Positions 1 through 64,000 of a stretch of 64,000 nt of DNA are shown piece after piece; the stretch's first letter is position 1, and every line of letters begins with the position of its first letter. The notes under the pieces were generated by a model. It worked only from the letters and a program-made list of their open reading frames with translations. It was not told the DNA's origin and made no database searches. This DNA comes from Lyngbya confervoides BDU141951 (lineage in GTDB: Bacteria > Cyanobacteriota > Cyanobacteriia > Thermosynechococcales > Thermosynechococcaceae). Location of the stretch: the NCBI RefSeq assembly GCF_000817775.3, contig NZ_JTHE03000091.1, forward strand, positions 62,001 to 126,000. Reading direction: 5' to 3'. Made by a program: the position numbers and the translations under genes.

Positions 1-694
1 CCCCGTAGCCGGTTGCCGAGACCGCACAGGTTTGGTTATCAGCAAACACCCCTGCGCCTACGATGGGCGTATCGCCCACCCGCCCCCAGCGCTTATTCAC
101 CAGACCCCCGGTGGAGGTCGCTGCGGCCAAATTGCCGGATAAGTCCTGAGCGACAGCCCCCACGGTTCCCAGCTTTTGGGAGGGTTTAATTCGCTCGTGG
201 TCCAGGGTGACCCGTCCAGCCGCCTGGGCTTCCTGAAGCTGCTGGACCCGCAGAGCGGTCAGGAAATAGTCCTGGGGGTATTGCTCCATGCCGCAAAACT
301 TGGCAAAGTCTAGGGCACCGTCTCCGACGAGCAGCACGTGATCCCCATGATCTAACACTCGCCGGGCTAGGGCAATGGGGTTTTTAATCTGGGAGATGCA
401 GGCAACCCCCCCAGCGCGTAAATCATCGCCGCTCATCAGGGCGGCATCCATTTCCACCTGTCCCTGGGCATTGAGAACCGATCCCCGTCCCGCGTTATAG
501 AGCGGGTCGTCTTCCAGGCACATGACGCAAAATTCCACCACATCCAGGGCCGCCTCTCCTTGATCTAGGCGCTGCCGTCCCTGCTCTAAAATTGCGGTGA
601 TGCTGGCCTCAAAATCCGAGAGACTGGCCTCCTTTTGCATATCTTCCAGGGCACCGGCCCCACCGTGGATCATCAAGGAGTAAGACTGAGACAT
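1..694 (-). CDS. iaaA: Isoaspartyl peptidase / L-asparaginase (Ntn hydrolase), 3' end cut by window edge
   Basis: The reverse strand reads MSQSYSLMIHGGAGAL from an ATG at 694 and stays open to the window edge, giving 231 residues without a stop. The N-terminal HGGAGA segment, the NAGRGSVL segment and the LGTVGAVA stretch are those of plant/bacterial-type isoaspartyl peptidases. In this family the Thr of GTVGAVA becomes the N-terminal nucleophile after self-cleavage into alpha and beta chains. The enzyme removes isoaspartyl residues from dipeptides and hydrolyses asparagine. In cyanobacteria it also handles the beta-aspartyl-arginine released from cyanophycin, which would fit the arginine dihydrolase 3 kb away; that link is inference. 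The C-terminal part of the beta chain lies outside the window. Confidence 0.93.
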   Translation of the reverse strand, partial: MSQSYSLMIHGGAGALEDMQKEASLSDFEASITAILEQGRQRLDQGEAALDVVEFCVMCLEDDPLYNAGRGSVLNAQGQVEMDAALMSGDDLRAGGVACISQIKNPIALARRVLDHGDHVLLVGDGALDFAKFCGMEQYPQDYFLTALRVQQLQEAQAAGRVTLDHERIKPSQKLGTVGAVAQDLSGNLAAATSTGGLVNKRWGRVGDTPIVGAGVFADNQTCAVSATGYG

Positions 695-748
695 CGCAGA
701 ATCAATGCAGCGTAAACAGCAACCTTAAGGAGACAGCCCCTCCAGACT

Positions 749-2449
749 TCAAAAATTGGATTCTGGGGCCAACTCTTCCAGAATTCTAAACCGAATGTGG
801 TTAAGGGCTAAGTTTCCCAGCGAAAAATCCTCCGGCAAATTCTTAGCTGTGAGTTTTTCAAACTTGATCCCTTTTCCCAGCTCGGTGTGAAACCAAGCCA
901 GCCCCATAAAAAAGCGGGTGGGGTAAGGTCCCCGCTCCGTTTCACCATCTACATTAGATTCCATGGGCAACCAACCGACCCCAGGCAGATAAAATTCTAG
1001 CCAGACGTGATTAAAATCGGGTTCAAGCGGGATAAACCGGCGATCCGGATGGGCCGGGCATTTGTAACGCCCAATGGTTCGACAAGCGATGCCGTTTAAC
1101 CGGGCCAGGGCCAGCAGCACACCCACGTATTCACCGCATGACCCACTCCCGCGATCGAGAACAATATCGGGTGTATCAATGCGGGGCCGGATACTGTAGG
1201 TGAGGCGATCATAGACATAATTGCGAATTCTCAGCATTTTTCGCAACACGTGGGTTTCCGTACCCACGGCTTCCTTGGCTGCCTTTTGCACAATGGTTTT
1301 GTCCATGGCCAGGTCGTCGTCGTCCACCAGATATCGCTGTGCGAGTTCTGGCGGCAACGCCTCGGGATGAACATCCTCGGAGGTGAGGGTATATTTCAGA
1401 CCATACATGTCCAGGACCACCTGCCAGCCCAATAGCCCACCTTGGCCGGGGTGCAGCTGATCAAACTTAAACACTGCCACCTGCTGCCCGGCTTCGGATT
1501 CCAGGGTGAAGGGATGACCCACGGGGCGAATGCTCCTAACTTGCTGCCGCACTGTTTCGGAGGGCAGAGCAATGCGCCATTCCACGGACTCCAGCAGCAG
1601 CGGATCTAGGGCCTGAATTTCTTCCACGTAGGTCAACTCAACCCGATAGCCATTGGAGAGGGTGTAGTGCTGTTCTGCGTTCAACTGCACATGGAGTGGA
1701 TGGATAAAGGTGCGATCGCGATAGGTCAGTTGATGGGAGGGGTCGGAATTGGGATCGTCGCGAATGTAGGGCTCCTCCTGGGCATAGGCAATGTAGCAGG
1801 TGGCCGTTGCCTGGGGATCGGTCCGATAAAAGGCGATCGCTGTGGGGGAATGAAATGGCGTTAGAGCTGCCAGCTGAATCTCGCCCGTGTGGGGATCGAG
1901 CTGGTACACGCTCTGCTCGGTGCGATCGCAAACCCACAGAGATCCGTTGTCCACGGTCAAATTCTCAGATCCCACCCCTGGCTGGGGAAAGCGGTCTATT
2001 AGCTGGCCTGTCTCTTGGGAAAACCGATGAATGTAGCCTGATTTCCGACAGGTCACATACACTCCCAGGGCGCAGACCGCAATGCCCTGAACCTCGTAGG
2101 GCAGCCGGGTAAAGACCGTTAAGGGAGTAGGATCATCGGTCCCAAGGTTAGCGCGATCGCCCCACAGCACGCGATCGCCTAGGGCCAGCCAGAATTGATT
2201 CTCCCATAGGGCCAAACCCTGGGCCTCCGCCCAGTCTCGGGCATCGAAGGGATTCAGAATCTCAGTATTTTGCGTTTGGGGATCGATCCGCAGCAGGTAT
2301 CCGCGGACCTGGTCAAAGGCAAAGAGTTCCTGACCGGCAACTGCCAGTCCAGATAGGGAATAAACACCCAGGGGATGAAGGGTGGCGGGCGCACCCAGGG
2401 GTGAACCCTTAAGGCGCTGCGAGGGGGGCTGCCAAGATTGATTATCCAT
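749..2449 (-). CDS. Beta-propeller plus transglutaminase-like protein
   Basis: 566 residues. Residues about 25-230 hold repeated strands of the type LAVAGQELFAFD, GLALWENQFWLAL, GIAVCALGVYVTC and LTVDNGSLWVCD, which look like blades of an NHL/SMP-30-type propeller. A transglutaminase-core fold follows, with Cys438 in GSGSCGEYVG and His481 in DFNHVWLEFY; GVGWLPMESN follows, with an acidic residue (Glu497) where the family usually has Asp. Bacterial members of this superfamily are mostly proteases or amidases rather than cross-linkers. I see no signal peptide, so it is probably cytoplasmic. The gene lies 54 bp upstream of the isoaspartyl peptidase on the same strand and may share its transcript. 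The substrate is unknown. Confidence 0.85.
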   Translation of the reverse strand: MDNQSWQPPSQRLKGSPLGAPATLHPLGVYSLSGLAVAGQELFAFDQVRGYLLRIDPQTQNTEILNPFDARDWAEAQGLALWENQFWLALGDRVLWGDRANLGTDDPTPLTVFTRLPYEVQGIAVCALGVYVTCRKSGYIHRFSQETGQLIDRFPQPGVGSENLTVDNGSLWVCDRTEQSVYQLDPHTGEIQLAALTPFHSPTAIAFYRTDPQATATCYIAYAQEEPYIRDDPNSDPSHQLTYRDRTFIHPLHVQLNAEQHYTLSNGYRVELTYVEEIQALDPLLLESVEWRIALPSETVRQQVRSIRPVGHPFTLESEAGQQVAVFKFDQLHPGQGGLLGWQVVLDMYGLKYTLTSEDVHPEALPPELAQRYLVDDDDLAMDKTIVQKAAKEAVGTETHVLRKMLRIRNYVYDRLTYSIRPRIDTPDIVLDRGSGSCGEYVGVLLALARLNGIACRTIGRYKCPAHPDRRFIPLEPDFNHVWLEFYLPGVGWLPMESNVDGETERGPYPTRFFMGLAWFHTELGKGIKFEKLTAKNLPEDFSLGNLALNHIRFRILEELAPESNF

Positions 2450-2622
2450 ATGCGGCCACTATAGCCACTCCTGCCGATCGATTACGGTGCATCATCTTAC
2501 AGTTTTGCGAAATTTCCCACCCACGTAACAACACGAATTCAGCCCATCACGCGTTGGAAACCATAGACAAGGATGGCTTTGCGATAAGCTATGCATACAT
2601 TGCCTAGTCAGAGATTGAATCG

Positions 2623-2856
2623 ATGAAAGTACTCTACGATCCCGACCGCGATATTCTGCAAATTTCCTTTCGCAGTGCCTCCATTGAAGAAACCGCGCAG
2701 ATTACCCCCGGCTTTATCTTGGACTATGACGAAGACGGTCGGATAATTGGACTAGAAATCACGAATGCGTCTCAAAAAGTGGATGCGCCCCACTCGATCC
2801 TGTATCAGTTGAATCGCGCCAATGATAATAAACCACTTCCCCACACTCGCAAGTGA
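2623..2856 (+). CDS. DUF2283 family small protein
   Basis: 77 residues. It starts MKVLYDPDRDILQISF and continues with FILDYDEDGRIIGLEI, the two-strand pattern of the DUF2283 family: Y-D-x-E/D-x-D-x-L/I-x-I, then a DxxGxxxGxEI turn. Members are small, beta-rich, of unknown biochemical role, and often sit beside toxin-antitoxin-like genes. A short convergent gene follows within 22 bp. The ATG is preceded by about 170 bp of non-coding DNA shared with the divergent transglutaminase gene. The family call is good; no function can be given. Confidence 0.8.
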   Translation: MKVLYDPDRDILQISFRSASIEETAQITPGFILDYDEDGRIIGLEITNASQKVDAPHSILYQLNRANDNKPLPHTRK

Positions 2857-2877
2857 GGGATAAACCTCAAGGATAAT

Positions 2878-3099
2878 CTAGTCGTTGAGCCAAACTTCAT
2901 GCCCCACTAAATCAATCACTGCATCTCTTAACAGGTAATCATGGTCGGCAAGTAGCCGCTCAACCTTCGGCCAGTCGCGAATGCTGAAATGTCGACTGAG
3001 CTCATAAATGCGCTGTTGACGTCCTACCCGTCCTCGCATAACCAGGGCCCGGACCTCATCCTGAATTTCATCGATTGTTCGTTGACGAACCTTTGGCAT
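2878..3099 (-). CDS. Small hypothetical protein, possibly paired with the DUF2283 gene
   Basis: 73 residues from ATG at 3099; the frame also allows TTG at 3114. The protein is rich in charged residues and predicted helical: MPKVRQRTIDEIQDEV, then an Arg-rich turn, then DWPKVERLLADHDYLLRDAV. I do not recognise a family. It faces the DUF2283 gene with a 21-bp gap between stop codons. That arrangement, with two tiny genes on opposite strands, is compatible with a toxin-antitoxin-like or simply accessory pair, but the sequence itself shows no toxin fold. It is accepted as coding because the composition is protein-like and no other frame is better. Confidence 0.5.
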   Translation of the reverse strand: MPKVRQRTIDEIQDEVRALVMRGRVGRQQRIYELSRHFSIRDWPKVERLLADHDYLLRDAVIDLVGHEVWLND

Positions 3100-3663
3100 T
3101 GCAATGCCCCCCAAGCAAAATTTTGGAACTTAGTGAAACAAAGATAAGAATGCTAACGAAACCGACCCGGCACGGATTTAGACGCGCTTTTCCTCAGGCT
3201 TTGGAATCCAATATTTTTCAACCTCGAAAATACTCACTCAAGCCTGAATTGTTAGAGTTCCCTCGCAAAGCAAAAAAGACGTCTAATTCCTTTAACTTCC
3301 TAACCCACCCTACAAACGGTATTCTACAACACAAATTTAGTTCCCAACCGCCTAGGTCAGCTATCTCTGACATTATTTCGAGACGGGTAAAACCTTAACG
3401 CAATCTGTAGGGATGTATCAGGCTTGTAATGCTTCCCGGACGCCGAAGATCCAGGGTTGAGATGCTCTGTATCCGGCCCAAGCTAGCGGTCAGGGTCAAG
3501 GAGTCGACTGATTCCGATTTCCTGGGGAGATCTGGACCTTTCTGCGCCTGACGGATAAAAAACAGCTGCAAAAATTCTTACCCCAAAATCTAGATCCTGT
3601 TGAAAAAAGAGCATGGGAATAGGGTATATGTAGCCAATGAAATCCCATTTAAGGCTGGGGGCT
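3100..3663. other. Long intergenic region upstream of argZ
   Basis: About 560 bp without a convincing gene. A 107-codon forward frame (3075-3398) crosses it but lacks a good start, has basic low-complexity composition and overlaps the small reverse gene. The part nearest argZ (3540-3660) is relatively AT-rich and should hold its promoter. I looked for a GTA-N8-TAC NtcA site and found no clean one. Confidence 0.5.
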
Positions 3664-5766
3664 ATGGCGGATTCCGTGCGTATTTTAATGTGTCCACCGC
3701 ATCACTATGATGTAGATTACGTCATCAATCCATGGATGGAAGGAAACATCCATCGATCCTCTCGAGACAAGGCGGAAGCGCAGTGGGATCGTCTCTATCA
3801 AACCCTGAAAACCCTGGCGGTGGTTGATCTGGTTCAGCCTCAACCGGGTTGGCCCGACATGGTCTTTACGGCCAATGCGGGGCTGGTGCTGAGTGATGCG
3901 GTGGTGCTCAGTCGCTTTTTTCACCCCGAGCGTCAAGGCGAAGAACCCTATTTTCAACAGTGGTTTGCCGATCAAGGATTTACGGTCCACACTCTCCCCA
4001 AGAGTTTGCCCTTTGAGGGGGCAGGCGATGCGCTGTTAGATCGAGGGGGCCAGTGGCTTTGGGCAGGGTATGGATTTCGCTCTGAGCTCGATTCCCACCC
4101 CTATCTGGCGCAATGGCTCGATGTGGAGGTGCTATCGCTGCGCCTGGTAGACCAGCGCTTCTACCACCTAGATACCTGCTTTTGTCCGCTGACGGATGGC
4201 TATCTGCTCTACTATCCTCCCGCCTTTGATACCTACTCCAATCGACTGATTGAGCTACGGGTTCCAGCGGAAAAGCGGATTCCCCTCAGTGAAGTGGATG
4301 CCATTAACTTTGCCTGCAATGCGGTCAATGTTGATCAGACGGTGGTCATGAACTGCGCCAGCGATGACCTCAAGCAAACTCTGGGCGATCGCGGCTTTAC
4401 GGTAATTGAAACCCCGCTGACGGAATTTCTCAAGGCTGGGGGAGCCGCCAAATGTCTGACCCTCAAGGTTACAGAACCCCGAAGGGCAACGCCCCAGGCC
4501 TCCTCGATCCAGAGCCGAGTCATTCATCTCCAGGGCCACCTGCTAGATTCTGGGCTGGTGAATCAGGTCTTGGACACCATTGTGTCGGGGGGCGGAAGTT
4601 TTCAGGTGCTGAACTTCAACCTGGGATCTCAGCGCCAGGATATCTCCGCTGCCGATGTCAGGGTGTCTGCGCCCGACCCTAGCGTTATGGCCGATATCAT
4701 GGGCCAGCTGGTTGACCTTGGCGCCATGAGCGTTCCAGAAGAGGCACGGGCTGCCACGCTGGAGACCGTTCAGCAGCCGGGGGTGGCACCGGAGGATTTT
4801 TACGTTACCACCATCTATCCCACAGAAGTTTTGGTCCAGGACCAGTGGGTGCGCGTTCAGGCCCAGCGCATGGATGGGGCCATTGCCCTGACCTATGGCG
4901 CCGATGGCCCGACGGCCCGCTGCAAGCTGCTGCGAGATCTGCAAGTGGGGGAAGATGTGGTGGTGGGCAGTGAGGGAATTCGCACCCTGCGCAGCCGCAC
5001 GAACCTCAAGAAAAGTAGTCCTGAGGAGTTTAGCTTCATGGGAGCCGGGGTTTCGAGCGAACGGCGAGTGGAGCTGGTGGTGGACCAAATTGCCTGGGAT
5101 CTACGCCGCATCCGCGATCGCGGCGGCAAAGTTGTGGTCACCGCAGGGCCTGTGGTTATTCACACCGGGGGCGGTGAGCATTTGGGCCGATTAATCCGGG
5201 AGGGCTATGTGCATGCGCTGTTAGGGGGGAATGCGATTGCTGTCCACGACATCGAGCAGTCCATGATGGGCACCTCCCTGGGGATGGATATGCAGCGCGG
5301 CGTCTCGGTGAATGGTGGGCATCGTCACCATCTCAAGGCCATCAATGCAATTCGGCGCTGCGGCAGTATTGCCCGAGCGGTTGAGCAGGGCGTCCTCACC
5401 AGCGGCGTGATGTATGAATGCGTCAAGCAGCAGGTGCCCTTTTCCTTGGCGGGGTCCATCCGCGACGATGGCCCCCTGCCGGATACCAAGATGGACCTCA
5501 TTGCCGCTCAGCAGCACTACGCCAAGCTGATTGCAGGAGCGGATTTAATTTTGATGCTCTCCAGTATGCTGCACTCGATCGGGGTGGGCAATATGACTCC
5601 GGCGGGCGTGAAGATGGTCTGCGTGGATATTAATCCTGCTGTCGTCACCAAGCTCAGCGATCGCGGGTCCATCGAATCCATGGGTGTGGTGACGGATGTG
5701 GGCCTGTTCCTGAGTCTGCTGGTGCAGCAGCTTGCCAAACTAACGGGGCAGTACGCCCACCCCTAG
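3664..5766 (+). CDS. argZ: Arginine dihydrolase / ornithine cyclodeaminase fusion (ArgZ/AgrE)
   Basis: 700 residues from the ATG at 3664 (MADSVRILMCPPHHYDVDYV). The frame extends upstream to 3637, but the later start gives the family N-terminus and puts the key residues at the known ArgZ positions: Asn71, His168 and the catalytic Cys264 (AAKCLTLKV). The N-terminal half has the amidinotransferase-like fold and converts arginine to ornithine, CO2 and two ammonia. The C-terminal half (about 285-700; TIGR00300-type, with TAGPVVIHTGGGEHL and a NAD-binding region) corresponds to the ornithine cyclodeaminase domain of Anabaena AgrE, which makes proline. It drives the cyanobacterial ornithine-ammonia cycle and arginine catabolism, including cyanophycin breakdown. 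Confidence 0.95.
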   Translation: MADSVRILMCPPHHYDVDYVINPWMEGNIHRSSRDKAEAQWDRLYQTLKTLAVVDLVQPQPGWPDMVFTANAGLVLSDAVVLSRFFHPERQGEEPYFQQWFADQGFTVHTLPKSLPFEGAGDALLDRGGQWLWAGYGFRSELDSHPYLAQWLDVEVLSLRLVDQRFYHLDTCFCPLTDGYLLYYPPAFDTYSNRLIELRVPAEKRIPLSEVDAINFACNAVNVDQTVVMNCASDDLKQTLGDRGFTVIETPLTEFLKAGGAAKCLTLKVTEPRRATPQASSIQSRVIHLQGHLLDSGLVNQVLDTIVSGGGSFQVLNFNLGSQRQDISAADVRVSAPDPSVMADIMGQLVDLGAMSVPEEARAATLETVQQPGVAPEDFYVTTIYPTEVLVQDQWVRVQAQRMDGAIALTYGADGPTARCKLLRDLQVGEDVVVGSEGIRTLRSRTNLKKSSPEEFSFMGAGVSSERRVELVVDQIAWDLRRIRDRGGKVVVTAGPVVIHTGGGEHLGRLIREGYVHALLGGNAIAVHDIEQSMMGTSLGMDMQRGVSVNGGHRHHLKAINAIRRCGSIARAVEQGVLTSGVMYECVKQQVPFSLAGSIRDDGPLPDTKMDLIAAQQHYAKLIAGADLILMLSSMLHSIGVGNMTPAGVKMVCVDINPAVVTKLSDRGSIESMGVVTDVGLFLSLLVQQLAKLTGQYAHP

Positions 5767-5779
5767 CCTTGCCGGGGGA

Positions 5780-5834
5780 CCGTTCACCCAGGGCCACGCT
5801 CACCGCAGTTCGTGCCTGATTTCTGGGTGAACGG
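5780..5834 (+). terminator. Strong inverted repeat just after argZ, terminator-like without a T-run
   Basis: CCGTTCACCCAG at 5780-5791 is exactly complementary to CTGGGTGAACGG at 5823-5834, a 12-bp perfect stem with a 31-nt loop, 14 bp after the argZ stop. No run of T follows, so it could end transcription by another route, stabilise the mRNA 3' end, or be a protein-binding site. The CGTTCACCC segment resembles part of the glutamine (glnA) riboswitch, but the rest of that motif is not found. Confidence 0.4.
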
Positions 5835-6196
5835 CTCCCGCGCATCCTCAAATCCTTGGGTAGAGCCCACATCCCCAGCGATCGCGTCGGCCAACAGGGG
5901 CATCCCAAGCTCACGATGGAGCGGCAACGATGCCGTCAACAGCTGGCTTGGGCAACCCAACTGCCGCCATCTCTAGCAAGGCCCAAGGCGCTAACAAGAG
6001 GTGAGTTCGGCCGGGGCAAAAAGTTTTATGACAAAAAATTGACCCCTATTCGTAAAACTATGCGTCGTGTTTTAGACTGTTAGATGGCTTTTAAATGGCT
6101 TTAACGTTGCACTGCAAAGCCTTGGTTGGCAGCCACACCCCCCCCCGAAGATGACGGAGTTGGATTTGCACCTATAGCTTTATTAACGCAGCTTCT
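5835..6196. other. Intergenic region before the PAS-like gene
   Basis: About 360 bp. A 75-codon forward frame at 5856-6083 is not protein-like. The stretch 6010-6110 is AT-rich and contains a short direct repeat (GATGGCTTTTAAATGGCTTTAA), so a promoter for the light-colour gene cluster is likely here. No RNA gene is recognised. Confidence 0.4.
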
Positions 6197-6799
6197 ATGC
6201 AATCGACGTCAATTTTGTCTGGCACTTGCCATGGCGCGCTAGAGGCTGCGTTCCTGCTAGATGGGCAAGCCTGCATTCTTGGCCTGAGTTCAGCCATGGT
6301 GAGCCGGTGTGAAGAGGCAGCCCAGGAACGAATGGGTGCGCCGGTAGAGCAGATCCTTCCAGACGTCTCAAATTTCAGACAGCCCAGTGCTAAAGGGGCG
6401 AGCAGTCTTGCCTTGGGCACGATGATTCCTCTCCAGGTGGCAGGGGGAACCACCCTCCACACATTGCAAGGGACCGCTAGCTGGCCCCCTCAGGGGCGAT
6501 ATGGCGTTTTTGTGCTCTATTCCTATGATCGCTGCCCATCGGAGAAGTCAATGCTTGGGATCGATGCGGCGATCCGGTGCCAGAGGCAACAACCCGATCA
6601 ATTTGCGGAATTTTCCTCTAAAATTCGTCAATCCCTTCAATCTAAGGGGATTTTCTTCACCAATGCCCGGATGCAGCCCTCCGTGGAACGGGCCTTAGAT
6701 GTAGAACTAGTCACCGATGCCGGCGAAATTGACATTGGAGAGGTCCAAAAGCGCTTGGTGAGCATTTCTCATGTCAAGGCCCTCTCGCCGGCCTGTTGA
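6197..6799 (+). CDS. Unknown protein, possible N-terminal PAS-like region, upstream of rcaF
   Basis: 200 residues. I do not recognise a family. The first 60 residues (AFLLDGQACILGLSSAM, then helices and VEQILPD) have the look of a PAS beginning, where a strand pair precedes a helix. There are six cysteines (about positions 11, 27, 38, 117, 128 and 200), more than is usual for a protein this size. The gene ends 47 bp before rcaF on the same strand and is probably co-transcribed with rcaF-rcaC. In Fremyella the known Rca pathway consists of RcaE, RcaF and RcaC, so this would be an extra member; a role in chromatic acclimation is inference from position only. Confidence 0.6.
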   Translation: MQSTSILSGTCHGALEAAFLLDGQACILGLSSAMVSRCEEAAQERMGAPVEQILPDVSNFRQPSAKGASSLALGTMIPLQVAGGTTLHTLQGTASWPPQGRYGVFVLYSYDRCPSEKSMLGIDAAIRCQRQQPDQFAEFSSKIRQSLQSKGIFFTNARMQPSVERALDVELVTDAGEIDIGEVQKRLVSISHVKALSPAC

Positions 6800-6846
6800 T
6801 GCTGCTGTCCGTCTTCCATTTTGATTGCCGTCAAGCCTAGAGCCTC

Positions 6847-7233
6847 ATGATGACTGACACCGCCTCCAAAACTGTGCTGATTATTGATGACGAAACAACA
6901 ATCCAAATGGTGGTTCAGTACGGCCTGCAGCTGGCGGTGGACTGGACGGTGTGGACCGCCAGTTCTGGGTTAGAGGGGGTACAGGTGGCTCAGGCCCAGC
7001 AGCCGGACGTTATTTTGCTAGACGTGATGATGCCCGAGATGGATGGAATTGCGACCTTCCAGGCGCTGCAGGCTAACCCTCGCACCTGCAGTATTCCCGT
7101 CATTTTTCTCACGGCGAATGCGCACACAGCCGATCACTGGCGATCTCAATCGGTCGGCGTTACCGGCGTGATTACTAAGCCTTTTAATTCCCTACACCTC
7201 GCGGATCGAATTTCGAGCATTCTCAAGTGGTAA
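6847..7233 (+). CDS. rcaF: Single-domain response regulator RcaF-like
   Basis: 128 residues, one CheY-like receiver and nothing else: the acidic pair in VLIIDDETT, phospho-acceptor Asp59 in VILLDVMMPEMDG, the Thr in VIFLTAN and the Lys in VITKPF are all present. It ends 3 bp before the rcaC start, as expected of an operon. Fremyella RcaF is a receiver-only protein that carries phosphate from the RcaE phytochrome-class sensor to RcaC, and its gene precedes rcaC. The name rests on this size, order and the RcaC identity of the next gene; the sequence alone would only say CheY-like. No rcaE is present in the window. Confidence 0.8.
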   Translation: MMTDTASKTVLIIDDETTIQMVVQYGLQLAVDWTVWTASSGLEGVQVAQAQQPDVILLDVMMPEMDGIATFQALQANPRTCSIPVIFLTANAHTADHWRSQSVGVTGVITKPFNSLHLADRISSILKW

Positions 7234-7236
7234 GCA

Positions 7237-9126
7237 ATGCGAATTTTATTGGTTGAAGACGATGCAATCCTGGTGGACTTTCTGCGCAAAAGCTTGACGG
7301 CCCAGCGCTACATTGTGGATACCGTCGCCGATGGCGAACGCGCCTGGGACTACCTGACTCAGATTGACTACGATCTGATTTTGCTCGATGTGCTGCTGCC
7401 AAAGCTGGATGGGGTGAGCCTCTGTCGACGGCTGCGAGCGCAGCAAAACGACACGCCCATTTTAATGCTGACCGCCCAGAACCACAGTCATGCCAAGGTT
7501 CGAGGCCTGGATGCTGGGGCTGATGATTACCTGGTTAAACCCTTTGAGATTGAGGAGTTAATGGCCAGGATTCGCGCTCTGCTGCGGCGTCAGGGAAGCG
7601 ATGCATCCCCCATTTTGAGGTGTGGATCCTTGGTGATTGACCCCGCCGATTGTAGTGCCAGCTACGGGGGCTTACCGCTGGCCCTATCCTCGAAGGAATA
7701 TGGACTGCTTCAGCTGTTTCTCCACCATCCCCAGCATGTCTTTAGTATTGAGGAAATCCTGGAGAGTCTATGGTCGGCAGAGGACTATCCGGCGGAGGCG
7801 ACTGTGCGATCGCATATTCGGCGCTTGCGCCAGAAGCTGTGTGATGCCGGAGCGCCCTCGGATTTTGTGGCGAATCTCCACGGTCGCGGCTATTTTCTCA
7901 AGGCCGATCTCCCAACTCAGCAGGCCCTATCCCAGGGTTGTATGATTGACGAGCAGCAGCTCGGTCCTGGGAATGACGCCCAATCTCTCCAAAAGCAGTA
8001 TCAGATCTTCCTGGAAGAAACCTGGCAGCAATTTCAGCCCCAGGCCCTAGACTATTGGAAAGCTCTAGACCAGGAGACCCAAGCCCTGCTTCATCCCACT
8101 GGCTCATCCCCAGACAGGGAATCCAAAGAGGGAGCCTCCATCAACCTGGAAACGGCCCAGCTGTTGGCGCATCGGCTAGCTGGCACCCTGGGGCTATTTC
8201 ATCAAACAGCGGCCATGGAAGCTGCCCAATTCCTAGAATCTTGCTTTGGTCAATGGGACGCCCCGCAGGGCCAGGCCAGACCGTCGCCGCTCCAGCTTCA
8301 GCAGGCCCTAGGAACAATCCGCCAGGCCTTAGATTGTCTAGATCTCTCCTTGTCCTCCCATCCTGATTCCCAGCCGCTATTTTGGATTGTGGATCAATCC
8401 CCCCAGTTGACCCAGGCCCTGCAATCGGCAGCCCAAACCTTGCCGGTGCAACTGGCGATCGCCCCGCCCACCCTGGACCTTGGCCTTCCCCATCCCGTGG
8501 CGATTCTGCTGCCCCTGTCTTCCCCAATTGCCGCAGAAAGGACAATCGCCACTCTGCAGCAGCGATTTGATCAAGCCCTTGCTCCCCCCCTGCTCATTGG
8601 TCTAAGTGAATGCCTAACCTTTGAAGATCGTCTGCGCAGCGTGCGGTTAGGACTTCAATATGTCCTCGATCAACGACTGCCCCCTACAACCCTCTTGGAC
8701 ACCAGTCTTAAGCTCCTCCAGCCCCAAGCTCAGAAAATTCGAGCCCTCCTGGTGGATGATGATCCGCTCTGGTTACAGGCGATCACACGGCAGCTAGAAG
8801 CATTCAACTTTCAAGTGACTGCGCTGGATAATCCCCATCGACTCTGGCTGACTCTGGAGCAACATCAGCCCGACATCTTAATTCTGGATATTAAGATGCC
8901 GCAGGTGAATGGATTAGAGCTCTGTCAGACCCTGCGCAGTGACCCTCGCTGGCAGTCGTTGCCCATTATGTTTCTCTCAATTGTGGGCGACGAGAAAGTT
9001 CATCAGGATGCCTTTGCCGCTGGAGCTGATGATGTCCTATGTAAACCAATGCCGGGCAAAATGCTTGCCCAGCGCATCTTGCAGCGGCTCTCTCGCCATC
9101 AGTCCTATCTTCGTCAGTCGGCTTAG
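7237..9126 (+). CDS. rcaC: RcaC-type multidomain response regulator (REC-wHTH-HPt-REC)
   Basis: 629 residues. Order: receiver 1-120 with Asp51 (LILLDVLLPKLDG) and Lys101; OmpR/PhoB winged helix about 125-225 (ALSSKEYGLLQLFLHHP, RSHIRRLRQKL, LHGRGYFL); HPt domain about 255-375 with His312 in AHRLAGTLGLF; a segment at 380-495 that looks like a decayed receiver; and a C-terminal receiver 500-620 with Asp551 (LILDIKMPQVNG). This is the layout of Fremyella RcaC, which binds L boxes and controls red/green-light genes in type 3 chromatic acclimation. Perfect L boxes occur before pcyA and cpcB just downstream, which strongly supports the call. Phosphate is expected to come from RcaE through RcaF. Confidence 0.9.
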   Translation: MRILLVEDDAILVDFLRKSLTAQRYIVDTVADGERAWDYLTQIDYDLILLDVLLPKLDGVSLCRRLRAQQNDTPILMLTAQNHSHAKVRGLDAGADDYLVKPFEIEELMARIRALLRRQGSDASPILRCGSLVIDPADCSASYGGLPLALSSKEYGLLQLFLHHPQHVFSIEEILESLWSAEDYPAEATVRSHIRRLRQKLCDAGAPSDFVANLHGRGYFLKADLPTQQALSQGCMIDEQQLGPGNDAQSLQKQYQIFLEETWQQFQPQALDYWKALDQETQALLHPTGSSPDRESKEGASINLETAQLLAHRLAGTLGLFHQTAAMEAAQFLESCFGQWDAPQGQARPSPLQLQQALGTIRQALDCLDLSLSSHPDSQPLFWIVDQSPQLTQALQSAAQTLPVQLAIAPPTLDLGLPHPVAILLPLSSPIAAERTIATLQQRFDQALAPPLLIGLSECLTFEDRLRSVRLGLQYVLDQRLPPTTLLDTSLKLLQPQAQKIRALLVDDDPLWLQAITRQLEAFNFQVTALDNPHRLWLTLEQHQPDILILDIKMPQVNGLELCQTLRSDPRWQSLPIMFLSIVGDEKVHQDAFAAGADDVLCKPMPGKMLAQRILQRLSRHQSYLRQSA

Positions 9127-9178
9127 GATCGACTTAACGTTGCCCAGGAGCGCATCGCTCGTATCCTGTAACAGCAGC

Positions 9179-9196
9179 TTGCACAAGTTTTGCACA
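9179..9196 (+). promoter_or_regulatory. L box upstream of pcyA (RcaC-binding site)
   Basis: TTGCACAAGTTTTGCACA is an exact match to TTGCACA-N4-TTGCACA, the direct repeat bound by RcaC in Fremyella. It lies 100 bp upstream of the pcyA start and 52 bp after the rcaC stop. Activation of pcyA in red light is the expected effect. Confidence 0.85.
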
Positions 9197-9296
9197 GATC
9201 CTCCGGCACAATAGCGATTAAACACCTTAGCGATCTAACACCTTCAAAACAGCCCCGATCCCTGCGGTTTGGGCCGGGGAGTACACCTTATAAACC

Positions 9297-10046
9297 ATGG
9301 CTACCTCTTTCCAACCCTCCATTCAGAGTCGTCAACATCCCCTCATTCAACGGCTCGCAAGTTTAATTCAGGCGACCTGGAGCGAGATGCTGCAATTGAG
9401 CCCCTATCCAGCCCCTAGCGACTTGGGTTACATCGAAGGGCGGCTAGAGGATGAAGCCTTGTTTATTGAAAACTTTTGTTACCAGACCCCACAGTTTCGG
9501 AAGCTGCATCTGGAGCTGGCCAAAGTGGGCAATCACCTGGATATTCTTCACTGCGTTATGTTTCCCTATCCGCAATATGCGTTGCCGATGTTTGGCACAG
9601 ACATTGTTTGCGGGCGCGGCACCATTAGCGCTGCGATTGTTGACCTTTCCCCAATGGACCCCGACCGCCGATTGCCGGTAGGCTATCGCCACCAACTGTC
9701 AACCTTGGCCAAACTCACATTTCAAGATGTGCGAGCCCTACCGAACTGGGGTGATATTTTTTCTGACTATTGCCTTTTTGTTAAGCCCGCCCATCCCGAT
9801 GAGGAGACGGCTTTCCTGCAGCGGGTTGGGGACTATCTCCATATTCACTGCCAGCAGGCGACGGCGAGCTTGCCCGAAACCTCCGCTGCCGCTATTCAAG
9901 AGATTGAGGCGCAGCAGCGATATTACTGCGCGCAGCAGCAGAAAAACGATAAGACGCGTCGAGTGCTGGAGAAGGCCTTTGGTCCAGAATGGACGGAACG
10001 ATATATGTCCACCATGCTCTTTGACTGCGTGGGGGGGATCGCCTAA
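9297..10046 (+). CDS. pcyA: Phycocyanobilin:ferredoxin oxidoreductase
   Basis: 249 residues, normal length for PcyA. It reduces biliverdin IXalpha by four electrons from ferredoxin to phycocyanobilin, the chromophore of phycocyanin and of cyanobacterial phytochromes. The catalytic set is present with a constant offset of three from the Synechocystis numbering: Glu73 (Glu76), His85 in DILHCVMFPYP (His88) and Asp102 in FGTDIVCG (Asp105). The C-terminal LFDCVGG ending is typical. Position between rcaC and the phycocyanin operon, with an L box upstream, suggests that chromophore and apoprotein supply are switched together by light colour. Confidence 0.97.
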   Translation: MATSFQPSIQSRQHPLIQRLASLIQATWSEMLQLSPYPAPSDLGYIEGRLEDEALFIENFCYQTPQFRKLHLELAKVGNHLDILHCVMFPYPQYALPMFGTDIVCGRGTISAAIVDLSPMDPDRRLPVGYRHQLSTLAKLTFQDVRALPNWGDIFSDYCLFVKPAHPDEETAFLQRVGDYLHIHCQQATASLPETSAAAIQEIEAQQRYYCAQQQKNDKTRRVLEKAFGPEWTERYMSTMLFDCVGGIA

Positions 10047-10235
10047 AATCTCTGTCCGGCATCGGTCCCCGCATGGGTCACCCGTTAAAGTCCTGTTTGA
10101 TGCACGGGATTGACCAGGTGGACTCATTCTGGGTTCATTCAGTCTGAATACCGGTTCTTAGATCTTGGACTCTGTGTCGCCTGCGGAAAGCCAGGTCGGG
10201 CTGTTTTGGGTGTGTCTCATGCAGCCAGAGGCCTT

Positions 10236-10306
10236 GCTCGGTCAGCCATGCCCTGGCATGGTCGCCCTAGGGCGTGGCTGGGGCTGAAAACATCACGTGA
10301 CCGAGC
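10236..10306. other. Nested inverted repeats (structured element) between pcyA and cpcB
   Basis: GCTCGGTCA at 10236-10244 pairs exactly with TGACCGAGC at 10298-10306. Inside lie the near-palindrome CCATGCCCTGGCATGG and the palindrome CGCCCTAGGGCG, so the transcript could form a closed, branched fold. It may be the pcyA terminator region, although no T-run follows, or a small RNA or protein-binding element. It is 190 bp after pcyA and 70 bp before the second L box. Confidence 0.45.
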
Positions 10307-10376
10307 TTGGAAGCATGCCCCTAAGCCAGGGCTGCTTTGCATTTATTTACAAAAGTAGGCAAAAGTAAGATTTCTC

Positions 10377-10394
10377 TTGCACAAGAATTGCACA
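10377..10394 (+). promoter_or_regulatory. L box upstream of the cpc operon (RcaC-binding site)
   Basis: TTGCACAAGAATTGCACA matches TTGCACA-N4-TTGCACA with no mismatch. It lies 307 bp upstream of the cpcB start codon, leaving room for a promoter and a long 5' leader as in other cpc operons. A short direct repeat (AAAAGTAGGC/AAAAGTAAGA) precedes it. The expected role is RcaC-dependent induction of this phycocyanin in red light. Confidence 0.85.
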
Positions 10395-10701
10395 TTTTCC
10401 TTGCTTAAATGAAGTTGGTTCAAAAACCTGCTGAGCCCTGAGCTCAAAGAAGACAGGGTGCAGTCTTACTGCTCTGACAGACTGGGTTCAAGAATTTTAC
10501 CATTCTTCCGGCGAGATTGGCGGTTTTAGCCTGCTCGTCTCCCTCGGAGGTAGGGGTCGACCGGTGCTGAACTGCATTTTATGTAGTTCAGCTCTCCTGA
10601 ATAGCGGCTTATGGCATCGGTCGAGTCCAGAGCAGCATGAAAGTGGCACATGCTTCAGCAGGGGATTGAACAGCTCTTATTTAGCCTAGGAGAATTTCTG
10701 A
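10395..10701 (+). promoter_or_regulatory. cpc promoter and 5' leader region
   Basis: About 300 bp without a gene between the L box and cpcB. It should hold the core promoter and an untranslated leader; I could not choose a -10 with confidence. The ribosome-binding site is AGGAGA at 10688-10693 (CCTAGGAGAATTTCTGAATG). The 82-codon frame at 10110-10358, farther upstream, is not convincing. Confidence 0.5.
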
Positions 10702-11220
10702 ATGCTAGACGCTTTTGCTAAGGTTGTTGCCCAGGCCGATGCCCGGGGTGAATATGTCAGCGGGTCACAAATTGACGCCCTCAGCGCCATGGTTGCCGAT
10801 GGGAACAAGCGCTTGGATACCGTTAACCGCATCACTAGCAACTCTTCTACGATTGTTGCTGATGCAGCGCGTGCGCTGTTTGCCGAGCAGCCCCAGTTGA
10901 TTGCCCCCGGTGGAAATGCCTACACAAACCGCCGCATGGCCGCCTGTCTGCGGGATATGGAAATTATCCTGCGCTATGTAACCTACGCAATTTTCACCGG
11001 AGATGCGAGCGTGTTGGACGACCGCTGCCTGAACGGTCTACGCGAGACTTACCTGGCTCTCGGGACGCCCGGTAGCTCTGTGGCAAACGGGGTGCAAAAG
11101 ATGAAGGATGCTGCGATCGCGATCGCCAATGATCCTAACGGTGTGACCCGAGGAGACTGCAGCTCACTAATGGCTGAGGTTGCAGGCTACTTTGATCGCG
11201 CCGCTCAGGCGGTTGCCTAG
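10702..11220 (+). CDS. cpcB: C-phycocyanin beta subunit
   Basis: 172 residues, the standard CpcB length. Chromophore-binding Cys82 ([10 protein letters not shown]) and Cys153 (RGDCSSL) are both present, as is Asn72 in GGNAYTN, the site of gamma-N-methylation in the family. [10 protein letters not shown] and [25 protein letters not shown] are hallmark CpcB stretches; the sequence is clearly CpcB, not PecB or CpeB. It pairs with CpcA in the rods of the phycobilisome on the thylakoid surface. With two linkers and cpcD downstream and no cpcE/cpcF lyase genes, the operon has the same order as the red-light-induced cpc2 operon of Fremyella (cpcB2A2H2I2D2). Confidence 0.97.
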
Positions 11221-11302
11221 ATCCTAAACTCAGCAATCTTGCTGATCCTGCTGCCCCTTTGGCAGCATCAATCCTTTGAATGATTTTCACGAGAGTACAT
11301 CT

Positions 11303-11791
11303 ATGAAAACCCCTTTAACTGAAGCCGTAGCTGCGGCAGATTCCCAAGGCCGTTTCTTGAGCACCACTGAACAGCAGGTTGCCTTTGGTCGTTTTCGTCA
11401 GGCTGCTTCGGGTCTGGAAGCGGCAAAGGCCCTCTCTAGCAAGGCCAATTCCTTGGCAGAGGGTGCAGCCAACGCAGTTTACCAGAAGTTCCCCTTTACC
11501 ACACAGATGTCCGGGTCAAACTATGCCTCTACCCCGGAAGGCAAAGCTAAGTGTGTGCGGGACATTGGTTACTACCTGCGGATGGTGACCTACTGTCTGA
11601 TTGTGGGTGGCACTGGTCCCATGGACGACTATCTCATCTCAGGTCTAGCCGAGATCAATAGCACCTTTGAGCTCTCTCCTAGCTGGTACGTGGAAGCCCT
11701 GAAGCATATCAAGGCAAACCATGGCCTCTCCGGTGATGCAGCGGTGGAAGCCAATGCCTACATTGACTATGCCATTAATGCGCTGAGCTAA
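11303..11791 (+). CDS. cpcA: C-phycocyanin alpha subunit
   Basis: 162 residues from the ATG at 11303 ([20 protein letters not shown]), the universal CpcA beginning; the frame's upstream extension to 11276 is not part of it. Cys83 in [13 protein letters not shown] (Cys84 in usual numbering) binds phycocyanobilin through the CpcE/CpcF lyase, whose genes are not in this window. [21 protein letters not shown] is the usual C-terminal region. It lies 82 bp after cpcB and is followed by a strong hairpin that probably sets the subunit-to-linker ratio. Confidence 0.97.
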
Positions 11792-11803
11792 CTGCTTCCT
11801 TGA

Positions 11804-11865
11804 GCCAGATATGTTTCTCGCTGCGACCAAAGCGTTGCGGAGGTGGGAAATATGTCTGGCTTTTT
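11804..11865 (+). terminator. Intercistronic attenuator hairpin between cpcA and the linker genes
   Basis: GCCAGATATGTTTC at 11804-11817 pairs with GAAATATGTCTGGC at 11847-11860, a 14-bp stem with two G-U pairs, followed directly by TTTTT (11861-11865). This is a rho-independent-like structure placed inside the operon. A partial stop here would give many cpcBA transcripts and few reaching the linkers, matching the need for more subunits than linkers. Confidence 0.75.
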
Positions 11866-11892
11866 AGTTAGATCGATGTTTAGGAGAATCCT

Positions 11893-12711
11893 ATGACCAG
11901 TCTTGCCTCAGCTATGCAGCTTGGTTTTGAAGCTGTTAATAATTGCGATCCCGTTGAGCTGCGATCCCACGGTAGTGAGGAGGATGTTCGGCGGGTGATT
12001 TGGGCCGCCTATCGTCAGGTGTTTGGAAATGACCACATTTTAGAAGCGGAGCGGCTTTCGAGTGCGGAGTCTCTTCTGAAGCAGGGCGTGATCAACGTCC
12101 GGGAGTTTGTCCGGGCCCTCGGTCAGTCCGAGCTGTATCGCCAGAAGTTTTTTTATCCCAATCCCCAGGTGCGATTTATTGAGTTAAATTTCAAGCACTT
12201 TTTAGGGCGGGCTCCCTACGATGAGGCTGAAATCACGGAGCATGTGAATCTCTACACCCAGCAGGGACTTGAAGCGGAAATCAATTCGTATTTGGACTCC
12301 TCAGAGTATCTGAGTCAGTTCGGCGATGCTATTGTGCCCTACTGCCGCGGATTTAGCACCCAGCGGTCCCAGAAAACCGTCGGGTTTAATCGGATGTTTC
12401 AGCTGTATCGGGGTGCTGCCAGCAGCGATCGCGCCCGTGGTGGCGCCCAGGGGGCTACCTTAACCCGTGAGCTCGCGCTGAACCTTGCTAATCCTATTCA
12501 AACGCCGGGATTTGGTCGGAAATTAGCTGGTACAGCCCAAGGCGATCGTAACCAGCGGTTTAAAATTCGCGTTATGCAAGCTGCCAGCAATCGCACTCCG
12601 CAAATTCGGCGCGGCATGAGCGAATATACCGTTGCCTACGAACAGCTTTCGGCAGCGCTTCAGCGCTTTAACCAGCAGGGTAAAAAAGTCATTGACATCG
12701 CCCCTGCATAA
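11893..12711 (+). CDS. cpcC: Phycobilisome rod linker polypeptide, first copy (CpcH2-like)
   Basis: 272 residues. A PBS-linker domain covers about 15-150 ([58 protein letters not shown], and [11 protein letters not shown] just after). A C-terminal CpcD-like domain covers about 218-272 ([20 protein letters not shown]). It joins phycocyanin hexamers in the rod and tunes their absorption. Ribosome-binding site TAGGAGAA lies 7 bp before the ATG. By operon position it matches CpcH2 of the Fremyella inducible phycocyanin operon. It is a diverged paralogue of the next gene. Confidence 0.93.
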
Positions 12712-12758
12712 CCCAATTCCCGACTGATATCGTTACTTTAAATCAGGAGATTCACTCA

Positions 12759-13625
12759 GTGGCAATTACTACAGCAGCAACTCGACTGGGGACTGAACCC
12801 TACAGCGAGAGCTCCCCGATAGAGCTTCGCTCGAACTGGAGTTCTGAGGACGCGCAACAGGTCATTCGGGCGGTTTATCGCCAGGTTCTGGGGAATGATT
12901 ATCTCATGGCCTCAGAGCGTCTGGTGAGCCTGGAATCTCTGCTATGCCAAGGAAGCCTTTCGGTGCGCGAGTTCGTCCGGGCTGTTGCGAAATCTGATTT
13001 ATACAAGAATAAATTTCTGTTTCCCCATTTTCAAACTCGTGTTATTGAACTCAACTTTAAGCATCTCCTCGGTCGTGCCCCCTACGATGAGGCAGAGGTG
13101 ATTGAGCATCTAGATCGCTATCAAAATGAGGGCTATGAAGCCGACATTGATTCCTACATCGACTCAGAGGAATATAATCTAAACTTTGGGGATAATATTG
13201 TTCCCTATTATCGGGGGTTTAGTACGCAAACCAGTCAAAAAATCGCTGGTTTCCCCAATATGTTCCAGCTATATCGTGGATATGCCACGAGCGATCGCGC
13301 TCAGATTGGTCAGAAAAGCTCCCGCCTGGCGCGAGACTTGGCGGGCAATCGCGTTTCTGCAGTAATCGGCATGGCTGGGAATAATGACGGCTGGGCCTAT
13401 CAAGAATCCCTGAAGGGGACCACGCCAGGGAAGGCCTTTGCTCGGTCCACCTCAGATGATCCAGGTCGCCTGTATCGCATTGAGGTGGCCTGTATGAATC
13501 TCCCGCGCTATCCCAAGGTGCGTCGGATTAATCGGGCCTTTATTGTTCCCTATTCTGAGTTAAGCAGCACCCTACAGCGGGTTCAGAAGATGGGGGGAAA
13601 AGTCGCTAGCATTACTCAGGCCTAG
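12759..13625 (+). CDS. cpcC: Phycobilisome rod linker polypeptide, second copy (CpcC/CpcI2-like)
   Basis: 288 residues from GTG at 12759, preceded by [32 protein letters not shown] is the standard start of the 30-33 kDa CpcC linker. The PBS-linker domain follows ([61 protein letters not shown]), then a CpcD-like domain at about 235-288 ([21 protein letters not shown]). It attaches outer phycocyanin discs to the rod. It is closer to the widespread CpcC type than its upstream neighbour, so the pair probably places successive hexamers. Confidence 0.94.
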
Positions 13626-13670
13626 GTTTCTATTGTTCTGGTTCTAAACGTAAATCTCTAAGGAGGTGCC

Positions 13671-13952
13671 ATGCTGTCTCCAGCAGCTTTTTATCGAGGA
13701 TCGAGTACAACCGTCGGCAATCGCATGTACGTCTATGAAGTCAGTGGCTTAGGGAATTACGATCCTTCCCAGGTTCAGGGCTACTCCATTCGCGAGAGTG
13801 GGACGTGCTATGTTCAGGTTCCCTATTCTCAGATGAATCAGACCATGCGACGGCTACAGAAACTCGGGGGCAAAATTGTTTCTATTCAGCCCCTTGAGTC
13901 GTTTCAGCCCTCTCAGGCAGGTTCGGGCAAGACAGAGGAAGTCCAAGCCTAG
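13671..13952 (+). CDS. cpcD: Phycobilisome rod-capping linker CpcD
   Basis: 93 residues with a perfect Shine-Dalgarno (AAGGAGGTG) before the ATG. The CpcD fold spans residues about 18-70 (RMYVYEVSGLGNYDP, then CYVQVPYSQMNQTMRRLQKLGGKIVSI). The domain matches the C-termini of the two upstream linkers. CpcD caps the distal end of rods and limits their length. The C-terminal 20 residues are a Ser/Gln/Glu-rich tail. A terminator hairpin follows, so cpcD closes the operon. Confidence 0.94.
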   Translation: MLSPAAFYRGSSTTVGNRMYVYEVSGLGNYDPSQVQGYSIRESGTCYVQVPYSQMNQTMRRLQKLGGKIVSIQPLESFQPSQAGSGKTEEVQA

Positions 13953-14057
13953 AATCCCTGAGATAATGCGGCTCAAGGGTAAAATCCCCGTGGTTCTGCC
14001 GTGACCTAAATGGGTGTGGCAGCCCTCGACCTGTCCGAGGGTCGAACAGGAAAGTTT

Positions 14058-14105
14058 CAAGAGGCTGGATTGCCCTGGGTGGAATTCAGCCTCTTGTTTT
14101 TTTTT
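14058..14105 (+). terminator. Rho-independent terminator of the cpc operon
   Basis: CAAGAGGCTG (14058-14067) pairs perfectly with CAGCCTCTTG (14087-14096), and nine T follow. A smaller hairpin (CCCTCG/CGAGGG near 14022-14041) lies just before it. Confidence 0.9.
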
Positions 14106-14121
14106 CTAACCCCTGGAGGCC

Positions 14122-14610
14122 GTGTTGTCTGTTTTTGATCAGCCCGACGTCATTATCCATAGCCAGCGCCTTCTGCGTAGCTTTGAGCATTGGACCGGGC
14201 AATCTCTCCTGGATGGCCCGGTCCTGAACCACGACCCCCGTGATCAGGCAGAGGCGCTGTTTAAGGCCCCCTTTGCAGTGGTCTCCCACGGTACTCAGGC
14301 CGACCCCGTTTTTAACTACGGCAATCAAATGGCTCTGGACCTATGGGAATTTGACTGGGAAACCTTTACCCAATTGCCCTCTCGACGATCGGCTGAGGCG
14401 GTGGCCCAAGCTGAGCGCGATCGCCTGCTGGCTGAGGCTAGGCAAAAGGGATATATCCGCAACTACCAGGGCGTGCGGATATCCAGAACTGGCCAGCGTT
14501 TCTGGATTGAGCAGGTCATTCTTTGGGAGATTCTCGACGAAGGGGGGCAATACCGGGGACAGGCCGCCACCTTCAAAACCTGGAGGCCCGTTTCTCCCTC
14601 CTCCCTCTGA
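14122..14610 (+). CDS. MEKHLA domain-containing protein
   Basis: 162 residues from GTG at 14122, with GGAGG upstream. The whole protein fits the MEKHLA family: HSQRLLRSFEHWTGQSLL at the start, DPVFNYGNQMALDLWEFDWETFTQLPSR in the middle and YQGVRISRTGQRFWIEQVILWEILDE at the end. The domain is related to PAS folds and occurs alone in cyanobacteria and at the C-terminus of plant HD-ZIP III regulators; its ligand is not known. It starts only 17 bp past the cpc terminator, so some read-through expression is possible. Confidence 0.85.
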   Translation: MLSVFDQPDVIIHSQRLLRSFEHWTGQSLLDGPVLNHDPRDQAEALFKAPFAVVSHGTQADPVFNYGNQMALDLWEFDWETFTQLPSRRSAEAVAQAERDRLLAEARQKGYIRNYQGVRISRTGQRFWIEQVILWEILDEGGQYRGQAATFKTWRPVSPSSL

Positions 14611-14613
14611 GGG

Positions 14614-16086
14614 TTAACTGCCCCCCTGGCGGTTCCTGAGGCCTAGGGAAATCATGCCGCACAGGCACAGCAGCAGCACCAACAAGGTGGTGCCTGTGGC
14701 CGTGAGGGCGCGCTCCTGCCAGTAGGGTTGAGTGAGGCGCAGCAGTATAAGCCATAGCCCCATCATGCCACAGGGTAAGGAGATTATCTGTACCCATCGC
14801 CGCTGTCCCAGACGGCGAACCCAAGCAATCGCTGCCACAAGGGGCAACCGTGGCGTCAGGTCCTTGGCCTCAATGGAGCGGGTGGTCCTGGGCAGTGGAG
14901 AGGACCCAGATCCTGGAAAAGGTGCAGCCGCGGGCGGTGTTAGCCTGCCGGTCAGATCCTCCAGCCACTTCCTCAGCCCCCCAATGCCGGGAATAGCGCG
15001 GCTATGCATCTGCTGATGGATCTGCTGATGGATCTGCTGCTGAAGCCGATGTACTGGGGGTTCGGGTCCAGGAAAGATGTCTACACCCAGGGTCTGGGCG
15101 CGATCGCACCAGTGACAATGACCATGGTGACGGCTGTAGACATGGTGAGTGTTGCGGCGACAAGTTTTTAGATCGGCGATCGCCACCCGTAGGGCCTTCA
15201 CCCACTCCTGTGGGGTGGGGCGAAGATCGGGCTGGGAATGACCTTCGGTAAAGCACCGGTGGAAGCAGTGCTGTAGCTGGGGATGGACTGAGTTGAGCGG
15301 TATGGTGAGAAGACTGGGGCGAATCAAGCCCTGCGGGGCATGGGGCCAAAAGCCTTGGCGCACCAGCTCATTAGGCGGCGGAGACTCCCCCGTTCCTGTC
15401 CATTGCCCTTTAAAGGGATGTTCTCCAAACAGCAACAGGTAGAGTAACACCCCCAAGCGAAAGCGATCGTGAACCGGGGTTTGGATCACCTGCGCGAGAT
15501 CTTTCCCTAGTAACTCGGCCGGAGTAAAGCTTTCCGACCCGACCAGACATCGATACAGATCTCCCGTGTGAGGATCGCGCACCTGAAAGGAATCCGTATC
15601 GATAATGGAAGGCTGGGCCATCCGATTGACTAAAATGTTTTGGGGCTTCATATCCCCCAGCACGTAACCCGCTTCATGAATTGCCCAAACCAGGGAGGCC
15701 AGACTGCCAGCCGTCACATGAAGCTGCATCCAGGTCAATCTGGGTCCAATGCGCTGTCGTCTCAAGGGATGATAGAGCTCAATGAGATCCACGCTGTGGC
15801 TAATGCGCGGCATTAAAAATCCCCGAATCTGTCCCTGGGCATCCCGGAGCAACTCCGTGGGCCAAGCGTAGGAAATGTGGCCTATGGCTGCATTGGGATC
15901 CGGAGGGGGGTGGGCCACCATCACCGCTAGCTTGTGCGATCGCCTGGCATCGTAGGTGTGATAGACCTTGGCAACTCGATCTGGGCGATCGGTGTACCAA
16001 AGGGTCCCCTCACCACTGCGGGCCAGCTCTTGAGTGAATTGAATCGGCTGGTCCTTAACCGTATACCCTGGAAATTGCGTGAGCAT
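14614..16086 (-). CDS. Protein kinase-like protein, TerY-associated type, with C-terminal membrane segments
   Basis: 490 residues. The kinase domain covers about 20-300: GEGTLWYT loop, Lys in RVAKVYH, catalytic region YVLGDMKPQNILV with Asp and Asn kept, and IIDTDSFQV in place of the DFG segment, which is usual for this kinase family. A Cys/His cluster (CRRNTHHVYSRHHGHCHWC, about 335-355) may bind zinc. Two membrane helices lie near the C-terminus (about 430-480). A Gln/His repeat (IHQQIHQQMH) comes from a 12-bp DNA repeat near 15010-15040. It lies 70 bp downstream of the vWA gene and should be co-transcribed with it. Substrates are unknown. Confidence 0.8.
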   Translation of the reverse strand: MLTQFPGYTVKDQPIQFTQELARSGEGTLWYTDRPDRVAKVYHTYDARRSHKLAVMVAHPPPDPNAAIGHISYAWPTELLRDAQGQIRGFLMPRISHSVDLIELYHPLRRQRIGPRLTWMQLHVTAGSLASLVWAIHEAGYVLGDMKPQNILVNRMAQPSIIDTDSFQVRDPHTGDLYRCLVGSESFTPAELLGKDLAQVIQTPVHDRFRLGVLLYLLLFGEHPFKGQWTGTGESPPPNELVRQGFWPHAPQGLIRPSLLTIPLNSVHPQLQHCFHRCFTEGHSQPDLRPTPQEWVKALRVAIADLKTCRRNTHHVYSRHHGHCHWCDRAQTLGVDIFPGPEPPVHRLQQQIHQQIHQQMHSRAIPGIGGLRKWLEDLTGRLTPPAAAPFPGSGSSPLPRTTRSIEAKDLTPRLPLVAAIAWVRRLGQRRWVQIISLPCGMMGLWLILLRLTQPYWQERALTATGTTLLVLLLCLCGMISLGLRNRQGGS

Positions 16087-16156
16087 GGAGGCGTCCTGTT
16101 TCGTAATTCATCCCTTGCCTTGCGGGGGCAGCGCAGCGTTGACCACGCCTGGGTCC

Positions 16157-16813
16157 CTACAGGACAACTTGGCCCCAACCGACCGGGGGCAGCGCCAAGG
16201 TTTCTCCCACTTGCCCACTGGAGACTCGCTTCATGGAATTACTGAGCCACACAAACAGCCCTTGAAAATCCAGTCCATTGAGCAAAATCGGCGGACGATT
16301 GGGAGGCGCAATTTGCTGAAGCTTCACAACATCGGCGCCCTGAACTGCCACGGCAAAAAAGCAATACTTGCCCTCGGCTTCTCCGGCATGGAGTCTTTCC
16401 GCCGCCCCATGCCAATCATCGGTGGGGGCACCATCGGTAATCATAAAAATCCAGGGCCGATAATATTGGATCCCGTAGGTTTTGTAGACTGCCTTGCGGT
16501 GATCTAAGAGATCCAAGGCATAGTCAATGGCCTCTCCCATGGGGGTCAATCCCTCGGCCCATAGGGGAGGCGGCGTAAACTGCTCAATGGTTACAAAGTC
16601 CTGGAGGAGTTCCACCGGACCAAAGGACACCACCGCAACCTCTACACTCAGCGCGGCTTTCGTATCTCGATGCACCTCTTCTTTAAAAATTCGCACGCCC
16701 TGCATAAGTTCCTGAACAGGGTCTCCCATCATTGAGGTGGAAGTATCGAGGAGGAGGATGACTGGACAGCGATTTTCTGGGTTCTCGACAAACTCGGGTA
16801 AACCAACAGGCAT
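16157..16813 (-). CDS. von Willebrand factor A protein, TerY-like
   Basis: 218 residues, a single vWA domain. The metal-ion-dependent adhesion site is complete: DTSTSM at about 23-28, the Thr in GLTPMG, and Asp in MITDGAPTD. The full length and ending fit the TerY-like family. In many bacteria such a gene is grouped with a PP2C phosphatase and a kinase; here the kinase follows but no phosphatase is seen on either side. It is cytoplasmic, with no signal peptide. A role in metal or stress-linked phosphorylation control is family-level knowledge, not shown here. Confidence 0.85.
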   Translation of the reverse strand: MPVGLPEFVENPENRCPVILLLDTSTSMMGDPVQELMQGVRIFKEEVHRDTKAALSVEVAVVSFGPVELLQDFVTIEQFTPPPLWAEGLTPMGEAIDYALDLLDHRKAVYKTYGIQYYRPWIFMITDGAPTDDWHGAAERLHAGEAEGKYCFFAVAVQGADVVKLQQIAPPNRPPILLNGLDFQGLFVWLSNSMKRVSSGQVGETLALPPVGWGQVVL

Positions 16814-16965
16814 GGGTACCCCCTATGCAAAAACGACATAATTGTACAAGGATTTTTTGAAAGGGCAAGGGAAAATCGCCTAAAAGTTTTCAGGCCCCGA
16901 TTCAGGAGGGCAAACAACCCCTGAAGGAAACGCTAAAGTAATCCCAGTGCCTTCCGACTGATGAT

Positions 16966-17532
16966 TTGGTGAACCCGACTTCCCAGGATCTCCAGCTTTA
17001 TTTTTTGGCCTTGCTTCCTCCCGGGGATTTGCAAGCGGAGATCACTGCCATTAAGCAGGAGTTTGCCCATTGCTACCACGCTCGCCATGCCCTGAAATCT
17101 CCGCCCCACCTGACGCTTTTTCCGCCGTTTCGATGGTCTTTGGCCCAGCAAACTCAGTTCAACTGCTTGGAACAATTTACACAGCAGCAGAGCTGTATTC
17201 CCATTGATCTGGACGGATTTGGAGCCTTTGCGCCTCGGGTCATCTATATCCGCCCCCAGCCAACGCCCGATCTTCTTGCCCTTCATGCTGCGCTCCAGCG
17301 CTTTCTTAAGGAACATCTCGGTTTAGTCGATTCCCTGAATCAGAAGCGTGGATTTCACCCCCACATTACCGTGGCCCATCGAGATTTATCCAGGCCGGCT
17401 TTCCACCAGGCTTGGCCGTCTTTTCAGGGGCGATCGCTGCATCGTCAATTTACGGCAACTGCCATCACGCTACTGCGACACCAGGGGCACCGTTGGGAAG
17501 AGGTGAACGAGTGGTCTTTTCAAAGCTCGTAA
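16966..17532 (+). CDS. 2'-5' RNA ligase / 2H phosphoesterase family protein
   Basis: 188 residues. The two catalytic HxT motifs are present: HLT at 48-50 (SPPHLTLFPPF) and HIT at 133-135 (GFHPHITVAHRD). These define the 2H phosphoesterase superfamily (LigT/ThpR), which opens 2',3'-cyclic phosphates and related bonds in RNA or small nucleotides. The start is TTG at 16966 or GTG at 16969, directly before the conserved strand LYFLALLPP. The physiological substrate is unknown. Confidence 0.85.
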   Translation: MVNPTSQDLQLYFLALLPPGDLQAEITAIKQEFAHCYHARHALKSPPHLTLFPPFRWSLAQQTQFNCLEQFTQQQSCIPIDLDGFGAFAPRVIYIRPQPTPDLLALHAALQRFLKEHLGLVDSLNQKRGFHPHITVAHRDLSRPAFHQAWPSFQGRSLHRQFTATAITLLRHQGHRWEEVNEWSFQSS

Positions 17533-17606
17533 GGACACCAATCGAGTTCCGTTTGTCTGGGTGAGCGCTAGAATGCAGAAATATCACCTCTTGCCCTTGC
17601 CTGCCC

Positions 17607-18281
17607 ATGAATCCCTCCGATCCCAATCGTGTTGTTCGCTTAATGCCGCTGGTTGTAGGAGGCTTGGGCGGGACCGTGTTGATGGTGAATCGTGTTTTGA
17701 GCGTTGAGGTAACCCCAACCCAGGCCCGCTCTGATGCGCTGGGAATCTTCATGGCCGCCATCTTAATTTTGGCTGGATTGCTCTGGCAGCAGATTCAGCC
17801 CCGTTCGCCAGAGGCCGTCGAGCTGGTGGGGAGTGTGGGCATGGAGATGGATCCCTCCCTCCCGAATCAGGCTCAACTGGAGTTGGCCTGGGCCTCCCAC
17901 AGTGTGTTGACCAACAGTCCGGCGAAAACTTTGGTGGTCTACGATCAAGGCAAAACCCTGCTGCGCCGTGGGATTTTGGGCAAGGCCTCGACGGTCACGC
18001 CAGGGGCGATTGCAGAGCGAGTTCTGAAGCAGCATAGGCCAGTTTATCTTGTGGACCTGAAACTCTATCCCGGACGCGTGGAATTTGATTATCTACCCGA
18101 AAATACGCAAGGTGTTATTTGTCAGCCCCTGGGCACCACAGGCCTCTTAATCGTTGGCACCAATACGCCCCGCAGCTTTACGCAGCAAGATGAGGCCTGG
18201 ATCGCTGCGATCGCCGATAAGTTAGACCAAACGCTGCATTCTGCTACCTCAAGCCCTGCTACGCCCTCAGGAGTTGCCTGA
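17607..18281 (+). CDS. Cofactor assembly of complex C subunit B (CCB2/CCB4 family)
   Basis: 224 residues. Two hydrophobic segments near the N-terminus (about 12-30 and 45-62) are followed by a soluble domain with RRGILGKAS, VYLVDLKLYPGRVEFDYLP and GLLIVGTNTPRSFTQQDEAWI. This pattern is that of the cyanobacterial and chloroplast CCB2/CCB4 family, which attaches the unusual heme c(i) to cytochrome b6 of the b6f complex. The stop is followed after 2 bp by the next gene's ATG, so the two are co-translated or at least co-transcribed. Confidence 0.82.
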   Translation: MNPSDPNRVVRLMPLVVGGLGGTVLMVNRVLSVEVTPTQARSDALGIFMAAILILAGLLWQQIQPRSPEAVELVGSVGMEMDPSLPNQAQLELAWASHSVLTNSPAKTLVVYDQGKTLLRRGILGKASTVTPGAIAERVLKQHRPVYLVDLKLYPGRVEFDYLPENTQGVICQPLGTTGLLIVGTNTPRSFTQQDEAWIAAIADKLDQTLHSATSSPATPSGVA

Positions 18282-18283
18282 GC

Positions 18284-18805
18284 ATGGCGATTTATTGGCT
18301 ACTGGTTGCGGTGATGGGAATCGGCGTCGTCGGGGCCTTTGTCCCTGGACTCCCAGGAATGACGCTCATTTTAGCCTGTGTAATGATCTGGGGGCTGATC
18401 CATGGCTTTAGCACCATTGGCATCGCTCTGGCGGCCACCATTGGTCTATGGGTTCTGAGCTTTGGCGTGGATTTCCTGGCAACGCTTTGGGGAATGCAGA
18501 AGGCTGGGGCGAGTAAATGGGGACAGATTGGTGCAATTATCGGAATGGTTGCCGGATTTCTAGGCCTGCTGCCCACCCTACCCATTGGGGGTCCCCTCGG
18601 ACCGCTCATCGGCATTTTTATTGGACCGCTTTTGGGCGCCTTAATTGGGGAGTATCTCTACTGCCGGAACCTCAAAACTGCATGCAAGGCGGCCCTGGGC
18701 GTACTGGTCAGTACCTTAGTGGGGAATATGATCCAAGGTTTTCTCGCGATCGCGGCGATGGCGGTATTTTTAGCAACCACCTTGCCCAGAATGACCGCAC
18801 TCTAG
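18284..18805 (+). CDS. DUF456 family membrane protein
   Basis: 173 residues and almost entirely hydrophobic, with about four to five membrane helices. It is Gly-rich, with FVPGLPGMTLIL near the N-terminus and LPIGGPLGPLIGIFIGPLLGALIGEY in the middle, the glycine-zipper pattern of DUF456. Function is unknown. It starts 2 bp after the CCB gene, a tight operon arrangement. Confidence 0.8.
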   Translation: MAIYWLLVAVMGIGVVGAFVPGLPGMTLILACVMIWGLIHGFSTIGIALAATIGLWVLSFGVDFLATLWGMQKAGASKWGQIGAIIGMVAGFLGLLPTLPIGGPLGPLIGIFIGPLLGALIGEYLYCRNLKTACKAALGVLVSTLVGNMIQGFLAIAAMAVFLATTLPRMTAL

Positions 18806-18868
18806 ACCTCCGGTCTCCTATCTTGTTCTTTGCTCCTGAATAATAGCCTGCATTCCTGAGGAAGGCCC

Positions 18869-19204
18869 ATGAAACGCATTTGGATCTGGATTGGACTATT
18901 GGCCTACTGGGCCAGTGTCACCCTCTTGGGGGGAAACCCGGCAATGGCGGCCCCTGAGCCCACCCAACTCTTTGAAGTTCACTGTGCGGGGTGCCATCCC
19001 CATGGCGGCAACATTGTGCGTCGCGGAAAAACCTTGAAACTCAAAGCGCTGCAAAAAAATGGTGTGGATAGCCCGGATGCTGTGGCCGCCCTGATTGCCC
19101 AGGGGAAAAACAGCATGTCCGCCTTTGCGGACCGGTTGAGCGCGCCGGAAATAACCGCATTGGCAGATCATGTCTGGATTCAGGCCCAGCAAGGCTGGCG
19201 CTAG
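18869..19204 (+). CDS. Cytochrome c6-like lumenal electron carrier
   Basis: 111 residues. A signal peptide of about 27 residues ends NPAMA-APEP, so the protein should be exported to the thylakoid lumen or periplasm. Heme-binding CAGCH is at 39-43, and the distal Met ligand is likely Met83 in KNSMSAFADRL. GGNIVRRGKTLKLKALQKNGVDS matches the cytochrome c6 family. It departs from typical PetJ at several conserved sites (for instance MSAFADRL rather than MPAFGGRL), so it may be one of the c6-like paralogues instead of the main plastocyanin substitute. Confidence 0.85.
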   Translation: MKRIWIWIGLLAYWASVTLLGGNPAMAAPEPTQLFEVHCAGCHPHGGNIVRRGKTLKLKALQKNGVDSPDAVAALIAQGKNSMSAFADRLSAPEITALADHVWIQAQQGWR

Positions 19205-20415
19205 GCTGCTGTGGACTCTGTTCGGTGCTGCACCGGAAACGATTGCCAGTATTGGTAAGCACTGTAGGACATGGTCACTACCCCTGCGGTGATGGCCTGC
19301 TCATCAATATCAAAGTTGGGATGATGCAAGGGATAATTGGGGCGATCGTGAAACCCGACCCCAAGGCGGAACATGGCACCGGGAGCATGCTTTAGGAATA
19401 GGGCGAAGTCCTCGGCCCCCAGGGAGGGCTCCGGTAACAGCTGCACCTTCTCCTCTCCCAGCGCTGCCCTGGCTGAATGTTCCAGCAACTTGGAGAGGCG
19501 ATCACAGTTTTGAACCGAGGGTACCCCGCGCTCATAGTTCACCTGGAAGGTGGCCCCGTAGGGCTGACACACTCCAGCCACAATGGCCTCAATCCAGTCA
19601 GGCAGTTGCGCATGGGTATCGGGATGGAGCGATCGCACAGTGCCCTTGAGGATGACATGGTCGGCAATGACGTTCGGGGCGCGGCCCCCGTTAACTTGTC
19701 CAATGGTGAGAACGACGGGACGGAGCGGATTGTGGGTGCGACTAATCGCCTGTTGGAGGGTGGTGATGACCTGAGCTGCGATCCAGATGGCGTCAACGGC
19801 CTCATGGGGACGCGCTCCGTGCCCCGATTCCCCGATAATCTTGATTTCTAAATTGTCAGCCGCCGCGGTCAAAGCCCCATAGCGAATGCCCACGCTCCCT
19901 CCGGGAATAGAGGGGAAGACGTGGCAGGACAAGATGGCCTCCACATTCTCCATGGCGCCACTTTGGATCATCCAGCTAGCTCCCTGGGCCGTCTCCTCCG
20001 CCGGTTGAAACAGCAGGCGCACGTTCCCGGAAATTTGTTCTCCTAGCTCTGACAAAATCATGGCCGTGCCTACCCCCACCGTGGTGTGCACATCATGGCC
20101 ACAGGCATGCATAATCCCTGGCTTTCGGGAGGCAAACTCTAGCCGCGTTAACTCATTAATGGGCAAGGCGTCCATATCGGTCCGGATAGCCAAAAACTGA
20201 CCTGATGAGGCCTGCCTCCCTAGCAACTCACCGACAATCCCCGTTTTGCCCACCCCCTCGTGCACCTTCAGGCCGTAGGACGAGAGGATTCCCGCCACGT
20301 AGGCTGCTGTCTCGTGCTCCTGACCACTGAGTTCAGGGAATGAATGCAGATGACGGCGGATTTCAATGAGCCTTGGCGTTAATTTTTGGGCAAGCTTTTG
20401 AATAGCCTCTAGCAT
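19201..20415 (-). CDS. M20 family amidohydrolase (N-acyl-amino acid / IAA-amino acid hydrolase type)
   Basis: 404 residues from ATG at 20415 (MLEAIQKLAQKLTPRL); the frame runs to 20484 but the extra 23 residues do not look like the family. Metal-binding motifs are MHACGHDVHTT and PAEETAQGA; CHVFPSIPGGSVG and GAEDFALFLKHAPGAMFRLG are further family signatures. Members are dinuclear-metal amidohydrolases that cleave N-acyl amino acids such as hippurate or auxin conjugates. The 3' end overlaps the convergent cytochrome gene by 4 bp. The natural substrate is not predictable. Confidence 0.9.
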   Translation of the reverse strand: MLEAIQKLAQKLTPRLIEIRRHLHSFPELSGQEHETAAYVAGILSSYGLKVHEGVGKTGIVGELLGRQASSGQFLAIRTDMDALPINELTRLEFASRKPGIMHACGHDVHTTVGVGTAMILSELGEQISGNVRLLFQPAEETAQGASWMIQSGAMENVEAILSCHVFPSIPGGSVGIRYGALTAAADNLEIKIIGESGHGARPHEAVDAIWIAAQVITTLQQAISRTHNPLRPVVLTIGQVNGGRAPNVIADHVILKGTVRSLHPDTHAQLPDWIEAIVAGVCQPYGATFQVNYERGVPSVQNCDRLSKLLEHSARAALGEEKVQLLPEPSLGAEDFALFLKHAPGAMFRLGVGFHDRPNYPLHHPNFDIDEQAITAGVVTMSYSAYQYWQSFPVQHRTESTAA

Positions 20416-20709
20416 GGAGTGCCAATTCCCAAATGAGGCTGACCGATGCCAACGGGCAAAATAAGTTTTGTATCTACCATGCACACAAGATTCGATTCAA
20501 TGGGTAAGTTTTGGAGAGTTCACTTCCGTTCATTGTAGTGTTTGTGCTGATTTAGATCCGTGAGATGGGGGAATGGGAAGATAAAAAGCTTTGAAAATTA
20601 CGGCCTTTTTCTAAATCACCCGTTATACTGAAATTTCTTTCTAGGACATTGGTTCCTCTGCCCCTCTCCTGTGTTGAGATTGACCTGGACACAACAGCGA
20701 TCGCTCGGC

Positions 20710-20769
20710 ATGACCAGAGGTGACATGACCAGAGGTGACATGACCAGAGGTGACATGACCAGATGTGAC
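20710..20769. repeat. Four tandem copies of a 15-bp unit upstream of the cupin gene
   Basis: The unit ATGACCAGAGGTGAC is repeated four times head to tail; the fourth copy has one change (AGATG for AGAGG). It lies in a 415-bp gap between divergent genes, about 60 bp before the cupin start. The rest of the gap is AT-rich with no gene. A length that is a multiple of 15 keeps helical phasing only roughly; the array could be an expression-tuning or slippage-prone element. Confidence 0.9.
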
Positions 20770-20830
20770 AATTTATCCCTGATTTTCTTTATTTCTTGTT
20801 TGTCCTGTTAGCTTAATTATATTGATATCT

Positions 20831-21241
20831 ATGAGCCCTCAGTCCGCCACCGCCCCTAGCACAGAAACCTCGCTTCCTGTCTCCATGCCTTCTCCCGCAG
20901 TTGCCGCTACTGAACTTCGGCCTTGGGGATCTTTTACCGTCCTCGAGGAAGGCACCGGCTACAAAATTAAGCGCATCGAAGTGAAGTCGGGCCATCGTCT
21001 GAGCCTGCAAATGCATCATCATCGCAGTGAGCACTGGATTGTGATTTCTGGCATTGCAAAGGTTATTCGTGGCGAGGAAGAAATTATGCTCTGCGAAAAC
21101 CAATCGACCTACGTTCCCCGTTTTACGAAGCATCGCCTGGAAAATCCAGGGAAAGTCCCCCTGGTCCTGATTGAAGTGCAGAATGGGGAATACCTGGGAG
21201 AAGATGACATCACTCGCTTTGATGACGATTACGCCCGGTAG
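20831..21241 (+). CDS. Cupin, mannose-6-phosphate isomerase type II C-terminal-like
   Basis: 136 residues from ATG at 20831 (TTG at 20822 is also in frame). The protein is one cupin barrel: RPWGSFTVLEEG, then LSLQMHHHRSEHWIVISG with the metal-binding His and Glu residues, then YVPRFTKHRLENPGKVPLVLIEVQNG. This is the type II phosphomannose isomerase domain that in ManC-type proteins is fused to a GDP-mannose pyrophosphorylase; here it stands alone. It should interconvert mannose-6-P and fructose-6-P for GDP-sugar synthesis. The N-terminal 30 residues are Ser/Ala/Pro-rich. Confidence 0.88.
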   Translation: MSPQSATAPSTETSLPVSMPSPAVAATELRPWGSFTVLEEGTGYKIKRIEVKSGHRLSLQMHHHRSEHWIVISGIAKVIRGEEEIMLCENQSTYVPRFTKHRLENPGKVPLVLIEVQNGEYLGEDDITRFDDDYAR

Positions 21242-21340
21242 GGTATTCACGGGGACAACCATCAGGCAGAGGCTGCAACATCCGCTACCTTGACCCAACG
21301 GATTCCCGATTTCTGCCAACGCTCAAGATTTTGCCCCATC

Positions 21341-21374
21341 CGCCGACCTCTGCCCCTAGGCAAGTCGGCGTTTT
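21341..21374 (+). terminator. Terminator hairpin after the cupin gene
   Basis: CGCCGAC (21341-21347) pairs with GTCGGCG (21364-21370), with an inner TGCC/GGCA pairing, and TTTT follows. It lies 100 bp after the cupin stop and 77 bp before the next start. Confidence 0.6.
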
Positions 21375-21450
21375 CGCAGAAAATTTTTTACCAGGAATCA
21401 GGGATAATGAAGGGCGACGTTCCCTAACCCAACTCACCTGAGAAAGCATC

Positions 21451-21804
21451 ATGATTGAAATCAGCCATGCCGCTGCCAGTGAAGTGAAGCGTCTGCGGCT
21501 CAAGCAGGTTTCCTCTTCCAGGGGGCAACTGCGGCTCAGTGTGCAAGCGCGGGGGTGTGCGGGTCTTTCTTATCACATGGAGTTTGAGGTTGAACCTGAG
21601 GTGACGGATCGGGTCATTCACTGTGAGGACATCGACATTGTCGTTGATCCCCAGTCTTTGGACTATCTGAAGGGTTTGGTCATTGACTATACCGAAGACC
21701 TGATGGGTGGCGCCTTTCGATTTCATAATCCCAATGCCCTAGAGGTTTGTAACTGTGGTCATTCCTTTAAGGCTCACTGTGAGACAGCCCCCTCCGAGGC
21801 ATAA
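21451..21804 (+). CDS. HesB/IscA family iron-sulfur cluster protein
   Basis: 117 residues. The three conserved cysteines of A-type carriers are present: one in ARGCAGLSYHMEF and two in EVCNCGHSF near the C-terminus. IEISHAAASEVKRL, DIDIVVDPQSLDYLKG and DYTEDLMGGAFRFHNPNA are family-typical. Such proteins receive and pass on Fe-S clusters or iron in the SUF pathway. It may be SufA- or IscA-like; the sequence alone does not decide. Confidence 0.92.
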   Translation: MIEISHAAASEVKRLRLKQVSSSRGQLRLSVQARGCAGLSYHMEFEVEPEVTDRVIHCEDIDIVVDPQSLDYLKGLVIDYTEDLMGGAFRFHNPNALEVCNCGHSFKAHCETAPSEA

Positions 21805-21877
21805 ACGACGTACCCTAGCCGATCACCTCAGGCACTGTCTAACAGGCATTGTCTAATCGGAAGTTTAAATCAAAAGT

Positions 21878-23044
21878 TTAATCGGAAAGAACCGGGGATG
21901 GGTCCTGACTCAAACAGGCGTTAACCCGCGACATAAAGGCAGGCAGAAAATCCCCAAAGCGATCGCTGCTGAGATACATTGCATCTACTGTGCAGGATCC
22001 ACAGCCTGCCCCGCTGTTTGCGAGCATTCGCTCTAACTGTAAGGAGGACACCCCGAGCCAAGGGAGGTGTCCAAGGGGAGCTTCGGTGCTGTAGGTGAGA
22101 TTAGAGTCAAATTTCCAAGGGGTGCGAAGGGGAGACAGGTCGGCGGCGGGGAGTTGTCGCCAGCCCACTTGGTTTCCAAAGCTCTCGACTTGACGCGGCG
22201 CGGGGACCGAATTCCAGATCTGTGATTGGACGGAGAACCCAAACTTGCCATCGCTGTGGCGCTGCCAGGCGGCATCTAGCTGCTGTACCTCTTGACAGGG
22301 TAAGGATTGGATGTCGGCGCCTTGGAGATGGGGATAAAAATAGCCCGATTCTGGCATCAGCTGCATCAAGATTGCCCGTGTCTCCAGGTTGGCCATCTGC
22401 CAGTTTCCGGTCTTTAAAGCGGCAATCAAGGGACGGTAGTTCACCGATCTGATGCGGCCCTCCGCTGTGATGTGGTCAAAGGTTAAGCTATCGAGAACCA
22501 CCTGAAAAACGGATCGCAGGGGATCGGCGGCGTCGAGATAGCCCACCTGGAGCTTTACCACATCTCCGTTGGGATGGTTAAGGAGAACCACGTCATATTC
22601 GTAGAGGCCGGTGGCCCTGTAGGCGATCGCCGGTTGCCCCGCCACGATTTTGGGCATTGCGGGAGAGGTGGGTGACTCCATCCATTGCTGGAGGGGTTTG
22701 GCCTCAGGGTTCCTCAGGATTTCAAGGCTAATGTGCGGTGGGGGTTCGCTGCCGGCTGGTTCTGCTGGATAACGACCACCCCAGGGACGGTAGTCTGCCG
22801 CCTTCCAAATTTCCCAACTTTTCTGGAGGGCGGAGTTCGGGTCGGGGGAACGGTAGGCGGTGGCGCTATCCACGTAATAGCCCTCGGGATAAATAAACCG
22901 CAAACCCTCCGCATGGGTAAGGAAAATGTCGTAGCGATCCTGGGGCGGCTTGTCTGGGAGTCGAGGTTGCCTGGCTCTACCCAGGTCAGACAGGCTAGAG
23001 ACCATTAATCCGGTCAATACGGCGGCCATGATCAACCGTTGCAT
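21878..23044 (-). CDS. Exported protein with C-terminal GUN4 domain
   Basis: 388 residues. A hydrophobic N-terminus (MQRLIMAAVLTGLMVSSLSD) looks like a signal peptide. Residues about 35-190 form an unfamiliar domain (LTHAEGLRFIYPEGYYVDSA, AYRATGLYEYDVVLLNHPNGDVVKLQVGY). Residues about 205-328 match a GUN4 fold: LIAALKTGNWQMANLETRAILMQ, IQSLPCQEVQQLDAAWQRHSDGKFGFSVQSQIW and APLGHLPW. GUN4 binds protoporphyrin IX and Mg-protoporphyrin and stimulates Mg-chelatase. An exported version would act on the lumenal or periplasmic side, where Mg-chelatase is absent, so a porphyrin-binding or sensing role is only inference. Confidence 0.78.
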   Translation of the reverse strand: MQRLIMAAVLTGLMVSSLSDLGRARQPRLPDKPPQDRYDIFLTHAEGLRFIYPEGYYVDSATAYRSPDPNSALQKSWEIWKAADYRPWGGRYPAEPAGSEPPPHISLEILRNPEAKPLQQWMESPTSPAMPKIVAGQPAIAYRATGLYEYDVVLLNHPNGDVVKLQVGYLDAADPLRSVFQVVLDSLTFDHITAEGRIRSVNYRPLIAALKTGNWQMANLETRAILMQLMPESGYFYPHLQGADIQSLPCQEVQQLDAAWQRHSDGKFGFSVQSQIWNSVPAPRQVESFGNQVGWRQLPAADLSPLRTPWKFDSNLTYSTEAPLGHLPWLGVSSLQLERMLANSGAGCGSCTVDAMYLSSDRFGDFLPAFMSRVNACLSQDPSPVLSD

Positions 23045-23386
23045 GATGAGTTGCCTCCCGTTGCAGACTATCCAAGGGCCTCTTTATATAGAGCTTACAA
23101 AAAGAGATCCTGAAACCCAGGGTAAAGTTCCGTCTCCTCTGGAAAAAAAGGGATGAACTGCCCCAACGGGGGTGAGAGGGACAAACTGATACTAGGAAAC
23201 TCAGAGGCCTGAGCAATCAAAAAATGAACTAAATATGAATTAAACAGAGTTTGGAGGGATAATGAATTAATTATGAGATAAAATTCTTGATTTTGCTTAT
23301 TTTTGAGCCTGTGGTAGCCTATTTTAATCTCCAGCAGCAGTGCAGAGAACGATTGAGGATGTGGCAGCAGCCCGTAGGGGAATGAT
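23045..23386. other. AT-rich divergent intergenic region
   Basis: About 340 bp between the exported GUN4 gene and the Gdt1-type transporter. The stretch 23200-23320 is markedly AT-rich and should carry both promoters. I checked for a yybP-ykoY manganese riboswitch before the transporter and did not find its conserved core. Confidence 0.5.
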
Positions 23387-24010
23387 ATGGAATCATTGGC
23401 AGGATTTACGGCGGGTCTATGCTTAATTACGCTGTCTGAATTAGGGGATAAGACGTTTTTTATGGGCGCGATTCTAGCCATGCGTCATCCTCGGCGCTGG
23501 GTTTTTGTGGGGGTCAGCGCGGCTCTCGCGGTCATGACGGTTTTATCCGTGGGGTTGGGGCAGTTTGCAGCGCTTCTGCCGCAGACTTGGGTCAAGAGTT
23601 TGGCGATCGCCCTTTTTTTGGGATTTGGGGCCAAGCTTCTCTATGATGCTGGGCGGATGTCTGATGCAAAGGGGCTGGCGGAGGAACAGGAAGAGGCCTT
23701 GGATGCGGTGAAGCAGCTAGATGCGCGGGTGGTGCATTGGTCAGTTCGGACCATTTTGCTGGAAGCCTTTGTCCTCACCTTTGTGGCAGAGTGGGGCGAT
23801 CGCACGCAATTTGCGACGGTGACCTTAGCGGCTTCCCATTCTCCCTACGGCGTGGTGACGGGAGCAATTCTCGGCCACCTCCTCTGTGCGGCGATTGCGG
23901 TTCTCTGCGGGCGGATGATTGCCGGTCGGTTGTCGGAGCGCTGGCTCATGGTGATGGGTGGAGCTTTGTTCATTGTGTTTGGACTGGCGACGGCTGCGAT
24001 GGGACCCTAG
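23387..24010 (+). CDS. Gdt1/UPF0016 family cation transporter (Mnx-like)
   Basis: 207 residues with six predicted membrane helices in two repeats. Each repeat carries the family signature E-x-G-D-K/R-T: ELGDKTFF near residue 18 and EWGDRTQFA near residue 133. A charged loop (about 95-115) separates the halves. In Synechocystis the relative Mnx moves manganese from cytoplasm to thylakoid lumen or periplasm, and plant PAM71 does the same in chloroplasts. Manganese is the likely substrate; calcium cannot be excluded. Confidence 0.88.
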   Translation: MESLAGFTAGLCLITLSELGDKTFFMGAILAMRHPRRWVFVGVSAALAVMTVLSVGLGQFAALLPQTWVKSLAIALFLGFGAKLLYDAGRMSDAKGLAEEQEEALDAVKQLDARVVHWSVRTILLEAFVLTFVAEWGDRTQFATVTLAASHSPYGVVTGAILGHLLCAAIAVLCGRMIAGRLSERWLMVMGGALFIVFGLATAAMGP

Positions 24011-24405
24011 AGTAGTCTTTGTGTTCCCGCAGCGCAAAACTCCAGACATTGCGGCCCCCATCCAGAAGACTGTCGCACTCCGCCACCCCACCTACCAAGC
24101 TGATGCCTTCGGCAGGCTGACGCGGCTGAGATGAGAACATCGCCAACGATCTAGAACTTGGAAGAGCGCGATCGCCCCTGCTGTTCTGGATCCGGGCCTA
24201 GGACGCTTGCACGCTGGATATAGTTGGAGGCGGTATGGGGCTGGTCCAGGGTGGGGCAGCTTCCCGAAAGTGAGCCGTCAGCGATCTGTTGGCGAGGAGG
24301 GTCCCGTAGAAATCCTGGACGGTTTCATGGCCTCGCTATCCCTGGATTACCTCACGGTATGTGAGTGAGGACTTGACGGTTATCAGTGATGGACTATTTC
24401 CTCCG
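24011..24405. other. Convergent intergenic region without recognised gene
   Basis: About 395 bp between the ends of the Gdt1-type gene and miaE. It contains the near-palindrome TGCCTTCGGCA with extended pairing (GATGCCTTCGGCAGGC) at about 24101-24117, a GNRA-like tight hairpin that could help end transcription. The frames here (for example 24361-24579) are antisense shadows of miaE. Nothing else stands out. Confidence 0.4.
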
Positions 24406-24981
24406 TCAATGGAGGGCCGGACGAATCTCCAATTGTCGCAAAAGGATGGCTTCTTGATCAATGAACTCCGCCAGGCGATCGCTCACCTGTTGGCGATCGT
24501 AATATTGGCAGGCAAAACGCACAAACATCAATGCATGGCGCGCCTCGGATTTATAAATTGCGCTGTAAAATCCCTTTAATGCCCCCTGGGGGAGAGCCTG
24601 GGCAATGGCCCTGAACCGCTCCTGCCCTCTGGCTTCAATCACCGCCGCGGTTAGCAGCCGATCTAGAAAATAATTTTCGCTTCCCTTGCGGATTAAATCG
24701 CGAATTTGATGGACATACACATCCTTTTGGTCTGGAATTGGGGCAATGTTCCGCTCTCGGATCAACTTGTAAACATCTCGATAGTGGCTGAGCTCCTCAA
24801 TGGATAGATCAATCATGGCGGCCACTAAATCCGGTTTGTCGGGGTAGTGGGCCGCCAGGTTCAGTGCCACGCCCGCCGCCTTTTTCTCATTGGCTGCGTG
24901 ATCGAGCAAAAACTGATCAAACTGCGTGAGAACGGCCTCAATCCAGGCGGGGGAACTGGCTTGCTTGAGCTGAATCTCCAT
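24406..24981 (-). CDS. miaE: tRNA-(ms2io6A37)-hydroxylase MiaE
   Basis: 191 residues, one four-helix ferritin-like bundle with paired diiron ligands: Glu/His in HAANEKKAAG, EELSHYRDVY, EARGQERFRAI and SEARHALMFVRF. MiaE hydroxylates the isopentenyl group of modified A37 in tRNAs that read U-starting codons, using O2. It lies 7 bp downstream of the TspO-like gene on the same strand, so they are one transcript. Confidence 0.93.
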   Translation of the reverse strand: MEIQLKQASSPAWIEAVLTQFDQFLLDHAANEKKAAGVALNLAAHYPDKPDLVAAMIDLSIEELSHYRDVYKLIRERNIAPIPDQKDVYVHQIRDLIRKGSENYFLDRLLTAAVIEARGQERFRAIAQALPQGALKGFYSAIYKSEARHALMFVRFACQYYDRQQVSDRLAEFIDQEAILLRQLEIRPALH

Positions 24982-24988
24982 GGTTCTC

Positions 24989-25753
24989 TCAGGATGCTGA
25001 GGGTATCAGACGCCAGCGATAAAGGCTGAGAGCCCCCAGCCCTGCCGCTGCGCCTAGGGCCGATCCGCCCAGCAGGGGCACCTCGCTATGGCGGACGGCG
25101 ATGGCCATCAGTGCCCACAAAAACACCCCCGCAAAGGCCAGGTCTTGGTGCTGCCACACCACGCGCATCGCGATCATCATTGCCACCGCAATTAGGGCCA
25201 CAGTCCAGGCCTGGGGTGAGATCCCCCCGCCTTGCCAATTCCAGGCAAAGAGCGTCAGGGCAACGTTGACCAGCGTGGCCACGCTAATCCAGCCCAGGTA
25301 GAGACTCCAGGGCACTTGAATACACCAGCGCTGCCCTCGGGTTACGGGCTGCGAAGTGCCATTGATTTGAAAATAGCCCCGCATCAGCGCCCCCCAAATC
25401 ACCACCATGGCCACCAAAGACAGCCCGTAAAGATTAGACAAAAACACCACAATCCAGATCATCTGTGCTCCACAGGCCAGAATCATCATCGTGCGGAGGG
25501 GATTGAGATGGGGCGATCGCCGCTGCTGGGGAAGCAGTTGATAAATGGCAAACGCAAAGAGACTGACGTAAATAACGCCCCAAATGGCAAAGGCATAGCT
25601 AGCGGGCGTAATCAAAACCTCCTTAAAAACGGTGTTGGAGATTTGTCCAATGGTTTGACCATTGATGGGCATAAAATTTGAGCTGAGGTTGACTAAAAAA
25701 GCAGCCACAACAAAGCCAAGGGTCAACACAGCTTGTCTAGAAGGGGGCACCAT
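24989..25753 (-). CDS. TspO/tryptophan-rich sensory protein-like membrane protein
   Basis: 254 residues from ATG at 25753 (MVPPSRQAVLTLGFVVAAFL); a GTG at 25840 would add 29 residues. About eight hydrophobic segments are visible. TPASYAFAIWGVIYVSLFAFAIYQ and PWSLYLGWISVATLVNVALTL match a cyanobacterial and eukaryotic membrane family usually annotated as tryptophan-rich sensory protein. It is longer than the five-helix TspO and only distantly related. The ligand is unknown. It is followed by miaE after 7 bp. Confidence 0.7.
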   Translation of the reverse strand: MVPPSRQAVLTLGFVVAAFLVNLSSNFMPINGQTIGQISNTVFKEVLITPASYAFAIWGVIYVSLFAFAIYQLLPQQRRSPHLNPLRTMMILACGAQMIWIVVFLSNLYGLSLVAMVVIWGALMRGYFQINGTSQPVTRGQRWCIQVPWSLYLGWISVATLVNVALTLFAWNWQGGGISPQAWTVALIAVAMMIAMRVVWQHQDLAFAGVFLWALMAIAVRHSEVPLLGGSALGAAAGLGALSLYRWRLIPSAS

Positions 25754-25979
25754 AAATGCAAGGGAGGGCAACAAGACCAATCTCTTGCATTCTGGCACAC
25801 AGCCTCCTGCCTTGATTGATTCCGGATTATTTTCTGCCACGGGCCGTCTAAGCGATACAAATCGACATGATGTATGGGAAATCCGCTGATACTATGGTGT
25901 CCAGTTCTGTAATTTTCCGGCTCTTTCTTACTTATGACCCTCGCCCTGTTTGGATGAGGCCTTCCATTGTGCAGCACCC

Positions 25980-28900
25980 ATGATTCATTTTCCCTCCCCA
26001 TCGCTGGACAGCCAATCCTCCAAATATGACGGTGCGCCTTGGAGTGTCAGCATCGTGCCTGTCCTGCCCAAATCCTATATTCCCCGGCTGGAGGATGAGC
26101 AGCAGCTGCGCAATTGCTTGCTGGATGACGATCATCCCGTCTGTTTGCTTAAATCCGCGGAAGGCGTTGGCGGTATCGGAAAGTCCTGGTTGACCCTGGC
26201 GGTGGCTCGCGACCCTGCGGTGCAGGCCCAGTTTCCGGATGGGATGCTTTGGATTTCCCTCGGTCCCGATCCGGACCTGTTGACCTTAATCGGTTCTGCG
26301 ATCGCCCAGCTTGAAGCAGACTGCCCGCTGCCCACGACCCTTCCCCAAGCCTCGCGGCAGCTGCGATCGCTGCTGAAACATCGTCAGCTACTCATGGTGC
26401 TAGAAGATGTTTGGGTTGCGGAGGATGTCCAGCCTTTTTGGGTGGTTCAGGATAATCGCAGTCATTTGCTGGTGGTGAGTCGGGATATTCAGCTGCCGGA
26501 AGCCCAGGAATACATTTTGTCCGGCATGAGCGCTGACCAAGCGCTCCAGCTTGTGGAACAGCAGTTGGGCCAACCCCTCACCGGAGAGGCTCGCAAGGCT
26601 GCCAGCCGGTTTGCCAAGGCGGTGGGCTACCTCCCCCTCTCCCTGGTGCTGGCCGCCCAGCAGGTTTGGGACGGGACGGTCACCTGGCAAAGGCTGTTGA
26701 CCGAGGGGACCGCCCCCGCAGCCCAAGACAGTGGGCAAGATGGTGAGCAAGCGGGGACGGATCCAGGTCGGGGGGCAGAGCAAAGGGGCTTGGGGTCTAC
26801 CCTGATTCGCTGGGCTTTTGGTGGCGGCAAGGATCGGCAGCATCGCACGCGGCAGGTCTGCCTCAACCAAAGCATTCTCAGCCTTTCCCCCGAACTGAGG
26901 CTCCGGTTTGCCGCCCTGAGCATTTTTCCCCACGACATCACCCTCTCTCCCCCCATGGCGGCGACCCTCTGGAATGTGCCGGAAGCCGAAGCTCAGGATC
27001 TGCTGCAATCCCTGTGCGATCGCAATTTTCTAGTTCCCGGTTACCAGACACCGCGTTGGTCGACCTATCGGTTGCCCAGCGTTATGCAGGATATTGCCCA
27101 GTGGATTTTACAACTGCCTCGCACCCAGCCCTTTGCCGGGCTGGGGCTATCGATGTCCATGGCGCATCAAAACTTCTTAGAACGCTACCGGCCTATTTTG
27201 AACGATGGAAATTGGTGCCAGGTGCCGGACGACGGCTATATTCATCAATATCTAACCTGGCATCTCGAAAAGGCCGGGTGGATTGGCGAACTTCATCAGC
27301 TTCTCCAGGAAGAAACCCCCAGCGGTAAAAACGCCTGGTTTGCCGCCGTAGATCAGGTGGACTTCGCCAACTACAGCCTGGATGTTGGGCGCGCCTGGCG
27401 CTTGGCAGAGGATATGCAGACCAGTGATCCGTTGCGATCTATCGCCTTGCAACTGCGCTACGCCCTGATTTATAGCACCATTACAGCCCTGAAACGGGGG
27501 GGGGAGGGGGACCGAAATTTAGACCTGGATGGTCTGGAGAGTCCGCAGGTTTCCCCGCTGCCCGATCTGGATTTAGACGATCGCGTTTTACTGCAGCCGG
27601 AACAGATTCTCCTGGGAGAGGAGACGGTGGCCTTTTCAGCCGATGAGCTCAGGGCGCTGTCCGAGGCCCTCACTGCATTTCAAGCCGATTTGCCCGATCT
27701 GGGCGTTGCCCTGGTCACAACCCTGCAAGCGATTCCTGTGGAATCGGTGCAGACGCAAACGCTGCAGGCAGTCTTGCCCGCACTGGCCCAGAATGCTTTT
27801 GATACGGCCTTTAAAGCTATTCAAAAAATGCCCTCGGCCCAGGTTCGCATTGTTAGCCTGCTTTCCCTGCTGCCCCATGACCGCGAACTGGTGCGCAAGG
27901 TCTTCCTGCTGACTCAAGATGTGGCCGATGAGGCTTTTCAGCTCCAGATACTGGCCCAGATCATTCCCACCCTGCCGTCGGCGTTCTATGGGGAGGCCCA
28001 CCACCTCGCCAGCGGGCTGCGTAACCCCCTTTACCGCCTGCAGGCCATGGGCTTACTCGCCACCTTGCCACCAGCCGAGGCCAATGATCCGGTCAGCGCC
28101 GCCCCCCTCGATGCTGGCAGTGCCCTACTGTCCCTCCCGACAGTGGATGCCCTGATTAAAGAAGCCCTGACCGCCCTGGCGGATCTGCCAACCTCAGCGG
28201 CCCAAAGCGAAGCCATTCAGAATATCGCCCCCTACGTGGGAGAGTCGTGGCTGCCGGAACTTTTGAAACGAACGGCGACCCTCCCCACAGAAGCAGATCG
28301 AACTGCGGCCTTGGCCGCAGTGGTGGCCCACGTACCCGCTCGACTTCTGCCGCAGGCTCTAGAAATTGCCCGCGACTTTGAAGATATTCGCAACTGCGTG
28401 CGGGTCCTGCTGCGACTGGTGACCCATATCCCGGATTTTACGCCCACCGTGCTAGAAGCCATCCGTAGCTTACAGGATGTCGCCTTTCGCGGGGAGGCGC
28501 TGACTGCGGTGATTCCCCAGGTTGAATCGGTATACCTCCCTGAAATTCAAGAAATATTGCGAGAAACCCGCACAGAAACGGTTCATATTCCTGCCCTCCA
28601 GGCCTTGCTTCAGCGACGCCCAACCTTTGGGAGAGATGCCCTTGCCATGATTCAGGAGATTCCGCCCGTGTTTGCGCGAGCGACGGCCCTGGGGGAACTG
28701 GTGGCCTACTTACCTGCGGCGGATCGACCGGTGGCCATCACCATTGCCCAGGATATTCAATTTCCCTATGCGCGGGCCAAGGCTCTGGCGGGATTACTGC
28801 CCTATTGTCCTGACCTAGCTCGGGAGGCGCTTGCGGCCGTTCACGCCTGTCATCAAGACTCTCCGAGCGATGTGCTGCTGGAGCTGATTCCCCATCTGCC

Positions 28901-29201
28901 CGCTGCGCAGGTGGCCGAAAGTCTGGCGTTAATTCGAGACATTGCCGATGGGGAGGCGCGGGTGGAGGGACTGGCCCTGTTCCTGCAGCGATCGCTCCCC
29001 GGCGATGAAGCCTACGCCGTGCTCTCAGACTTACTCCACGAACTTGCCCTATTGCCGCGCGTCCAGTTTTGGCGATCGCTGATCAAGCTTCGTCCCTTTT
29101 TATCCCGGGTCGGGGAAAGCTTGGGTCCGGTGGGAGACCGCTGCATTTTGTTAAGGCAGGTTCTGCAAGCCATACGGGATGTTTTAAGGCAGTGGCCCTG
29201 A
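25980..29201 (+). CDS. NB-ARC STAND ATPase with C-terminal helical repeats
   Basis: 1073 residues from ATG at 25980 (TTG at 25950 is in frame). NTPase domain: P-loop GVGGIGKS at 62-69, Walker B LLMVLEDVW at 137-145, sensor LLVVSRD near 163, GYLPLSLVLA near 216. A winged-helix segment follows (SLSPELRLRFAALSIFPHD, LQSLCDRNFLVPG). From about residue 570 on there are many repeats of about 30 residues ending in L-L-P-x-L-P or similar, of HEAT-like type (for example ATALGELVAYLPAADRPVAITIAQDI). STAND proteins are ligand-triggered switches that oligomerise; some are antiphage sensors. No N-terminal effector domain is visible. It overlaps its P-loop-less paralogue. Confidence 0.85.
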   Translation: MIHFPSPSLDSQSSKYDGAPWSVSIVPVLPKSYIPRLEDEQQLRNCLLDDDHPVCLLKSAEGVGGIGKSWLTLAVARDPAVQAQFPDGMLWISLGPDPDLLTLIGSAIAQLEADCPLPTTLPQASRQLRSLLKHRQLLMVLEDVWVAEDVQPFWVVQDNRSHLLVVSRDIQLPEAQEYILSGMSADQALQLVEQQLGQPLTGEARKAASRFAKAVGYLPLSLVLAAQQVWDGTVTWQRLLTEGTAPAAQDSGQDGEQAGTDPGRGAEQRGLGSTLIRWAFGGGKDRQHRTRQVCLNQSILSLSPELRLRFAALSIFPHDITLSPPMAATLWNVPEAEAQDLLQSLCDRNFLVPGYQTPRWSTYRLPSVMQDIAQWILQLPRTQPFAGLGLSMSMAHQNFLERYRPILNDGNWCQVPDDGYIHQYLTWHLEKAGWIGELHQLLQEETPSGKNAWFAAVDQVDFANYSLDVGRAWRLAEDMQTSDPLRSIALQLRYALIYSTITALKRGGEGDRNLDLDGLESPQVSPLPDLDLDDRVLLQPEQILLGEETVAFSADELRALSEALTAFQADLPDLGVALVTTLQAIPVESVQTQTLQAVLPALAQNAFDTAFKAIQKMPSAQVRIVSLLSLLPHDRELVRKVFLLTQDVADEAFQLQILAQIIPTLPSAFYGEAHHLASGLRNPLYRLQAMGLLATLPPAEANDPVSAAPLDAGSALLSLPTVDALIKEALTALADLPTSAAQSEAIQNIAPYVGESWLPELLKRTATLPTEADRTAALAAVVAHVPARLLPQALEIARDFEDIRNCVRVLLRLVTHIPDFTPTVLEAIRSLQDVAFRGEALTAVIPQVESVYLPEIQEILRETRTETVHIPALQALLQRRPTFGRDALAMIQEIPPVFARATALGELVAYLPAADRPVAITIAQDIQFPYARAKALAGLLPYCPDLAREALAAVHACHQDSPSDVLLELIPHLPAAQVAESLALIRDIADGEARVEGLALFLQRSLPGDEAYAVLSDLLHELALLPRVQFWRSLIKLRPFLSRVGESLGPVGDRCILLRQVLQAIRDVLRQWP

Positions 29202-31963
29202 CCGTTCAGTGCAAAGAGAAGAAACCCATCATTTCCTGGATTGAGGAGTGGCCTTGGCAGCGCCCAAACCAAATGCAGCGTCTGGGCCGCCAGATCGTGC
29301 AGGCGAGCCGTCGCAATTCAGACTGGATGGTTGTGCAGCCCTTCCAGGACCTTGAAATTGGCGCCCTGGCGGCGGCCATTGCCCGTCAAGCGGCAATTCA
29401 AGATCAGTTTTCAGATGGGGTGCTTTGGATTCGGCTCGGTCCCCATCCGGATCTGCTGCGGATTCTCCACCAGCTGCTGTCCCAGGGGGGCGCGGAAATG
29501 ACCTCAGCCATGACGATCCAGGGTGCCCGTCAGGCCCTGGGAACGATGCTGCGATCGCGGGCCATACTCTTAATTTTAGAAGCGGTGTGGAACGAGGCCC
29601 ATCTTCAGGTTTTTCCCCTCACCTCGGGCTGTCGCAGTCGACTCCTGCTGGTGAACACTCCCCTGCAGCCCCGGTGTGGCCGAGTTTTAAAGCTGGATCT
29701 GCCCTCCCCGGATCAAGGCATCCAGCTTTGCCAAACCAGCGGCGCAGATCCGGTGGGGGTCGAGGAGAAAATCCTGGTTCAGCGGTTTGCATTCCTGGTA
29801 GATCACAGGCCGATCTTTTTGCGCATGGGCGCCACGCTGGTGGGCCAGACCCTACCCTGGTCCACCCTGGTGGCACGGGTTGAGACACCCAGGCTGCAGG
29901 TTTTGTCCCTCCCGGTGGACGTCTCCGGCAAGGATGGCACCTGTCTCAGCCCGATGGCAGCTTTGCAGGGACTTTCCCCGGCTCAGCTGGTCTGTTTGGA
30001 ACTCGCTCTGGAGCATCTGACCTCGGAGCTGCGCCTGCGTTTTGCCAGCCTAGGCGTGTTTGCCCTGGACGCCACCCTGACGCCCTTTATGCTCTCTATT
30101 CTTTGGGAGGTGATTCCGGAGAAGGCCGCAGAAATCTTACAGGGACTCAGCGATCGCGGTTTGATCCAGGCGGTGCACCCAGGGACTGCCTACCGATTGG
30201 ACGCAGCCATGGCGGCTCTGGCCATCTGGTTGATTCAGCGTTCCCCAGGTGCAGCACTGGGGGGATTGGGCCTCACCCTACTACAGATGCATCGGCAGCT
30301 GCTGGTGGCCTATCTGCGAGGCGCGCGTCAGCGTCAGTGGCACACCCTCCCCCAGGACGGCTACCTCCACGCCCATTTGTCCTGGCATCTACAGCAGGCA
30401 GGATGGCAACATTGGCTGCATCGCCTGTTGCAAGGCAGTGATGAATGGGGGCAATCCCCCTGGCACCAGGCCTGCCGCCAAGTGGGCACCCCCTACCACA
30501 GCGATATCGCAAGGGCCTGGCACCTAGCCCAGATGCAGTTTGCCAGCCAGCCAGCTCAATCCCTGGGGCATCAGGTGCGCTATGCCTTTCTCTGGTCCTG
30601 GCTGTACGGTGGCGATCGCCTTTGCCACCGGGAAAGGACTTCGGGGAGGTCTGGGGCGTCCCTAAGAGCCAAAATTCCCACTCTGGCCCAGGCCCTAACC
30701 CTCATCGCTGCAATTCCTGACCCGCGATCTGATTCGCCCTCAGGGACCGCAGGGGTGATTCCAAGCCCGCAGCCCCGCGAAACGTTCCCTGTCCACCGGG
30801 GCAATTCCCAGCATCTCGTGCTGGAGGAGGCCCTGGCCCTTATCTCCTTAGCCAGCCATGAGCAGCGCTGGGATGCCCTCATCCAGTTAGCCCCCTACCT
30901 CACCTCGGATCTTACGGATCCCCTGTGCCAGCTGCTCCAAAATATGCCTGTGTCTCCCCCGGAGATTTGCGAGTTGCTGGCGCGTTTGCCCCAGGTTAAT
31001 TTAGCCATCGCCCGTCAAGCCCTAATCCTGGTGGCCCAAACCTTTCAGGAGGAAGATCGAGCCCTGGCCCTCATCGATTTATTGCCCTGCCTGCCTGCGG
31101 CCATTTATCCAGAGGTGCTTGCCCTGGGCCAGGCCATGGCGTCCCCCCTGGCTCGGTGCCAGGTCCGGGCAGCACTCCTGCCCACCTTTCCCCAGGGCTT
31201 GCCGGAGGTGCTGGATCTTGCCCAGCAGATTGGCGATCGATGGCAGCGCTTTCATATTCTGGCAAGGTTCCTGGGGCCGACCCCCCATTCGCCTCACCTG
31301 ATAGCGCAGCTTCAGGCCGAACCCTTGAACTCCCCGAACGAGGCCTGGGCCACATGGTTGGCGGTGTTGCCCTATCTCCCAGAGGCGGCATCGCACTGTC
31401 GTGACTTGATGCACCATTCCTCCTTCTCTCCTTGGGATTGTCAGGGCCAGATTATTCAGGCGGCAAGGGTCTGTCTCCATGACCCGGTCTATGCCCATCG
31501 AGAGAGCTTCAACCTCATCCTGGTCCTGCTGGCAGAGACCTGCGCAGATCAAGACCTTGGGACAACACAGGGCGAGGTGACGCGATTAATCCCCGTCGCC
31601 CGCGCCTTGGTGCAGGCCATCGAGCAATTCCCCTGGTCATCGCGGCCCTTTCCTCCCTGTTCTGGCCGGGCCTATCTGCAGCTGCTCCGGCTATTTGATC
31701 TAGCCCATGATCACCCCCTGGATACGGTCAGGGGTGATCTGCTCCAGTCCATCTGGCAGCAAGCGCTCACGCCTTCCCAGGCACCCCTCGTCGATCTGCA
31801 GCACCTGCTTGACTATCTGGCCCAGGGGGCCCCAGAGGTGTTTTTAGACCGCCTGCCCATGGTGCTATCCCTGGTCCACCATCTGGGGGGCAGCTTGGCG
31901 CTGTGGGAGGCGATCGCGGCCCTGCGATCCGTGGCAGGCGCGCAGGCCCACGGAGAATCCTAG
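29192..31963 (+). CDS. Degenerate STAND paralogue lacking the P-loop
   Basis: 923 residues if it begins at GTG 29192, which overlaps the preceding stop; ATG 29273 is an alternative and the frame runs back to TTG 29069. It aligns with the upstream protein throughout: QDQFSDGVLWIRLGPHPDLLRILHQLL against QAQFPDGMLWISLGPDPDLLTLIGSAI, LTSELRLRFASLGVFALDATLTPFM, and the same helical repeats. The P-loop GVGGIGKS is replaced by PFQDLEIG (50-57), and Walker B LEDVW is LEAVW. ATP binding is therefore unlikely, yet the 2.8-kb frame is intact. It may be a regulatory partner of the active copy. Function unknown. Confidence 0.75.
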   Translation: MALTVQCKEKKPIISWIEEWPWQRPNQMQRLGRQIVQASRRNSDWMVVQPFQDLEIGALAAAIARQAAIQDQFSDGVLWIRLGPHPDLLRILHQLLSQGGAEMTSAMTIQGARQALGTMLRSRAILLILEAVWNEAHLQVFPLTSGCRSRLLLVNTPLQPRCGRVLKLDLPSPDQGIQLCQTSGADPVGVEEKILVQRFAFLVDHRPIFLRMGATLVGQTLPWSTLVARVETPRLQVLSLPVDVSGKDGTCLSPMAALQGLSPAQLVCLELALEHLTSELRLRFASLGVFALDATLTPFMLSILWEVIPEKAAEILQGLSDRGLIQAVHPGTAYRLDAAMAALAIWLIQRSPGAALGGLGLTLLQMHRQLLVAYLRGARQRQWHTLPQDGYLHAHLSWHLQQAGWQHWLHRLLQGSDEWGQSPWHQACRQVGTPYHSDIARAWHLAQMQFASQPAQSLGHQVRYAFLWSWLYGGDRLCHRERTSGRSGASLRAKIPTLAQALTLIAAIPDPRSDSPSGTAGVIPSPQPRETFPVHRGNSQHLVLEEALALISLASHEQRWDALIQLAPYLTSDLTDPLCQLLQNMPVSPPEICELLARLPQVNLAIARQALILVAQTFQEEDRALALIDLLPCLPAAIYPEVLALGQAMASPLARCQVRAALLPTFPQGLPEVLDLAQQIGDRWQRFHILARFLGPTPHSPHLIAQLQAEPLNSPNEAWATWLAVLPYLPEAASHCRDLMHHSSFSPWDCQGQIIQAARVCLHDPVYAHRESFNLILVLLAETCADQDLGTTQGEVTRLIPVARALVQAIEQFPWSSRPFPPCSGRAYLQLLRLFDLAHDHPLDTVRGDLLQSIWQQALTPSQAPLVDLQHLLDYLAQGAPEVFLDRLPMVLSLVHHLGGSLALWEAIAALRSVAGAQAHGES

Positions 31964-32272
31964 GGCCGTGGGCAACCCATGATCGTTGTCGTTCGGATGG
32001 CAGCCCCTCGCGGCAAGGGTATCCACCGATACGGTCTATGGACAGCGGCCGGTACGCCTGGATACAGACTCCCAGTGAATGTAACCAAAGTCTTGCGCAA
32101 ATGTTACGGGGATCTCATCGAAGCAGGGGCTTCCTTGAATTTGCATTAAGACCTCACCGCCTCCGTAAAAAACTATTGCACAATCGAAATCTATCGTTAT
32201 CAGCCGTCCCCGGAGGAGGGGCGATCGCCGCCTGTTTGTCCCCTAGATTAAGCCACCTAAGATATTGAGCCT
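31964..32272 (+). promoter_or_regulatory. Upstream region of gltB
   Basis: About 310 bp. It becomes AT-richer near 32080-32200 and contains TTGCACA once (near 32174), a half L box only. GTAAC and GTTAC are present but not at NtcA spacing. The 121-codon frame at 31903-32268 is not convincing. Confidence 0.4.
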
Positions 32273-35200
32273 ATGAACCGTCACACCATGCCCCCCCAGC
32301 AAGGTCTATACGACTCTCAATTTGAGCATGATGCCTGTGGTGTCGGCTTTATCGTGCATCAAAAGGGGGACAAGTCCCACACCCTTATCCAAAATGCCCT
32401 GACGATCCTGTTGAATCTGGATCATCGGGGTGCCTGCGGCTGTGAGAAAAACACGGGGGATGGCGCGGGGATTTTGATCCAGGTGCCCCACAAGTTTCTG
32501 GCCAAGGTGACCCAGGCCGAGGGTATTGCCCTTCCCGATCCGGGGCACTATGCCGTGGGCATGGTCTACGGCAACCCCGATGCCGCCCAGCGCGCCCAGG
32601 GGCGCCGTGCCTTTGAACAGGTGGCGGCCCAGGCAGGACTGCCGGTGTTGGGATGGCGAGATATTCCCACCGATCACAGCAGTTTGGGGAAAACAGCCCT
32701 GGAGAGTGAGCCGTTTATGCAGCAGGTGTTTATTGCCCGCCGCCCTGATCTTCAGGATGACCTGGCCTTTGAGCGCAAGCTCTTTGTGCTCCGCAAACAG
32801 GCCCACAACGCCATTCAGGCTGGAGAGATTGATTCCCATTGGTATATTGCCAGCCTCTCGAGTCGGACCCTGGTCTACAAGGGGATGCTGATGCCGGTGC
32901 AGGTGGGTCAGTATTACCTAGACCTGCAAGATCCCGACATGGAGAGTGCCTTAGCCCTGGTGCACTCACGCTTTAGCACCAATACGTTTCCCAGCTGGGA
33001 GCGCGCCCACCCCTACCGCTACATTGCCCACAACGGTGAGATTAATACCCTGCGCGGCAACATTAACTGGATGCTGGCGCGGCAGTCCCTATTTGAGTCG
33101 GATCTGTTTGGGGAGGACATGGCCAAGGTCCAGCCCGTGATTAACGTCAACGGCAGCGACTCCACCATTTTTGATAATGCCCTAGAGATGCTCACCCTGG
33201 CTGGGCGATCGCTGCCCCACGCGGTCATGATGATGATTCCTGAACCCTGGCAGGGGCACGAATCCATGAGTCCTGACAAAAAAGCCTTTTACAAATACCA
33301 TTCCTGCCTGATGGAGCCGTGGGATGGCCCTGCATCGGTGGCCTTCACCGACGGTACCGTGATGGGTGCAGTCCTCGATCGCAACGGCTTGCGTCCCTCT
33401 CGCTACTATGTCACCAAGGATGATCTGGTGATCATGGCCTCAGAAGCAGGAGTGCTTCCTATTGCGCCGGAGCGAGTGGCCTATAAAGGTCGCCTTCAGC
33501 CAGGGCGCATGTTTCTGGTGGATACCGCCGCTGGGCGCATTATTTCCGATGCAGAGATTAAGGCAGAGGTGGCCCAGGCTCAGCCCTACGGGGACTGGCT
33601 GGAGGAAAACCTGGTTTCCCTGGCCGATTTGCCCGCAGCCGATCCGGCGCGCGATCACGACCCTGAAACCCTGCTGAAGCTTCAACTGACCTTTGGCTAT
33701 ACCTTTGAGCAGCTGCGCCTGTTGATGGCTCCCATGGCCACCAATGGCGTAGAGGCGGTGGGAGCCATGGGAACCGATACTCCCCTGGCGGTGCTGTCGA
33801 ATCAGTCCAAGCTTCTGTATGACTATTTTCAGCAGCTCTTTGCCCAGGTCACCAATCCGCCGATCGACTCGATTCGGGAGGAAATTATCACCTCGGCCAT
33901 GACCACCTTGGGGGCAGAGCAAAATCTGCTCAATCCCACCCCGGAAAGCTGCCGGATGATTGAGCTGCCAACGCCCATTCTCTCCAATCGCGAATTAGCC
34001 CAGATTCAGCAGCTTCAGGGAGATCCATTCCAGGCCAGCACCCTGCCGATTTTGTTTGACCCCCAAGCCGGAGTTCAGGGCCTAGAGGCAGCGATGCAGT
34101 CCCTGTGCCAACAGGCGGATGCGGCCATTGCCCAGGGCAGCAGCATTTTAATTCTGAGCGATCGCGGGGTGGATGCTCACCACGCGCCCATTCCTGCCCT
34201 TTTAGCCGTGGCCGGTCTCCATCATCATCTGATTCGAGCCGGAACGCGCACGAAGGTGGGGCTGGTGCTGGAATCAGGGGAACCTCGGGAAGTGCATCAT
34301 TTTGCCGTTCTGATTGGCTACGGCTGCTGCGCTATCAATCCCTACCTGGCCTTTGAGACCCTTGCGGACATGATTCGCCAAGGGCGCCTGGTGGATATCG
34401 ATCTGCCCACCGCCTGCAAAAACTATATTAAGGCTGCTACCAAGGGCGTCATCAAAGTGGCGTCTAAAATTGGTATCTCCACCATTCAGAGCTATCGTGG
34501 GGCCCAAATTTTTGAAGCCATTGGCCTCAACAAAAGCGTGATTGATCGCTACTTCTGCTGGACTGCGTCGCGGATTGAGGGGGCCGATCTCAGCGTCATT
34601 GCCCAGGAATCGAGGCAGCGCCACGATCGGGCCTTCCCCGATCGCGTTAGCGATACGCCGACCCTTGATGCTGGCGGAGAATATCAGTGGCGCAAGGGCG
34701 GAGAAGCGCACTTGTTCAGCCCCCAGACCATTCATCTGCTGCAGCAGGCGGTGCGGGATAACGACTATGGGGCCTTCAAGCAATATTCCCAGTTAGTCAA
34801 TGAACAAAATGAGCAGTTTTTTACCCTGCGTGGCCTGCTCCAGTTTAAGGCGCGATCGCCCATTCCTCTGGAGGAGGTTGAGCCGATAGAGGCCATTACG
34901 CGCCGATTTAAAACCGGGGCCATGAGCTACGGGTCAATCTCCAAGGAAGCCCATGAATCCCTAGCGATCGCCATGAACCGGATTGGCGGCAAATCCAATA
35001 CCGGCGAAGGGGGCGAGGACCCGGAGCGCTTCACCTGGACCAATGAGCGAGGCGACTCTAAAAACAGCGCCATCAAGCAGGTGGCCTCAGGGCGCTTCGG
35101 GGTGACCAGTCTGTATCTGTCCCAGGCCAAGGAAATCCAGATCAAAATGGCCCAGGGGGCCAAGCCTGGGGAAGGGGGGCAACTCCCCGGTCGCAAGGTC

Positions 35201-36862
35201 TATCCCTGGATTGCCAAGGTGCGCCATTCTACCCCTGGCGTGGGTTTGATTTCACCGCCGCCCCATCACGACATCTATTCCATTGAGGACTTGGCAGAGC
35301 TGATCCACGATCTCAAAAACGCCAATCGGGATGCTCGCATTAATGTCAAGCTGGTGTCGGAGGTGGGCGTGGGCACCATTGCTGCCGGGGTGGCGAAGGC
35401 CCATGCCGATGTGGTGCTGATCTCCGGGTTTGATGGCGGTACCGGAGCCTCACCCCAAACCTCCATTAAACATGCCGGACTGCCTTGGGAACTGGGGGTT
35501 GCAGAAACCCATCAAACCCTGGTGCTGAACAATCTCCGCAGCCGCATTGTGGTGGAAACCGACGGTCAAATGAAAACTGGCCGGGACGTGGTCATTGCGG
35601 CTCTGCTGGGGGCAGAAGAATACGGCTTCTCCACCGCACCGCTGGTGTCCCTGGGCTGTATCATGATGCGCGTGTGCCACATGAACACTTGCCCGGTGGG
35701 GATTGCCACCCAGGACCCGGCCCTGCGGGATAAATTCACGGGCGATCCGGCCCATGTGGAAAACTTTATGCGGTTTATTGCCCAGGAGATTCGTGAACTC
35801 ATGGCTCAGCTGGGCTTTCGCACCATAGATGAAATGATTGGCCGGGTTGACCTGCTCGATGCAAAACCTGCCATTACCCACTGGAAAGCTCAGGGCATTG
35901 ACCTCTCTAAGATTCTGCACCAGCCCCAGGTGGACGAAAGCGTCGGTCGCTATTGTCAGATCCCCCAGGACCACGGCCTGGAAAAATCCCTGGATCTCAC
36001 GGTGTTGCTCGATCTGTGTCAGCCAGCCCTGGATCACAAGCAGCCGGTTAAAGCCACACTGGCCATCCAAAATACCAATCGCACCGTCGGCACTATCCTG
36101 GGGAACGAAATCACCAAGCGCTATTGGGACGGTCTCCCGGAGGATACGATTCATCTGCATTTCCAGGGCAGCGCTGGCCAAAGCTTTGGCGCCTTTGTTC
36201 CCGCGGGCGTCACCCTGGAATTGGAGGGCGATGCCAATGACTACTTTGGCAAGGGGTTGAGCGGAGGGAAGGTGATTCTCTACGCCCCGCCTGAATCCAC
36301 CTTTATTCCCGAGGAAAACATCATTGTTGGCAATGTGGCCTTCTACGGGGCCACCGGCGGCGAGGCCTATATTTCCGGCGTCGCCGGGGAGCGCTTCTGC
36401 GTGCGCAACTCTGGGGTGGAGGCCGTGGTGGAGGCCGTGGGCGATCACGCCTGTGAATATATGACCGGAGGCAAGGTGGTGATTCTAGGTCCTACGGGTC
36501 GCAACTTTGCAGCGGGCATGAGCGGGGGAGTGGCCTATGTCCTCGATGAGGCGGGTAACTTTGCTAGCCACTGCAATCAGCAAATGGTGGGGCTAGAGAA
36601 GGTGGAAGACCCCGACGATCTGCAGGATCTCCAGGCCCTGATTCAGCGTCATCACCACTACACCGGTAGCGCGAAGGCCGCGCGGATTCTGGACCAGTGG
36701 CCCGCGATCGCCACCCAGTTTATCAAGGTCATGCCCCGGGACTACAAACGGGTTCTTCAGGCTATTCAGCAGGCCATTGAAGACGGCCTCACGGGGGATG
36801 AGGCCCTCAGCGCCGCCTTTGAAGCTAACGCCAGGGATGTGGCCCGAATTAGCGGCAGCTAA
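32273..36862 (+). CDS. gltB: NADH-type glutamate synthase large subunit
   Basis: 1529 residues. An N-terminal leader of 21 residues precedes Cys22 in [11 protein letters not shown], which becomes the glutaminase nucleophile after processing (class II amidotransferase, to about 430). The central and FMN-binding synthase domains follow, with [25 protein letters not shown] and the [3Fe-4S] cysteines 1129, 1135 and 1140 in [12 protein letters not shown]. The C-terminal beta-helix domain includes [21 protein letters not shown]. It converts glutamine and 2-oxoglutarate to two glutamates. The adjacent gltD shows this is the pyridine-nucleotide enzyme rather than the ferredoxin-dependent GlsF. Confidence 0.97.
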
Positions 36863-36949
36863 CCCGGTTTCCTCAGGGAGACACCCTCCGAGGTAATCTC
36901 CTCCCCGGACGGAGGAAAACAACCCCTTTAACTCTTAACATTCACAGCT

Positions 36950-38437
36950 ATGGGTAAGCCAACAGGATTTATTGAATATAAGCGCGAGGTTCCCGCTGAT
37001 CTCGCCCCCCTGGATCGGATTCGGCATTGGGATGAATTCCACACCCATTTGCCCGATCATCAGCTGCGGAACCAGGGCGCTCGCTGTATGGACTGCGGCA
37101 CGCCGTTCTGCCATACGGGGATGGCCCTGAATGGGATGGCCAGCGGTTGTCCCATTAACAATCTGATTCCAGAGTGGAACGATTTAATCTATCGGGGACT
37201 CTGGCGCGAAGCCCTGGATCGGCTCCATAAAACCAATAATTTTCCAGAGTTTACCGGACGGGTTTGTCCGGCCCCCTGCGAAGGCGCCTGCGTCCTGGGT
37301 ATTAATAATCCGCCGGTGACCATCAAGACCATTGAGCAGTCCATTGCCGATAAGGGCTGGGATGAGGGCTGGATTGTGGCCGAAACCCCCGCCCAGCGCA
37401 CGGGCAAAAATGTTGCCGTGGTGGGATCAGGTCCAGCGGGTCTGTGTGCAGCGGCCCAGCTTAACAAGGCGGGGCATTGGGTCACCGTTTTCGAGCGTGA
37501 GGATCGCCCTGGAGGGCTGCTCATGTACGGCATTCCCAATATGAAGCTGGAGAAAAAGCGAGTGGTGGAGCGTCGGTTGCGGCTTCTGGAGGCTGAGGGC
37601 ATCACCTTCACCTGCAACACCGAAATCGGCAAGGATATCTCTGCCCAGCAGCTCCTTCAAGATTTTGATGCGGTGGTTCTCTGTACCGGCGCCACTCGCC
37701 CCCGCGATCTTCCCATTGAAGGGCGGGAGGCTAGAGGGATTCACTTTGCCATGGAATTTCTAACCGCCAACACCAAGGCCATTTTAAACGGATCCCCTGA
37801 TGAGAGCTTCATTTCCGCTGAGGGCAAGGATGTGGTGATTATTGGCGGGGGTGATACCGGTACCGATTGCGTGGGCACCTCCCTGCGTCACGGCTGCCGG
37901 AGTCTGTTGCAGCTTGAAATTATGCCCAAGCCTCCCCTGACCCGCGGACCAGATAACCCCTGGCCGGAATGGCCCAAAGTTTACCGACTGGACTATGGCC
38001 AGGAAGAGGCGGCGGCCCGATTTGGGGAGGACCCGCGGGGCTATTTAAAAACGGCCACGAAGTTTGATCTCGATGATCAGGGCTGGGTCCAGGCAGTTCA
38101 TACCGTTGATGTTGGCTGGGAAATGGGCGAGAATGGACGAAGGGTGCCCACCCCCATACCGGGCTCAGAACAGGTGCATCCCACCCAGCTGGTGCTTCTG
38201 GCCATGGGCTTTCTGGGACCAGAGCAGCCCCTTTTGGATGCATTGGATCTAGAGCGAGATGCGCGCAGCAATGTTAAGGCCGACTATGGCAGCTACGAAA
38301 CTTCTATTCCTGGGGTTTTTGCCGCTGGGGACTGCCGTCGCGGACAGAGCCTGGTTGTTTGGGCCTTTAATGAAGGACGCGGCGCGGCCCAAGCCTGCGA
38401 TCGCTATTTAATGGGGCACACCCACCTCCCGGCCTGA
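36950..38437 (+). CDS. gltD: Glutamate synthase small subunit
   Basis: 495 residues. N-terminal cysteine clusters for two [4Fe-4S] centres are present ([10 protein letters not shown] with GCPIN, and [12 protein letters not shown]). An FAD-binding fold follows with [15 protein letters not shown], then a nucleotide-binding fold with [37 protein letters not shown] is the usual C-terminal FAD site. It takes electrons from NAD(P)H and passes them to GltB. It starts 87 bp after gltB and forms an operon with it. Confidence 0.97.
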
Positions 38438-38476
38438 TTGCGGCCATCGCTGCGGCCCATCGTTCCAGAAATAACC

Positions 38477-38689
38477 ATGACTCACCCAAAACCTGAAACC
38501 GTTTACGAAAAGCTGCAGTATTTAGACCACGGCGACATTGCCATTAGCGCCATGTATCGTCAGTGGGCGCAGGAGGTCCTGACCGATCCGGAGGTGGCGA
38601 TGCCCTGGAAGGAGGCGATCGCCGAACGGCTGAACCATGCGAATCAACTGCTGGGCAGTCAAACCGCCGGAGAGAATGACAGCTACTAA
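38477..38689 (+). CDS. Small hypothetical protein after gltD
   Basis: 70 residues from ATG at 38477; the frame begins at 38438 with an earlier ATG. The sequence is helical and charged (YEKLQYLDHGDIAISAMYRQWAQEVL, AIAERLNHANQLLG). No family is recognised. It follows gltD by 39 bp on the same strand, so it may belong to the glt transcript. It is accepted because the composition is protein-like and it fills the gap before the convergent large gene. Confidence 0.5.
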   Translation: MTHPKPETVYEKLQYLDHGDIAISAMYRQWAQEVLTDPEVAMPWKEAIAERLNHANQLLGSQTAGENDSY

Positions 38690-38767
38690 GCAACGGTTCC
38701 TCAACCAGAGATCCTAGACAGCTGTTTCCAAGCGATCGCAACTCATCGCAGTCCCACGGCTGAAGCG

Positions 38768-41700
38768 CTACGCGTCGGGAGCCCCTGGCAGCGGAATCCA
38801 AACCTGGGTGGTGCTGTTTTTGACCCACTCGGTTGCGACGGCGGCCCCCACGGGTTTAGAAAGCAGAAAGCCCTGTCCCAGTTCACAGTCCATCTGCGAC
38901 AGGGCCTGGAGCTGATCTGGCGTTTCAATCCCTTCAGCCACCGCGGTGACTCCCAAGCTCCGGGCTAAGGTCACAATGCTCTGCACCAGAGCCAGACCGT
39001 TGCCCTGGCGGTGGATCTGGCGTACAAAGGCGCGGTCGATTTTTAAGGTACTCACGGGCATTTCGTGGAGACGACTGAAGGAGGAATATCCCGTGCCAAA
39101 ATCATCAATACACAGGTGTAGGCCCAAGGTTTTCAGCTGTTTAAGCAGGCTAATGTGGTCCACACCGGAGCGAATTAAGCAACTCTCCGTAATTTCAAGC
39201 TTGAGCTGATCCGGGGGAAGGCGGTGATGCGTCAGCAGATCTTGAATGCGCGACACCAGGTTGGGCTGCTGAAGTTGAATGGGCGAGACATTAATATTCA
39301 GGCTTAGGGATTGGGCCGCTGCATGGTCTTGCCTCCATTGCTGTAACTGCTGGCAAGCCACCTCAAACACCCACCAGCCCAGGACCGCAATCAGGCCCGT
39401 TTCCTCGGCCACCGGAATAAACTTTAAAGGAGAAATTTCTCCCCGTTGGGGATGATTCCAGCGCAGGAGAGCTTCAAAGCCCGTGAGCTGACCACCTTTG
39501 AGGGAAACAATGGGCTGATAGTGAAGCGTAAACTCACAGGACTCGGGCTGATGCATGGTTTCGAGCGCCCGTCGCAGGTCGTTGGCAAGCTGCAGGCGCA
39601 CTGCCGTACTTGACTCCATGCCCACATCAAACAGGGCATAGGATCCACGGGCCTTGGCCTTGCAGCGATAGAGCGCAATATCGGCATCCCGGAGCACCGT
39701 GTTGGGATTAGTGTAGTCTGGGGTGCCTAGGGCAATCCCGATGCTGGTGCCGGTAAAAATTTCGTAGGGGTCTAGACAAAAGGGATGCTTGAACTGCTGT
39801 TGAATCTGCTCCGCTAGGGCTTCAACTTCCTCCAAGGACGTATAGTGTTCCACCAGAATCGCAAACTCGTCCCCCCCCAGTCTGGCTAAAAAGCTGTGTG
39901 GATTCAAGCAGTCTTGAATCCGCTGGGCCACGGCTTTGAGCAGCTGATCTCCAAGGAGGTGCCCCAGGCTGTCGTTGACCATCTTAAATAAATCGAGATC
40001 GAGGAAAAGAACGGCGTACCCTGGAGTTGAGGATGAATGCTCCCGCTGCATCACCTGGGAAAGCCGCTCTAGAAACCAGGCACGATTGTAGAGTCCGGTG
40101 AGGGAATCATGGTAGGCGTCATGGACGAGCCGTTCATGCGCTTCGAGCAGCTTTGCCTGGGAGGCTTCCAGCTCTTTCGTGTAGGACTGGCGCTCTTGGT
40201 AAAGGCGGGCATTTTCCAGGGAGATGGCCGCCTGCGAACAGATGATATCTAGAATCTCTAGGTGATTGGCCCGAAATGCCCTTGCAGACAGCGAGTTTTC
40301 CAAATAAAGCAGCCCGATGAGATGACCCTGCTGCTGAATTGGCAGGCAGAGAATCGACTTAGGACAGTGGGCTTGAATATAGGGATCTTCTCTAAATTTA
40401 AGATCAATGGCGGCATTCTCAAGAATCAGGGGCACTTGGCTCTGCTCAACCGCCTGGAGGACAGAGCGGGGACAGGCTTGCGCCACCTGATTGGGAGGGT
40501 CGGTGAGGCTCACCGCCTGCCCGTCGCGCGACACCGAAGCGGGATACCAATCTTCCTGTGCTTGCAGCAGGAGAACCCCGGTTTGGGCACCCGAATTTTG
40601 AATGACAATTTCCAGCAGCTGATGAACCAGTCGATCCAGGTTAATTTCCGTGGAGAGCACCTGGCAAGCTCGCACAATGGAGCTGTAGTCCAGGACATCG
40701 GAGAGGTTGGCGGGTAGATCAGGCCCCAGGGATGACCAGGAAGCACCCCCATTGCCCTCAGCGGCAGGTTGAATGAATTGAGGATAGGTTTGGACCAGGT
40801 GATTCACCTTGGCGGTGGCTCCCCAGCGCAGGTAGCCATAGTAAGCCTCCATCAGGTAGGGCCTGGCCAGCTTTGGCTTGTCCCAGTCCAGGAAAAAGCG
40901 TCCAGCCAATTCGTTAGCCATCGCCGCCAATTGCCCAAAGCCCTGGGCTAACGCCCCGGCGATGGCTTGATCGTAATGCTCAATGGCCTGGACAATATCC
41001 TTCCCATACCGGCAGCGCTCGGCCTCCACCAGATGCCACGCATGTCGATAGTTCATGGGGGCAGATTGGGCGATGGTGCTCAGCACCTGCTGGTTCCTTT
41101 CAACGCGCTCGAGTAGCGCCAGATCCACCTCCGGGGCACTGTTTAGTAGGGCCAAACACCCCAGGGAATCGTAGAAATGAAATAGGGGAAACTCCGCCAT
41201 GCCCATGACGCTTTTGAGATGGGGAATGGCTTGGGTACCGGAGTGCAGCGCTTGGTCAAACTCTCCCATGAGATAGGCCAGGATCAGCTTTTTAAAGTGG
41301 AGGTAGAAGATGGCCATGGAATCTCGGGCAGCCTGATGCTCTGGCAACATCCGACCTTCGTCGTAGGCCTCCCCCACAAGCTGTGTCGCGCTATGAGAGC
41401 GTCCCAGCAAATTCAGCACAAATTGACGCAGTAAATTGTTGTAGTGCAGCACCGTCTTTTGCTGGAGATCGGCGATCGCTGCACTGTAGTCTCGCACGGA
41501 CTGCTCTAGGGAGTCGAGAGGCTCTCCCGCCAGGAGGGATAATTCGCCAAAATGATGCCCCGCATAGGCTGCATATTCAAAATCTCCCTGGGCTAAGGCT
41601 AGCTGATAGGTTTCCTGCAATGGCAGCAGCGACTCGCGGAAATGAGCCTGGAAATGATGAATAAATAGATGAAAGACTAGATGAACTTTCCCCTGAATGG

Positions 41701-44700
41701 GGGCTGAATCCTTTCGGGCCAATAGCCTCAGGGCAATTTGACCAAAGGTGTAGCCCTGCTTAATGTTGCCCAGCATGCCGCACAACACCATGCCGTAGGC
41801 CACGTAGGCAAACGCAGCGAGGGAAGAGTTCCCTTGCTGAAGACAGCTTTCAGCCATTTTCATCGCCAAAATAGGGGTAATGGGGGAGGCCGAAATAAAG
41901 GCAATGGGAAAGATCCGAGCCATGATTTGCAGCTTGGCCAGATCCTGGGGATGGGTCATCTCAGGCAGCTGCTCCACCTGATCCTTTGTGTGCGCGGCTA
42001 GCTGATCTACGGATTGTAAACAATGCTGGAGGACCGCTGGATTGGGGGAAGAGTCAAGGGGCAGTCCCAGGCGGGCAAGCAGGGATACCCCACGCTCAAT
42101 GGCGTTGCTCAGGTGATTTTGAGCAGAATAGCCTTGGATCTGGCAATCATACCCAGGAACACACTCCAGAATTCCCTGCGCATGGGTCAATATGGTTTGG
42201 ACCCACTGCTCCATCTGTTCAAACTCTCGACTCAGATAGGCGATTTCGGCCGCGCTGTTGTAGAGATCCATCGTTTGTGAGCGGTGGGTCTCCCAGGCTT
42301 CGGAGGGCAGCAGGTCAATGGCTTTGAGAATGTAGTTGAGGGCAATGGAATAGGCCGTTGCTTTGCGCGCTTTTATGGCCGCCTGCATGTTGATCTGGAT
42401 CGTTTGCTGGCGAAGATCGGGTGTCTTGATGCTGGCAGATCCTAAATTAAGCTGATTGGCAATGCTAAAGACATTCGATCCCGGCTGGTCCTGGGGGGGC
42501 TGGGCCAGGAGGATCTGGGCAATGTGAAGGTGGGTTTGGGGCTGCTCTGCCGTTGACAGGAGCCCATAGGCGGCTTGCTGGATGCGGTCATGCAAAAAGA
42601 TGCCGGTGAGGGATTCAATGTGGTTTTCCAGGATGGTTTCCTGGAGGGGGGAAAGCGCAGAACTGTCTGGTGTCATAAACACCGTGGGCAGTGCCTGAGG
42701 ATGCTCAAGGATTAACAATCCTTCCCGTAGCGCGGGGGTGAGACGTGCCAAGAGTTGCCGCAATGAGACCCCCGCCACCCGCGCCAAGAGCGTGAGCGAA
42801 AACGGTTGTTCCAGGCAGGCTGCCATTCCCAAAATCTGCCGCGTCTTCTGGGGAAGCTGCTGCAGCTGGTTGCTCACCAAGCAAGTGACGTCGGCTTGAG
42901 GGGGAAGGGCCAGATCCTGCCGTCGGTATCCCCATCGTCCGGCCTCTCGGTCTAGAAAAATGTGGCCACTCCGGTGGAGCGATCGCAGACGATGGAGGCA
43001 GTAAAACGGATTGCCCTGGGTGTTGCGATAGAGGCTCTGAGCCAGGGGCAGTGACTCCTGGACCGTGCAATGCAAGGTCTCCGAGACGAGTTGATTGAGA
43101 TCGGCTGGAGAGAGGGGCTGCACGGTCAGTTGCGTCACTTGAATGCCCTGCTCCCGCAGCGTGGTCAACAGTGGTTGAACCTTTGGGACCTCTCCCGGCT
43201 GTTCAACGCTACGACTTGCCCCGATCAGCAGCAAGGACTGATGCGCTTGGGATGGCCCCATCAACATCTGAATCACATGGAGGGAAGACCTATCGGCCCA
43301 CTGCAGATCGTCCAGGAAAAGCACCAAGGGACGGTGGGAATGGCTGAATACCTGAATAAACTGCCGGAAAAGCAGGTTAAAGCGATTTTGATTCTCCCGG
43401 CCCCTCAGGTCTGGCACCATGGGCTGGGGACCCAGGATTTTAGCCAGTTCAGGAAACACCTCCACCATCACCTGAGCTTGGCCCCCCAGGGCCTTTAAAA
43501 TGCGTCGCCGCCATTTCTGCAGCTCCTCGACCCCTTCTTCCAGGATCTGTTCAATCAGTTCTTCTAAGGCGGTCTTAATGGCGGAAAACGGCGTATTTTG
43601 ATGCAGCTGGTCAAATTTACCCTGACAAAACCACCCCTGCGCCTTGGCAATTGAGGGACGAATAGATTGCACAATGGCCGTTTTTCCAATCCCAGCCGAT
43701 CCAGAGATCATCACCATCTCACAATTGCCCTGGCTGACGCGTTCAAAGGCCGCCAGCAGCATTGCCACCTCACTCTTGCGGCCGTAGAGTTTGCTGGGGA
43801 GAAGGAAGCGATCGCTGAGATCGTGCTGGCCTAGCGCAAAGATCGGAACTGACCCCTGGCGCTGCCAGCCCTGCTGGCACTGTTCGAGATCATGCCGCAA
43901 GCCCCAGGGACTCTGGTAGCGTTCCTCAGCATTTTTAGCCAACAGACGCAGCACAACCAGAGAAAGGGCTTCGGGTACCTCCGGATTAATCCGATGGGGA
44001 GCAAGGGGAAGGCGGGCCAGGTGGGCATGAATGAGTTCCAGCGGAGAGGTTCCCTGAAAGGGGATCACGCCGGTGATCAGTTCATAAAATATGACGCCCA
44101 AGGCGTAAAAATCCGCCCGATAGTCCACCCGGCAATTCATCCGCCCGGTTTGCTCTGGAGATAGATAGCGCAAATCGCTCCGAATGGGAATTGGCGTTGA
44201 CGGTGCTCCATAGTGTTCCGTCACGGCGAGAGAGGCTTGACTAAAATCCGCCACCTTTAGCGTGAAAGTCTGGGGATGAATGAGCACATTGTGGGGATTG
44301 AGCTGATGGTGGATCACCTGGGCCTCGTAGAGTCCTTCCAAGGCCTGGACCAGCTGAAACGCCAGATCAAAGAATAGGGACAGGCGCGAGGTTCTCTGCA
44401 GGGCCGCGGAGCTTAAAAAGTCAGCCAGGGAAATCCCGCCAATATCCTCCAGGACAATTCCCAGCCGTTGGGACTGATGCAGAACATCATAGGCCCTGAG
44501 CAACTTTGGATGATTTAACTTCTGGGCAATCAGAAACTGCTGATGAAACTCAAATAGCGCCTGAGCGCTCGCCGCAGGATGATTGAGATACTTGACTACG
44601 ATAGATTTCTTTGTTTTTAGGTTTATTGCTCTCCAAACCTGCGTTTTATGGCTTTGGTAGAGCTTTTCCCAAACCGGATATCCCGCCACCTTCAGGGGCG

Positions 44701-44734
44701 GCTCTTGTACTGAACTAAAAACTCTACTGGTCAC
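38768..44734 (-). CDS. Giant signalling protein: pseudokinase-AAA ATPase-GAF-GGDEF-EAL
   Basis: 1988 residues. Residues 15-290 are Ser/Thr-kinase-like with Lys48 in VVKYL, but HRD is HHQ (142-144) and DFG is DFS (163-165), so the catalytic Asp is lost. Walker A GSAGIGKT is at 345-352 and LVLFLDDLQWADRSS is Walker B. A long helical TPR-like region follows (to about 1340), then a GAF domain (about 1370-1520), GGDEF with intact GGDEF in ARLGGDEFAIL, and EAL from about 1752 with EALLRW, EITES, IDDFGTGYSS, KIDRAF and EGIET all kept. The kinase-ATPase-GAF front is common in cyanobacteria (HstK-like), where it usually ends in a histidine kinase. Here the output is c-di-GMP turnover. Confidence 0.92.
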   Translation of the reverse strand: MTSRVFSSVQEPPLKVAGYPVWEKLYQSHKTQVWRAINLKTKKSIVVKYLNHPAASAQALFEFHQQFLIAQKLNHPKLLRAYDVLHQSQRLGIVLEDIGGISLADFLSSAALQRTSRLSLFFDLAFQLVQALEGLYEAQVIHHQLNPHNVLIHPQTFTLKVADFSQASLAVTEHYGAPSTPIPIRSDLRYLSPEQTGRMNCRVDYRADFYALGVIFYELITGVIPFQGTSPLELIHAHLARLPLAPHRINPEVPEALSLVVLRLLAKNAEERYQSPWGLRHDLEQCQQGWQRQGSVPIFALGQHDLSDRFLLPSKLYGRKSEVAMLLAAFERVSQGNCEMVMISGSAGIGKTAIVQSIRPSIAKAQGWFCQGKFDQLHQNTPFSAIKTALEELIEQILEEGVEELQKWRRRILKALGGQAQVMVEVFPELAKILGPQPMVPDLRGRENQNRFNLLFRQFIQVFSHSHRPLVLFLDDLQWADRSSLHVIQMLMGPSQAHQSLLLIGASRSVEQPGEVPKVQPLLTTLREQGIQVTQLTVQPLSPADLNQLVSETLHCTVQESLPLAQSLYRNTQGNPFYCLHRLRSLHRSGHIFLDREAGRWGYRRQDLALPPQADVTCLVSNQLQQLPQKTRQILGMAACLEQPFSLTLLARVAGVSLRQLLARLTPALREGLLILEHPQALPTVFMTPDSSALSPLQETILENHIESLTGIFLHDRIQQAAYGLLSTAEQPQTHLHIAQILLAQPPQDQPGSNVFSIANQLNLGSASIKTPDLRQQTIQINMQAAIKARKATAYSIALNYILKAIDLLPSEAWETHRSQTMDLYNSAAEIAYLSREFEQMEQWVQTILTHAQGILECVPGYDCQIQGYSAQNHLSNAIERGVSLLARLGLPLDSSPNPAVLQHCLQSVDQLAAHTKDQVEQLPEMTHPQDLAKLQIMARIFPIAFISASPITPILAMKMAESCLQQGNSSLAAFAYVAYGMVLCGMLGNIKQGYTFGQIALRLLARKDSAPIQGKVHLVFHLFIHHFQAHFRESLLPLQETYQLALAQGDFEYAAYAGHHFGELSLLAGEPLDSLEQSVRDYSAAIADLQQKTVLHYNNLLRQFVLNLLGRSHSATQLVGEAYDEGRMLPEHQAARDSMAIFYLHFKKLILAYLMGEFDQALHSGTQAIPHLKSVMGMAEFPLFHFYDSLGCLALLNSAPEVDLALLERVERNQQVLSTIAQSAPMNYRHAWHLVEAERCRYGKDIVQAIEHYDQAIAGALAQGFGQLAAMANELAGRFFLDWDKPKLARPYLMEAYYGYLRWGATAKVNHLVQTYPQFIQPAAEGNGGASWSSLGPDLPANLSDVLDYSSIVRACQVLSTEINLDRLVHQLLEIVIQNSGAQTGVLLLQAQEDWYPASVSRDGQAVSLTDPPNQVAQACPRSVLQAVEQSQVPLILENAAIDLKFREDPYIQAHCPKSILCLPIQQQGHLIGLLYLENSLSARAFRANHLEILDIICSQAAISLENARLYQERQSYTKELEASQAKLLEAHERLVHDAYHDSLTGLYNRAWFLERLSQVMQREHSSSTPGYAVLFLDLDLFKMVNDSLGHLLGDQLLKAVAQRIQDCLNPHSFLARLGGDEFAILVEHYTSLEEVEALAEQIQQQFKHPFCLDPYEIFTGTSIGIALGTPDYTNPNTVLRDADIALYRCKAKARGSYALFDVGMESSTAVRLQLANDLRRALETMHQPESCEFTLHYQPIVSLKGGQLTGFEALLRWNHPQRGEISPLKFIPVAEETGLIAVLGWWVFEVACQQLQQWRQDHAAAQSLSLNINVSPIQLQQPNLVSRIQDLLTHHRLPPDQLKLEITESCLIRSGVDHISLLKQLKTLGLHLCIDDFGTGYSSFSRLHEMPVSTLKIDRAFVRQIHRQGNGLALVQSIVTLARSLGVTAVAEGIETPDQLQALSQMDCELGQGFLLSKPVGAAVATEWVKNSTTQVWIPLPGAPDA

Positions 44735-45157
44735 AGCTGATATTTTTTACAACCAGAGTTAACTTTACAGAAATAGGATTCCCCAACTGGACTAGTTATT
44801 AATTAAACCCATAAAATATTTCCCTTATCTCTTGTCAGGCAAGAATCCTAAGATTTTGAAATTGTAATTTATATCCCGAGACTGATCTTTTTAATAGCAG
44901 TTGTGATACGGTCTTGTTCGAAATTCATTTCAGCCCCCGCATCCAAACTTTGGCTTGTTCAAGGCCACGGATTTCTGAGATCGCGCTGATATTTAAAGCT
45001 AGAAGATTCGCGCCTAACGCCTGGGGAAACCCTGTCCTTTTTTCTCCGGTGGCGTTACGGATCAGCCAACCTAGAAACCCAATGCATGCGCTGGTTTTGG
45101 ATTTTTGGCTTGAAAAGCAATGTCATTCCCCATTCCATTGAGACCTTATTATTTCCC
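44735..45157. promoter_or_regulatory. AT-rich divergent promoter region
   Basis: About 350-420 bp between the giant signalling gene and the aldehyde dehydrogenase. The stretch 44745-44910 is strongly AT-rich and should hold promoters in both directions. No gene or RNA is seen. Confidence 0.45.
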
Positions 45158-46843
45158 ATGAATAAACTGTTCTGCCGCGATCTTCCTCTCATGTCCGGCT
45201 ACTCAACTTCCACTGCGGATCACTGGCGTCACTACTTTTTGCTGGACGCTGAAGCTAAGGTGAAGGAACCTGCTTTGCTGGCTCAGGAGATTCGCCTCAA
45301 CCGGTCTACCGACCCAGACCCAGGGCCATTGCCCGTTGCAGCACAATGGCCGCTGGTTCCTGACTCGGAATTAGAATCAATTATCCAGCATCAGCTGCAA
45401 TTAGCTCAAGGCGCAACGCAATCTTTTCGGGCCGTCCCCTTGGCGGTGCGAGTGGAGCTGTTGCGCAGCTATGGCCGCCGCCTGCGGGAGAACCTGGAAT
45501 ATTGGCGACAGCTCACCATCCAGGAATCCTATGCTTACAATGCGTTTCTGGGGAGTCTAGAGGCTATTCTGGAAATTTTTCAGCCCAGCTATCTGGACAT
45601 GATTCAAGAGTGGCTGAGTCCTACCCCGCGATTTGGCACGGCTGCACGCATTGAGCATGTGCCCCAGGGTGTTTTTGGGGTGATCAGTCCCCAAAACTCC
45701 TCCTTCCCGATGCTCACTCAAATTCTGCACGGGGCGGTGCTATCGGCCAATGCAGTGATTGTCAAACCCCCTCACCGGCTTGCCATTGTCGCCCTGGCAT
45801 TGGTTCAGGATATGAATGAGTTTTTACAAGAGTGCGGCATGCCAGAGGGCCTTATTAGCAGCCTGGTCTATCCCAACGCCACCACCGTGATGGAGCACTG
45901 GTTAGGACTTCATGGGGGACCGGCCAAGATCGACAACCTGATTTTCATCGGCAACTCTGCCCGACGCGAGCAAATCCTTTCGCTGTGTCATCAGGGCGGC
46001 ATTTTTAATCCCATTATTGAGCTTGAGGGGGTGGATGCGGCCTATGTCCACCATGATCTCAATGCGATGGATCTGCAGCGGGCTGCCCAATTGATTGCCC
46101 ATGCTAAAAACCTGGCTGCCGGGCAAATGTGCATCAGCCTGAAGCGCCTGTATGTCCATGCCGATATCGTTGACCTCTTTCTCCATGAGTTGGCGCAGGC
46201 GTTTCAACGGTATCATCCGGGGTCATTGCTGGCAGACGACCCGTATATCCTAGGTCCCTCTGCCTGGGCTGCTAAACTGCCGCAGATCCTTGAGAACTTT
46301 GAATCTGAGGGGGCTCGCGTGCGGTGGGGCGGCCGTCGTCTCAACTACTGGGGGCAGCCCGATTCTCAGGGGGGATACATTGAACCCACCCTGATTGATC
46401 ATGTTGCTCCGGATAGCCCCCTGCTCAAGCAGGAAATTTTTGCCAATATTTTGCCCATCGTTCGGGTAACGGGGAATATTGATCAAGTGGTGAACTACAT
46501 CAATGACTGTCCCTTTGGCATCCGGACTTCTATCTTTGCGCAGGATCCTCAGGCCATTCAAACCCTGACCGATACCTTGCGGGTGGGCACCCTAGTGATT
46601 AACGGAAATCCCCTCGATTGCAGCATTCAAATTGCTGGAGGCCGGGGGCAAACCACGTTGGATCAAAATGCCAGAATTTGGCCGCTGGATATGTCGTTAC
46701 GGCGAGTCGTTACTGGCGGACAGAATGTTCATACGCTCCAGGAGATTCTCCACAGGAGTCCGCCTCCTCGGGCTCTGATCTCTGATCCCGGCGGCCAGCC
46801 TGGGTCCAAGCCCCACGCTTCTCGACAAGAGCAGGTTGTTTAA
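45158..46843 (+). CDS. Aldehyde dehydrogenase family protein
   Basis: 561 residues from ATG 45158; ATGs at 45086 and 45191 are also in frame. The fold is ALDH: GVFGVISPQNSSFPML (cofactor strand), VIVKPPHR, the general-base Glu in IELEGVDAAYV, and the catalytic Cys in NLAAGQMCISLKRLYVH. The C-terminal half has the usual EPTLIDHVAPDSPLLKQEIFANILPIVRV with the conserved Glu. The cofactor-region motif PQNSSFP differs from the common PWNFP, so it is an outlying subgroup; the substrate is unknown. Confidence 0.85.
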   Translation: MNKLFCRDLPLMSGYSTSTADHWRHYFLLDAEAKVKEPALLAQEIRLNRSTDPDPGPLPVAAQWPLVPDSELESIIQHQLQLAQGATQSFRAVPLAVRVELLRSYGRRLRENLEYWRQLTIQESYAYNAFLGSLEAILEIFQPSYLDMIQEWLSPTPRFGTAARIEHVPQGVFGVISPQNSSFPMLTQILHGAVLSANAVIVKPPHRLAIVALALVQDMNEFLQECGMPEGLISSLVYPNATTVMEHWLGLHGGPAKIDNLIFIGNSARREQILSLCHQGGIFNPIIELEGVDAAYVHHDLNAMDLQRAAQLIAHAKNLAAGQMCISLKRLYVHADIVDLFLHELAQAFQRYHPGSLLADDPYILGPSAWAAKLPQILENFESEGARVRWGGRRLNYWGQPDSQGGYIEPTLIDHVAPDSPLLKQEIFANILPIVRVTGNIDQVVNYINDCPFGIRTSIFAQDPQAIQTLTDTLRVGTLVINGNPLDCSIQIAGGRGQTTLDQNARIWPLDMSLRRVVTGGQNVHTLQEILHRSPPPRALISDPGGQPGSKPHASRQEQVV

Positions 46844-46884
46844 TGGGTGAACGGGACCCGTGAGTGTGCACCCACTTAGAGCGC

Positions 46885-47481
46885 TTAGAGATCGAGTGAT
46901 CGTTGACAGGGAGAAAAGCTCAAGCGGTGTTGGGGGGTGAGGCCCAGGGACCTGAGGGCGTCTCGATGCTGAACGCTGCCATATCCCTTATTAGAGGCTA
47001 AGCAATAGCCGGGATAGCGGCGATCGAGACGCTCTAGCAGGCGATCGCGCCAAACCTTTGCCACAATGCTAGCAGCTGCGATCGCTATCTCGGTTTGATC
47101 GCCTTTTACCACCGTTTTCTGGGGAATCTGCAGGTTTGGAATTGGGCGATTTCCATCCACCAGGCACAACAGGGGCGGTGTCTGCAGGCGATCAAGGGCC
47201 CGTTTCATTGCCAGGAGACTGGCCTGGAGGATATTCAGTCGATCAATTTCACGCACGGAGCTGAGGCCGATGCGGGCCTCCGTCTGGGACACGATGTGCG
47301 CATACAGCCGCGATCGCTGCCCCGGGGTCAAGCGTTTACTGTCGGTGACGCCTATCTCGGCGAGCTGATTTTCTCCACCAGCAGGAATGATAACCGCTGC
47401 CGCCACCACCGGGCCAAATAGGCATCCGCGTCCCACTTCATCTACCCCCGCAATTCGATGGGAGGGAATGGACCTGACCAC
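46885..47481 (-). CDS. rnhB: Ribonuclease HII
   Basis: 198 residues. AGVDEVGRGCLFGPVVAAAV carries the first catalytic pair Asp14-Glu15, and CLVDGNRPIP carries a third acidic residue. KGDQTEIAIAAASIVAKVWRDRLL and YPGYCLASNKGYGSVQH are family signatures. RNase HII cuts RNA in RNA-DNA hybrids and removes single misincorporated ribonucleotides. It follows lysC by 11 bp on the same strand. Confidence 0.95.
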   Translation of the reverse strand: MVRSIPSHRIAGVDEVGRGCLFGPVVAAAVIIPAGGENQLAEIGVTDSKRLTPGQRSRLYAHIVSQTEARIGLSSVREIDRLNILQASLLAMKRALDRLQTPPLLCLVDGNRPIPNLQIPQKTVVKGDQTEIAIAAASIVAKVWRDRLLERLDRRYPGYCLASNKGYGSVQHRDALRSLGLTPQHRLSFSPCQRSLDL

Positions 47482-47492
47482 CCTTACCCCAC

Positions 47493-49301
47493 CTATACCG
47501 GCATCTTCACCGCCGAGGCCTGACCCAGACCAAAGGTGGCGTGAATTGCCTTGAGGGCCGCAATGCCGTCCGATTCTGCGACCACGCAGCTCACCCGGAT
47601 CTCTGAGGTGGCAATCATCTGAATATTGATCTGTTCATGGGCCAGGGATTGGAACAGTGTCGCCGCCACCCCAGGGCGGCCCAGCATGCCAATGCCCACG
47701 ATACTAACCTTGGCAATATTGGGATCGGTGGAGACGGTCCCGCAGCCCAGCTCAGCGGCGACCTTTTTTACCACGTGCTGCGCCGTGGGCAGGTCCATCT
47801 GCGGAACGGTAAAGGCAATGTCTCGTGTGTTGTAGCCCTGAACCGGACACGATCGCTGGGACTGAATAATCATGTCTAGACAGATATTTAAATCTGCCAG
47901 GGATTGGACAATTTTAGACGCCATTCCAGGCTGATCCGGGACATGGTGAATTGCAATTCTGGCCTGTTTGAGATCCAGGGCGACCCCCCGCACAGGCGGG
48001 GTTTGCTCATCTAATCGTGGGGTTTCAGGCCGAGCGGAGGAGCAGGTGACCTCAAAGGTGCGGCATAAAATTTCAATGGCGCGATCGCAGTCGGCAGCAT
48101 GAATGGTGCAGCTCACGTGGGCCTCCGAGGTGGAGATCATCTGGAGATTAATCCCGGCCTCCGCCAGAGCCGCGAACATCTTAGCCGGAATTCCTGGACG
48201 TCCAATCATGCCTGCGCCCACAATTCCCACCTTGGCCACATCGTGTTCCACAATGACCTCGGTCGGATTACCGGGAGCGCGGGTTCGCTGGACCATCTCA
48301 CTAAAGGCTGAGGCTACCGCCTCAGCCGGGTTCGCCGAGGCGCGGGTGACGGTAAACGCAATGTCATTGGTATGGCCGTCGTGAATAGATTGGATAATCA
48401 GATCCACATCCACCCGCTGCTTGGCCAGCTCTCCAAAAAGATGGGCGGCAATTCCAGGTCGGTCCTCCACCCGCAGTAGCGCCACCTTCGCCTGGTCCAG
48501 ATCAAAACGAACTCCATCTACCGGTCGCCCCAGCTCCAGGTTTTGGAGCGGTCGCGGCTGGCTGAGGGGTGAAATGACGCGAGTGCCCGGTTCATCGGTC
48601 CAACTGGAGCGCACGACCATCTCCACCCCATAGTTGCGAGCAATTTCTACGGCTCTGGGATGGAGCACTTTGGCTCCTAAACTGGCCAGCTCCAGCATTT
48701 CATCTGAAGTGATTTCAGTCATCAGGCGTGCATTCTCCACCAGTCTGGGATCGGTGGTGAGGACGCCAGGTACATCGGTATAAATTTCACAGCAGTCCGC
48801 CCGCAGGGCCGCCGCCAGGGCCACCGCAGAGGTGTCAGACCCCCCCCGTCCCAGGGTGGTAACCTCAAGTTCCGAGGTGTTAGAAATCCCTTGGAACCCT
48901 GCAACCACCACTACCTTGCCTTCGGCCAGATGACGCTCCAGGCGATCTGTGGAAATATTCAAAATGCGTGCGCGAGTGTGGGAAGCCTCCGTTACAATGC
49001 CCACCTGCGCCCCGGTGAGGGAGATGGCGGGCTGCCCGAGTTCTTGCAGCGCCATGCTCATCAGGGCAATGGTGACCTGCTCCCCGGTGGAGAGCAGCAT
49101 GTCCATTTCGCGCTGACAGGGATTGGTGGAAATTTCCTGGGCTAGCTTCACCAATCCATCGGTGGTTTTTCCCATGGCAGACACCACCACCACCACCTGG
49201 TTTCCGCCTTGAACCGTTTTTTTGACGCGCTGGGCAACGGCCTGGATTCGCTCCGCCGATCCGACCGAGGTTCCCCCATACTTCTGAACAATAAGCCCCA
49301 T
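47493..49301 (-). CDS. lysC: Aspartate kinase with duplicated ACT pairs
   Basis: 602 residues from ATG at 49301 (MGLIVQKYGGTSVGSAERI); the frame runs ten codons further but this start is the family one. The kinase domain (about 1-250) has KYGGTSVG, FQGISNTSELEVTTLGRGGSDTSAVALA and the FMTEITSDE-like region. Two ACT pairs follow (about 275-420 and 445-595), each with VGIVGAGMIGRPG or VSIVGIGMLGRPG. Four ACT domains in one chain is the cyanobacterial form, with lysine and threonine feedback. It makes aspartyl phosphate for Lys, Thr and Met synthesis. It forms an operon with rnhB and is divergent from the carotenoid-protein gene. Confidence 0.95.
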   Translation of the reverse strand: MGLIVQKYGGTSVGSAERIQAVAQRVKKTVQGGNQVVVVVSAMGKTTDGLVKLAQEISTNPCQREMDMLLSTGEQVTIALMSMALQELGQPAISLTGAQVGIVTEASHTRARILNISTDRLERHLAEGKVVVVAGFQGISNTSELEVTTLGRGGSDTSAVALAAALRADCCEIYTDVPGVLTTDPRLVENARLMTEITSDEMLELASLGAKVLHPRAVEIARNYGVEMVVRSSWTDEPGTRVISPLSQPRPLQNLELGRPVDGVRFDLDQAKVALLRVEDRPGIAAHLFGELAKQRVDVDLIIQSIHDGHTNDIAFTVTRASANPAEAVASAFSEMVQRTRAPGNPTEVIVEHDVAKVGIVGAGMIGRPGIPAKMFAALAEAGINLQMISTSEAHVSCTIHAADCDRAIEILCRTFEVTCSSARPETPRLDEQTPPVRGVALDLKQARIAIHHVPDQPGMASKIVQSLADLNICLDMIIQSQRSCPVQGYNTRDIAFTVPQMDLPTAQHVVKKVAAELGCGTVSTDPNIAKVSIVGIGMLGRPGVAATLFQSLAHEQINIQMIATSEIRVSCVVAESDGIAALKAIHATFGLGQASAVKMPV

Positions 49302-49436
49302 GGTTGATTCCCTGACTGACCTCCCCCCCATTATCGGGCCAACTGGACCCAGCTTCAGACAATGTCAGGGGGAATTGTGTCATTAATGTAAAGTTTTGGT
49401 TACAATAGTTAATATTACTTTATCAACAGAGCAGCC

Positions 49437-49934
49437 ATGTATTCTTCATCCACCTTCAATCTCTCCTTGGACTCCAGCGTTCAAACCCCGGTCGAGGCTG
49501 CCCTGAGTGCCTTTCAAGCCCTCTCAACCAACGGAAAGCTGGGACTGTTGTGGGATCTGTACTGCAATTTAGGGGGGGCCATCACCCCGGCGGCCACTGG
49601 AGCTGCGCGAGTACAGTTTATCCAGGGGCTGTTGGATCAAGTTAAGCGCTTGAGTTTTGAAGATCAGCTCCGGTTTATGCGAGATTTGGCAGATCGCGCC
49701 AATACGCCCCTCACCCGCGCCTATGGCGTTTTTACTAACAACAACAAGCTAGCGTTTTGGTATCAGCTAGCTGAGCTGATGGAGGCCGGGGAAGTCATTC
49801 CTGTTCCCGAGAGCTATCGTCTCAGTCGCGATGCCAGCATTGTATTTAGCCAAATTTCTGCCCTGGACTTTAATCAGCAAATTACCGTGCTGCGCCAGGC
49901 TGTGGTTCAGATGGGATATGACCCCTTTGCCTAG
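49437..49934 (+). CDS. Helical carotenoid protein (OCP N-terminal domain homologue)
   Basis: 165 residues, all of them the all-helical carotenoid-binding domain of OCP: LSTNGKLGLLWDLYCNLGGAITPAATGAARVQF, VKRLSFEDQLRFMRDLADRANTPLTRAYGVFTNNNKLAFWYQLAELME. Residues equivalent to OCP Tyr44 (LYCN) and Trp110 (FWYQ) are kept. HCPs bind echinenone-like ketocarotenoids and quench singlet oxygen or, for some clades, phycobilisome excitation. The next gene encodes the matching C-terminal domain; the HCP4 clade is the one usually found in that arrangement, so HCP4 is the likely class. A TACAAT -10-like box lies at 49401. Confidence 0.9.
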   Translation: MYSSSTFNLSLDSSVQTPVEAALSAFQALSTNGKLGLLWDLYCNLGGAITPAATGAARVQFIQGLLDQVKRLSFEDQLRFMRDLADRANTPLTRAYGVFTNNNKLAFWYQLAELMEAGEVIPVPESYRLSRDASIVFSQISALDFNQQITVLRQAVVQMGYDPFA

Positions 49935-49971
49935 GGCCGCAGTTTTTCTGTTTCTCTGATCTTGATCTAGC

Positions 49972-50009
49972 ACAGGAGAAGCGGGGATTAACCTCGCTTT
50001 TCCTGTTTT
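49972..50009 (+). terminator. Hairpin between the HCP and CTDH genes
   Basis: ACAGGAGAAGCG (49972-49983) pairs with CGCTTTTCCTGT (49995-50006), twelve pairs with one G-U, followed by TTT. It is a rho-independent-like stop placed 38 bp after the first gene and 40 bp before the second, and probably lowers CTDH expression relative to HCP. Confidence 0.7.
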
Positions 50010-50049
50010 GACCCTGACTCTGACCCCAGCACAAGGAGCGTGACTTGTG

Positions 50050-50436
50050 ATGACGACAGCCGCCATCCATCCAGATCTAGCCATCGCAACGGTCCACCAG
50101 TATTTTTCCACCCTCAACCAGGGGGCGTTTGCCCAAACGGCTGCGCTTTTTGCCCAGGATGGGGTGCTCTATCCTCCCTTTGAAGAAGGCGTGCAAGGCC
50201 CTGAGGCGATCGCGGCCTATTTATCCCAGGAAGCCCAGGGAATTCAAATTGAACCGCTGGAGATTGACCCGATCCCTGACTGTCCCTACGCGTTTCAGGT
50301 GAAGGGCCGCGTTAAGCTGTCCTGGTGTCAGGTGAAAGCTGCTTGGAAATTTGTACTCAGCCCCGACTCAGCCATTGCTTCGGTGCAAATCAAACTCTTG
50401 GCGTCCCTGCAGGATCTGCTGCAATTCAGGCAATAG
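50050..50436 (+). CDS. CTDH, OCP C-terminal domain homologue (NTF2-like carotenoid carrier)
   Basis: 128 residues from ATG 50050 (GTG 50047 also possible). It has the NTF2-like fold of the OCP regulatory domain: VHQYFSTLNQGAFAQTAALFAQDGVLYPPFEEG, then KGRVKLSWCQVKAAWKFVLSPDSAIASVQIKLLASLQDLLQF. The two Trp aligned with the carotenoid-contacting tryptophans of OCP CTD (SWCQ and AAWKF) are kept. Known CTDHs take carotenoid from membranes and hand it to HCPs. Next to the HCP gene this makes a two-piece OCP. It ends 17 bp before rnpB. Confidence 0.9.
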   Translation: MTTAAIHPDLAIATVHQYFSTLNQGAFAQTAALFAQDGVLYPPFEEGVQGPEAIAAYLSQEAQGIQIEPLEIDPIPDCPYAFQVKGRVKLSWCQVKAAWKFVLSPDSAIASVQIKLLASLQDLLQFRQ

Positions 50437-50453
50437 CGCTCTACACTGAGGGA

Positions 50454-50920
50454 TGGAAAGAGCAGGTGTAGGTGGTTGCAGGCTTGCCCCGCTGCAGGCT
50501 TGAGGAAAGTCCGGGCTCCCTAAAGACCAGGCTTGCTGGGTAACGCCCAGTGCGGGTGACCGTGAGGAGAGTGCCACAGAAACATACCGCCAACGGAAAG
50601 GCTGCGCCATGAAGGTGAGGGACGAAGTCCGCTTCGAAGCCCCCGCACGTTCAGCGCTGGACCTTTTACGGGTAAGGGTGCAAGGGTGCGGTAAGAGCGC
50701 ACCAGCAATGTCGAGAGGCATTGGCTCGGTAAACCCCGGCCAGGAGCAAGGCAGAGGAAGCAATGGTTGGTCTTTTCCCTGCTTCCAGAGTTGAGGCCGC
50801 AGGAGGTGTCTGGTAACAGACATCCTAGATAGATAACCGCCCTTCAGGGCTCTGGCTCAAAGCGATTTTGAGGCCCAAAGTGCTGAAGAACAGAACCCGG
50901 CTTATGTCCTGCTCTTTCCA
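50454..50920 (+). ncRNA. rnpB: RNase P RNA
   Basis: The conserved core GAGGAAAGTCCGGGCTCC lies at 50502-50519, and other RNase P landmarks follow: GCCACAGAAACATACCGCC, GGTAAACCCCGGC, CAAGGCAGAGGAAGCAATGG, AGATAGATAACCGCC and CAGAACCCGGCTTAT. The ends are set by helix P1: TGGAAAGAGCAGG (50454-50466) pairs perfectly with CCTGCTCTTTCCA (50908-50920), 13 bp. The length of 467 nt is on the large side, so extra helices or short repeats may be inserted. A TACACT box at 50442-50447, spanning the end of the CTDH gene and the short gap, sits at -10 distance. This is the catalytic RNA that matures tRNA 5' ends. Confidence 0.97.
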
Positions 50921-50938
50921 CTGTTTATTTTGAATGTC

Positions 50939-51667
50939 ATGGCAGATGTCTTTCCGCCCCGTACGAGTCAGTTGCAACGGTTGGTTGCTCGCCTGGGGAT
51001 TTCCGAGCAGGGGCCGGTGCGCTGGGATCTCCTGGATCTGGCCTTGACCCATCCCTCCGCCCATCCCACGGATAACTATGAACAGCTGGAGTTTATCGGG
51101 GATGCGGTGGTTCGGCTGGTGGCGTCCCGACTACTCTGGGCAGAAAATCACCAGGGTCAGGTGGGGGAATGGTCGGCCATTCGTGCCGTGCTGGTGAGTG
51201 ATCGCACCCTAGCTGAACTGGCCCAGTCCATTGGCCTGGAGAAATTTCTGCGGGTGGGATCTAGTGCAGTGGGCGATCGCAAGGGAGAAACCTCTCGTCT
51301 AGCCGATGCCTTTGAGGCAGTTTTGGCCGCGCTGTTTTTGAGCAGTCAAACCCTGGAGTTGATTTTGCCCTGGCTGGAGCCCCTCTTTGTGCGATCGATT
51401 GCCAAGATTCGATCAGATCCTGCCTACCAAAACTATAAAGCGGCCCTTCAGCAATGGACTCAGCTTCACTATCAGCAGCTTCCTGAATATCGGGTACAGT
51501 CGCTCTCCAGCCCCGGCCAATCCTCTGCAGATCTCACGTTTCAAGCAGAGGTCTGGTTTCAAGATCGCTGTTTGGGGCAGGGACAGGGACACTCTCGCAA
51601 GGCGGCGGAGAAAGCGGCGGCCAAGGTGGCCTATGAAGCGATTCTGCATGAACAGTCAGAAAGGTAG
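50939..51667 (+). CDS. rnc: Ribonuclease III
   Basis: 242 residues from ATG 50939 (TTG 50930 is also in frame). The signature [19 protein letters not shown] contains the catalytic Glu/Asp, and [17 protein letters not shown] the second metal site. A double-stranded RNA-binding domain fills about 160-240 ([41 protein letters not shown]). It cuts double-stranded RNA, including rRNA precursors. The start lies only 18 nt beyond the last base of rnpB, so it is probably read from the rnpB promoter or one inside that gene. Confidence 0.95.
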
Positions 51668-51828
51668 TTCTGGCCGGGAATCCGATTCGGGTTCGGCCAG
51701 GGATTCCCCCCTGGGTCGGTGTAGATTGCTATAGGATAGGAGTATTTGCGATGCGCCCAAGGGTGGCGCTGCAGAGGCAACTGCTGTATTCAGATGCTGA
51801 CTTTAAAACTACGGAGAGGGCTGCACAT

Positions 51829-52848
51829 ATGGATTTGGTGGCGTTTCAAAGTACGCTAGACAACCTGTCCTTTGGAATTTTGTTTCTAACGATGCTGGTT
51901 TACTGGTTGGGGGCTGCCTTTCCCCAACTCACGGGCCTGGCAACCCTGGGCACCACGGGAATGGCGATCGCTAACCTCAGCATTGCGGGGTTATTAGGCG
52001 CACGCTGGATGGAGGCCGGCTATTTTCCGATTAGCAATTTGTACGAATCCCTTTTTTTTCTGGCCTGGGGGGTAACGGCAATGCACCTGGTGGCAGAGTG
52101 GATTGGCCGTAATCGCCTAGTCGGCGCATTTACGGCCCCAATTGCCATGGGAATCACGGCGTTTGCAGCCCTGACGCTGCCCAGCGAAATGCAGCATTCT
52201 GCGCCGCTGGTTCCGGCCCTGAAGTCCAATTGGCTCATGATGCATGTCAGCGTCATGATGCTGAGCTATGCCACCCTCATGGTCGGCTCAGCGCTGGCCA
52301 TTGCCTTTTTGTTTGTGACCTGGGGAAAGGAGGTACACCTCAAGGGCAGCTCCATTGGCACCGGGGGGTTCCGCGATCGAACCAGCCTCAAACGGCCTGC
52401 TCCTGAAATGGGCAATGAAATGGCGAATCCCCAGATCGGCACCTCGATTCTGGCCGCAGGGGCAACCACAGCCGTTCTAGAAAAGCCCGTAACTGCCAAA
52501 AAAACGACGGATCTTTCGCTGCAACGGCTGAATCTAGCGGAAACCTTAGATAACCTCAGCTACCGAATCATTGGTCTGGGCTTCCCCCTGTTGACCATTG
52601 GCATTATTGCCGGAGCGGTGTGGGCTAATTCGGCCTGGGGAGCACCCTGGAGCTGGGATCCGAAGGAAACCTGGTCCTTGATCACCTGGCTGGTCTATGC
52701 GGCCTATCTTCATGCCCGCATTACTCGGGGCTGGCAGGGGCGTCGCCCGGCCATCCTTGCCGCCTCTGGGTTGGTGGTGGTGTGGGTTTGCTACTTGGGG
52801 GTGAACCTGCTTGGAAAGGGACTCCATAGCTATGGCTGGTTCTTTTAA
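51829..52848 (+). CDS. ccsA: Cytochrome c biogenesis protein CcsA
   Basis: 339 residues from ATG 51829 ([20 protein letters not shown]); the frame's upstream 26 codons are not family-like. About eight membrane helices are visible, with the WWD-type heme-handling motif [18 protein letters not shown] near residue 275, conserved flanking histidines ([17 protein letters not shown]), and the ending [16 protein letters not shown]. With Ccs1 it exports heme and joins it to c-type apocytochromes in the thylakoid lumen, including cytochrome f and c6. The next gene starts at the base right after its stop codon. Confidence 0.95.
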
Positions 52849-53823
52849 ATGACCGCGACTTCCAAAACTCTCAACTATTCGTCGTTCTCCTCGCTCCCTC
52901 GCCACCGAGAATCGTCCGTTCCTGATTGGCCGTCACCCGCAGCCACTCATCTGTGGAACTGGCGAGGTTTTGATGTTCGCTATCGTGTCGAGGGTGAAGG
53001 GTCACCCTTAATTTTGCTCCATGGCTTCGGGGCTTCCCTGGATCACTGGCGCAACAATATCCCCGCTTTAGCTCAGCACCATCGGGTCTATGCCATTGAC
53101 CTCTTGGGCTTCGGGCGGTCCGAAAAACCCCCTCTCAACTATTCTCTAGAGTTGTGGGAGGGGCTCCTGTGCGACTTTTGGAGGGCGCAGGTGCAGCAGC
53201 CTGCTGTTTGGATCGGCAACTCAATTGGGGCGCTGTTGGGCCTAATGGTCACCGCTCGCCATGGGCCCCTAACGCGGGGAGCGGTTTTGCTGAACGTAGC
53301 CGGAGGACTCAATCATCGCCCGGAGGAGCTAAACGCACCCCTACGATGGCTGATGGCCACCTTCGCCCAGGCCATGACGATGCCGGGGGTGGGACAGGTT
53401 TTATTTAATCGCATCCGGCAGCGATCGCAGATTCGACGCACCCTGGCTCAGGTTTATGGAAACCGCGCCGCCATTACCGATGAGCTGGTGGAATTGCTCT
53501 ATCAGCCCAGCTGCGATCGCGGCGCTCAACAGGTCATGGCCTCTATTTTGCAGGCTCCGGCTGGCCCTCGAGTCTGCGAACTGCTGCCCCTGGTGCGACG
53601 ACCTCTATGCGTACTGTGGGGAGAGGCGGATCCCTGGACTCCCATTACGGCTGGCCAAATTTTCCAGGATGCCCAGACCAACCCTTGCCATCCGGAGGCC
53701 CCCGTGAGCTTTACGGCTATTCCAGAAACTGGGCACTGTCCCCACGATGAGCGCCCCGAGATAGTCAATGCGGCCATTCTGAAGTGGCTGGCGCAGCTCC
53801 CCGATCCCCCAGTAGCCTCATAA
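52849..53823 (+). CDS. Alpha/beta hydrolase
   Basis: 324 residues. LILLHGFGASLDHWRNN gives the oxyanion region, Ser125 in WIGNSIGALLG is the nucleophile, GEADPWTP has the acid and ETGHCPHDERPE the His. VYAIDLLGFGRSEKP is typical of the fold. It resembles the plant-type and cyanobacterial hydrolases near pheophytinase, but specificity cannot be read from sequence. ATG follows the ccsA stop directly, suggesting translational coupling. Its last 59 bp overlap the convergent glycosyltransferase-like gene. Confidence 0.85.
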   Translation: MTATSKTLNYSSFSSLPRHRESSVPDWPSPAATHLWNWRGFDVRYRVEGEGSPLILLHGFGASLDHWRNNIPALAQHHRVYAIDLLGFGRSEKPPLNYSLELWEGLLCDFWRAQVQQPAVWIGNSIGALLGLMVTARHGPLTRGAVLLNVAGGLNHRPEELNAPLRWLMATFAQAMTMPGVGQVLFNRIRQRSQIRRTLAQVYGNRAAITDELVELLYQPSCDRGAQQVMASILQAPAGPRVCELLPLVRRPLCVLWGEADPWTPITAGQIFQDAQTNPCHPEAPVSFTAIPETGHCPHDERPEIVNAAILKWLAQLPDPPVAS

Positions 53824-54883
53824 AGGCTTCCACCAGGGTGTGATTCCCGGTTTTATCCAAGGGGCCTGGGGCCTGGGGCGGATGCAGCGGGCGGTTCAGG
53901 AAGTCCCAGGTGGAGGTTTCAAACTCACCGGGCTCCAGGCAAAGATGATGACCGTGATTTTGCAGCCCCTTAACCAGATACCGGGCTTCTGCAAAGCCAG
54001 TTCGGGGTACGGTCACAATTGGTAGATCCTGCATCAACGCTTCGGCAAAGGTGCCGTAGCCGGGCTTGCTAATAATGCGATCGCACAGGGGCATCAAATC
54101 CACTGGACGCACCTGGTGACCGCTCACCTTTATCAGGTTAGGGAGATCCGTTGGTGCCTGGGAGTCAAAGGTGATGAACTGCCAGTCGGGAAACTTGAGG
54201 ACATTGGCATAGGGCACTTGAGAGAGGCCATAGCCGCCAAAGGTGAGCATGACCGTGGGGGTGCCTTCAATCCATCGGGGAACCTTAGCTTGCAGTTCTG
54301 ATCGGCTATATCGCGGCAGGGCGCCCGTTAAGCCAATATCTTCAATGTTGGGAAAGGCCGACATGGGTTCATGGAAGGGCATCCGAAACAGGCGATCGCA
54401 TAGACTAAAGCCCTCCCTGACCCAGTTCACCATTTCCACAAAGGGTTTGCCCCAGTCCTGATAAATTAAATCCCAGCCAAAATTACTGCTCATCCAGCAG
54501 GGAACGCCTGCCGCTGCAGCAATCCTGGCAGCCAGCGGCGGGATATCTCCATAGACCAGGATGGCGCCCTGTTCCTGAATACAGGCCACCTCAGTGGCAA
54601 TGAGGTCAGCCTGTTGCGATCGCAGCGCCTGGAGTGCCTCTAGGGTGGCAGCGCGATCGATGGTGAGGCTATCCTGTTGCACTGCGCCAATATCCAGGCG
54701 CTGGGGACGGTAGAGATAGTCATTTACTAGATAGGAATCTAACAGCCATTTGGGGGCGGTCGTGACCAGAATCAGCCGCAAATCTGGACAAGCTCGCTGC
54801 AAATCGGCAAGCACTGCGGCGCTGCGGGTGGCATGGCCAAAGCCGTGATTGGTAATGGCTGCGTAGAGAACTGGGCGGGTCAT
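53765..54883 (-). CDS. Glycosyltransferase-like protein (GT28/MurG-type fold)
   Basis: 372 residues. The N-terminus AAITNHGFGHATRSAAVLADL is a nucleotide-sugar-transferase glycine loop similar to the N-terminal part of plant L-arabinokinase and MurG-like enzymes. PTVMLTFGGYGLSQVPYA and DRIISKPGYGTFAEALMQDLPIVTVPRTGFAEA form the second domain's donor-binding region. The acceptor is unknown. Its start codon overlaps the stop of the fibrillin gene (ATGA), and its 3' end overlaps the hydrolase gene by 59 bp on the other strand. Confidence 0.78.
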   Translation of the reverse strand: MTRPVLYAAITNHGFGHATRSAAVLADLQRACPDLRLILVTTAPKWLLDSYLVNDYLYRPQRLDIGAVQQDSLTIDRAATLEALQALRSQQADLIATEVACIQEQGAILVYGDIPPLAARIAAAAGVPCWMSSNFGWDLIYQDWGKPFVEMVNWVREGFSLCDRLFRMPFHEPMSAFPNIEDIGLTGALPRYSRSELQAKVPRWIEGTPTVMLTFGGYGLSQVPYANVLKFPDWQFITFDSQAPTDLPNLIKVSGHQVRPVDLMPLCDRIISKPGYGTFAEALMQDLPIVTVPRTGFAEARYLVKGLQNHGHHLCLEPGEFETSTWDFLNRPLHPPQAPGPLDKTGNHTLVEAFMRLLGDRGAAPATSEWPH

Positions 54884-55476
54884 GGGGTGCTGGATTTGAC
54901 TTTGGTGAGCACGAACACACTACCGCGATTGCCACGGCCAATTCGCAACTCTTGATCGAGATAGGTAATGTCCAGCCAGCCCGGAGGACGTTCTGGGTTC
55001 AGGTCGATTTTCGCGGCAAAGGGGGACTTGCCCGCCTGGAGTGCTTCAATCCATAGGGCTGGGCCACTGTAGCCCATGGATCGCTGTAGACCAATCAGGG
55101 TGCGCTCAAAGAAGACATTGACGCGCTTTTCGGTCATGGCTGTAAACCGGGCTTCAACGCTAATGAGTCCTTCCAGGAGGGGGAGGCCAAGAATCTCAGC
55201 CAGGTTATAGACCTTGGCTTCCGGGGCGCGAATGCATTGATACACTTGCCCAAGCCGCAACAGCGGAATTCGTTCAAATCCCAAAAGCCCTTGACTGCTG
55301 GTATAAAGCAGTCGCCAGTCGCCATCTAGAAGATCCAGGGCCTCCACGGGACGAGGGGTGGGGTTGCGATCTTCGAGCTGAGCGATCGCGCTGAGAATAG
55401 CGACTCGGTCCTCAGCGGTCGCCAAAACGCCGCGATTTTTGCCTGCGATCGCTTCTAAAAGTTCACTTTTGCCCAG
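54880..55476 (-). CDS. PAP/fibrillin family protein
   Basis: 198 residues from ATG 55476 (MLGKSELLEAIAGKNRG); ATG 55512 is in frame. LDGDWRLLYTSSQGLLGFERIPLLRLGQVYQCI is the PAP/fibrillin core, and VFFERTLIGLQRSMGYSGPAL and WLDITYLDQELRIGRGNRGSVFVLTK are the distal strands. These lipocalin-like proteins associate with thylakoid lipid domains and plastoglobule-like bodies in plants and cyanobacteria. The stop overlaps the next gene's ATG by 4 bp, so the two are translationally coupled. Confidence 0.88.
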   Translation of the reverse strand: MGKSELLEAIAGKNRGVLATAEDRVAILSAIAQLEDRNPTPRPVEALDLLDGDWRLLYTSSQGLLGFERIPLLRLGQVYQCIRAPEAKVYNLAEILGLPLLEGLISVEARFTAMTEKRVNVFFERTLIGLQRSMGYSGPALWIEALQAGKSPFAAKIDLNPERPPGWLDITYLDQELRIGRGNRGSVFVLTKVKSSTP

Positions 55477-55558
55477 CATTGGCTTTACGGGAGGTCTAAA
55501 ACTTGCTCCCATTGTAGCCCCCCTGAACAGTGAAGATGGGCGATCGCCTTTTTCAGAA

Positions 55559-55576
55559 CCCCCCGGAATCGGGGGG
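55559..55576. repeat. Short C6/G6 hairpin element
   Basis: CCCCCCG (55559-55565) pairs with CGGGGGG (55570-55576) around a GAAT loop, followed by another G-rich run. Such short GC palindromes recur between cyanobacterial genes. It lies between a HIP1-like site and the AT-rich tail of the broken kinase. Confidence 0.6.
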
Positions 55577-55687
55577 CAGGGGGGCGCTAGAACACTATGA
55601 ACCTTCTTGGTTTTAGATTCTGCTTTAGAACCTCTTGGAATAATAAGTTAGGCACTTTTTATGAAATTCGGAAATCAGTACTTTTTC

Positions 55688-57486
55688 CTACTGCCCAATT
55701 TTTCGAGATAATACAAGAAAAATTGGTCCAATTATGACTGTTGTCATTAAACCTAAAGCTGCTCCATATAAAGCTTGTCTTTCCGATTCCAACTCGAGAT
55801 ATCTACCATCACTTAGATGTATGATAATTACAAACAATAGAACTGAAGAAAAACACAGAGATGTTATTCCCAGTGCACGAGTCAAAAGAAACATGAATAG
55901 TACAAACAATCGTGGCCTAGGGTAAACAGTTTTATATAAACGACCATTCTCTAACTGTGAAAGGCAGAATCTATTACTAGAATCAACACCACAAATGAAT
56001 TTATACTGACCTGATGTAAATCTCCCCGTTATTGGATTGCTTAGATGGTGGAAAATAGTTCTAAGCTGCAAACGAAACTCACCAGGCAATACTGGGAGAG
56101 AGTATTCTTGTCCATTTATGACTTCAAGAATATGGTTTCCATTTAAATAAATTGAAACCTTAGTTGCACTTCCTCTAAATTGTTTAGGTCTACTGATAGT
56201 CATAAATAATTGTTTTGATTTTCTTTCGCGTTCGTTAAATTCCCTCCATCCACTTGTGAACTCTCGATCCTTTTCCGAGTTTGATTGCCTGGATCGAAAA
56301 TTTTCCTCAGCATAGATATCTTGCGGTGAGACTATTAAACTTGTTGAACTTTCAGTATTTTTCCCCTTGGCTTCCTTTGCCTTCTCTGCTTCACTTCCTG
56401 ACTGTTTATAGTTGACTGCCGTTATCATCTGAACCGACCTTTCCACCTGCTCCACGTCCTCCGGCTTCAGCCCCCAATTCGCTCGCATCCGCCCCAACTG
56501 ATCCAGCAAATAGCTCGACAGCGGCCAATGGGCCGCCGCCATCTTGCGATATTCCTGCTCATAGTCCGCCAAATGCTGGCGATAGGCCGCCAAACTTGCC
56601 TGGGCATTCAGCGCCGCTAACACGGCATCGGCAGTTTGAAACCGCTCCTCAGAACGCATTTTCAGCAGTCCATCCATCACGCCCTGCAGTTCTGCACTCA
56701 CGGGCCGTTGCACACGCTGCCGCCAATTCTCCACCCAGCGATAGCCCTCCTGCAGCATCAGTGGATAGGGCACAATCCCGCTCATCAGCTCAAAGCAGGT
56801 CACACCCAAACTGTAAAGATCGCTCGCTGGCCCAGGGGCAACCGCTTCCTCCGTCATTTGCTCGAAGGGAGCATACCCTGGGGTGCCCACAATCGTGATT
56901 CCACCCACCGTCGTTAATCCCTGCGAGAGCTGCCGCGACACCCCAAAATCATCAGCATCAGTTTGCCATCTGTTTTGCGCCGCATGATGTTGGCCGACTT
57001 CAAGTCCCGATGAATCACCCCGCGCTGATGAATAAAGCTCAAAATGGGCAGAACATCCCCCAGTAAGCCACGAATCTTGGCCTCATCAAAGAGCCCCCGC
57101 TCCTTTTCCTGCGCCAGATCCTCGCCCTCAATCAGTTCCTGAACCAGATAGAAATAGCCCGCATTCTCAAAATAGGCGATCAAATCTGGAATCTGCGCTT
57201 GCCCGCCCATCTGGTAAAGCTGCTGCGCCTCCCGCAAAAACAACTCAGTTATCTTCTTGTTGGCCTGGGTGCCCTGGGAGTCATACTTCAGCTGCTTGAC
57301 CACGCAAGGCTCATCCATCTTGTCGCAGTCCTGGGCTAGATAGGTTTTACCGAGGCCCCCCTCCCCCAAGGGTTTCAAAATCCGAAAGCGATTGTGCAAC
57401 AGCAGTTGGGTGCCGCAACTGAGACAAACCTCAGCTCCATCGCCATTTTCGGGTTTTTCGCAGTTCAGATTCAGGCAATACAGCAT
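55688..57486 (-). pseudogene. Ser/Thr kinase with zinc ribbon, interrupted by a -1 frameshift at the DFG motif
   Basis: Two frames together make one kinase. From 57486: zinc ribbon (CLNLNC, CLSCG), glycine loop LGEGGLGKTY, Lys in CVVKQL, then GVIHRDLKSANIM and GKLMLMILGCRG in the wrong frame. One added base near 56950-56956 gives GKLMLIDFGVSRQLSQGL, which joins the second frame (TVGGITIVGTPGYAPFEQM, then C-lobe) to the stop at 55688. Two membrane helices lie near the end. The kinase half is GC-rich, but from about 56420 to 55600 the DNA is AT-rich, so the tail may be of different origin. The frameshift could be real decay, a sequencing error or recoding. Confidence 0.85.
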
Positions 57487-57660
57487 GGATCTCCAAAATC
57501 AACCCATTTCTCATCCTAAGTTCCTGCGATCATACCAATCCAGCCCAAACCTTGTCTTGCGAGGCGGCAACCCAGATTATGGCAGAATGCCAGCTTCTTA
57601 CCCCCTCTCGGGCCAAAGGAAACCCAAGGGGGCACCAGTGGTGCGGGGCGGTCTGCGGGG

Positions 57661-58299
57661 TTAGCGAATCTGCCCCTTCATGGGGACAAATTGAACCGGG
57701 AGCAGGGACGTGTGATGAATCCCCTCGGGGCTCCGCCAGTAAACCCGCAGGTCCTGACGCTCTAGGCCAATGGGAATCACCATCCGCCCATTTGGCTTTA
57801 ATTGTTCCAGAAGCGCGATGGGAAGCTCTGGCGGCGCTGAGGTGACTAAAATAGCATCAAAGGGGGCTGCTTCTGGCCAGCCCTGATGACCATCGCCCAC
57901 CCGCAACTGCACGTTGCGATAGCCCAAGGCTTCCAGGGTTCGCTGAGCCCGTTGGGCCAGGTCGGGAATAATTTCAATCGAATAAACCTCCTGAACCAAG
58001 TTGCTCAGGACTGCGGTTTGATATCCTGAACCTGTGCCAATTTCCAGGACCTTATCCTGAGGGGTCAGGTGGGCCGCTTCAGTCATGCGAGCAACAATGT
58101 AGGGCTGAGAAATCGTCTGTTGCGCTCCAATGGGTAAAGGAGTATCCTCGTAGGCCTCCGCCTGTAGGGCCTCGGGTACAAAACAGTGGCGGGGAACATC
58201 GCCCATGGCTCGCAACACCCTTGCGTTCCGAATTCCTCGGGGACGCAGTTGCTGCTCCACCATCCGTAATCGCTGAGTCTGTTGCTTGGTTGTTGTCAT
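57661..58299 (-). CDS. pcm: Protein-L-isoaspartate O-methyltransferase
   Basis: 212 residues from ATG 58299 (MTTTKQQTQRLRMVEQQL); the frame runs to 58395 but the first 32 codons are not family-like. RHCFVPEALQAEAYEDTPLPIGAQQTISQPYIVARM is the Pcm substrate region, and KVLEIGTGSGYQTAVL binds S-adenosylmethionine. The later DGHQGWPEAAPFDAILVTSAPPELP is also typical. The enzyme methylates isoaspartyl residues so damaged proteins can be repaired. Confidence 0.95.
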   Translation of the reverse strand: MTTTKQQTQRLRMVEQQLRPRGIRNARVLRAMGDVPRHCFVPEALQAEAYEDTPLPIGAQQTISQPYIVARMTEAAHLTPQDKVLEIGTGSGYQTAVLSNLVQEVYSIEIIPDLAQRAQRTLEALGYRNVQLRVGDGHQGWPEAAPFDAILVTSAPPELPIALLEQLKPNGRMVIPIGLERQDLRVYWRSPEGIHHTSLLPVQFVPMKGQIR

Positions 58300-58542
58300 G
58301 GTTGCATCCGCCAGTGTGATACATTCACCTGCTGCCCTGTGCACCGGGTTTGACTCTGGGTCTGGCCCATGCCCCATGGCCTCAAAATAACGCAAATGCG
58401 TGAGAATCTTGTGAAGCAGTGGATTGTATTCCCAGGAAGCCCCGGCTGATTGTGCGCGGGTGGGGGCAAGACCTGAAACAATAGTAAGGATAAATACCAG
58501 GGAGACTCGTTAACTCCCTGGCCAACTTGATTAGGATAATCC

Positions 58543-59721
58543 GTGGACCTGACGTTTGCAGACCTTGCCCATCTCTATGAATCTGCTTTGCTGGAAGATG
58601 TCCTGCCCTTTTGGGAGGAGCATTCAGTGGATTGGGAGCAGGGGGGCTACTTTACCTGCTTAGATCGCAGCGGCAATGTGTACGACACCGACAAGTTTGT
58701 CTGGCTGCAAAACCGCCAGGTCTGGACCTTCTCCATGCTCTACAACCAGCTAGAGCCTCGGCCCCACTGGCTTAAAATTGCTGCCCACGGGGCCCAGTTT
58801 CTGGCCCAGAACGGTCGGGATTCCGAGGGGCAATGGTACTTTTCCCTGACGCGAGGGGGACGGCCTCTGGTTCAGCCCTACAATATTTTTTCCGATTGCT
58901 TTGCGGCCATGGCCTTCAGTCAATACGCTAAGGCCAGTGGTCACAATTGGGCTAGGGAGATTGCCCTGCAAGCGTACCAGAATGTTTTGCGGCGCAAGGC
59001 CAATCCGAAGGGGGCTTACAACAAAGCGGTTCCAGGCACTCGGCCCCTCAAAACGCTGGCGGTTCCCATGATTTTGGCAAATCTGGCCTTGGAAATGGCC
59101 TGGCTGCTGCCCGAGGGCGAACTCAATCAGGTTTTAGATCAAACGGTTCAAGAGGTCATGCGAGACTTTCTGGATCTCGATCGGGGATTGCTCTACGAAA
59201 ATGTTACCCCCCAAGGCGATCGCCTGGACTGCTTTGAGGGACGATTAATCAATCCTGGTCATGGGATTGAGGCGATGTGGTTCCTGATGGATATTGGCCA
59301 GCGCCGTCAGCAGCCGCGATTAATTCAACAGGCGGTGGAAGTGGCCCTGAAACTGATTGAGTTTGGGTGGGACCAGACCTATGGAGGTATCTTTTATTTC
59401 TTAGATGCCCAAGGACATCCTCCCCAACAGCTTGAATGGAGCCAAAAACTCTGGTGGGTGCATTTAGAAACGCTGGTCGCCTTGGCCATGGGCTATCGCC
59501 TCACCCAGTCCCCAGAATGCTGGGATTGGTATCAGCGGGTGCACGACTATAGCTGGACGCGATTCCCGGACCCTGAACAGGGAGAATGGTATGGGTATCT
59601 CGATCGCCAGGGGGAGGTGCTTTTACCCCTTAAAGGGGGAAAATGGAAGGGCTGTTTCCACGTTCCGCGATCGCTCTACTTGCTCTGGCAGCAGTTTTCC
59701 GCCCTTGCGGATCGGACTTGA
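58543..59721 (+). CDS. AGE/renin-binding-protein family epimerase
   Basis: 392 residues from GTG 58543. It has the (alpha/alpha)6-barrel pattern of N-acylglucosamine 2-epimerase: [30 protein letters not shown] with Arg58, His240 in [15 protein letters not shown], His307 in [11 protein letters not shown] and His373 in [13 protein letters not shown]. These Arg and His residues are catalytic in the family. The substrate may be GlcNAc/ManNAc or another aldose such as cellobiose or mannose. It is divergent from pcm and has its own upstream region. Confidence 0.9.
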
Positions 59722-59760
59722 TAAGGCTTGATAGGACTCGATGGAGGGCATGGTGCAGTC

Positions 59761-61269
59761 CTAGGCCACGGGAGCCGATTGCACTTTGGAGGCCGTTTCG
59801 ACGACCTTGCGTCCCTTATAGAGGTACGTATCCATCGTGCCCACATTTTTAATCACTAAACCTGTGCGCTTTTCAAACTCGTAGAGATGTTTCAATCGCT
59901 CGTAGGTCACGGGGGTTACCTGAATATGGTTGCTCAGGCCGTGAGACTCCATGCGGCTGGCAATGTTAACGGCATCTCCCCAAAGATCATAGCTGAATTT
60001 TTTTCGACCAATCACCCCGGCAATGACGGGGCCAGTGTTAATCCCAATTCGTAGCTGATAGGGCTTGCCGTCGGGCTGGTGAAAGTCTTGCATCACCGCC
60101 AGCATTTCAATGGCCATCTCTAGCACGGCAATGGCGTGGTCCGGTCGCGGCGTGGGGATGCCTCCCACAATCATGTAGGCATCGCCAATGGTTTTAATTT
60201 TTTCCAGTCCGTAGTGCTCTGCTAGCTTATCAAAGGCGGAAAAAATTCCGTTCAGCTGCGTCAGCAACTCCAGTGGCTTCATCTGGGAAGCCAGTTCTGT
60301 AAAGCCCACAATATCGGCAAACAAGATGGTGACTTCGTCAAAGCGGGACGCCAGCGCCGCTGGATCTTCCTTAAGACGACGAGCAATGGCCCCAGGGAGA
60401 ATATTCAGTAAGAGCCGTTCCGACTTTTCTTGCTCACCAATGAGGGCCGCCTCAGCTCGACGGCGATCGCGAATTTCCTGACGCACCTGATGATACATCT
60501 GGCAAAAGGCCACCGCCACATCTCCAAGCTCATCCTGACGGGTTTGGTAAAAGGTATAAAATAGCGGCGTATCCTCTTGTCCAGCCGCTTGACCAGCAGC
60601 GGTTAAATCGTCTCTAAATTGCAAAATGGGCGTAATGAGGATTTTTTGCAGCCGCGTCAGGAGCACCAGGGAGACAAAGGCCGAAACTGCCAGCACCATG
60701 GCAAGACGCTGCAGGGTGTAGTTCACCATGGCCCGGCGAATCTCCAGGGTTCTCAACCGAAAAGCCACAATATACTGGTTATTGAACCGTTCTGCTGGCC
60801 ACACAATGTCGTAGCGTTCCTGAACTCGATATTTAGCGGTGAACAGTCGATTGCGACGAAGAATCTCCTGGTCCACCTCTGGAATATCTTCGCGGGCCCC
60901 AAAGTCTCCCAGGAATTGCCCATTGGCTCGGTATAGCGCCGCACCCGCAATCACCTCCTTGGTCTCGACCTGTTGTTTTAAGGCGGCAAGCAGGCGTCGA
61001 TCTTGAGTAGAAGCATTGCTCGGGGGATTGAGGGTGGAGGACTCAGGGTTGGCGTTATCCTCCTCCGGGGGGGGCGTGGCAAGGGTGCCCCGCAGGGTCA
61101 GCAACGTTGTCAAGGAGTCCGTTTCGAGACTTCTAAAGAGTTCTCGCTCTCGGAAAATATAGGACGGAATGAAAAGAAACAGCTCAAGCAGAACGATGCT
61201 TAAAAAAGCAGATCGCACAATGCGTTTCGACAAACGCGAACTAAAGCATCGCCACCAGGACTGTCTCAT
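59761..61269 (-). CDS. Membrane-bound class III adenylate cyclase
   Basis: 502 residues. A membrane helix at about 19-38 and another near 190-212 enclose an extracytoplasmic sensor domain. A HAMP-like linker and coiled coil (RQEIRDRRRAEAALIGEQEKSERLLLNILP) lead to the cyclase domain at about 320-480. Metal-binding Asp residues occur in FADIVGFT and KTIGDAYM. The purine-selecting Lys in EKIKTIGD and Asp in SYDLWGDAVN favour ATP over GTP. GINTGPVIAGVIG is also present. Cyanobacterial enzymes of this layout make cAMP in response to light, bicarbonate or other signals; the signal here is unknown. Confidence 0.92.
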   Translation of the reverse strand: MRQSWWRCFSSRLSKRIVRSAFLSIVLLELFLFIPSYIFRERELFRSLETDSLTTLLTLRGTLATPPPEEDNANPESSTLNPPSNASTQDRRLLAALKQQVETKEVIAGAALYRANGQFLGDFGAREDIPEVDQEILRRNRLFTAKYRVQERYDIVWPAERFNNQYIVAFRLRTLEIRRAMVNYTLQRLAMVLAVSAFVSLVLLTRLQKILITPILQFRDDLTAAGQAAGQEDTPLFYTFYQTRQDELGDVAVAFCQMYHQVRQEIRDRRRAEAALIGEQEKSERLLLNILPGAIARRLKEDPAALASRFDEVTILFADIVGFTELASQMKPLELLTQLNGIFSAFDKLAEHYGLEKIKTIGDAYMIVGGIPTPRPDHAIAVLEMAIEMLAVMQDFHQPDGKPYQLRIGINTGPVIAGVIGRKKFSYDLWGDAVNIASRMESHGLSNHIQVTPVTYERLKHLYEFEKRTGLVIKNVGTMDTYLYKGRKVVETASKVQSAPVA

Positions 61270-61411
61270 GAACGTTGATGTCGATTGGAAGGGGCTACGG
61301 GGTAGGCTTATTATCCCCGATCATAACCGCCCTACCGTGATAGAAGTCACGGGAGTTTAATCGGTTCCAGGCGCAAGGCAGCTTGTCTGGTCTAAGCTAC
61401 AAAGGCCGCCA

Positions 61412-63445
61412 TCATGGATAAATAGAGTCCAGAACTTCCACAAGCACAATCTTGTCAAGACGAGGATCCACGTCCCGAACTTTAACCTGCAGGGCCTCTC
61501 CGAGATGGGGAATCCGATTAAAGCGCATGGGCAACTCCAACCCCAAATCTTCCAGCAAAACCAGGGCAAGGTTTTCATGCTCCCGTAGCCAGCGCAAAAC
61601 CAGTGCCCGCCAAATTTCATCCTTCTGCTGGCGCAGAAATTCTAAACTCCAGTAGCGGTTAGTTTGACGCTCCACCAACGCGGACTCGTAGGCAACGGGG
61701 GCTACCGTACTCAGGAGCTGCGTTAAATCCAGCTCGCTGTAGGGGAGATCGTCCCCCCGCAGATGGGCCTTAATCTGAAGATGCGCCACCAAATCCGCAT
61801 AGCGACGAATTGGGGAAGTGACCTGGCAGTAATGCTCCAGACCCAAACTAGAGTGACGTTGAGGGGTGGTGCTCACCTCGCTGCGCGGCATGCAGCGACG
61901 AATGGCGCAGGCTCGAACTGGACCGGGGGACAATTGCAGCAGTTCTTCCTCCGTGGGGAGATCGGGTTGAGCTTGATGCCGGAATGGCAGGGGAACCCCG
62001 TGGGCAAATCCATAGGTGGCAGCCACCTCCCCCGCCAGAATCATCATCTCTGCCACCAGTTCCCGCGACATGGAATTGGGCAACAGGTCAATGGTGACCG
62101 TTTCGCCCTGCACCTTGATAGAGGGTTCGGGAAGCTGAATCTGAATTGCGCCCTGGCGAGTACGCCACTGCTGACGAATTTTTGCCCATTTGGCTAAGCT
62201 CATCAGCTCGGATTCTGCCTGCACTCCTAGCTCTAGCATTTCGTCAACATCTTCGTAGGTGAGCCGGTAGGTGGGAGTCACCTGACTGGTGCAGATTTCA
62301 TAGGAGTCTAGGGATCCCTCCTGAGTCAAAAGAATGCCAAAGCTCAGGGCGCAGCAACAGTTCCCCTGGGTAAGACTCATCGGCCCGGTGGACAGCTCCA
62401 GGGGAAACATCGGAATCATGCCCGTCGGTAAATATACTGTGGTGGTGCGCCGCTGGGCCTCCCGGTCCAGATCATCGCCGGGCACAACCCAACGACTGGG
62501 ATCAGCAATGTGAACCCAGATGCGCTCGCGACCGTCGTCTAAAAATTCCAGGCTTAACCCATCATCAATTTCTGCTGTACTTTCGTCGTCAATGGTGTAG
62601 ACCTTGAGGTGGGTCAGATCGCGGCGATCGCGATCTTGATCGGGGGGTGGCATGTCTAAATATTGCTCTGCTGCAAGCGACACCTGAGGCGGGAACTGAT
62701 CGGCCATATTGCGCCGCCGTAGGAACAAGTTTTCATGTTTCTCCCATAACCCTAGCGCGACAAGCAGGTCAAACGCACCCACTGGTGTTTTTTCAAAATC
62801 CGTATGGCTGAGAATCTCGCGTGCCTGGAGACGACTCTTGGACTCTTCTCCAAACAGCGCGAAGTTTTCCACAGCACTGAGATAGACCCGATCGCTCGGC
62901 GTCCAGTCCACCGAGTCACCGGCAATGGCAGCTTGCAAGCCGTTGTAAAACCGCTGCTGCTGCTGCTCTCGCTCCGCCTCCCGCTTGATCTGATGCTGAA
63001 TATCTGCCACTTGGCTGACGGAACGCGGCTCAAAGCGATCGCCCTTCCGCTTGAAAAAAACCTTGTCATCGGTGAGCAGACAAAAGGAGGCATAGCAGAG
63101 CACCGGGGACTGCTCTGAAAACAATAGCAGCGATAAATCCTCAGCAGTGGTCGAGGTCTGCTCCTCCGTCAGCAGTTCCCAAGCCACCTCAAGACTAGTG
63201 GGATCAAGGTGCTGCTCCACGGCAGCTCGAAACTGAGCAACCTCCTCTGGAGCGTAGGTTTGCCCAGAAACCGAGTAACTGACCTGGCGGGGATGCACCA
63301 CATGGGACTGCCCAGATGCATCAATGACAACCCAATGCTTTTTCCCTTCGGGACGATCGATTACCCCAATTCGCCGCCCTTCCATTCCCTGTGTGGCACT
63401 CTCTCCCTGTAGCCGAAACTCAACTATTGTGCCTTTTTCAAACAA
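61412..63445 (-). CDS. rnb: RNase II/RNase R-type exoribonuclease
   Basis: 677 residues. An N-terminal region of about 250 residues without clear cold-shock motifs is followed by the RNB catalytic domain: VYTIDDESTAEIDDGLSLEF with the metal-binding Asp cluster, WVHIADPSRWV, VYLPTGMIPMFPLELS and YCQVTSPIRRYADLVAHLQIKA. A C-terminal S1-like segment (GEALQVKVRDVDPRLDKIVLVEVL) closes the protein. It degrades RNA from the 3' end. It lies 56 bp downstream of rpsR on the same strand, an arrangement with rpmG-rpsR seen in many cyanobacteria. Confidence 0.92.
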   Translation of the reverse strand: MFEKGTIVEFRLQGESATQGMEGRRIGVIDRPEGKKHWVVIDASGQSHVVHPRQVSYSVSGQTYAPEEVAQFRAAVEQHLDPTSLEVAWELLTEEQTSTTAEDLSLLLFSEQSPVLCYASFCLLTDDKVFFKRKGDRFEPRSVSQVADIQHQIKREAEREQQQQRFYNGLQAAIAGDSVDWTPSDRVYLSAVENFALFGEESKSRLQAREILSHTDFEKTPVGAFDLLVALGLWEKHENLFLRRRNMADQFPPQVSLAAEQYLDMPPPDQDRDRRDLTHLKVYTIDDESTAEIDDGLSLEFLDDGRERIWVHIADPSRWVVPGDDLDREAQRRTTTVYLPTGMIPMFPLELSTGPMSLTQGNCCCALSFGILLTQEGSLDSYEICTSQVTPTYRLTYEDVDEMLELGVQAESELMSLAKWAKIRQQWRTRQGAIQIQLPEPSIKVQGETVTIDLLPNSMSRELVAEMMILAGEVAATYGFAHGVPLPFRHQAQPDLPTEEELLQLSPGPVRACAIRRCMPRSEVSTTPQRHSSLGLEHYCQVTSPIRRYADLVAHLQIKAHLRGDDLPYSELDLTQLLSTVAPVAYESALVERQTNRYWSLEFLRQQKDEIWRALVLRWLREHENLALVLLEDLGLELPMRFNRIPHLGEALQVKVRDVDPRLDKIVLVEVLDSIYP

Positions 63446-63501
63446 GAAGACTTGATTCCTACTGCGGTGGACAACAACAAGGGTCGATTGAAGAAGAGAC
63501 C

Positions 63502-63717
63502 TTAGCCTTCGCGGTTGATGAAGGGCAGCAGCGCCAAAATGCGGGCGCGCTTGATGGCCACGGTCAGGTCCCGCTGCTGTTTAGAGGTCAGTCCTGTGAT
63601 CCGGCGCGGCAAAATTTTTCCCCGCTCTGTAATAAAGCGGCGCAGTAGATCTACATCTTTATAGTCAATGGGGTCTCCCGGCTTGATGGGGGACACTCGA
63701 CGTCGAAAATAGGCCAT
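63502..63717 (-). CDS. rpsR: 30S ribosomal protein S18
   Basis: 71 residues. [21 protein letters not shown] and [20 protein letters not shown] followed by [21 protein letters not shown] is S18 from end to end. It lies in the platform of the small subunit near S6. It sits between rpmG (80 bp upstream) and the RNase II gene. Confidence 0.98.
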
Positions 63718-63797
63718 GATTACTTTGAGTGAACAACAAAAACGGTGAACGGCAGCTCAGCGCCAAAGGACAATTCAGGTTGACCCGATTGCCTGGA

Positions 63798-63986
63798 TTA
63801 CTTAATCTCTTTGTGGACCGTGTGGGTATTGCAGTGGGTGCAGAACTTCTTGAGCTCAAGGCGAGCTGTGGTGTTCCGGCGGTTTTTGGTGGTGGTATAT
63901 CGAGAGACACCATTGGATCGCTTATTGGAATTGGTGCGACATTCGGTGCACTCTAAGGTAATAACAACGCGGACGCCCTTAGCCAT
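63798..63986 (-). CDS. rpmG: 50S ribosomal protein L33
   Basis: 62 residues. [17 protein letters not shown] and [22 protein letters not shown] are diagnostic. The four zinc-binding cysteines are present as CTEC and CTHC, so this is the zinc-containing (C+) form. It is the first gene of the rpmG-rpsR-RNase II group and starts 14 bp from the window edge. Confidence 0.98.
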
Positions 63987-64000
63987 GGGATTGCTTGCTC

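Follow-up and report, generated by a model that had tools for sequence, protein, structure and literature searches.

The window, i.e. the whole stretch of DNA analysed here (64,000 nt of Lyngbya confervoides BDU141951, assembly GCF_000817775.3, contig NZ_JTHE03000091.1, positions 62,001-126,000 of the forward strand), contains a gene cluster that is, judging by its sequence, probably the output half of a CA3 (type III chromatic acclimation) system which has outlived its sensor. The genome (4.85 Mb, 122 contigs, completeness estimate 100%) is unusual in that an intact RcaE, phycoerythrin, pebA and pebB are all lacking, and an ORF resembling an rcaE remnant occupies the usual place of rcaE. Since RcaE, phycoerythrin and pebA/pebB are missing, the cluster is regarded as a CA3 output module without sensor and not as a working chromatic-acclimation cluster. 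The preliminary description had taken it for a chromatic acclimation cluster and had named absence of an RcaE-type sensor beforehand as speaking against this; a 200-aa remnant is all that was found.

Chromatic acclimation is usually portrayed as a unit in which the genes for sensor, relay and pigments go together. In red light, RcaE of CA3 phosphorylates RcaC via RcaF, and RcaC turns on pcyA and cpc2 by way of L boxes (PMC8256508). In the window, rcaF, rcaC, pcyA, cpcB, cpcA, two rod linker genes and cpcD follow each other in one orientation; their order and coordinates are as described previously, and so are their identities, which family models bore out. The features are as follows.

6197..6799, + strand: probable rcaE remnant (200-aa ORF); tblastn, HMM scores against shuffles, segment tests and a 54-genome search
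6847..7233, + strand: rcaF, receiver-only response regulator; Pfam PF00072, 54-67% identity to RcaF adjoining RcaE
7237..9126, + strand: rcaC, with receiver, OmpR DNA-binding domain, His domain and receiver; family models and alignment
9179..9196, + strand: perfect L box ahead of pcyA; other genomes have a similar site, with similar sequence after it, before their pcyA
9297..10046, + strand: pcyA, phycocyanobilin:ferredoxin oxidoreductase; NCBIfam NF002760, 349 bits (cutoff 206)
10377..10394, + strand: perfect L box ahead of cpcB; TTGCTTAAAT comes after it with the spacing seen in RcaE-bearing genomes
10702..11220, + strand: cpcB, phycocyanin beta subunit; TIGR01339, 324 bits (cutoff 279)
11303..11791, + strand: cpcA, phycocyanin alpha subunit; TIGR01338, 298 bits (cutoff 269)
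11893..12711, + strand: phycocyanin rod linker 1; PF00427, orthologs in other cpc2 operons
12759..13625, + strand: phycocyanin rod linker 2; PF00427, orthologs in other cpc2 operons
13671..13952, + strand: cpcD, rod-capping linker; PF01383 and NF058509, 91.6 bits (cutoff 80)

The last five genes form an operon of the cpc2 type (cpcB-cpcA-linker-linker-cpcD behind an L box and a TTGCTT-AAT element), a likeness in gene order that had been recognised correctly. The sites before pcyA and cpcB, previously reported as perfect RcaC sites, both read TTGCACA-N4-TTGCACA without a mismatch. From base composition 0.0004 perfect L boxes are expected per 64 kb and 0.03 per genome, and a scan of the whole genome yielded no further L box with 0 or 1 mismatch. 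(The sequence TTGTCA-N4-TTGTCA, considered as an alternative form of the L box, had no occurrence.) When about 40 L-box promoters were compared, conservation proved to extend beyond the cpc L box, with TTGCTT-AAT at a fixed spacing and GTTCAAAA further on; the cpc promoter of the window carries TTGCTTAAAT and GGTTCAAAA at the positions of these two elements, so it represents a complete RcaC-type promoter and more than a word match.

RcaF, a receiver-only regulator, has the conserved residue at 54 of 61 positions, and its phosphorylation-site and active-site motifs are among those retained. According to family models RcaC consists of two receivers and an OmpR-type DNA-binding domain besides its His domain; its phospho-acceptors D51, H312 and D551, already noted in the preliminary description, are all present and align with those of more than 20 orthologs, and the recognition helix TVRSHIRRLRQKL is unchanged. 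Both reading frames are full-length. Regarding divergence, the RcaC branch of the window is the longest (2.44) in a tree of 34, in which it has no supported placement. Conserved positions are kept at 49/57, 38/48 (DNA-binding domain), 13/20 and 49/58 in the four domains, the median in sensor-bearing clusters being about 98% or more. In one RcaE-bearing genome (L139) RcaC is almost as diverged as that of the window, so divergence is no proof of decay. RcaF and RcaC are thus intact yet evolve faster than usual, which fits relaxed constraint as well as rewiring; both are probably still functional under altered constraint, and would no longer be tuned to RcaE.

The cyanobacteriochrome histidine kinase RcaE was not detected in a whole-genome profile search, in which the maximum was 291 bits for a PAS-kinase without GAF; RcaE orthologs found whole score 946-1378 bits with the same profile. 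None of the GAF proteins of the genome was RcaE-like. Two candidates, a DXCF-type hybrid (C45) and a Cys-Met GAF kinase (C88:125323), were rejected with RcaE-GAF scores of 121 and 84 bits, respectively, versus at least 343 bits for true RcaE. In relatives the gene upstream of rcaF is a true RcaE, the GAF domain of which matches the solved RcaE chain 7ckv (E = 1.4e-79); the Cys-Leu chromophore motif of the GAF domain occurs in all 31 aligned orthologs, and the HELRT kinase box in 30 of them (HDVRT in L156). The gene directly precedes rcaF in about 28 of the 31 RcaE loci examined.

At this place the window has the ORF 6197-6799, which gave no Pfam match and is very probably a decayed, internally deleted rcaE. 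In tblastn searches of the window with RcaE queries the match falls in the last third of the ORF, which scores 19.8 bits with the RcaE HMM (best of 2000 shuffles, 4.3 bits). Residues 121-156 (..RCQRQQPDQFAEFSSKIRQSLQSKGIF..) match the RcaE segment leading into the GAF domain and residues 156-200 (..RMQPSVERALD..) correspond to part of the PAS domain that follows the GAF; the two segments are collinear, and each scores above all 3000 shuffles of itself. The approximately 250 intervening residues, i.e. the GAF core with the bilin cysteine, are absent together with the whole histidine kinase, and with these regions the Cys-Leu chromophore site and the HELRT box. The surviving segments are themselves diverged, which makes an assembly error an unlikely source of the ORF. 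Residues 1-120 gave no HMM score, so a recognisable N-terminal PAS domain was unsupported. This unmatched part, the limited extent of the RcaE similarity (about 80 residues), the still open frame and a codon-position GC resembling that of the neighbouring genes are what an unrelated small gene would show, rcaE having been lost cleanly. Such an origin is judged improbable, given the two collinear segments above all shuffles and the position of the ORF; moreover, among 54 whole genomes rcaE was its best match in 18 (single E-values were weak), and none of them yielded a free-standing homolog of comparable length. The cluster would be sensorless either way.

Regarding the arrangement of the genes, the series rcaE-rcaF-rcaC-pcyA-(L box)-cpc2 runs without a break in at least 13 further genomes (examples are L080, L081, L184, L187, L188, L190, L192, L196, L200 and L202), and the linkage is therefore the usual CA3 arrangement. 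The preliminary description had proposed a compact joined module; the physical linkage is real, but no special compact module is indicated by an arrangement so common. In contiguous blocks such as L080, L081, L187, L190 and L202 the order from rcaF to cpcD and the promoter layout are the same as in the window, whereas these blocks start with an intact RcaE and mostly belong to phycoerythrin-bearing genomes, the window lacking both. A short form of RcaC does not serve as an indicator of sensor loss, as it also adjoins intact RcaE (L194, L195, L196, L199, L200).

Phycoerythrin and the genes of phycoerythrobilin synthesis, the green-light arm of CA3, were not found either. The best score with the CpeB model in the genome was 217 bits, below the cutoff of 275 (313-342 bits in phycoerythrin-bearing genomes), and all PF00502 hits in the genome were of the cpc and apc types or unclassified. 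A whole-genome search with PF05996 yielded the pcyA of the window as a single hit; with pcyA as the sole bilin reductase, pebA and pebB are absent. The earlier remark that rcaE and phycoerythrin genes are not in the window thus holds for the rest of the genome as well, and rcaE or pebAB with L boxes, which had been thought worth seeking elsewhere in the genome, do not occur there. It is highly improbable that RcaE resides on a plasmid or in unassembled sequence and that the cluster responds to red and green light as a working CA3-type system. The distribution of the assembly over 122 contigs and the fact that rcaE and rcaC lie apart in a few genomes (L197, L198) would be compatible with this; against it are a completeness of 100% with no RcaE in the genome, the remnant at the ancestral place and the lack of phycoerythrin or phycoerythrobilin synthesis to switch to.

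Three cpcBA pairs are present in the genome (C59, C70 and the window). The pair on C59 has cpcE and cpcF downstream and cpcG about 4 kb beyond, with no rod linkers; the pair on C70 has two rod linkers and a divergent cpcG. An assignment of the C70 operon to the low-sulphur cpc3 type was unsupported for the subunits, only the second linker being sulphur-poor. Given this layout, the outer phycocyanin and the rod linkers would change with control of the window operon, and the supply of bilin with control of pcyA.

A total of 13 genomes without CpeB (that of the window, G037, G188, G210, G227, G239, G275, G149, G127, G203, G219, G230 and G258) possess genes of the RcaC type together with L boxes at cpc operons or close to them. 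Seven of them (G037, G149, G188, G210, G227, G239, G275) resemble the window in lacking CpeB and PebAB and in possessing RcaC, an L box and cpc2, but unlike the window they have kept the rcaE gene, which in G188 encodes a shortened protein with an altered kinase box; a phycocyanin-only red/green response is possible in these genomes. A published survey of 65 genomes found RcaE only where phycoerythrobilin can be made (27/27) (PMC9415938), whereas the larger sample studied here shows that RcaE and the capacity for phycoerythrobilin are separable. Two other genomes without phycoerythrin likewise combine a fragmented rcaE with a retained rcaC and an L box or near-L box next to cpc genes. In G203 a frameshifted piece of rcaE immediately precedes rcaF; in G258, where rcaF is gone and the L box is perfect, two short rcaE scraps immediately precede rcaC. 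These two genomes differ from the window in the missing rcaF (G258), in one mismatch in the L box at the cpc operon (G203) and in the shorter form of RcaC (both). In a relative, G008, phycoerythrin is kept and RcaE is absent; D51 and D551 are missing from RcaC, and two mismatches occur in the L box of cpcB, which looks like a different route of loss.

The preferred reading, an output half that has outlived its sensor, would imply an ancestor with the usual rcaE-rcaF-rcaC-pcyA-cpc2 block. On the evidence of the sequences, the kinase and the chromophore-binding GAF core of rcaE would then have disappeared, with the 200-aa remnant persisting in a lineage that has no phycoerythrin and no phycoerythrobilin synthesis and in which RcaF, RcaC and the two RcaC-type promoters are still intact. 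RcaC is predicted most likely to bind both L boxes still and to activate pcyA and cpc2, which would raise the phycocyanobilin supply in step with the peripheral phycocyanin discs. The phosphate of RcaC may come from another kinase that is not a red/green photoreceptor, or RcaC may stay at an unregulated intermediate level. A candidate kinase for the RcaF-RcaC relay is an 898-aa protein on C63 (L215, 5595-8291) in which a regulator resembling RcaC is fused to a PAS-histidine kinase resembling RcaE. More generally, it is tentatively suggested that in several lineages without phycoerythrin the relay has been taken off the photoreceptor and placed under a different kinase, so that a former light-colour switch would tie the growth of phycocyanin rods and the synthesis of bilins to a different signal (e.g., redox, light intensity or nutrients).

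Alternatively, RcaF and RcaC could be useless, with pcyA and cpc2 at basal transcription and the L boxes surviving through a recent loss or an overlap with core promoters. Passive decay of this kind, rated as rather unlikely, would agree with the long RcaC branch and the reduced conservation of RcaC and RcaF, and G008, with its missing RcaE, lost D51 and D551 and two-mismatch L box, could represent a more advanced stage. However, the rcaE remnant is almost unrecognisable, yet the frames of rcaF and rcaC, the phospho-acceptors and the recognition helix are intact and both 14-base L-box sites are perfect; an equal neutral time should have affected rcaF, rcaC and the L boxes as it did rcaE, which counts against decay. 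Slow loss of the entire relay is considered about half as likely as RcaC acting with phosphate from another source.

The inherited colour-sensing circuit either has come under some other control or is in slow decay. In 13 genomes phycocyanin operons with L boxes and genes of the RcaC type have outlasted phycoerythrin, and in several of these the sensor is decayed or missing. Genomes without phycoerythrin and sensor amount to natural sensor deletions, which allow tests of the use of RcaC without RcaE, of the phosphate donor of RcaC and of the order in which such a circuit breaks down.

Among known systems, CA1 and CA7 (CcaS-CcaR) also place phycobilisome genes under the control of a green/red cyanobacteriochrome, which is possible without phycoerythrin, but both the sensor and the regulator differ; none of the GAF domains observed in the genome has a Cys-Leu site like that of RcaE/CcaS. 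From CA3 of Fremyella diplosiphon and Synechococcus PCC 7335 the window differs in lacking a functional RcaE, phycoerythrin and pebA/pebB, and in L boxes confined to pcyA and cpc2; it shares with them RcaF, RcaC with its architecture and phospho-residues, the L boxes before pcyA and cpc2, and the composition of the red-light cpc2 operon.

The strongest match to the RcaE kinase in the genome of BDU141951 (291 bits) was an 898-aa fusion protein encoded on contig C63 (25595-28291; 5595-8291 of the fetched locus L215), in which an RcaC-like chain is joined to an RcaE-like PAS-histidine kinase. The RcaC-like part comprises a receiver, an OmpR DNA-binding domain, a His domain and a second receiver. 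On contig C45 (locus L031), a 1401-aa frame encodes a hybrid with an N-terminal OmpR-type regulator, followed by PAS domains, a cyanobacteriochrome-like GAF domain and a kinase; the GAF domain contains a DPCF motif, its chromophore site is Cys-Tyr, and the protein is possibly a blue/green sensor. Contig C88 (locus L026, 7192-11356) holds two distant phycobilisome-domain proteins clustered with a ferredoxin-like protein and adjoined by two proteins without family assignment; these may be bilin-associated globin-like relatives.

The window cluster is flanked by the following genes:

3637-5766, upstream of the rcaE remnant: a 709-aa ORF whose sequence looks like that of an arginine-dihydrolase/ornithine cyclodeaminase-type (AgrE/ArgZ-like) protein
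14122-14610, immediately 3' of cpcD and on the same strand: a MEKHLA-domain (PAS-related) protein

Among the other genomes compared, G008 keeps phycoerythrin without RcaE, and G003 contains CpeB, likewise without RcaE. In G008 (locus L218), rcaC occupies 5987-7897; the RcaC-like protein adjoins cpcBA and has Ala and Asn in place of the phospho-acceptor residues D51 and D551, respectively, and an L-like box with two mismatches is located at 5812. In G003 (locus L213), a short RcaC is divergent from pcyA (7475-9097 and 9357-10172), and an L box with one mismatch lies close to the pcyA start.

Seven genomes (G037, G149, G188, G210, G227, G239 and G275) possess an rcaE gene, L boxes and one bilin reductase, without phycoerythrin, which runs contrary to the reported link between RcaE and phycoerythrobilin, as RcaE was found only in genomes able to make phycoerythrobilin (27/27) in a published survey (PMC9415938).

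Follow-up and report, generated by a model that had tools for sequence, protein, structure and literature searches.

An adjacent HCP and CTDH gene pair with an intergenic hairpin in a Lyngbya confervoides genome that also encodes OCP and FRP

Overview

The DNA analysed here, a stretch of 64,000 nucleotides from Lyngbya confervoides BDU141951 (the window), encodes a helical carotenoid protein (HCP) immediately followed by a homolog of the C-terminal domain of the orange carotenoid protein (CTDH). The locus is very probably an hcp-ctdh pair of a known kind, present beside a normal OCP and FRP, in which the CTDH loads an HCP quencher with carotenoid, a cysteine possibly acts as a lock on the CTDH, and a hairpin between the genes may lower ctdh expression. 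The gene pair is ordinary and already described, with one modest oddity, this being the CTDH cysteine. The features concerned are as follows:

49377-49406, + strand: weak match to a sigma-70-like promoter ahead of hcp (GTGTCA-18-TACAAT); by chance alone, roughly one site of this kind would be expected in the region
49437-49934, + strand: hcp, helical carotenoid protein, 165 aa, with Carot_N as its entire domain content
49972-50006, + strand: intercistronic hairpin with a 15-bp stem and a 5-nt loop, ACAGGAGAAGCGGGG-ATTAA-CCTCGCTTTTCCTGT, then TTTG
50047-50436, + strand: ctdh, OCP C-terminal-domain homolog of the NTF2 fold, 129 aa

Identity of the two genes

The two genes share a strand and are separated by a gap of 112 nt (49935-50046). 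The start codon of ctdh is GTG and the next codon is ATG, giving a possible alternative start at 50050. When the proteins were compared with Pfam, the HCP matched Carot_N (PF09150) across residues 15-162 of 165 (5e-57), with no C-terminal OCP domain, and the CTDH matched NTF2 (1e-8); the corresponding search of NCBIfam returned no model for either protein. Among solved structures, the HCP was closest to 8qx5 (4.8e-50), while the top relatives of the CTDH were all Anabaena CTDH All4940 (best 1.5e-34). The former structure is apparently Anabaena HCP4, since its R and F sit one residue before R65 and F152 of that protein (PMC12059629). These sequence matches to solved relatives are enough to fix the fold of each protein. 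The open reading frames, domain matches and structural matches agreed with an earlier note on this DNA, which had proposed separate HCP and CTDH genes lying side by side.

For residue mapping, both proteins were aligned with the OCP encoded in this genome, numbered as in Synechocystis. OCP residues W41, Y44, N104, W110, Y111 and R155 corresponded to W39, Y42, N102, W108, Y109 and R153 of the HCP, which also retains OCP L37 and T152, while Y201, E244 and W288 corresponded to Y19, E62 and W100 of the CTDH; thus, the carotenoid-contact residues are indeed retained in both proteins, as had been claimed. The HCP further matches the HCP4/HCP5 signature, with R58 at OCP position 60 and F145 at position 147. 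Both substitutions, R60 and F147, have been reported for HCP4 and HCP5, the HCPs that quench phycobilisomes (PMC12059629), and Arg at position 60 is absent from the other two HCPs of this genome. The CTDH contains W93-C94, in which C94 aligns with Anabaena C103, the Cys that marks clade-2 (redox-type) CTDHs. Directly behind it, four residues are missing, as is typical of CTDHs; this deletion is important for carotenoid uptake (PMC6123778).

OCP, FRP and ketolase in the genome

A search of the genome (4.85 Mb, 122 contigs) identified four Carot_N proteins: a full-length OCP of 319 aa, the window HCP and two further HCPs. The OCP is encoded on contig C121, where it is adjoined by FRP. There was only one stand-alone CTDH, the other CTDH-like match being the C-terminal domain of the OCP itself. 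Neither OCP nor FRP occurs within the 64-kb window, as the earlier note had stated; both are encoded on another contig. Given an intact OCP with FRP elsewhere, and two HCPs besides, the label 'split OCP' that the note had given to the pair is misleading, and a split OCP as substitute for OCP was ruled out. The pair is therefore an addition to OCP, not a replacement for it.

The genome was also checked for a ketolase, and a CrtW-like candidate was found (CrtW family, 1.6e-62); its score of 212 bits is below the NCBIfam curated cut-off of 350. CrtR, zeta-carotene desaturase, carotenoid isomerase and CrtD are encoded as well, and nothing above cut-off was found for CrtO in the genome. The two further HCPs are located at 1489-2010 of locus L003 and 1420-1908 of locus L004; the latter matched 8qx5 and the RCP-labelled 5fcx about equally, had a very long branch and has a transposase-like gene nearby.

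Distribution of the gene pair

The arrangement recurs widely. Among 18 HCP relatives from named genomes, ctdh was immediately downstream of hcp and on the same strand in 14, and the four without an adjacent ctdh were Crocosphaera MAGs. Within the same GTDB order, for which 29 genomes were searched, 13 genomes besides this one have a stand-alone CTDH, and hcp stood directly before it in 12 of them. The exception was L026, a genome from the same family, where no HCP gene was found near the CTDH within the fetched flank; the CTDH of this genome has Val-Val at the Trp-Cys site. Seven genomes of one genus in the family (g2, G001-G007) produced neither a Carot_N protein nor a CTDH match. The pairing is not novel, having been published for other cyanobacteria: HCP4 and CTDH are adjacent in Anabaena and have been proposed as OCP progenitors (PMC6123778), an HCP5-clade hcp adjoins the CTDH1 gene in Euhalothece (PMC6971039), and the pair in Thermosynechococcus vulcanus was targeted together in one knockout construct (PMC9090330).

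Downstream of the pair, the RNase P RNA gene (rnpB; Rfam RF00010, 249 bits) occupies 50459-50919 on the + strand, starting 22 nt past the ctdh stop codon, and is followed at 50930-51667 by an RNase III-like gene that was named from sequence only. As a conserved downstream context, rnpB was ruled out: a check of 18 related loci found none in the vicinity of the pair.

Phylogenetic position and the CTDH cysteine

Phylogenetic analysis placed the window HCP among HCPs from Leptolyngbya, Nodosilinea and Xenococcus (27 rows, 99/96), nested in a larger group (44 rows, 91/90) to which Thermosynechococcus also belongs. When the protein was forced into the Nostocales HCP4 clade, the topology was rejected (p-AU = 0.0004); a simple HCP4 assignment was thereby excluded by tree and AU test, though the closest solved HCP appears to be Anabaena HCP4. 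'HCP5-like' would seem the better label, because the HCP of T. elongatus has been called closest to HCP5 (PMC12059629); the label comes through the grouping with Thermosynechococcus and not through a named HCP5 reference.

The residue at the C94 site was related to HCP type. All 38 sampled pairs with an HCP from the larger group had Phe there, while Cys was present in each of the 13 pairs, that of Anabaena among them, from the Nostocales-type HCP4 clade; for some genomes, 'Nostocales' denotes their grouping with Anabaena in the tree. The window pair was the sole exception among the sampled pairs. In the CTDH tree, the window CTDH joined the Cys group (95/88), which at first favoured a swap of partners. 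After removal of the Trp-Cys columns (93-94), it moved to the Phe-type partners with weak support (64/70), and AU tests did not reject placement with the Phe-type groups. With the grouping lost in this way and the AU tests not decisive, Trp-Cys may have arrived either through partner exchange or through convergent gain. The presence of a redox-type, Trp-Cys CTDH beside an HCP5-like HCP is a mildly new point. A fuller reading can be offered only tentatively, being on balance unlikely to hold in all its parts: an HCP5-like quencher would have come to be paired, by exchange or convergence, with a Cys-bearing and redox-lockable CTDH in a lineage otherwise of the Phe type, with a recurrent hairpin attenuator setting the ratio of donor to acceptor.

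The intergenic hairpin

The hairpin begins 37 nt past the hcp stop codon and has a folding energy of -24.6 kcal/mol. The window contains no longer perfect stem (loop 3-8), and when the hcp-ctdh gap was subjected to 5000 dinucleotide shuffles, a stem of 15 bp arose in only 2, so that the terminator-like hairpin recorded between the genes by the earlier note was confirmed. The T tract behind it is short (four T, in GTTTTG); judged by sequence, the hairpin would therefore make a weak intrinsic terminator, and a simple terminator scan called none here. The structure is probably a partial terminator, an attenuator or a stabiliser and protector of the hcp 3' end.

Comparable structures were frequent at the same junction. 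Gaps measuring 40 nt or more (window plus relatives; 49 distinct sequences) were each scored against their own shuffles, and 34 had a hairpin at p ≤ 0.05, these gaps not being independent given the shared ancestry of lineages. In the Thermosynechococcus group, the stem led into a run of T, or had one behind it, in 12 of 12 pairs, and several Nostocales-type pairs had stems of 12-14 bp with T-rich tails. This recurrence makes unequal dosage, with less ctdh than hcp mRNA, a plausible consequence. In seven relatives the gap was 4-33 nt, and several of these (e.g., L012, L018, L104, L112, L131) had no hairpin, which suggests plain co-transcription of hcp and ctdh there; attenuation is therefore not required for the pair.

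Two other interpretations of the hairpin were considered. It could be a full terminator, with ctdh using its own promoter and the two genes being regulated separately. The strength of the stem is in keeping with this, as is the presence, between hcp and ctdh, of a stem plus T-run terminator in each of the 12 Thermosynechococcus-group genomes; however, a promoter scan found no promoter-like site inside the gap, the T tract in the window is short and the tight gaps of several relatives favour co-transcription in those cases, and full termination is somewhat doubtful. Bacterial 3' ends are often protected by such stems, and the hairpin could also be no more than a stabiliser or processing site of the hcp 3' end that leaves ctdh levels unaffected. 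The weak T tract fits such a role, but the repeated occurrence of T-tailed stems between these genes in other lineages suggests termination, and the interpretation is accordingly considered unlikely.

Proposed function

Under the preferred reading, a known kind of pair supplementing OCP, a CTDH homodimer would take ketocarotenoid out of membranes and pass it on to apo-HCP, which, once loaded, would act as a constitutive, rather than light-switched, quencher of phycobilisomes and/or singlet oxygen. In an oxidised cell, C94 may lock the CTDH dimer through a disulfide, as C103 does in Anabaena CTDH, and the hairpin after hcp would end or protect most transcripts at that point, so that ctdh mRNA would be scarcer than hcp mRNA. 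The transfer step, the quenching and the disulfide lock are predictions drawn from relatives, whose published behaviour makes a route from membrane to CTDH dimer to HCP likely (PMC6123778, PMC12059629); carotenoid transfer itself has been published for Anabaena HCP4 and CTDH (PMC6123778). A two-piece system of carotenoid delivery, as the earlier note had envisaged apart from its 'split OCP' wording, is well supported by homology and by the published Anabaena and Thermosynechococcus relatives (PMC6123778). Quenching in the cell by the window HCP is not assured, because T. elongatus, whose HCP is HCP5-like, lacks blue-light NPQ in vivo (PMC12059629).

A true split OCP, in which HCP and CTDH would form a light-opened heterodimer sharing one carotenoid and acting as a light-switched quencher, is very improbable. 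In its favour, the genes for the two halves are adjacent, neither residue of the salt bridge, R155 (R153) or E244 (E62), has been lost, and synthetically separated OCP domains gave OCP-like heterodimers (Lechno-Yossef et al. 2017, as cited in PMC12059629), but the genome already encodes a complete OCP together with FRP, natural CTDHs homodimerise and donate carotenoid (PMC6123778), HCP and CTDH of Euhalothece are unresponsive to light (PMC6971039), and R153 and E62 are kept family-wide and so are not diagnostic.

As a carotenoid-delivery pair supplementing OCP, the locus adds a member to a known class. If the cysteine was gained independently, the locus would offer a natural setting in which to study the evolution of redox control over carotenoid transfer, and the recurrent intergenic hairpins suggest a possible way of setting the ratio of carotenoid donor to acceptor.

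Comparison with known systems

The pair resembles HCP4 (All4941) and CTDH (All4940) of Anabaena sp. PCC 7120 in having adjacent genes, in the Trp-Cys (C103) and four-residue deletion of the CTDH and in R60 and F147 of the HCP; in both organisms the pair co-exists with OCP (OCP1 in Anabaena) and other HCPs. Unlike the Anabaena protein, the window HCP, which is 50% identical to HCP4, falls outside the Nostocales HCP4 clade; identity between the CTDHs is 56%. The window HCP is nearer to those of the Thermosynechococcus and Euhalothece pairs, which consist of an HCP5-like protein and a clade-1, Phe-type CTDH, also from adjacent genes; HCP identity is approximately 60-62% to most proteins of the Thermosynechococcus group, and that group, too, has a hairpin between the genes. 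In contrast, the CTDH there has Phe where the window has Cys, and T. elongatus is without OCP (PMC12059629) whereas this genome has both OCP and FRP. Relative to OCP1, each protein is homologous to one domain and retains its carotenoid contacts, but they are two separate proteins with no linker, and the genome's intact OCP is encoded elsewhere.
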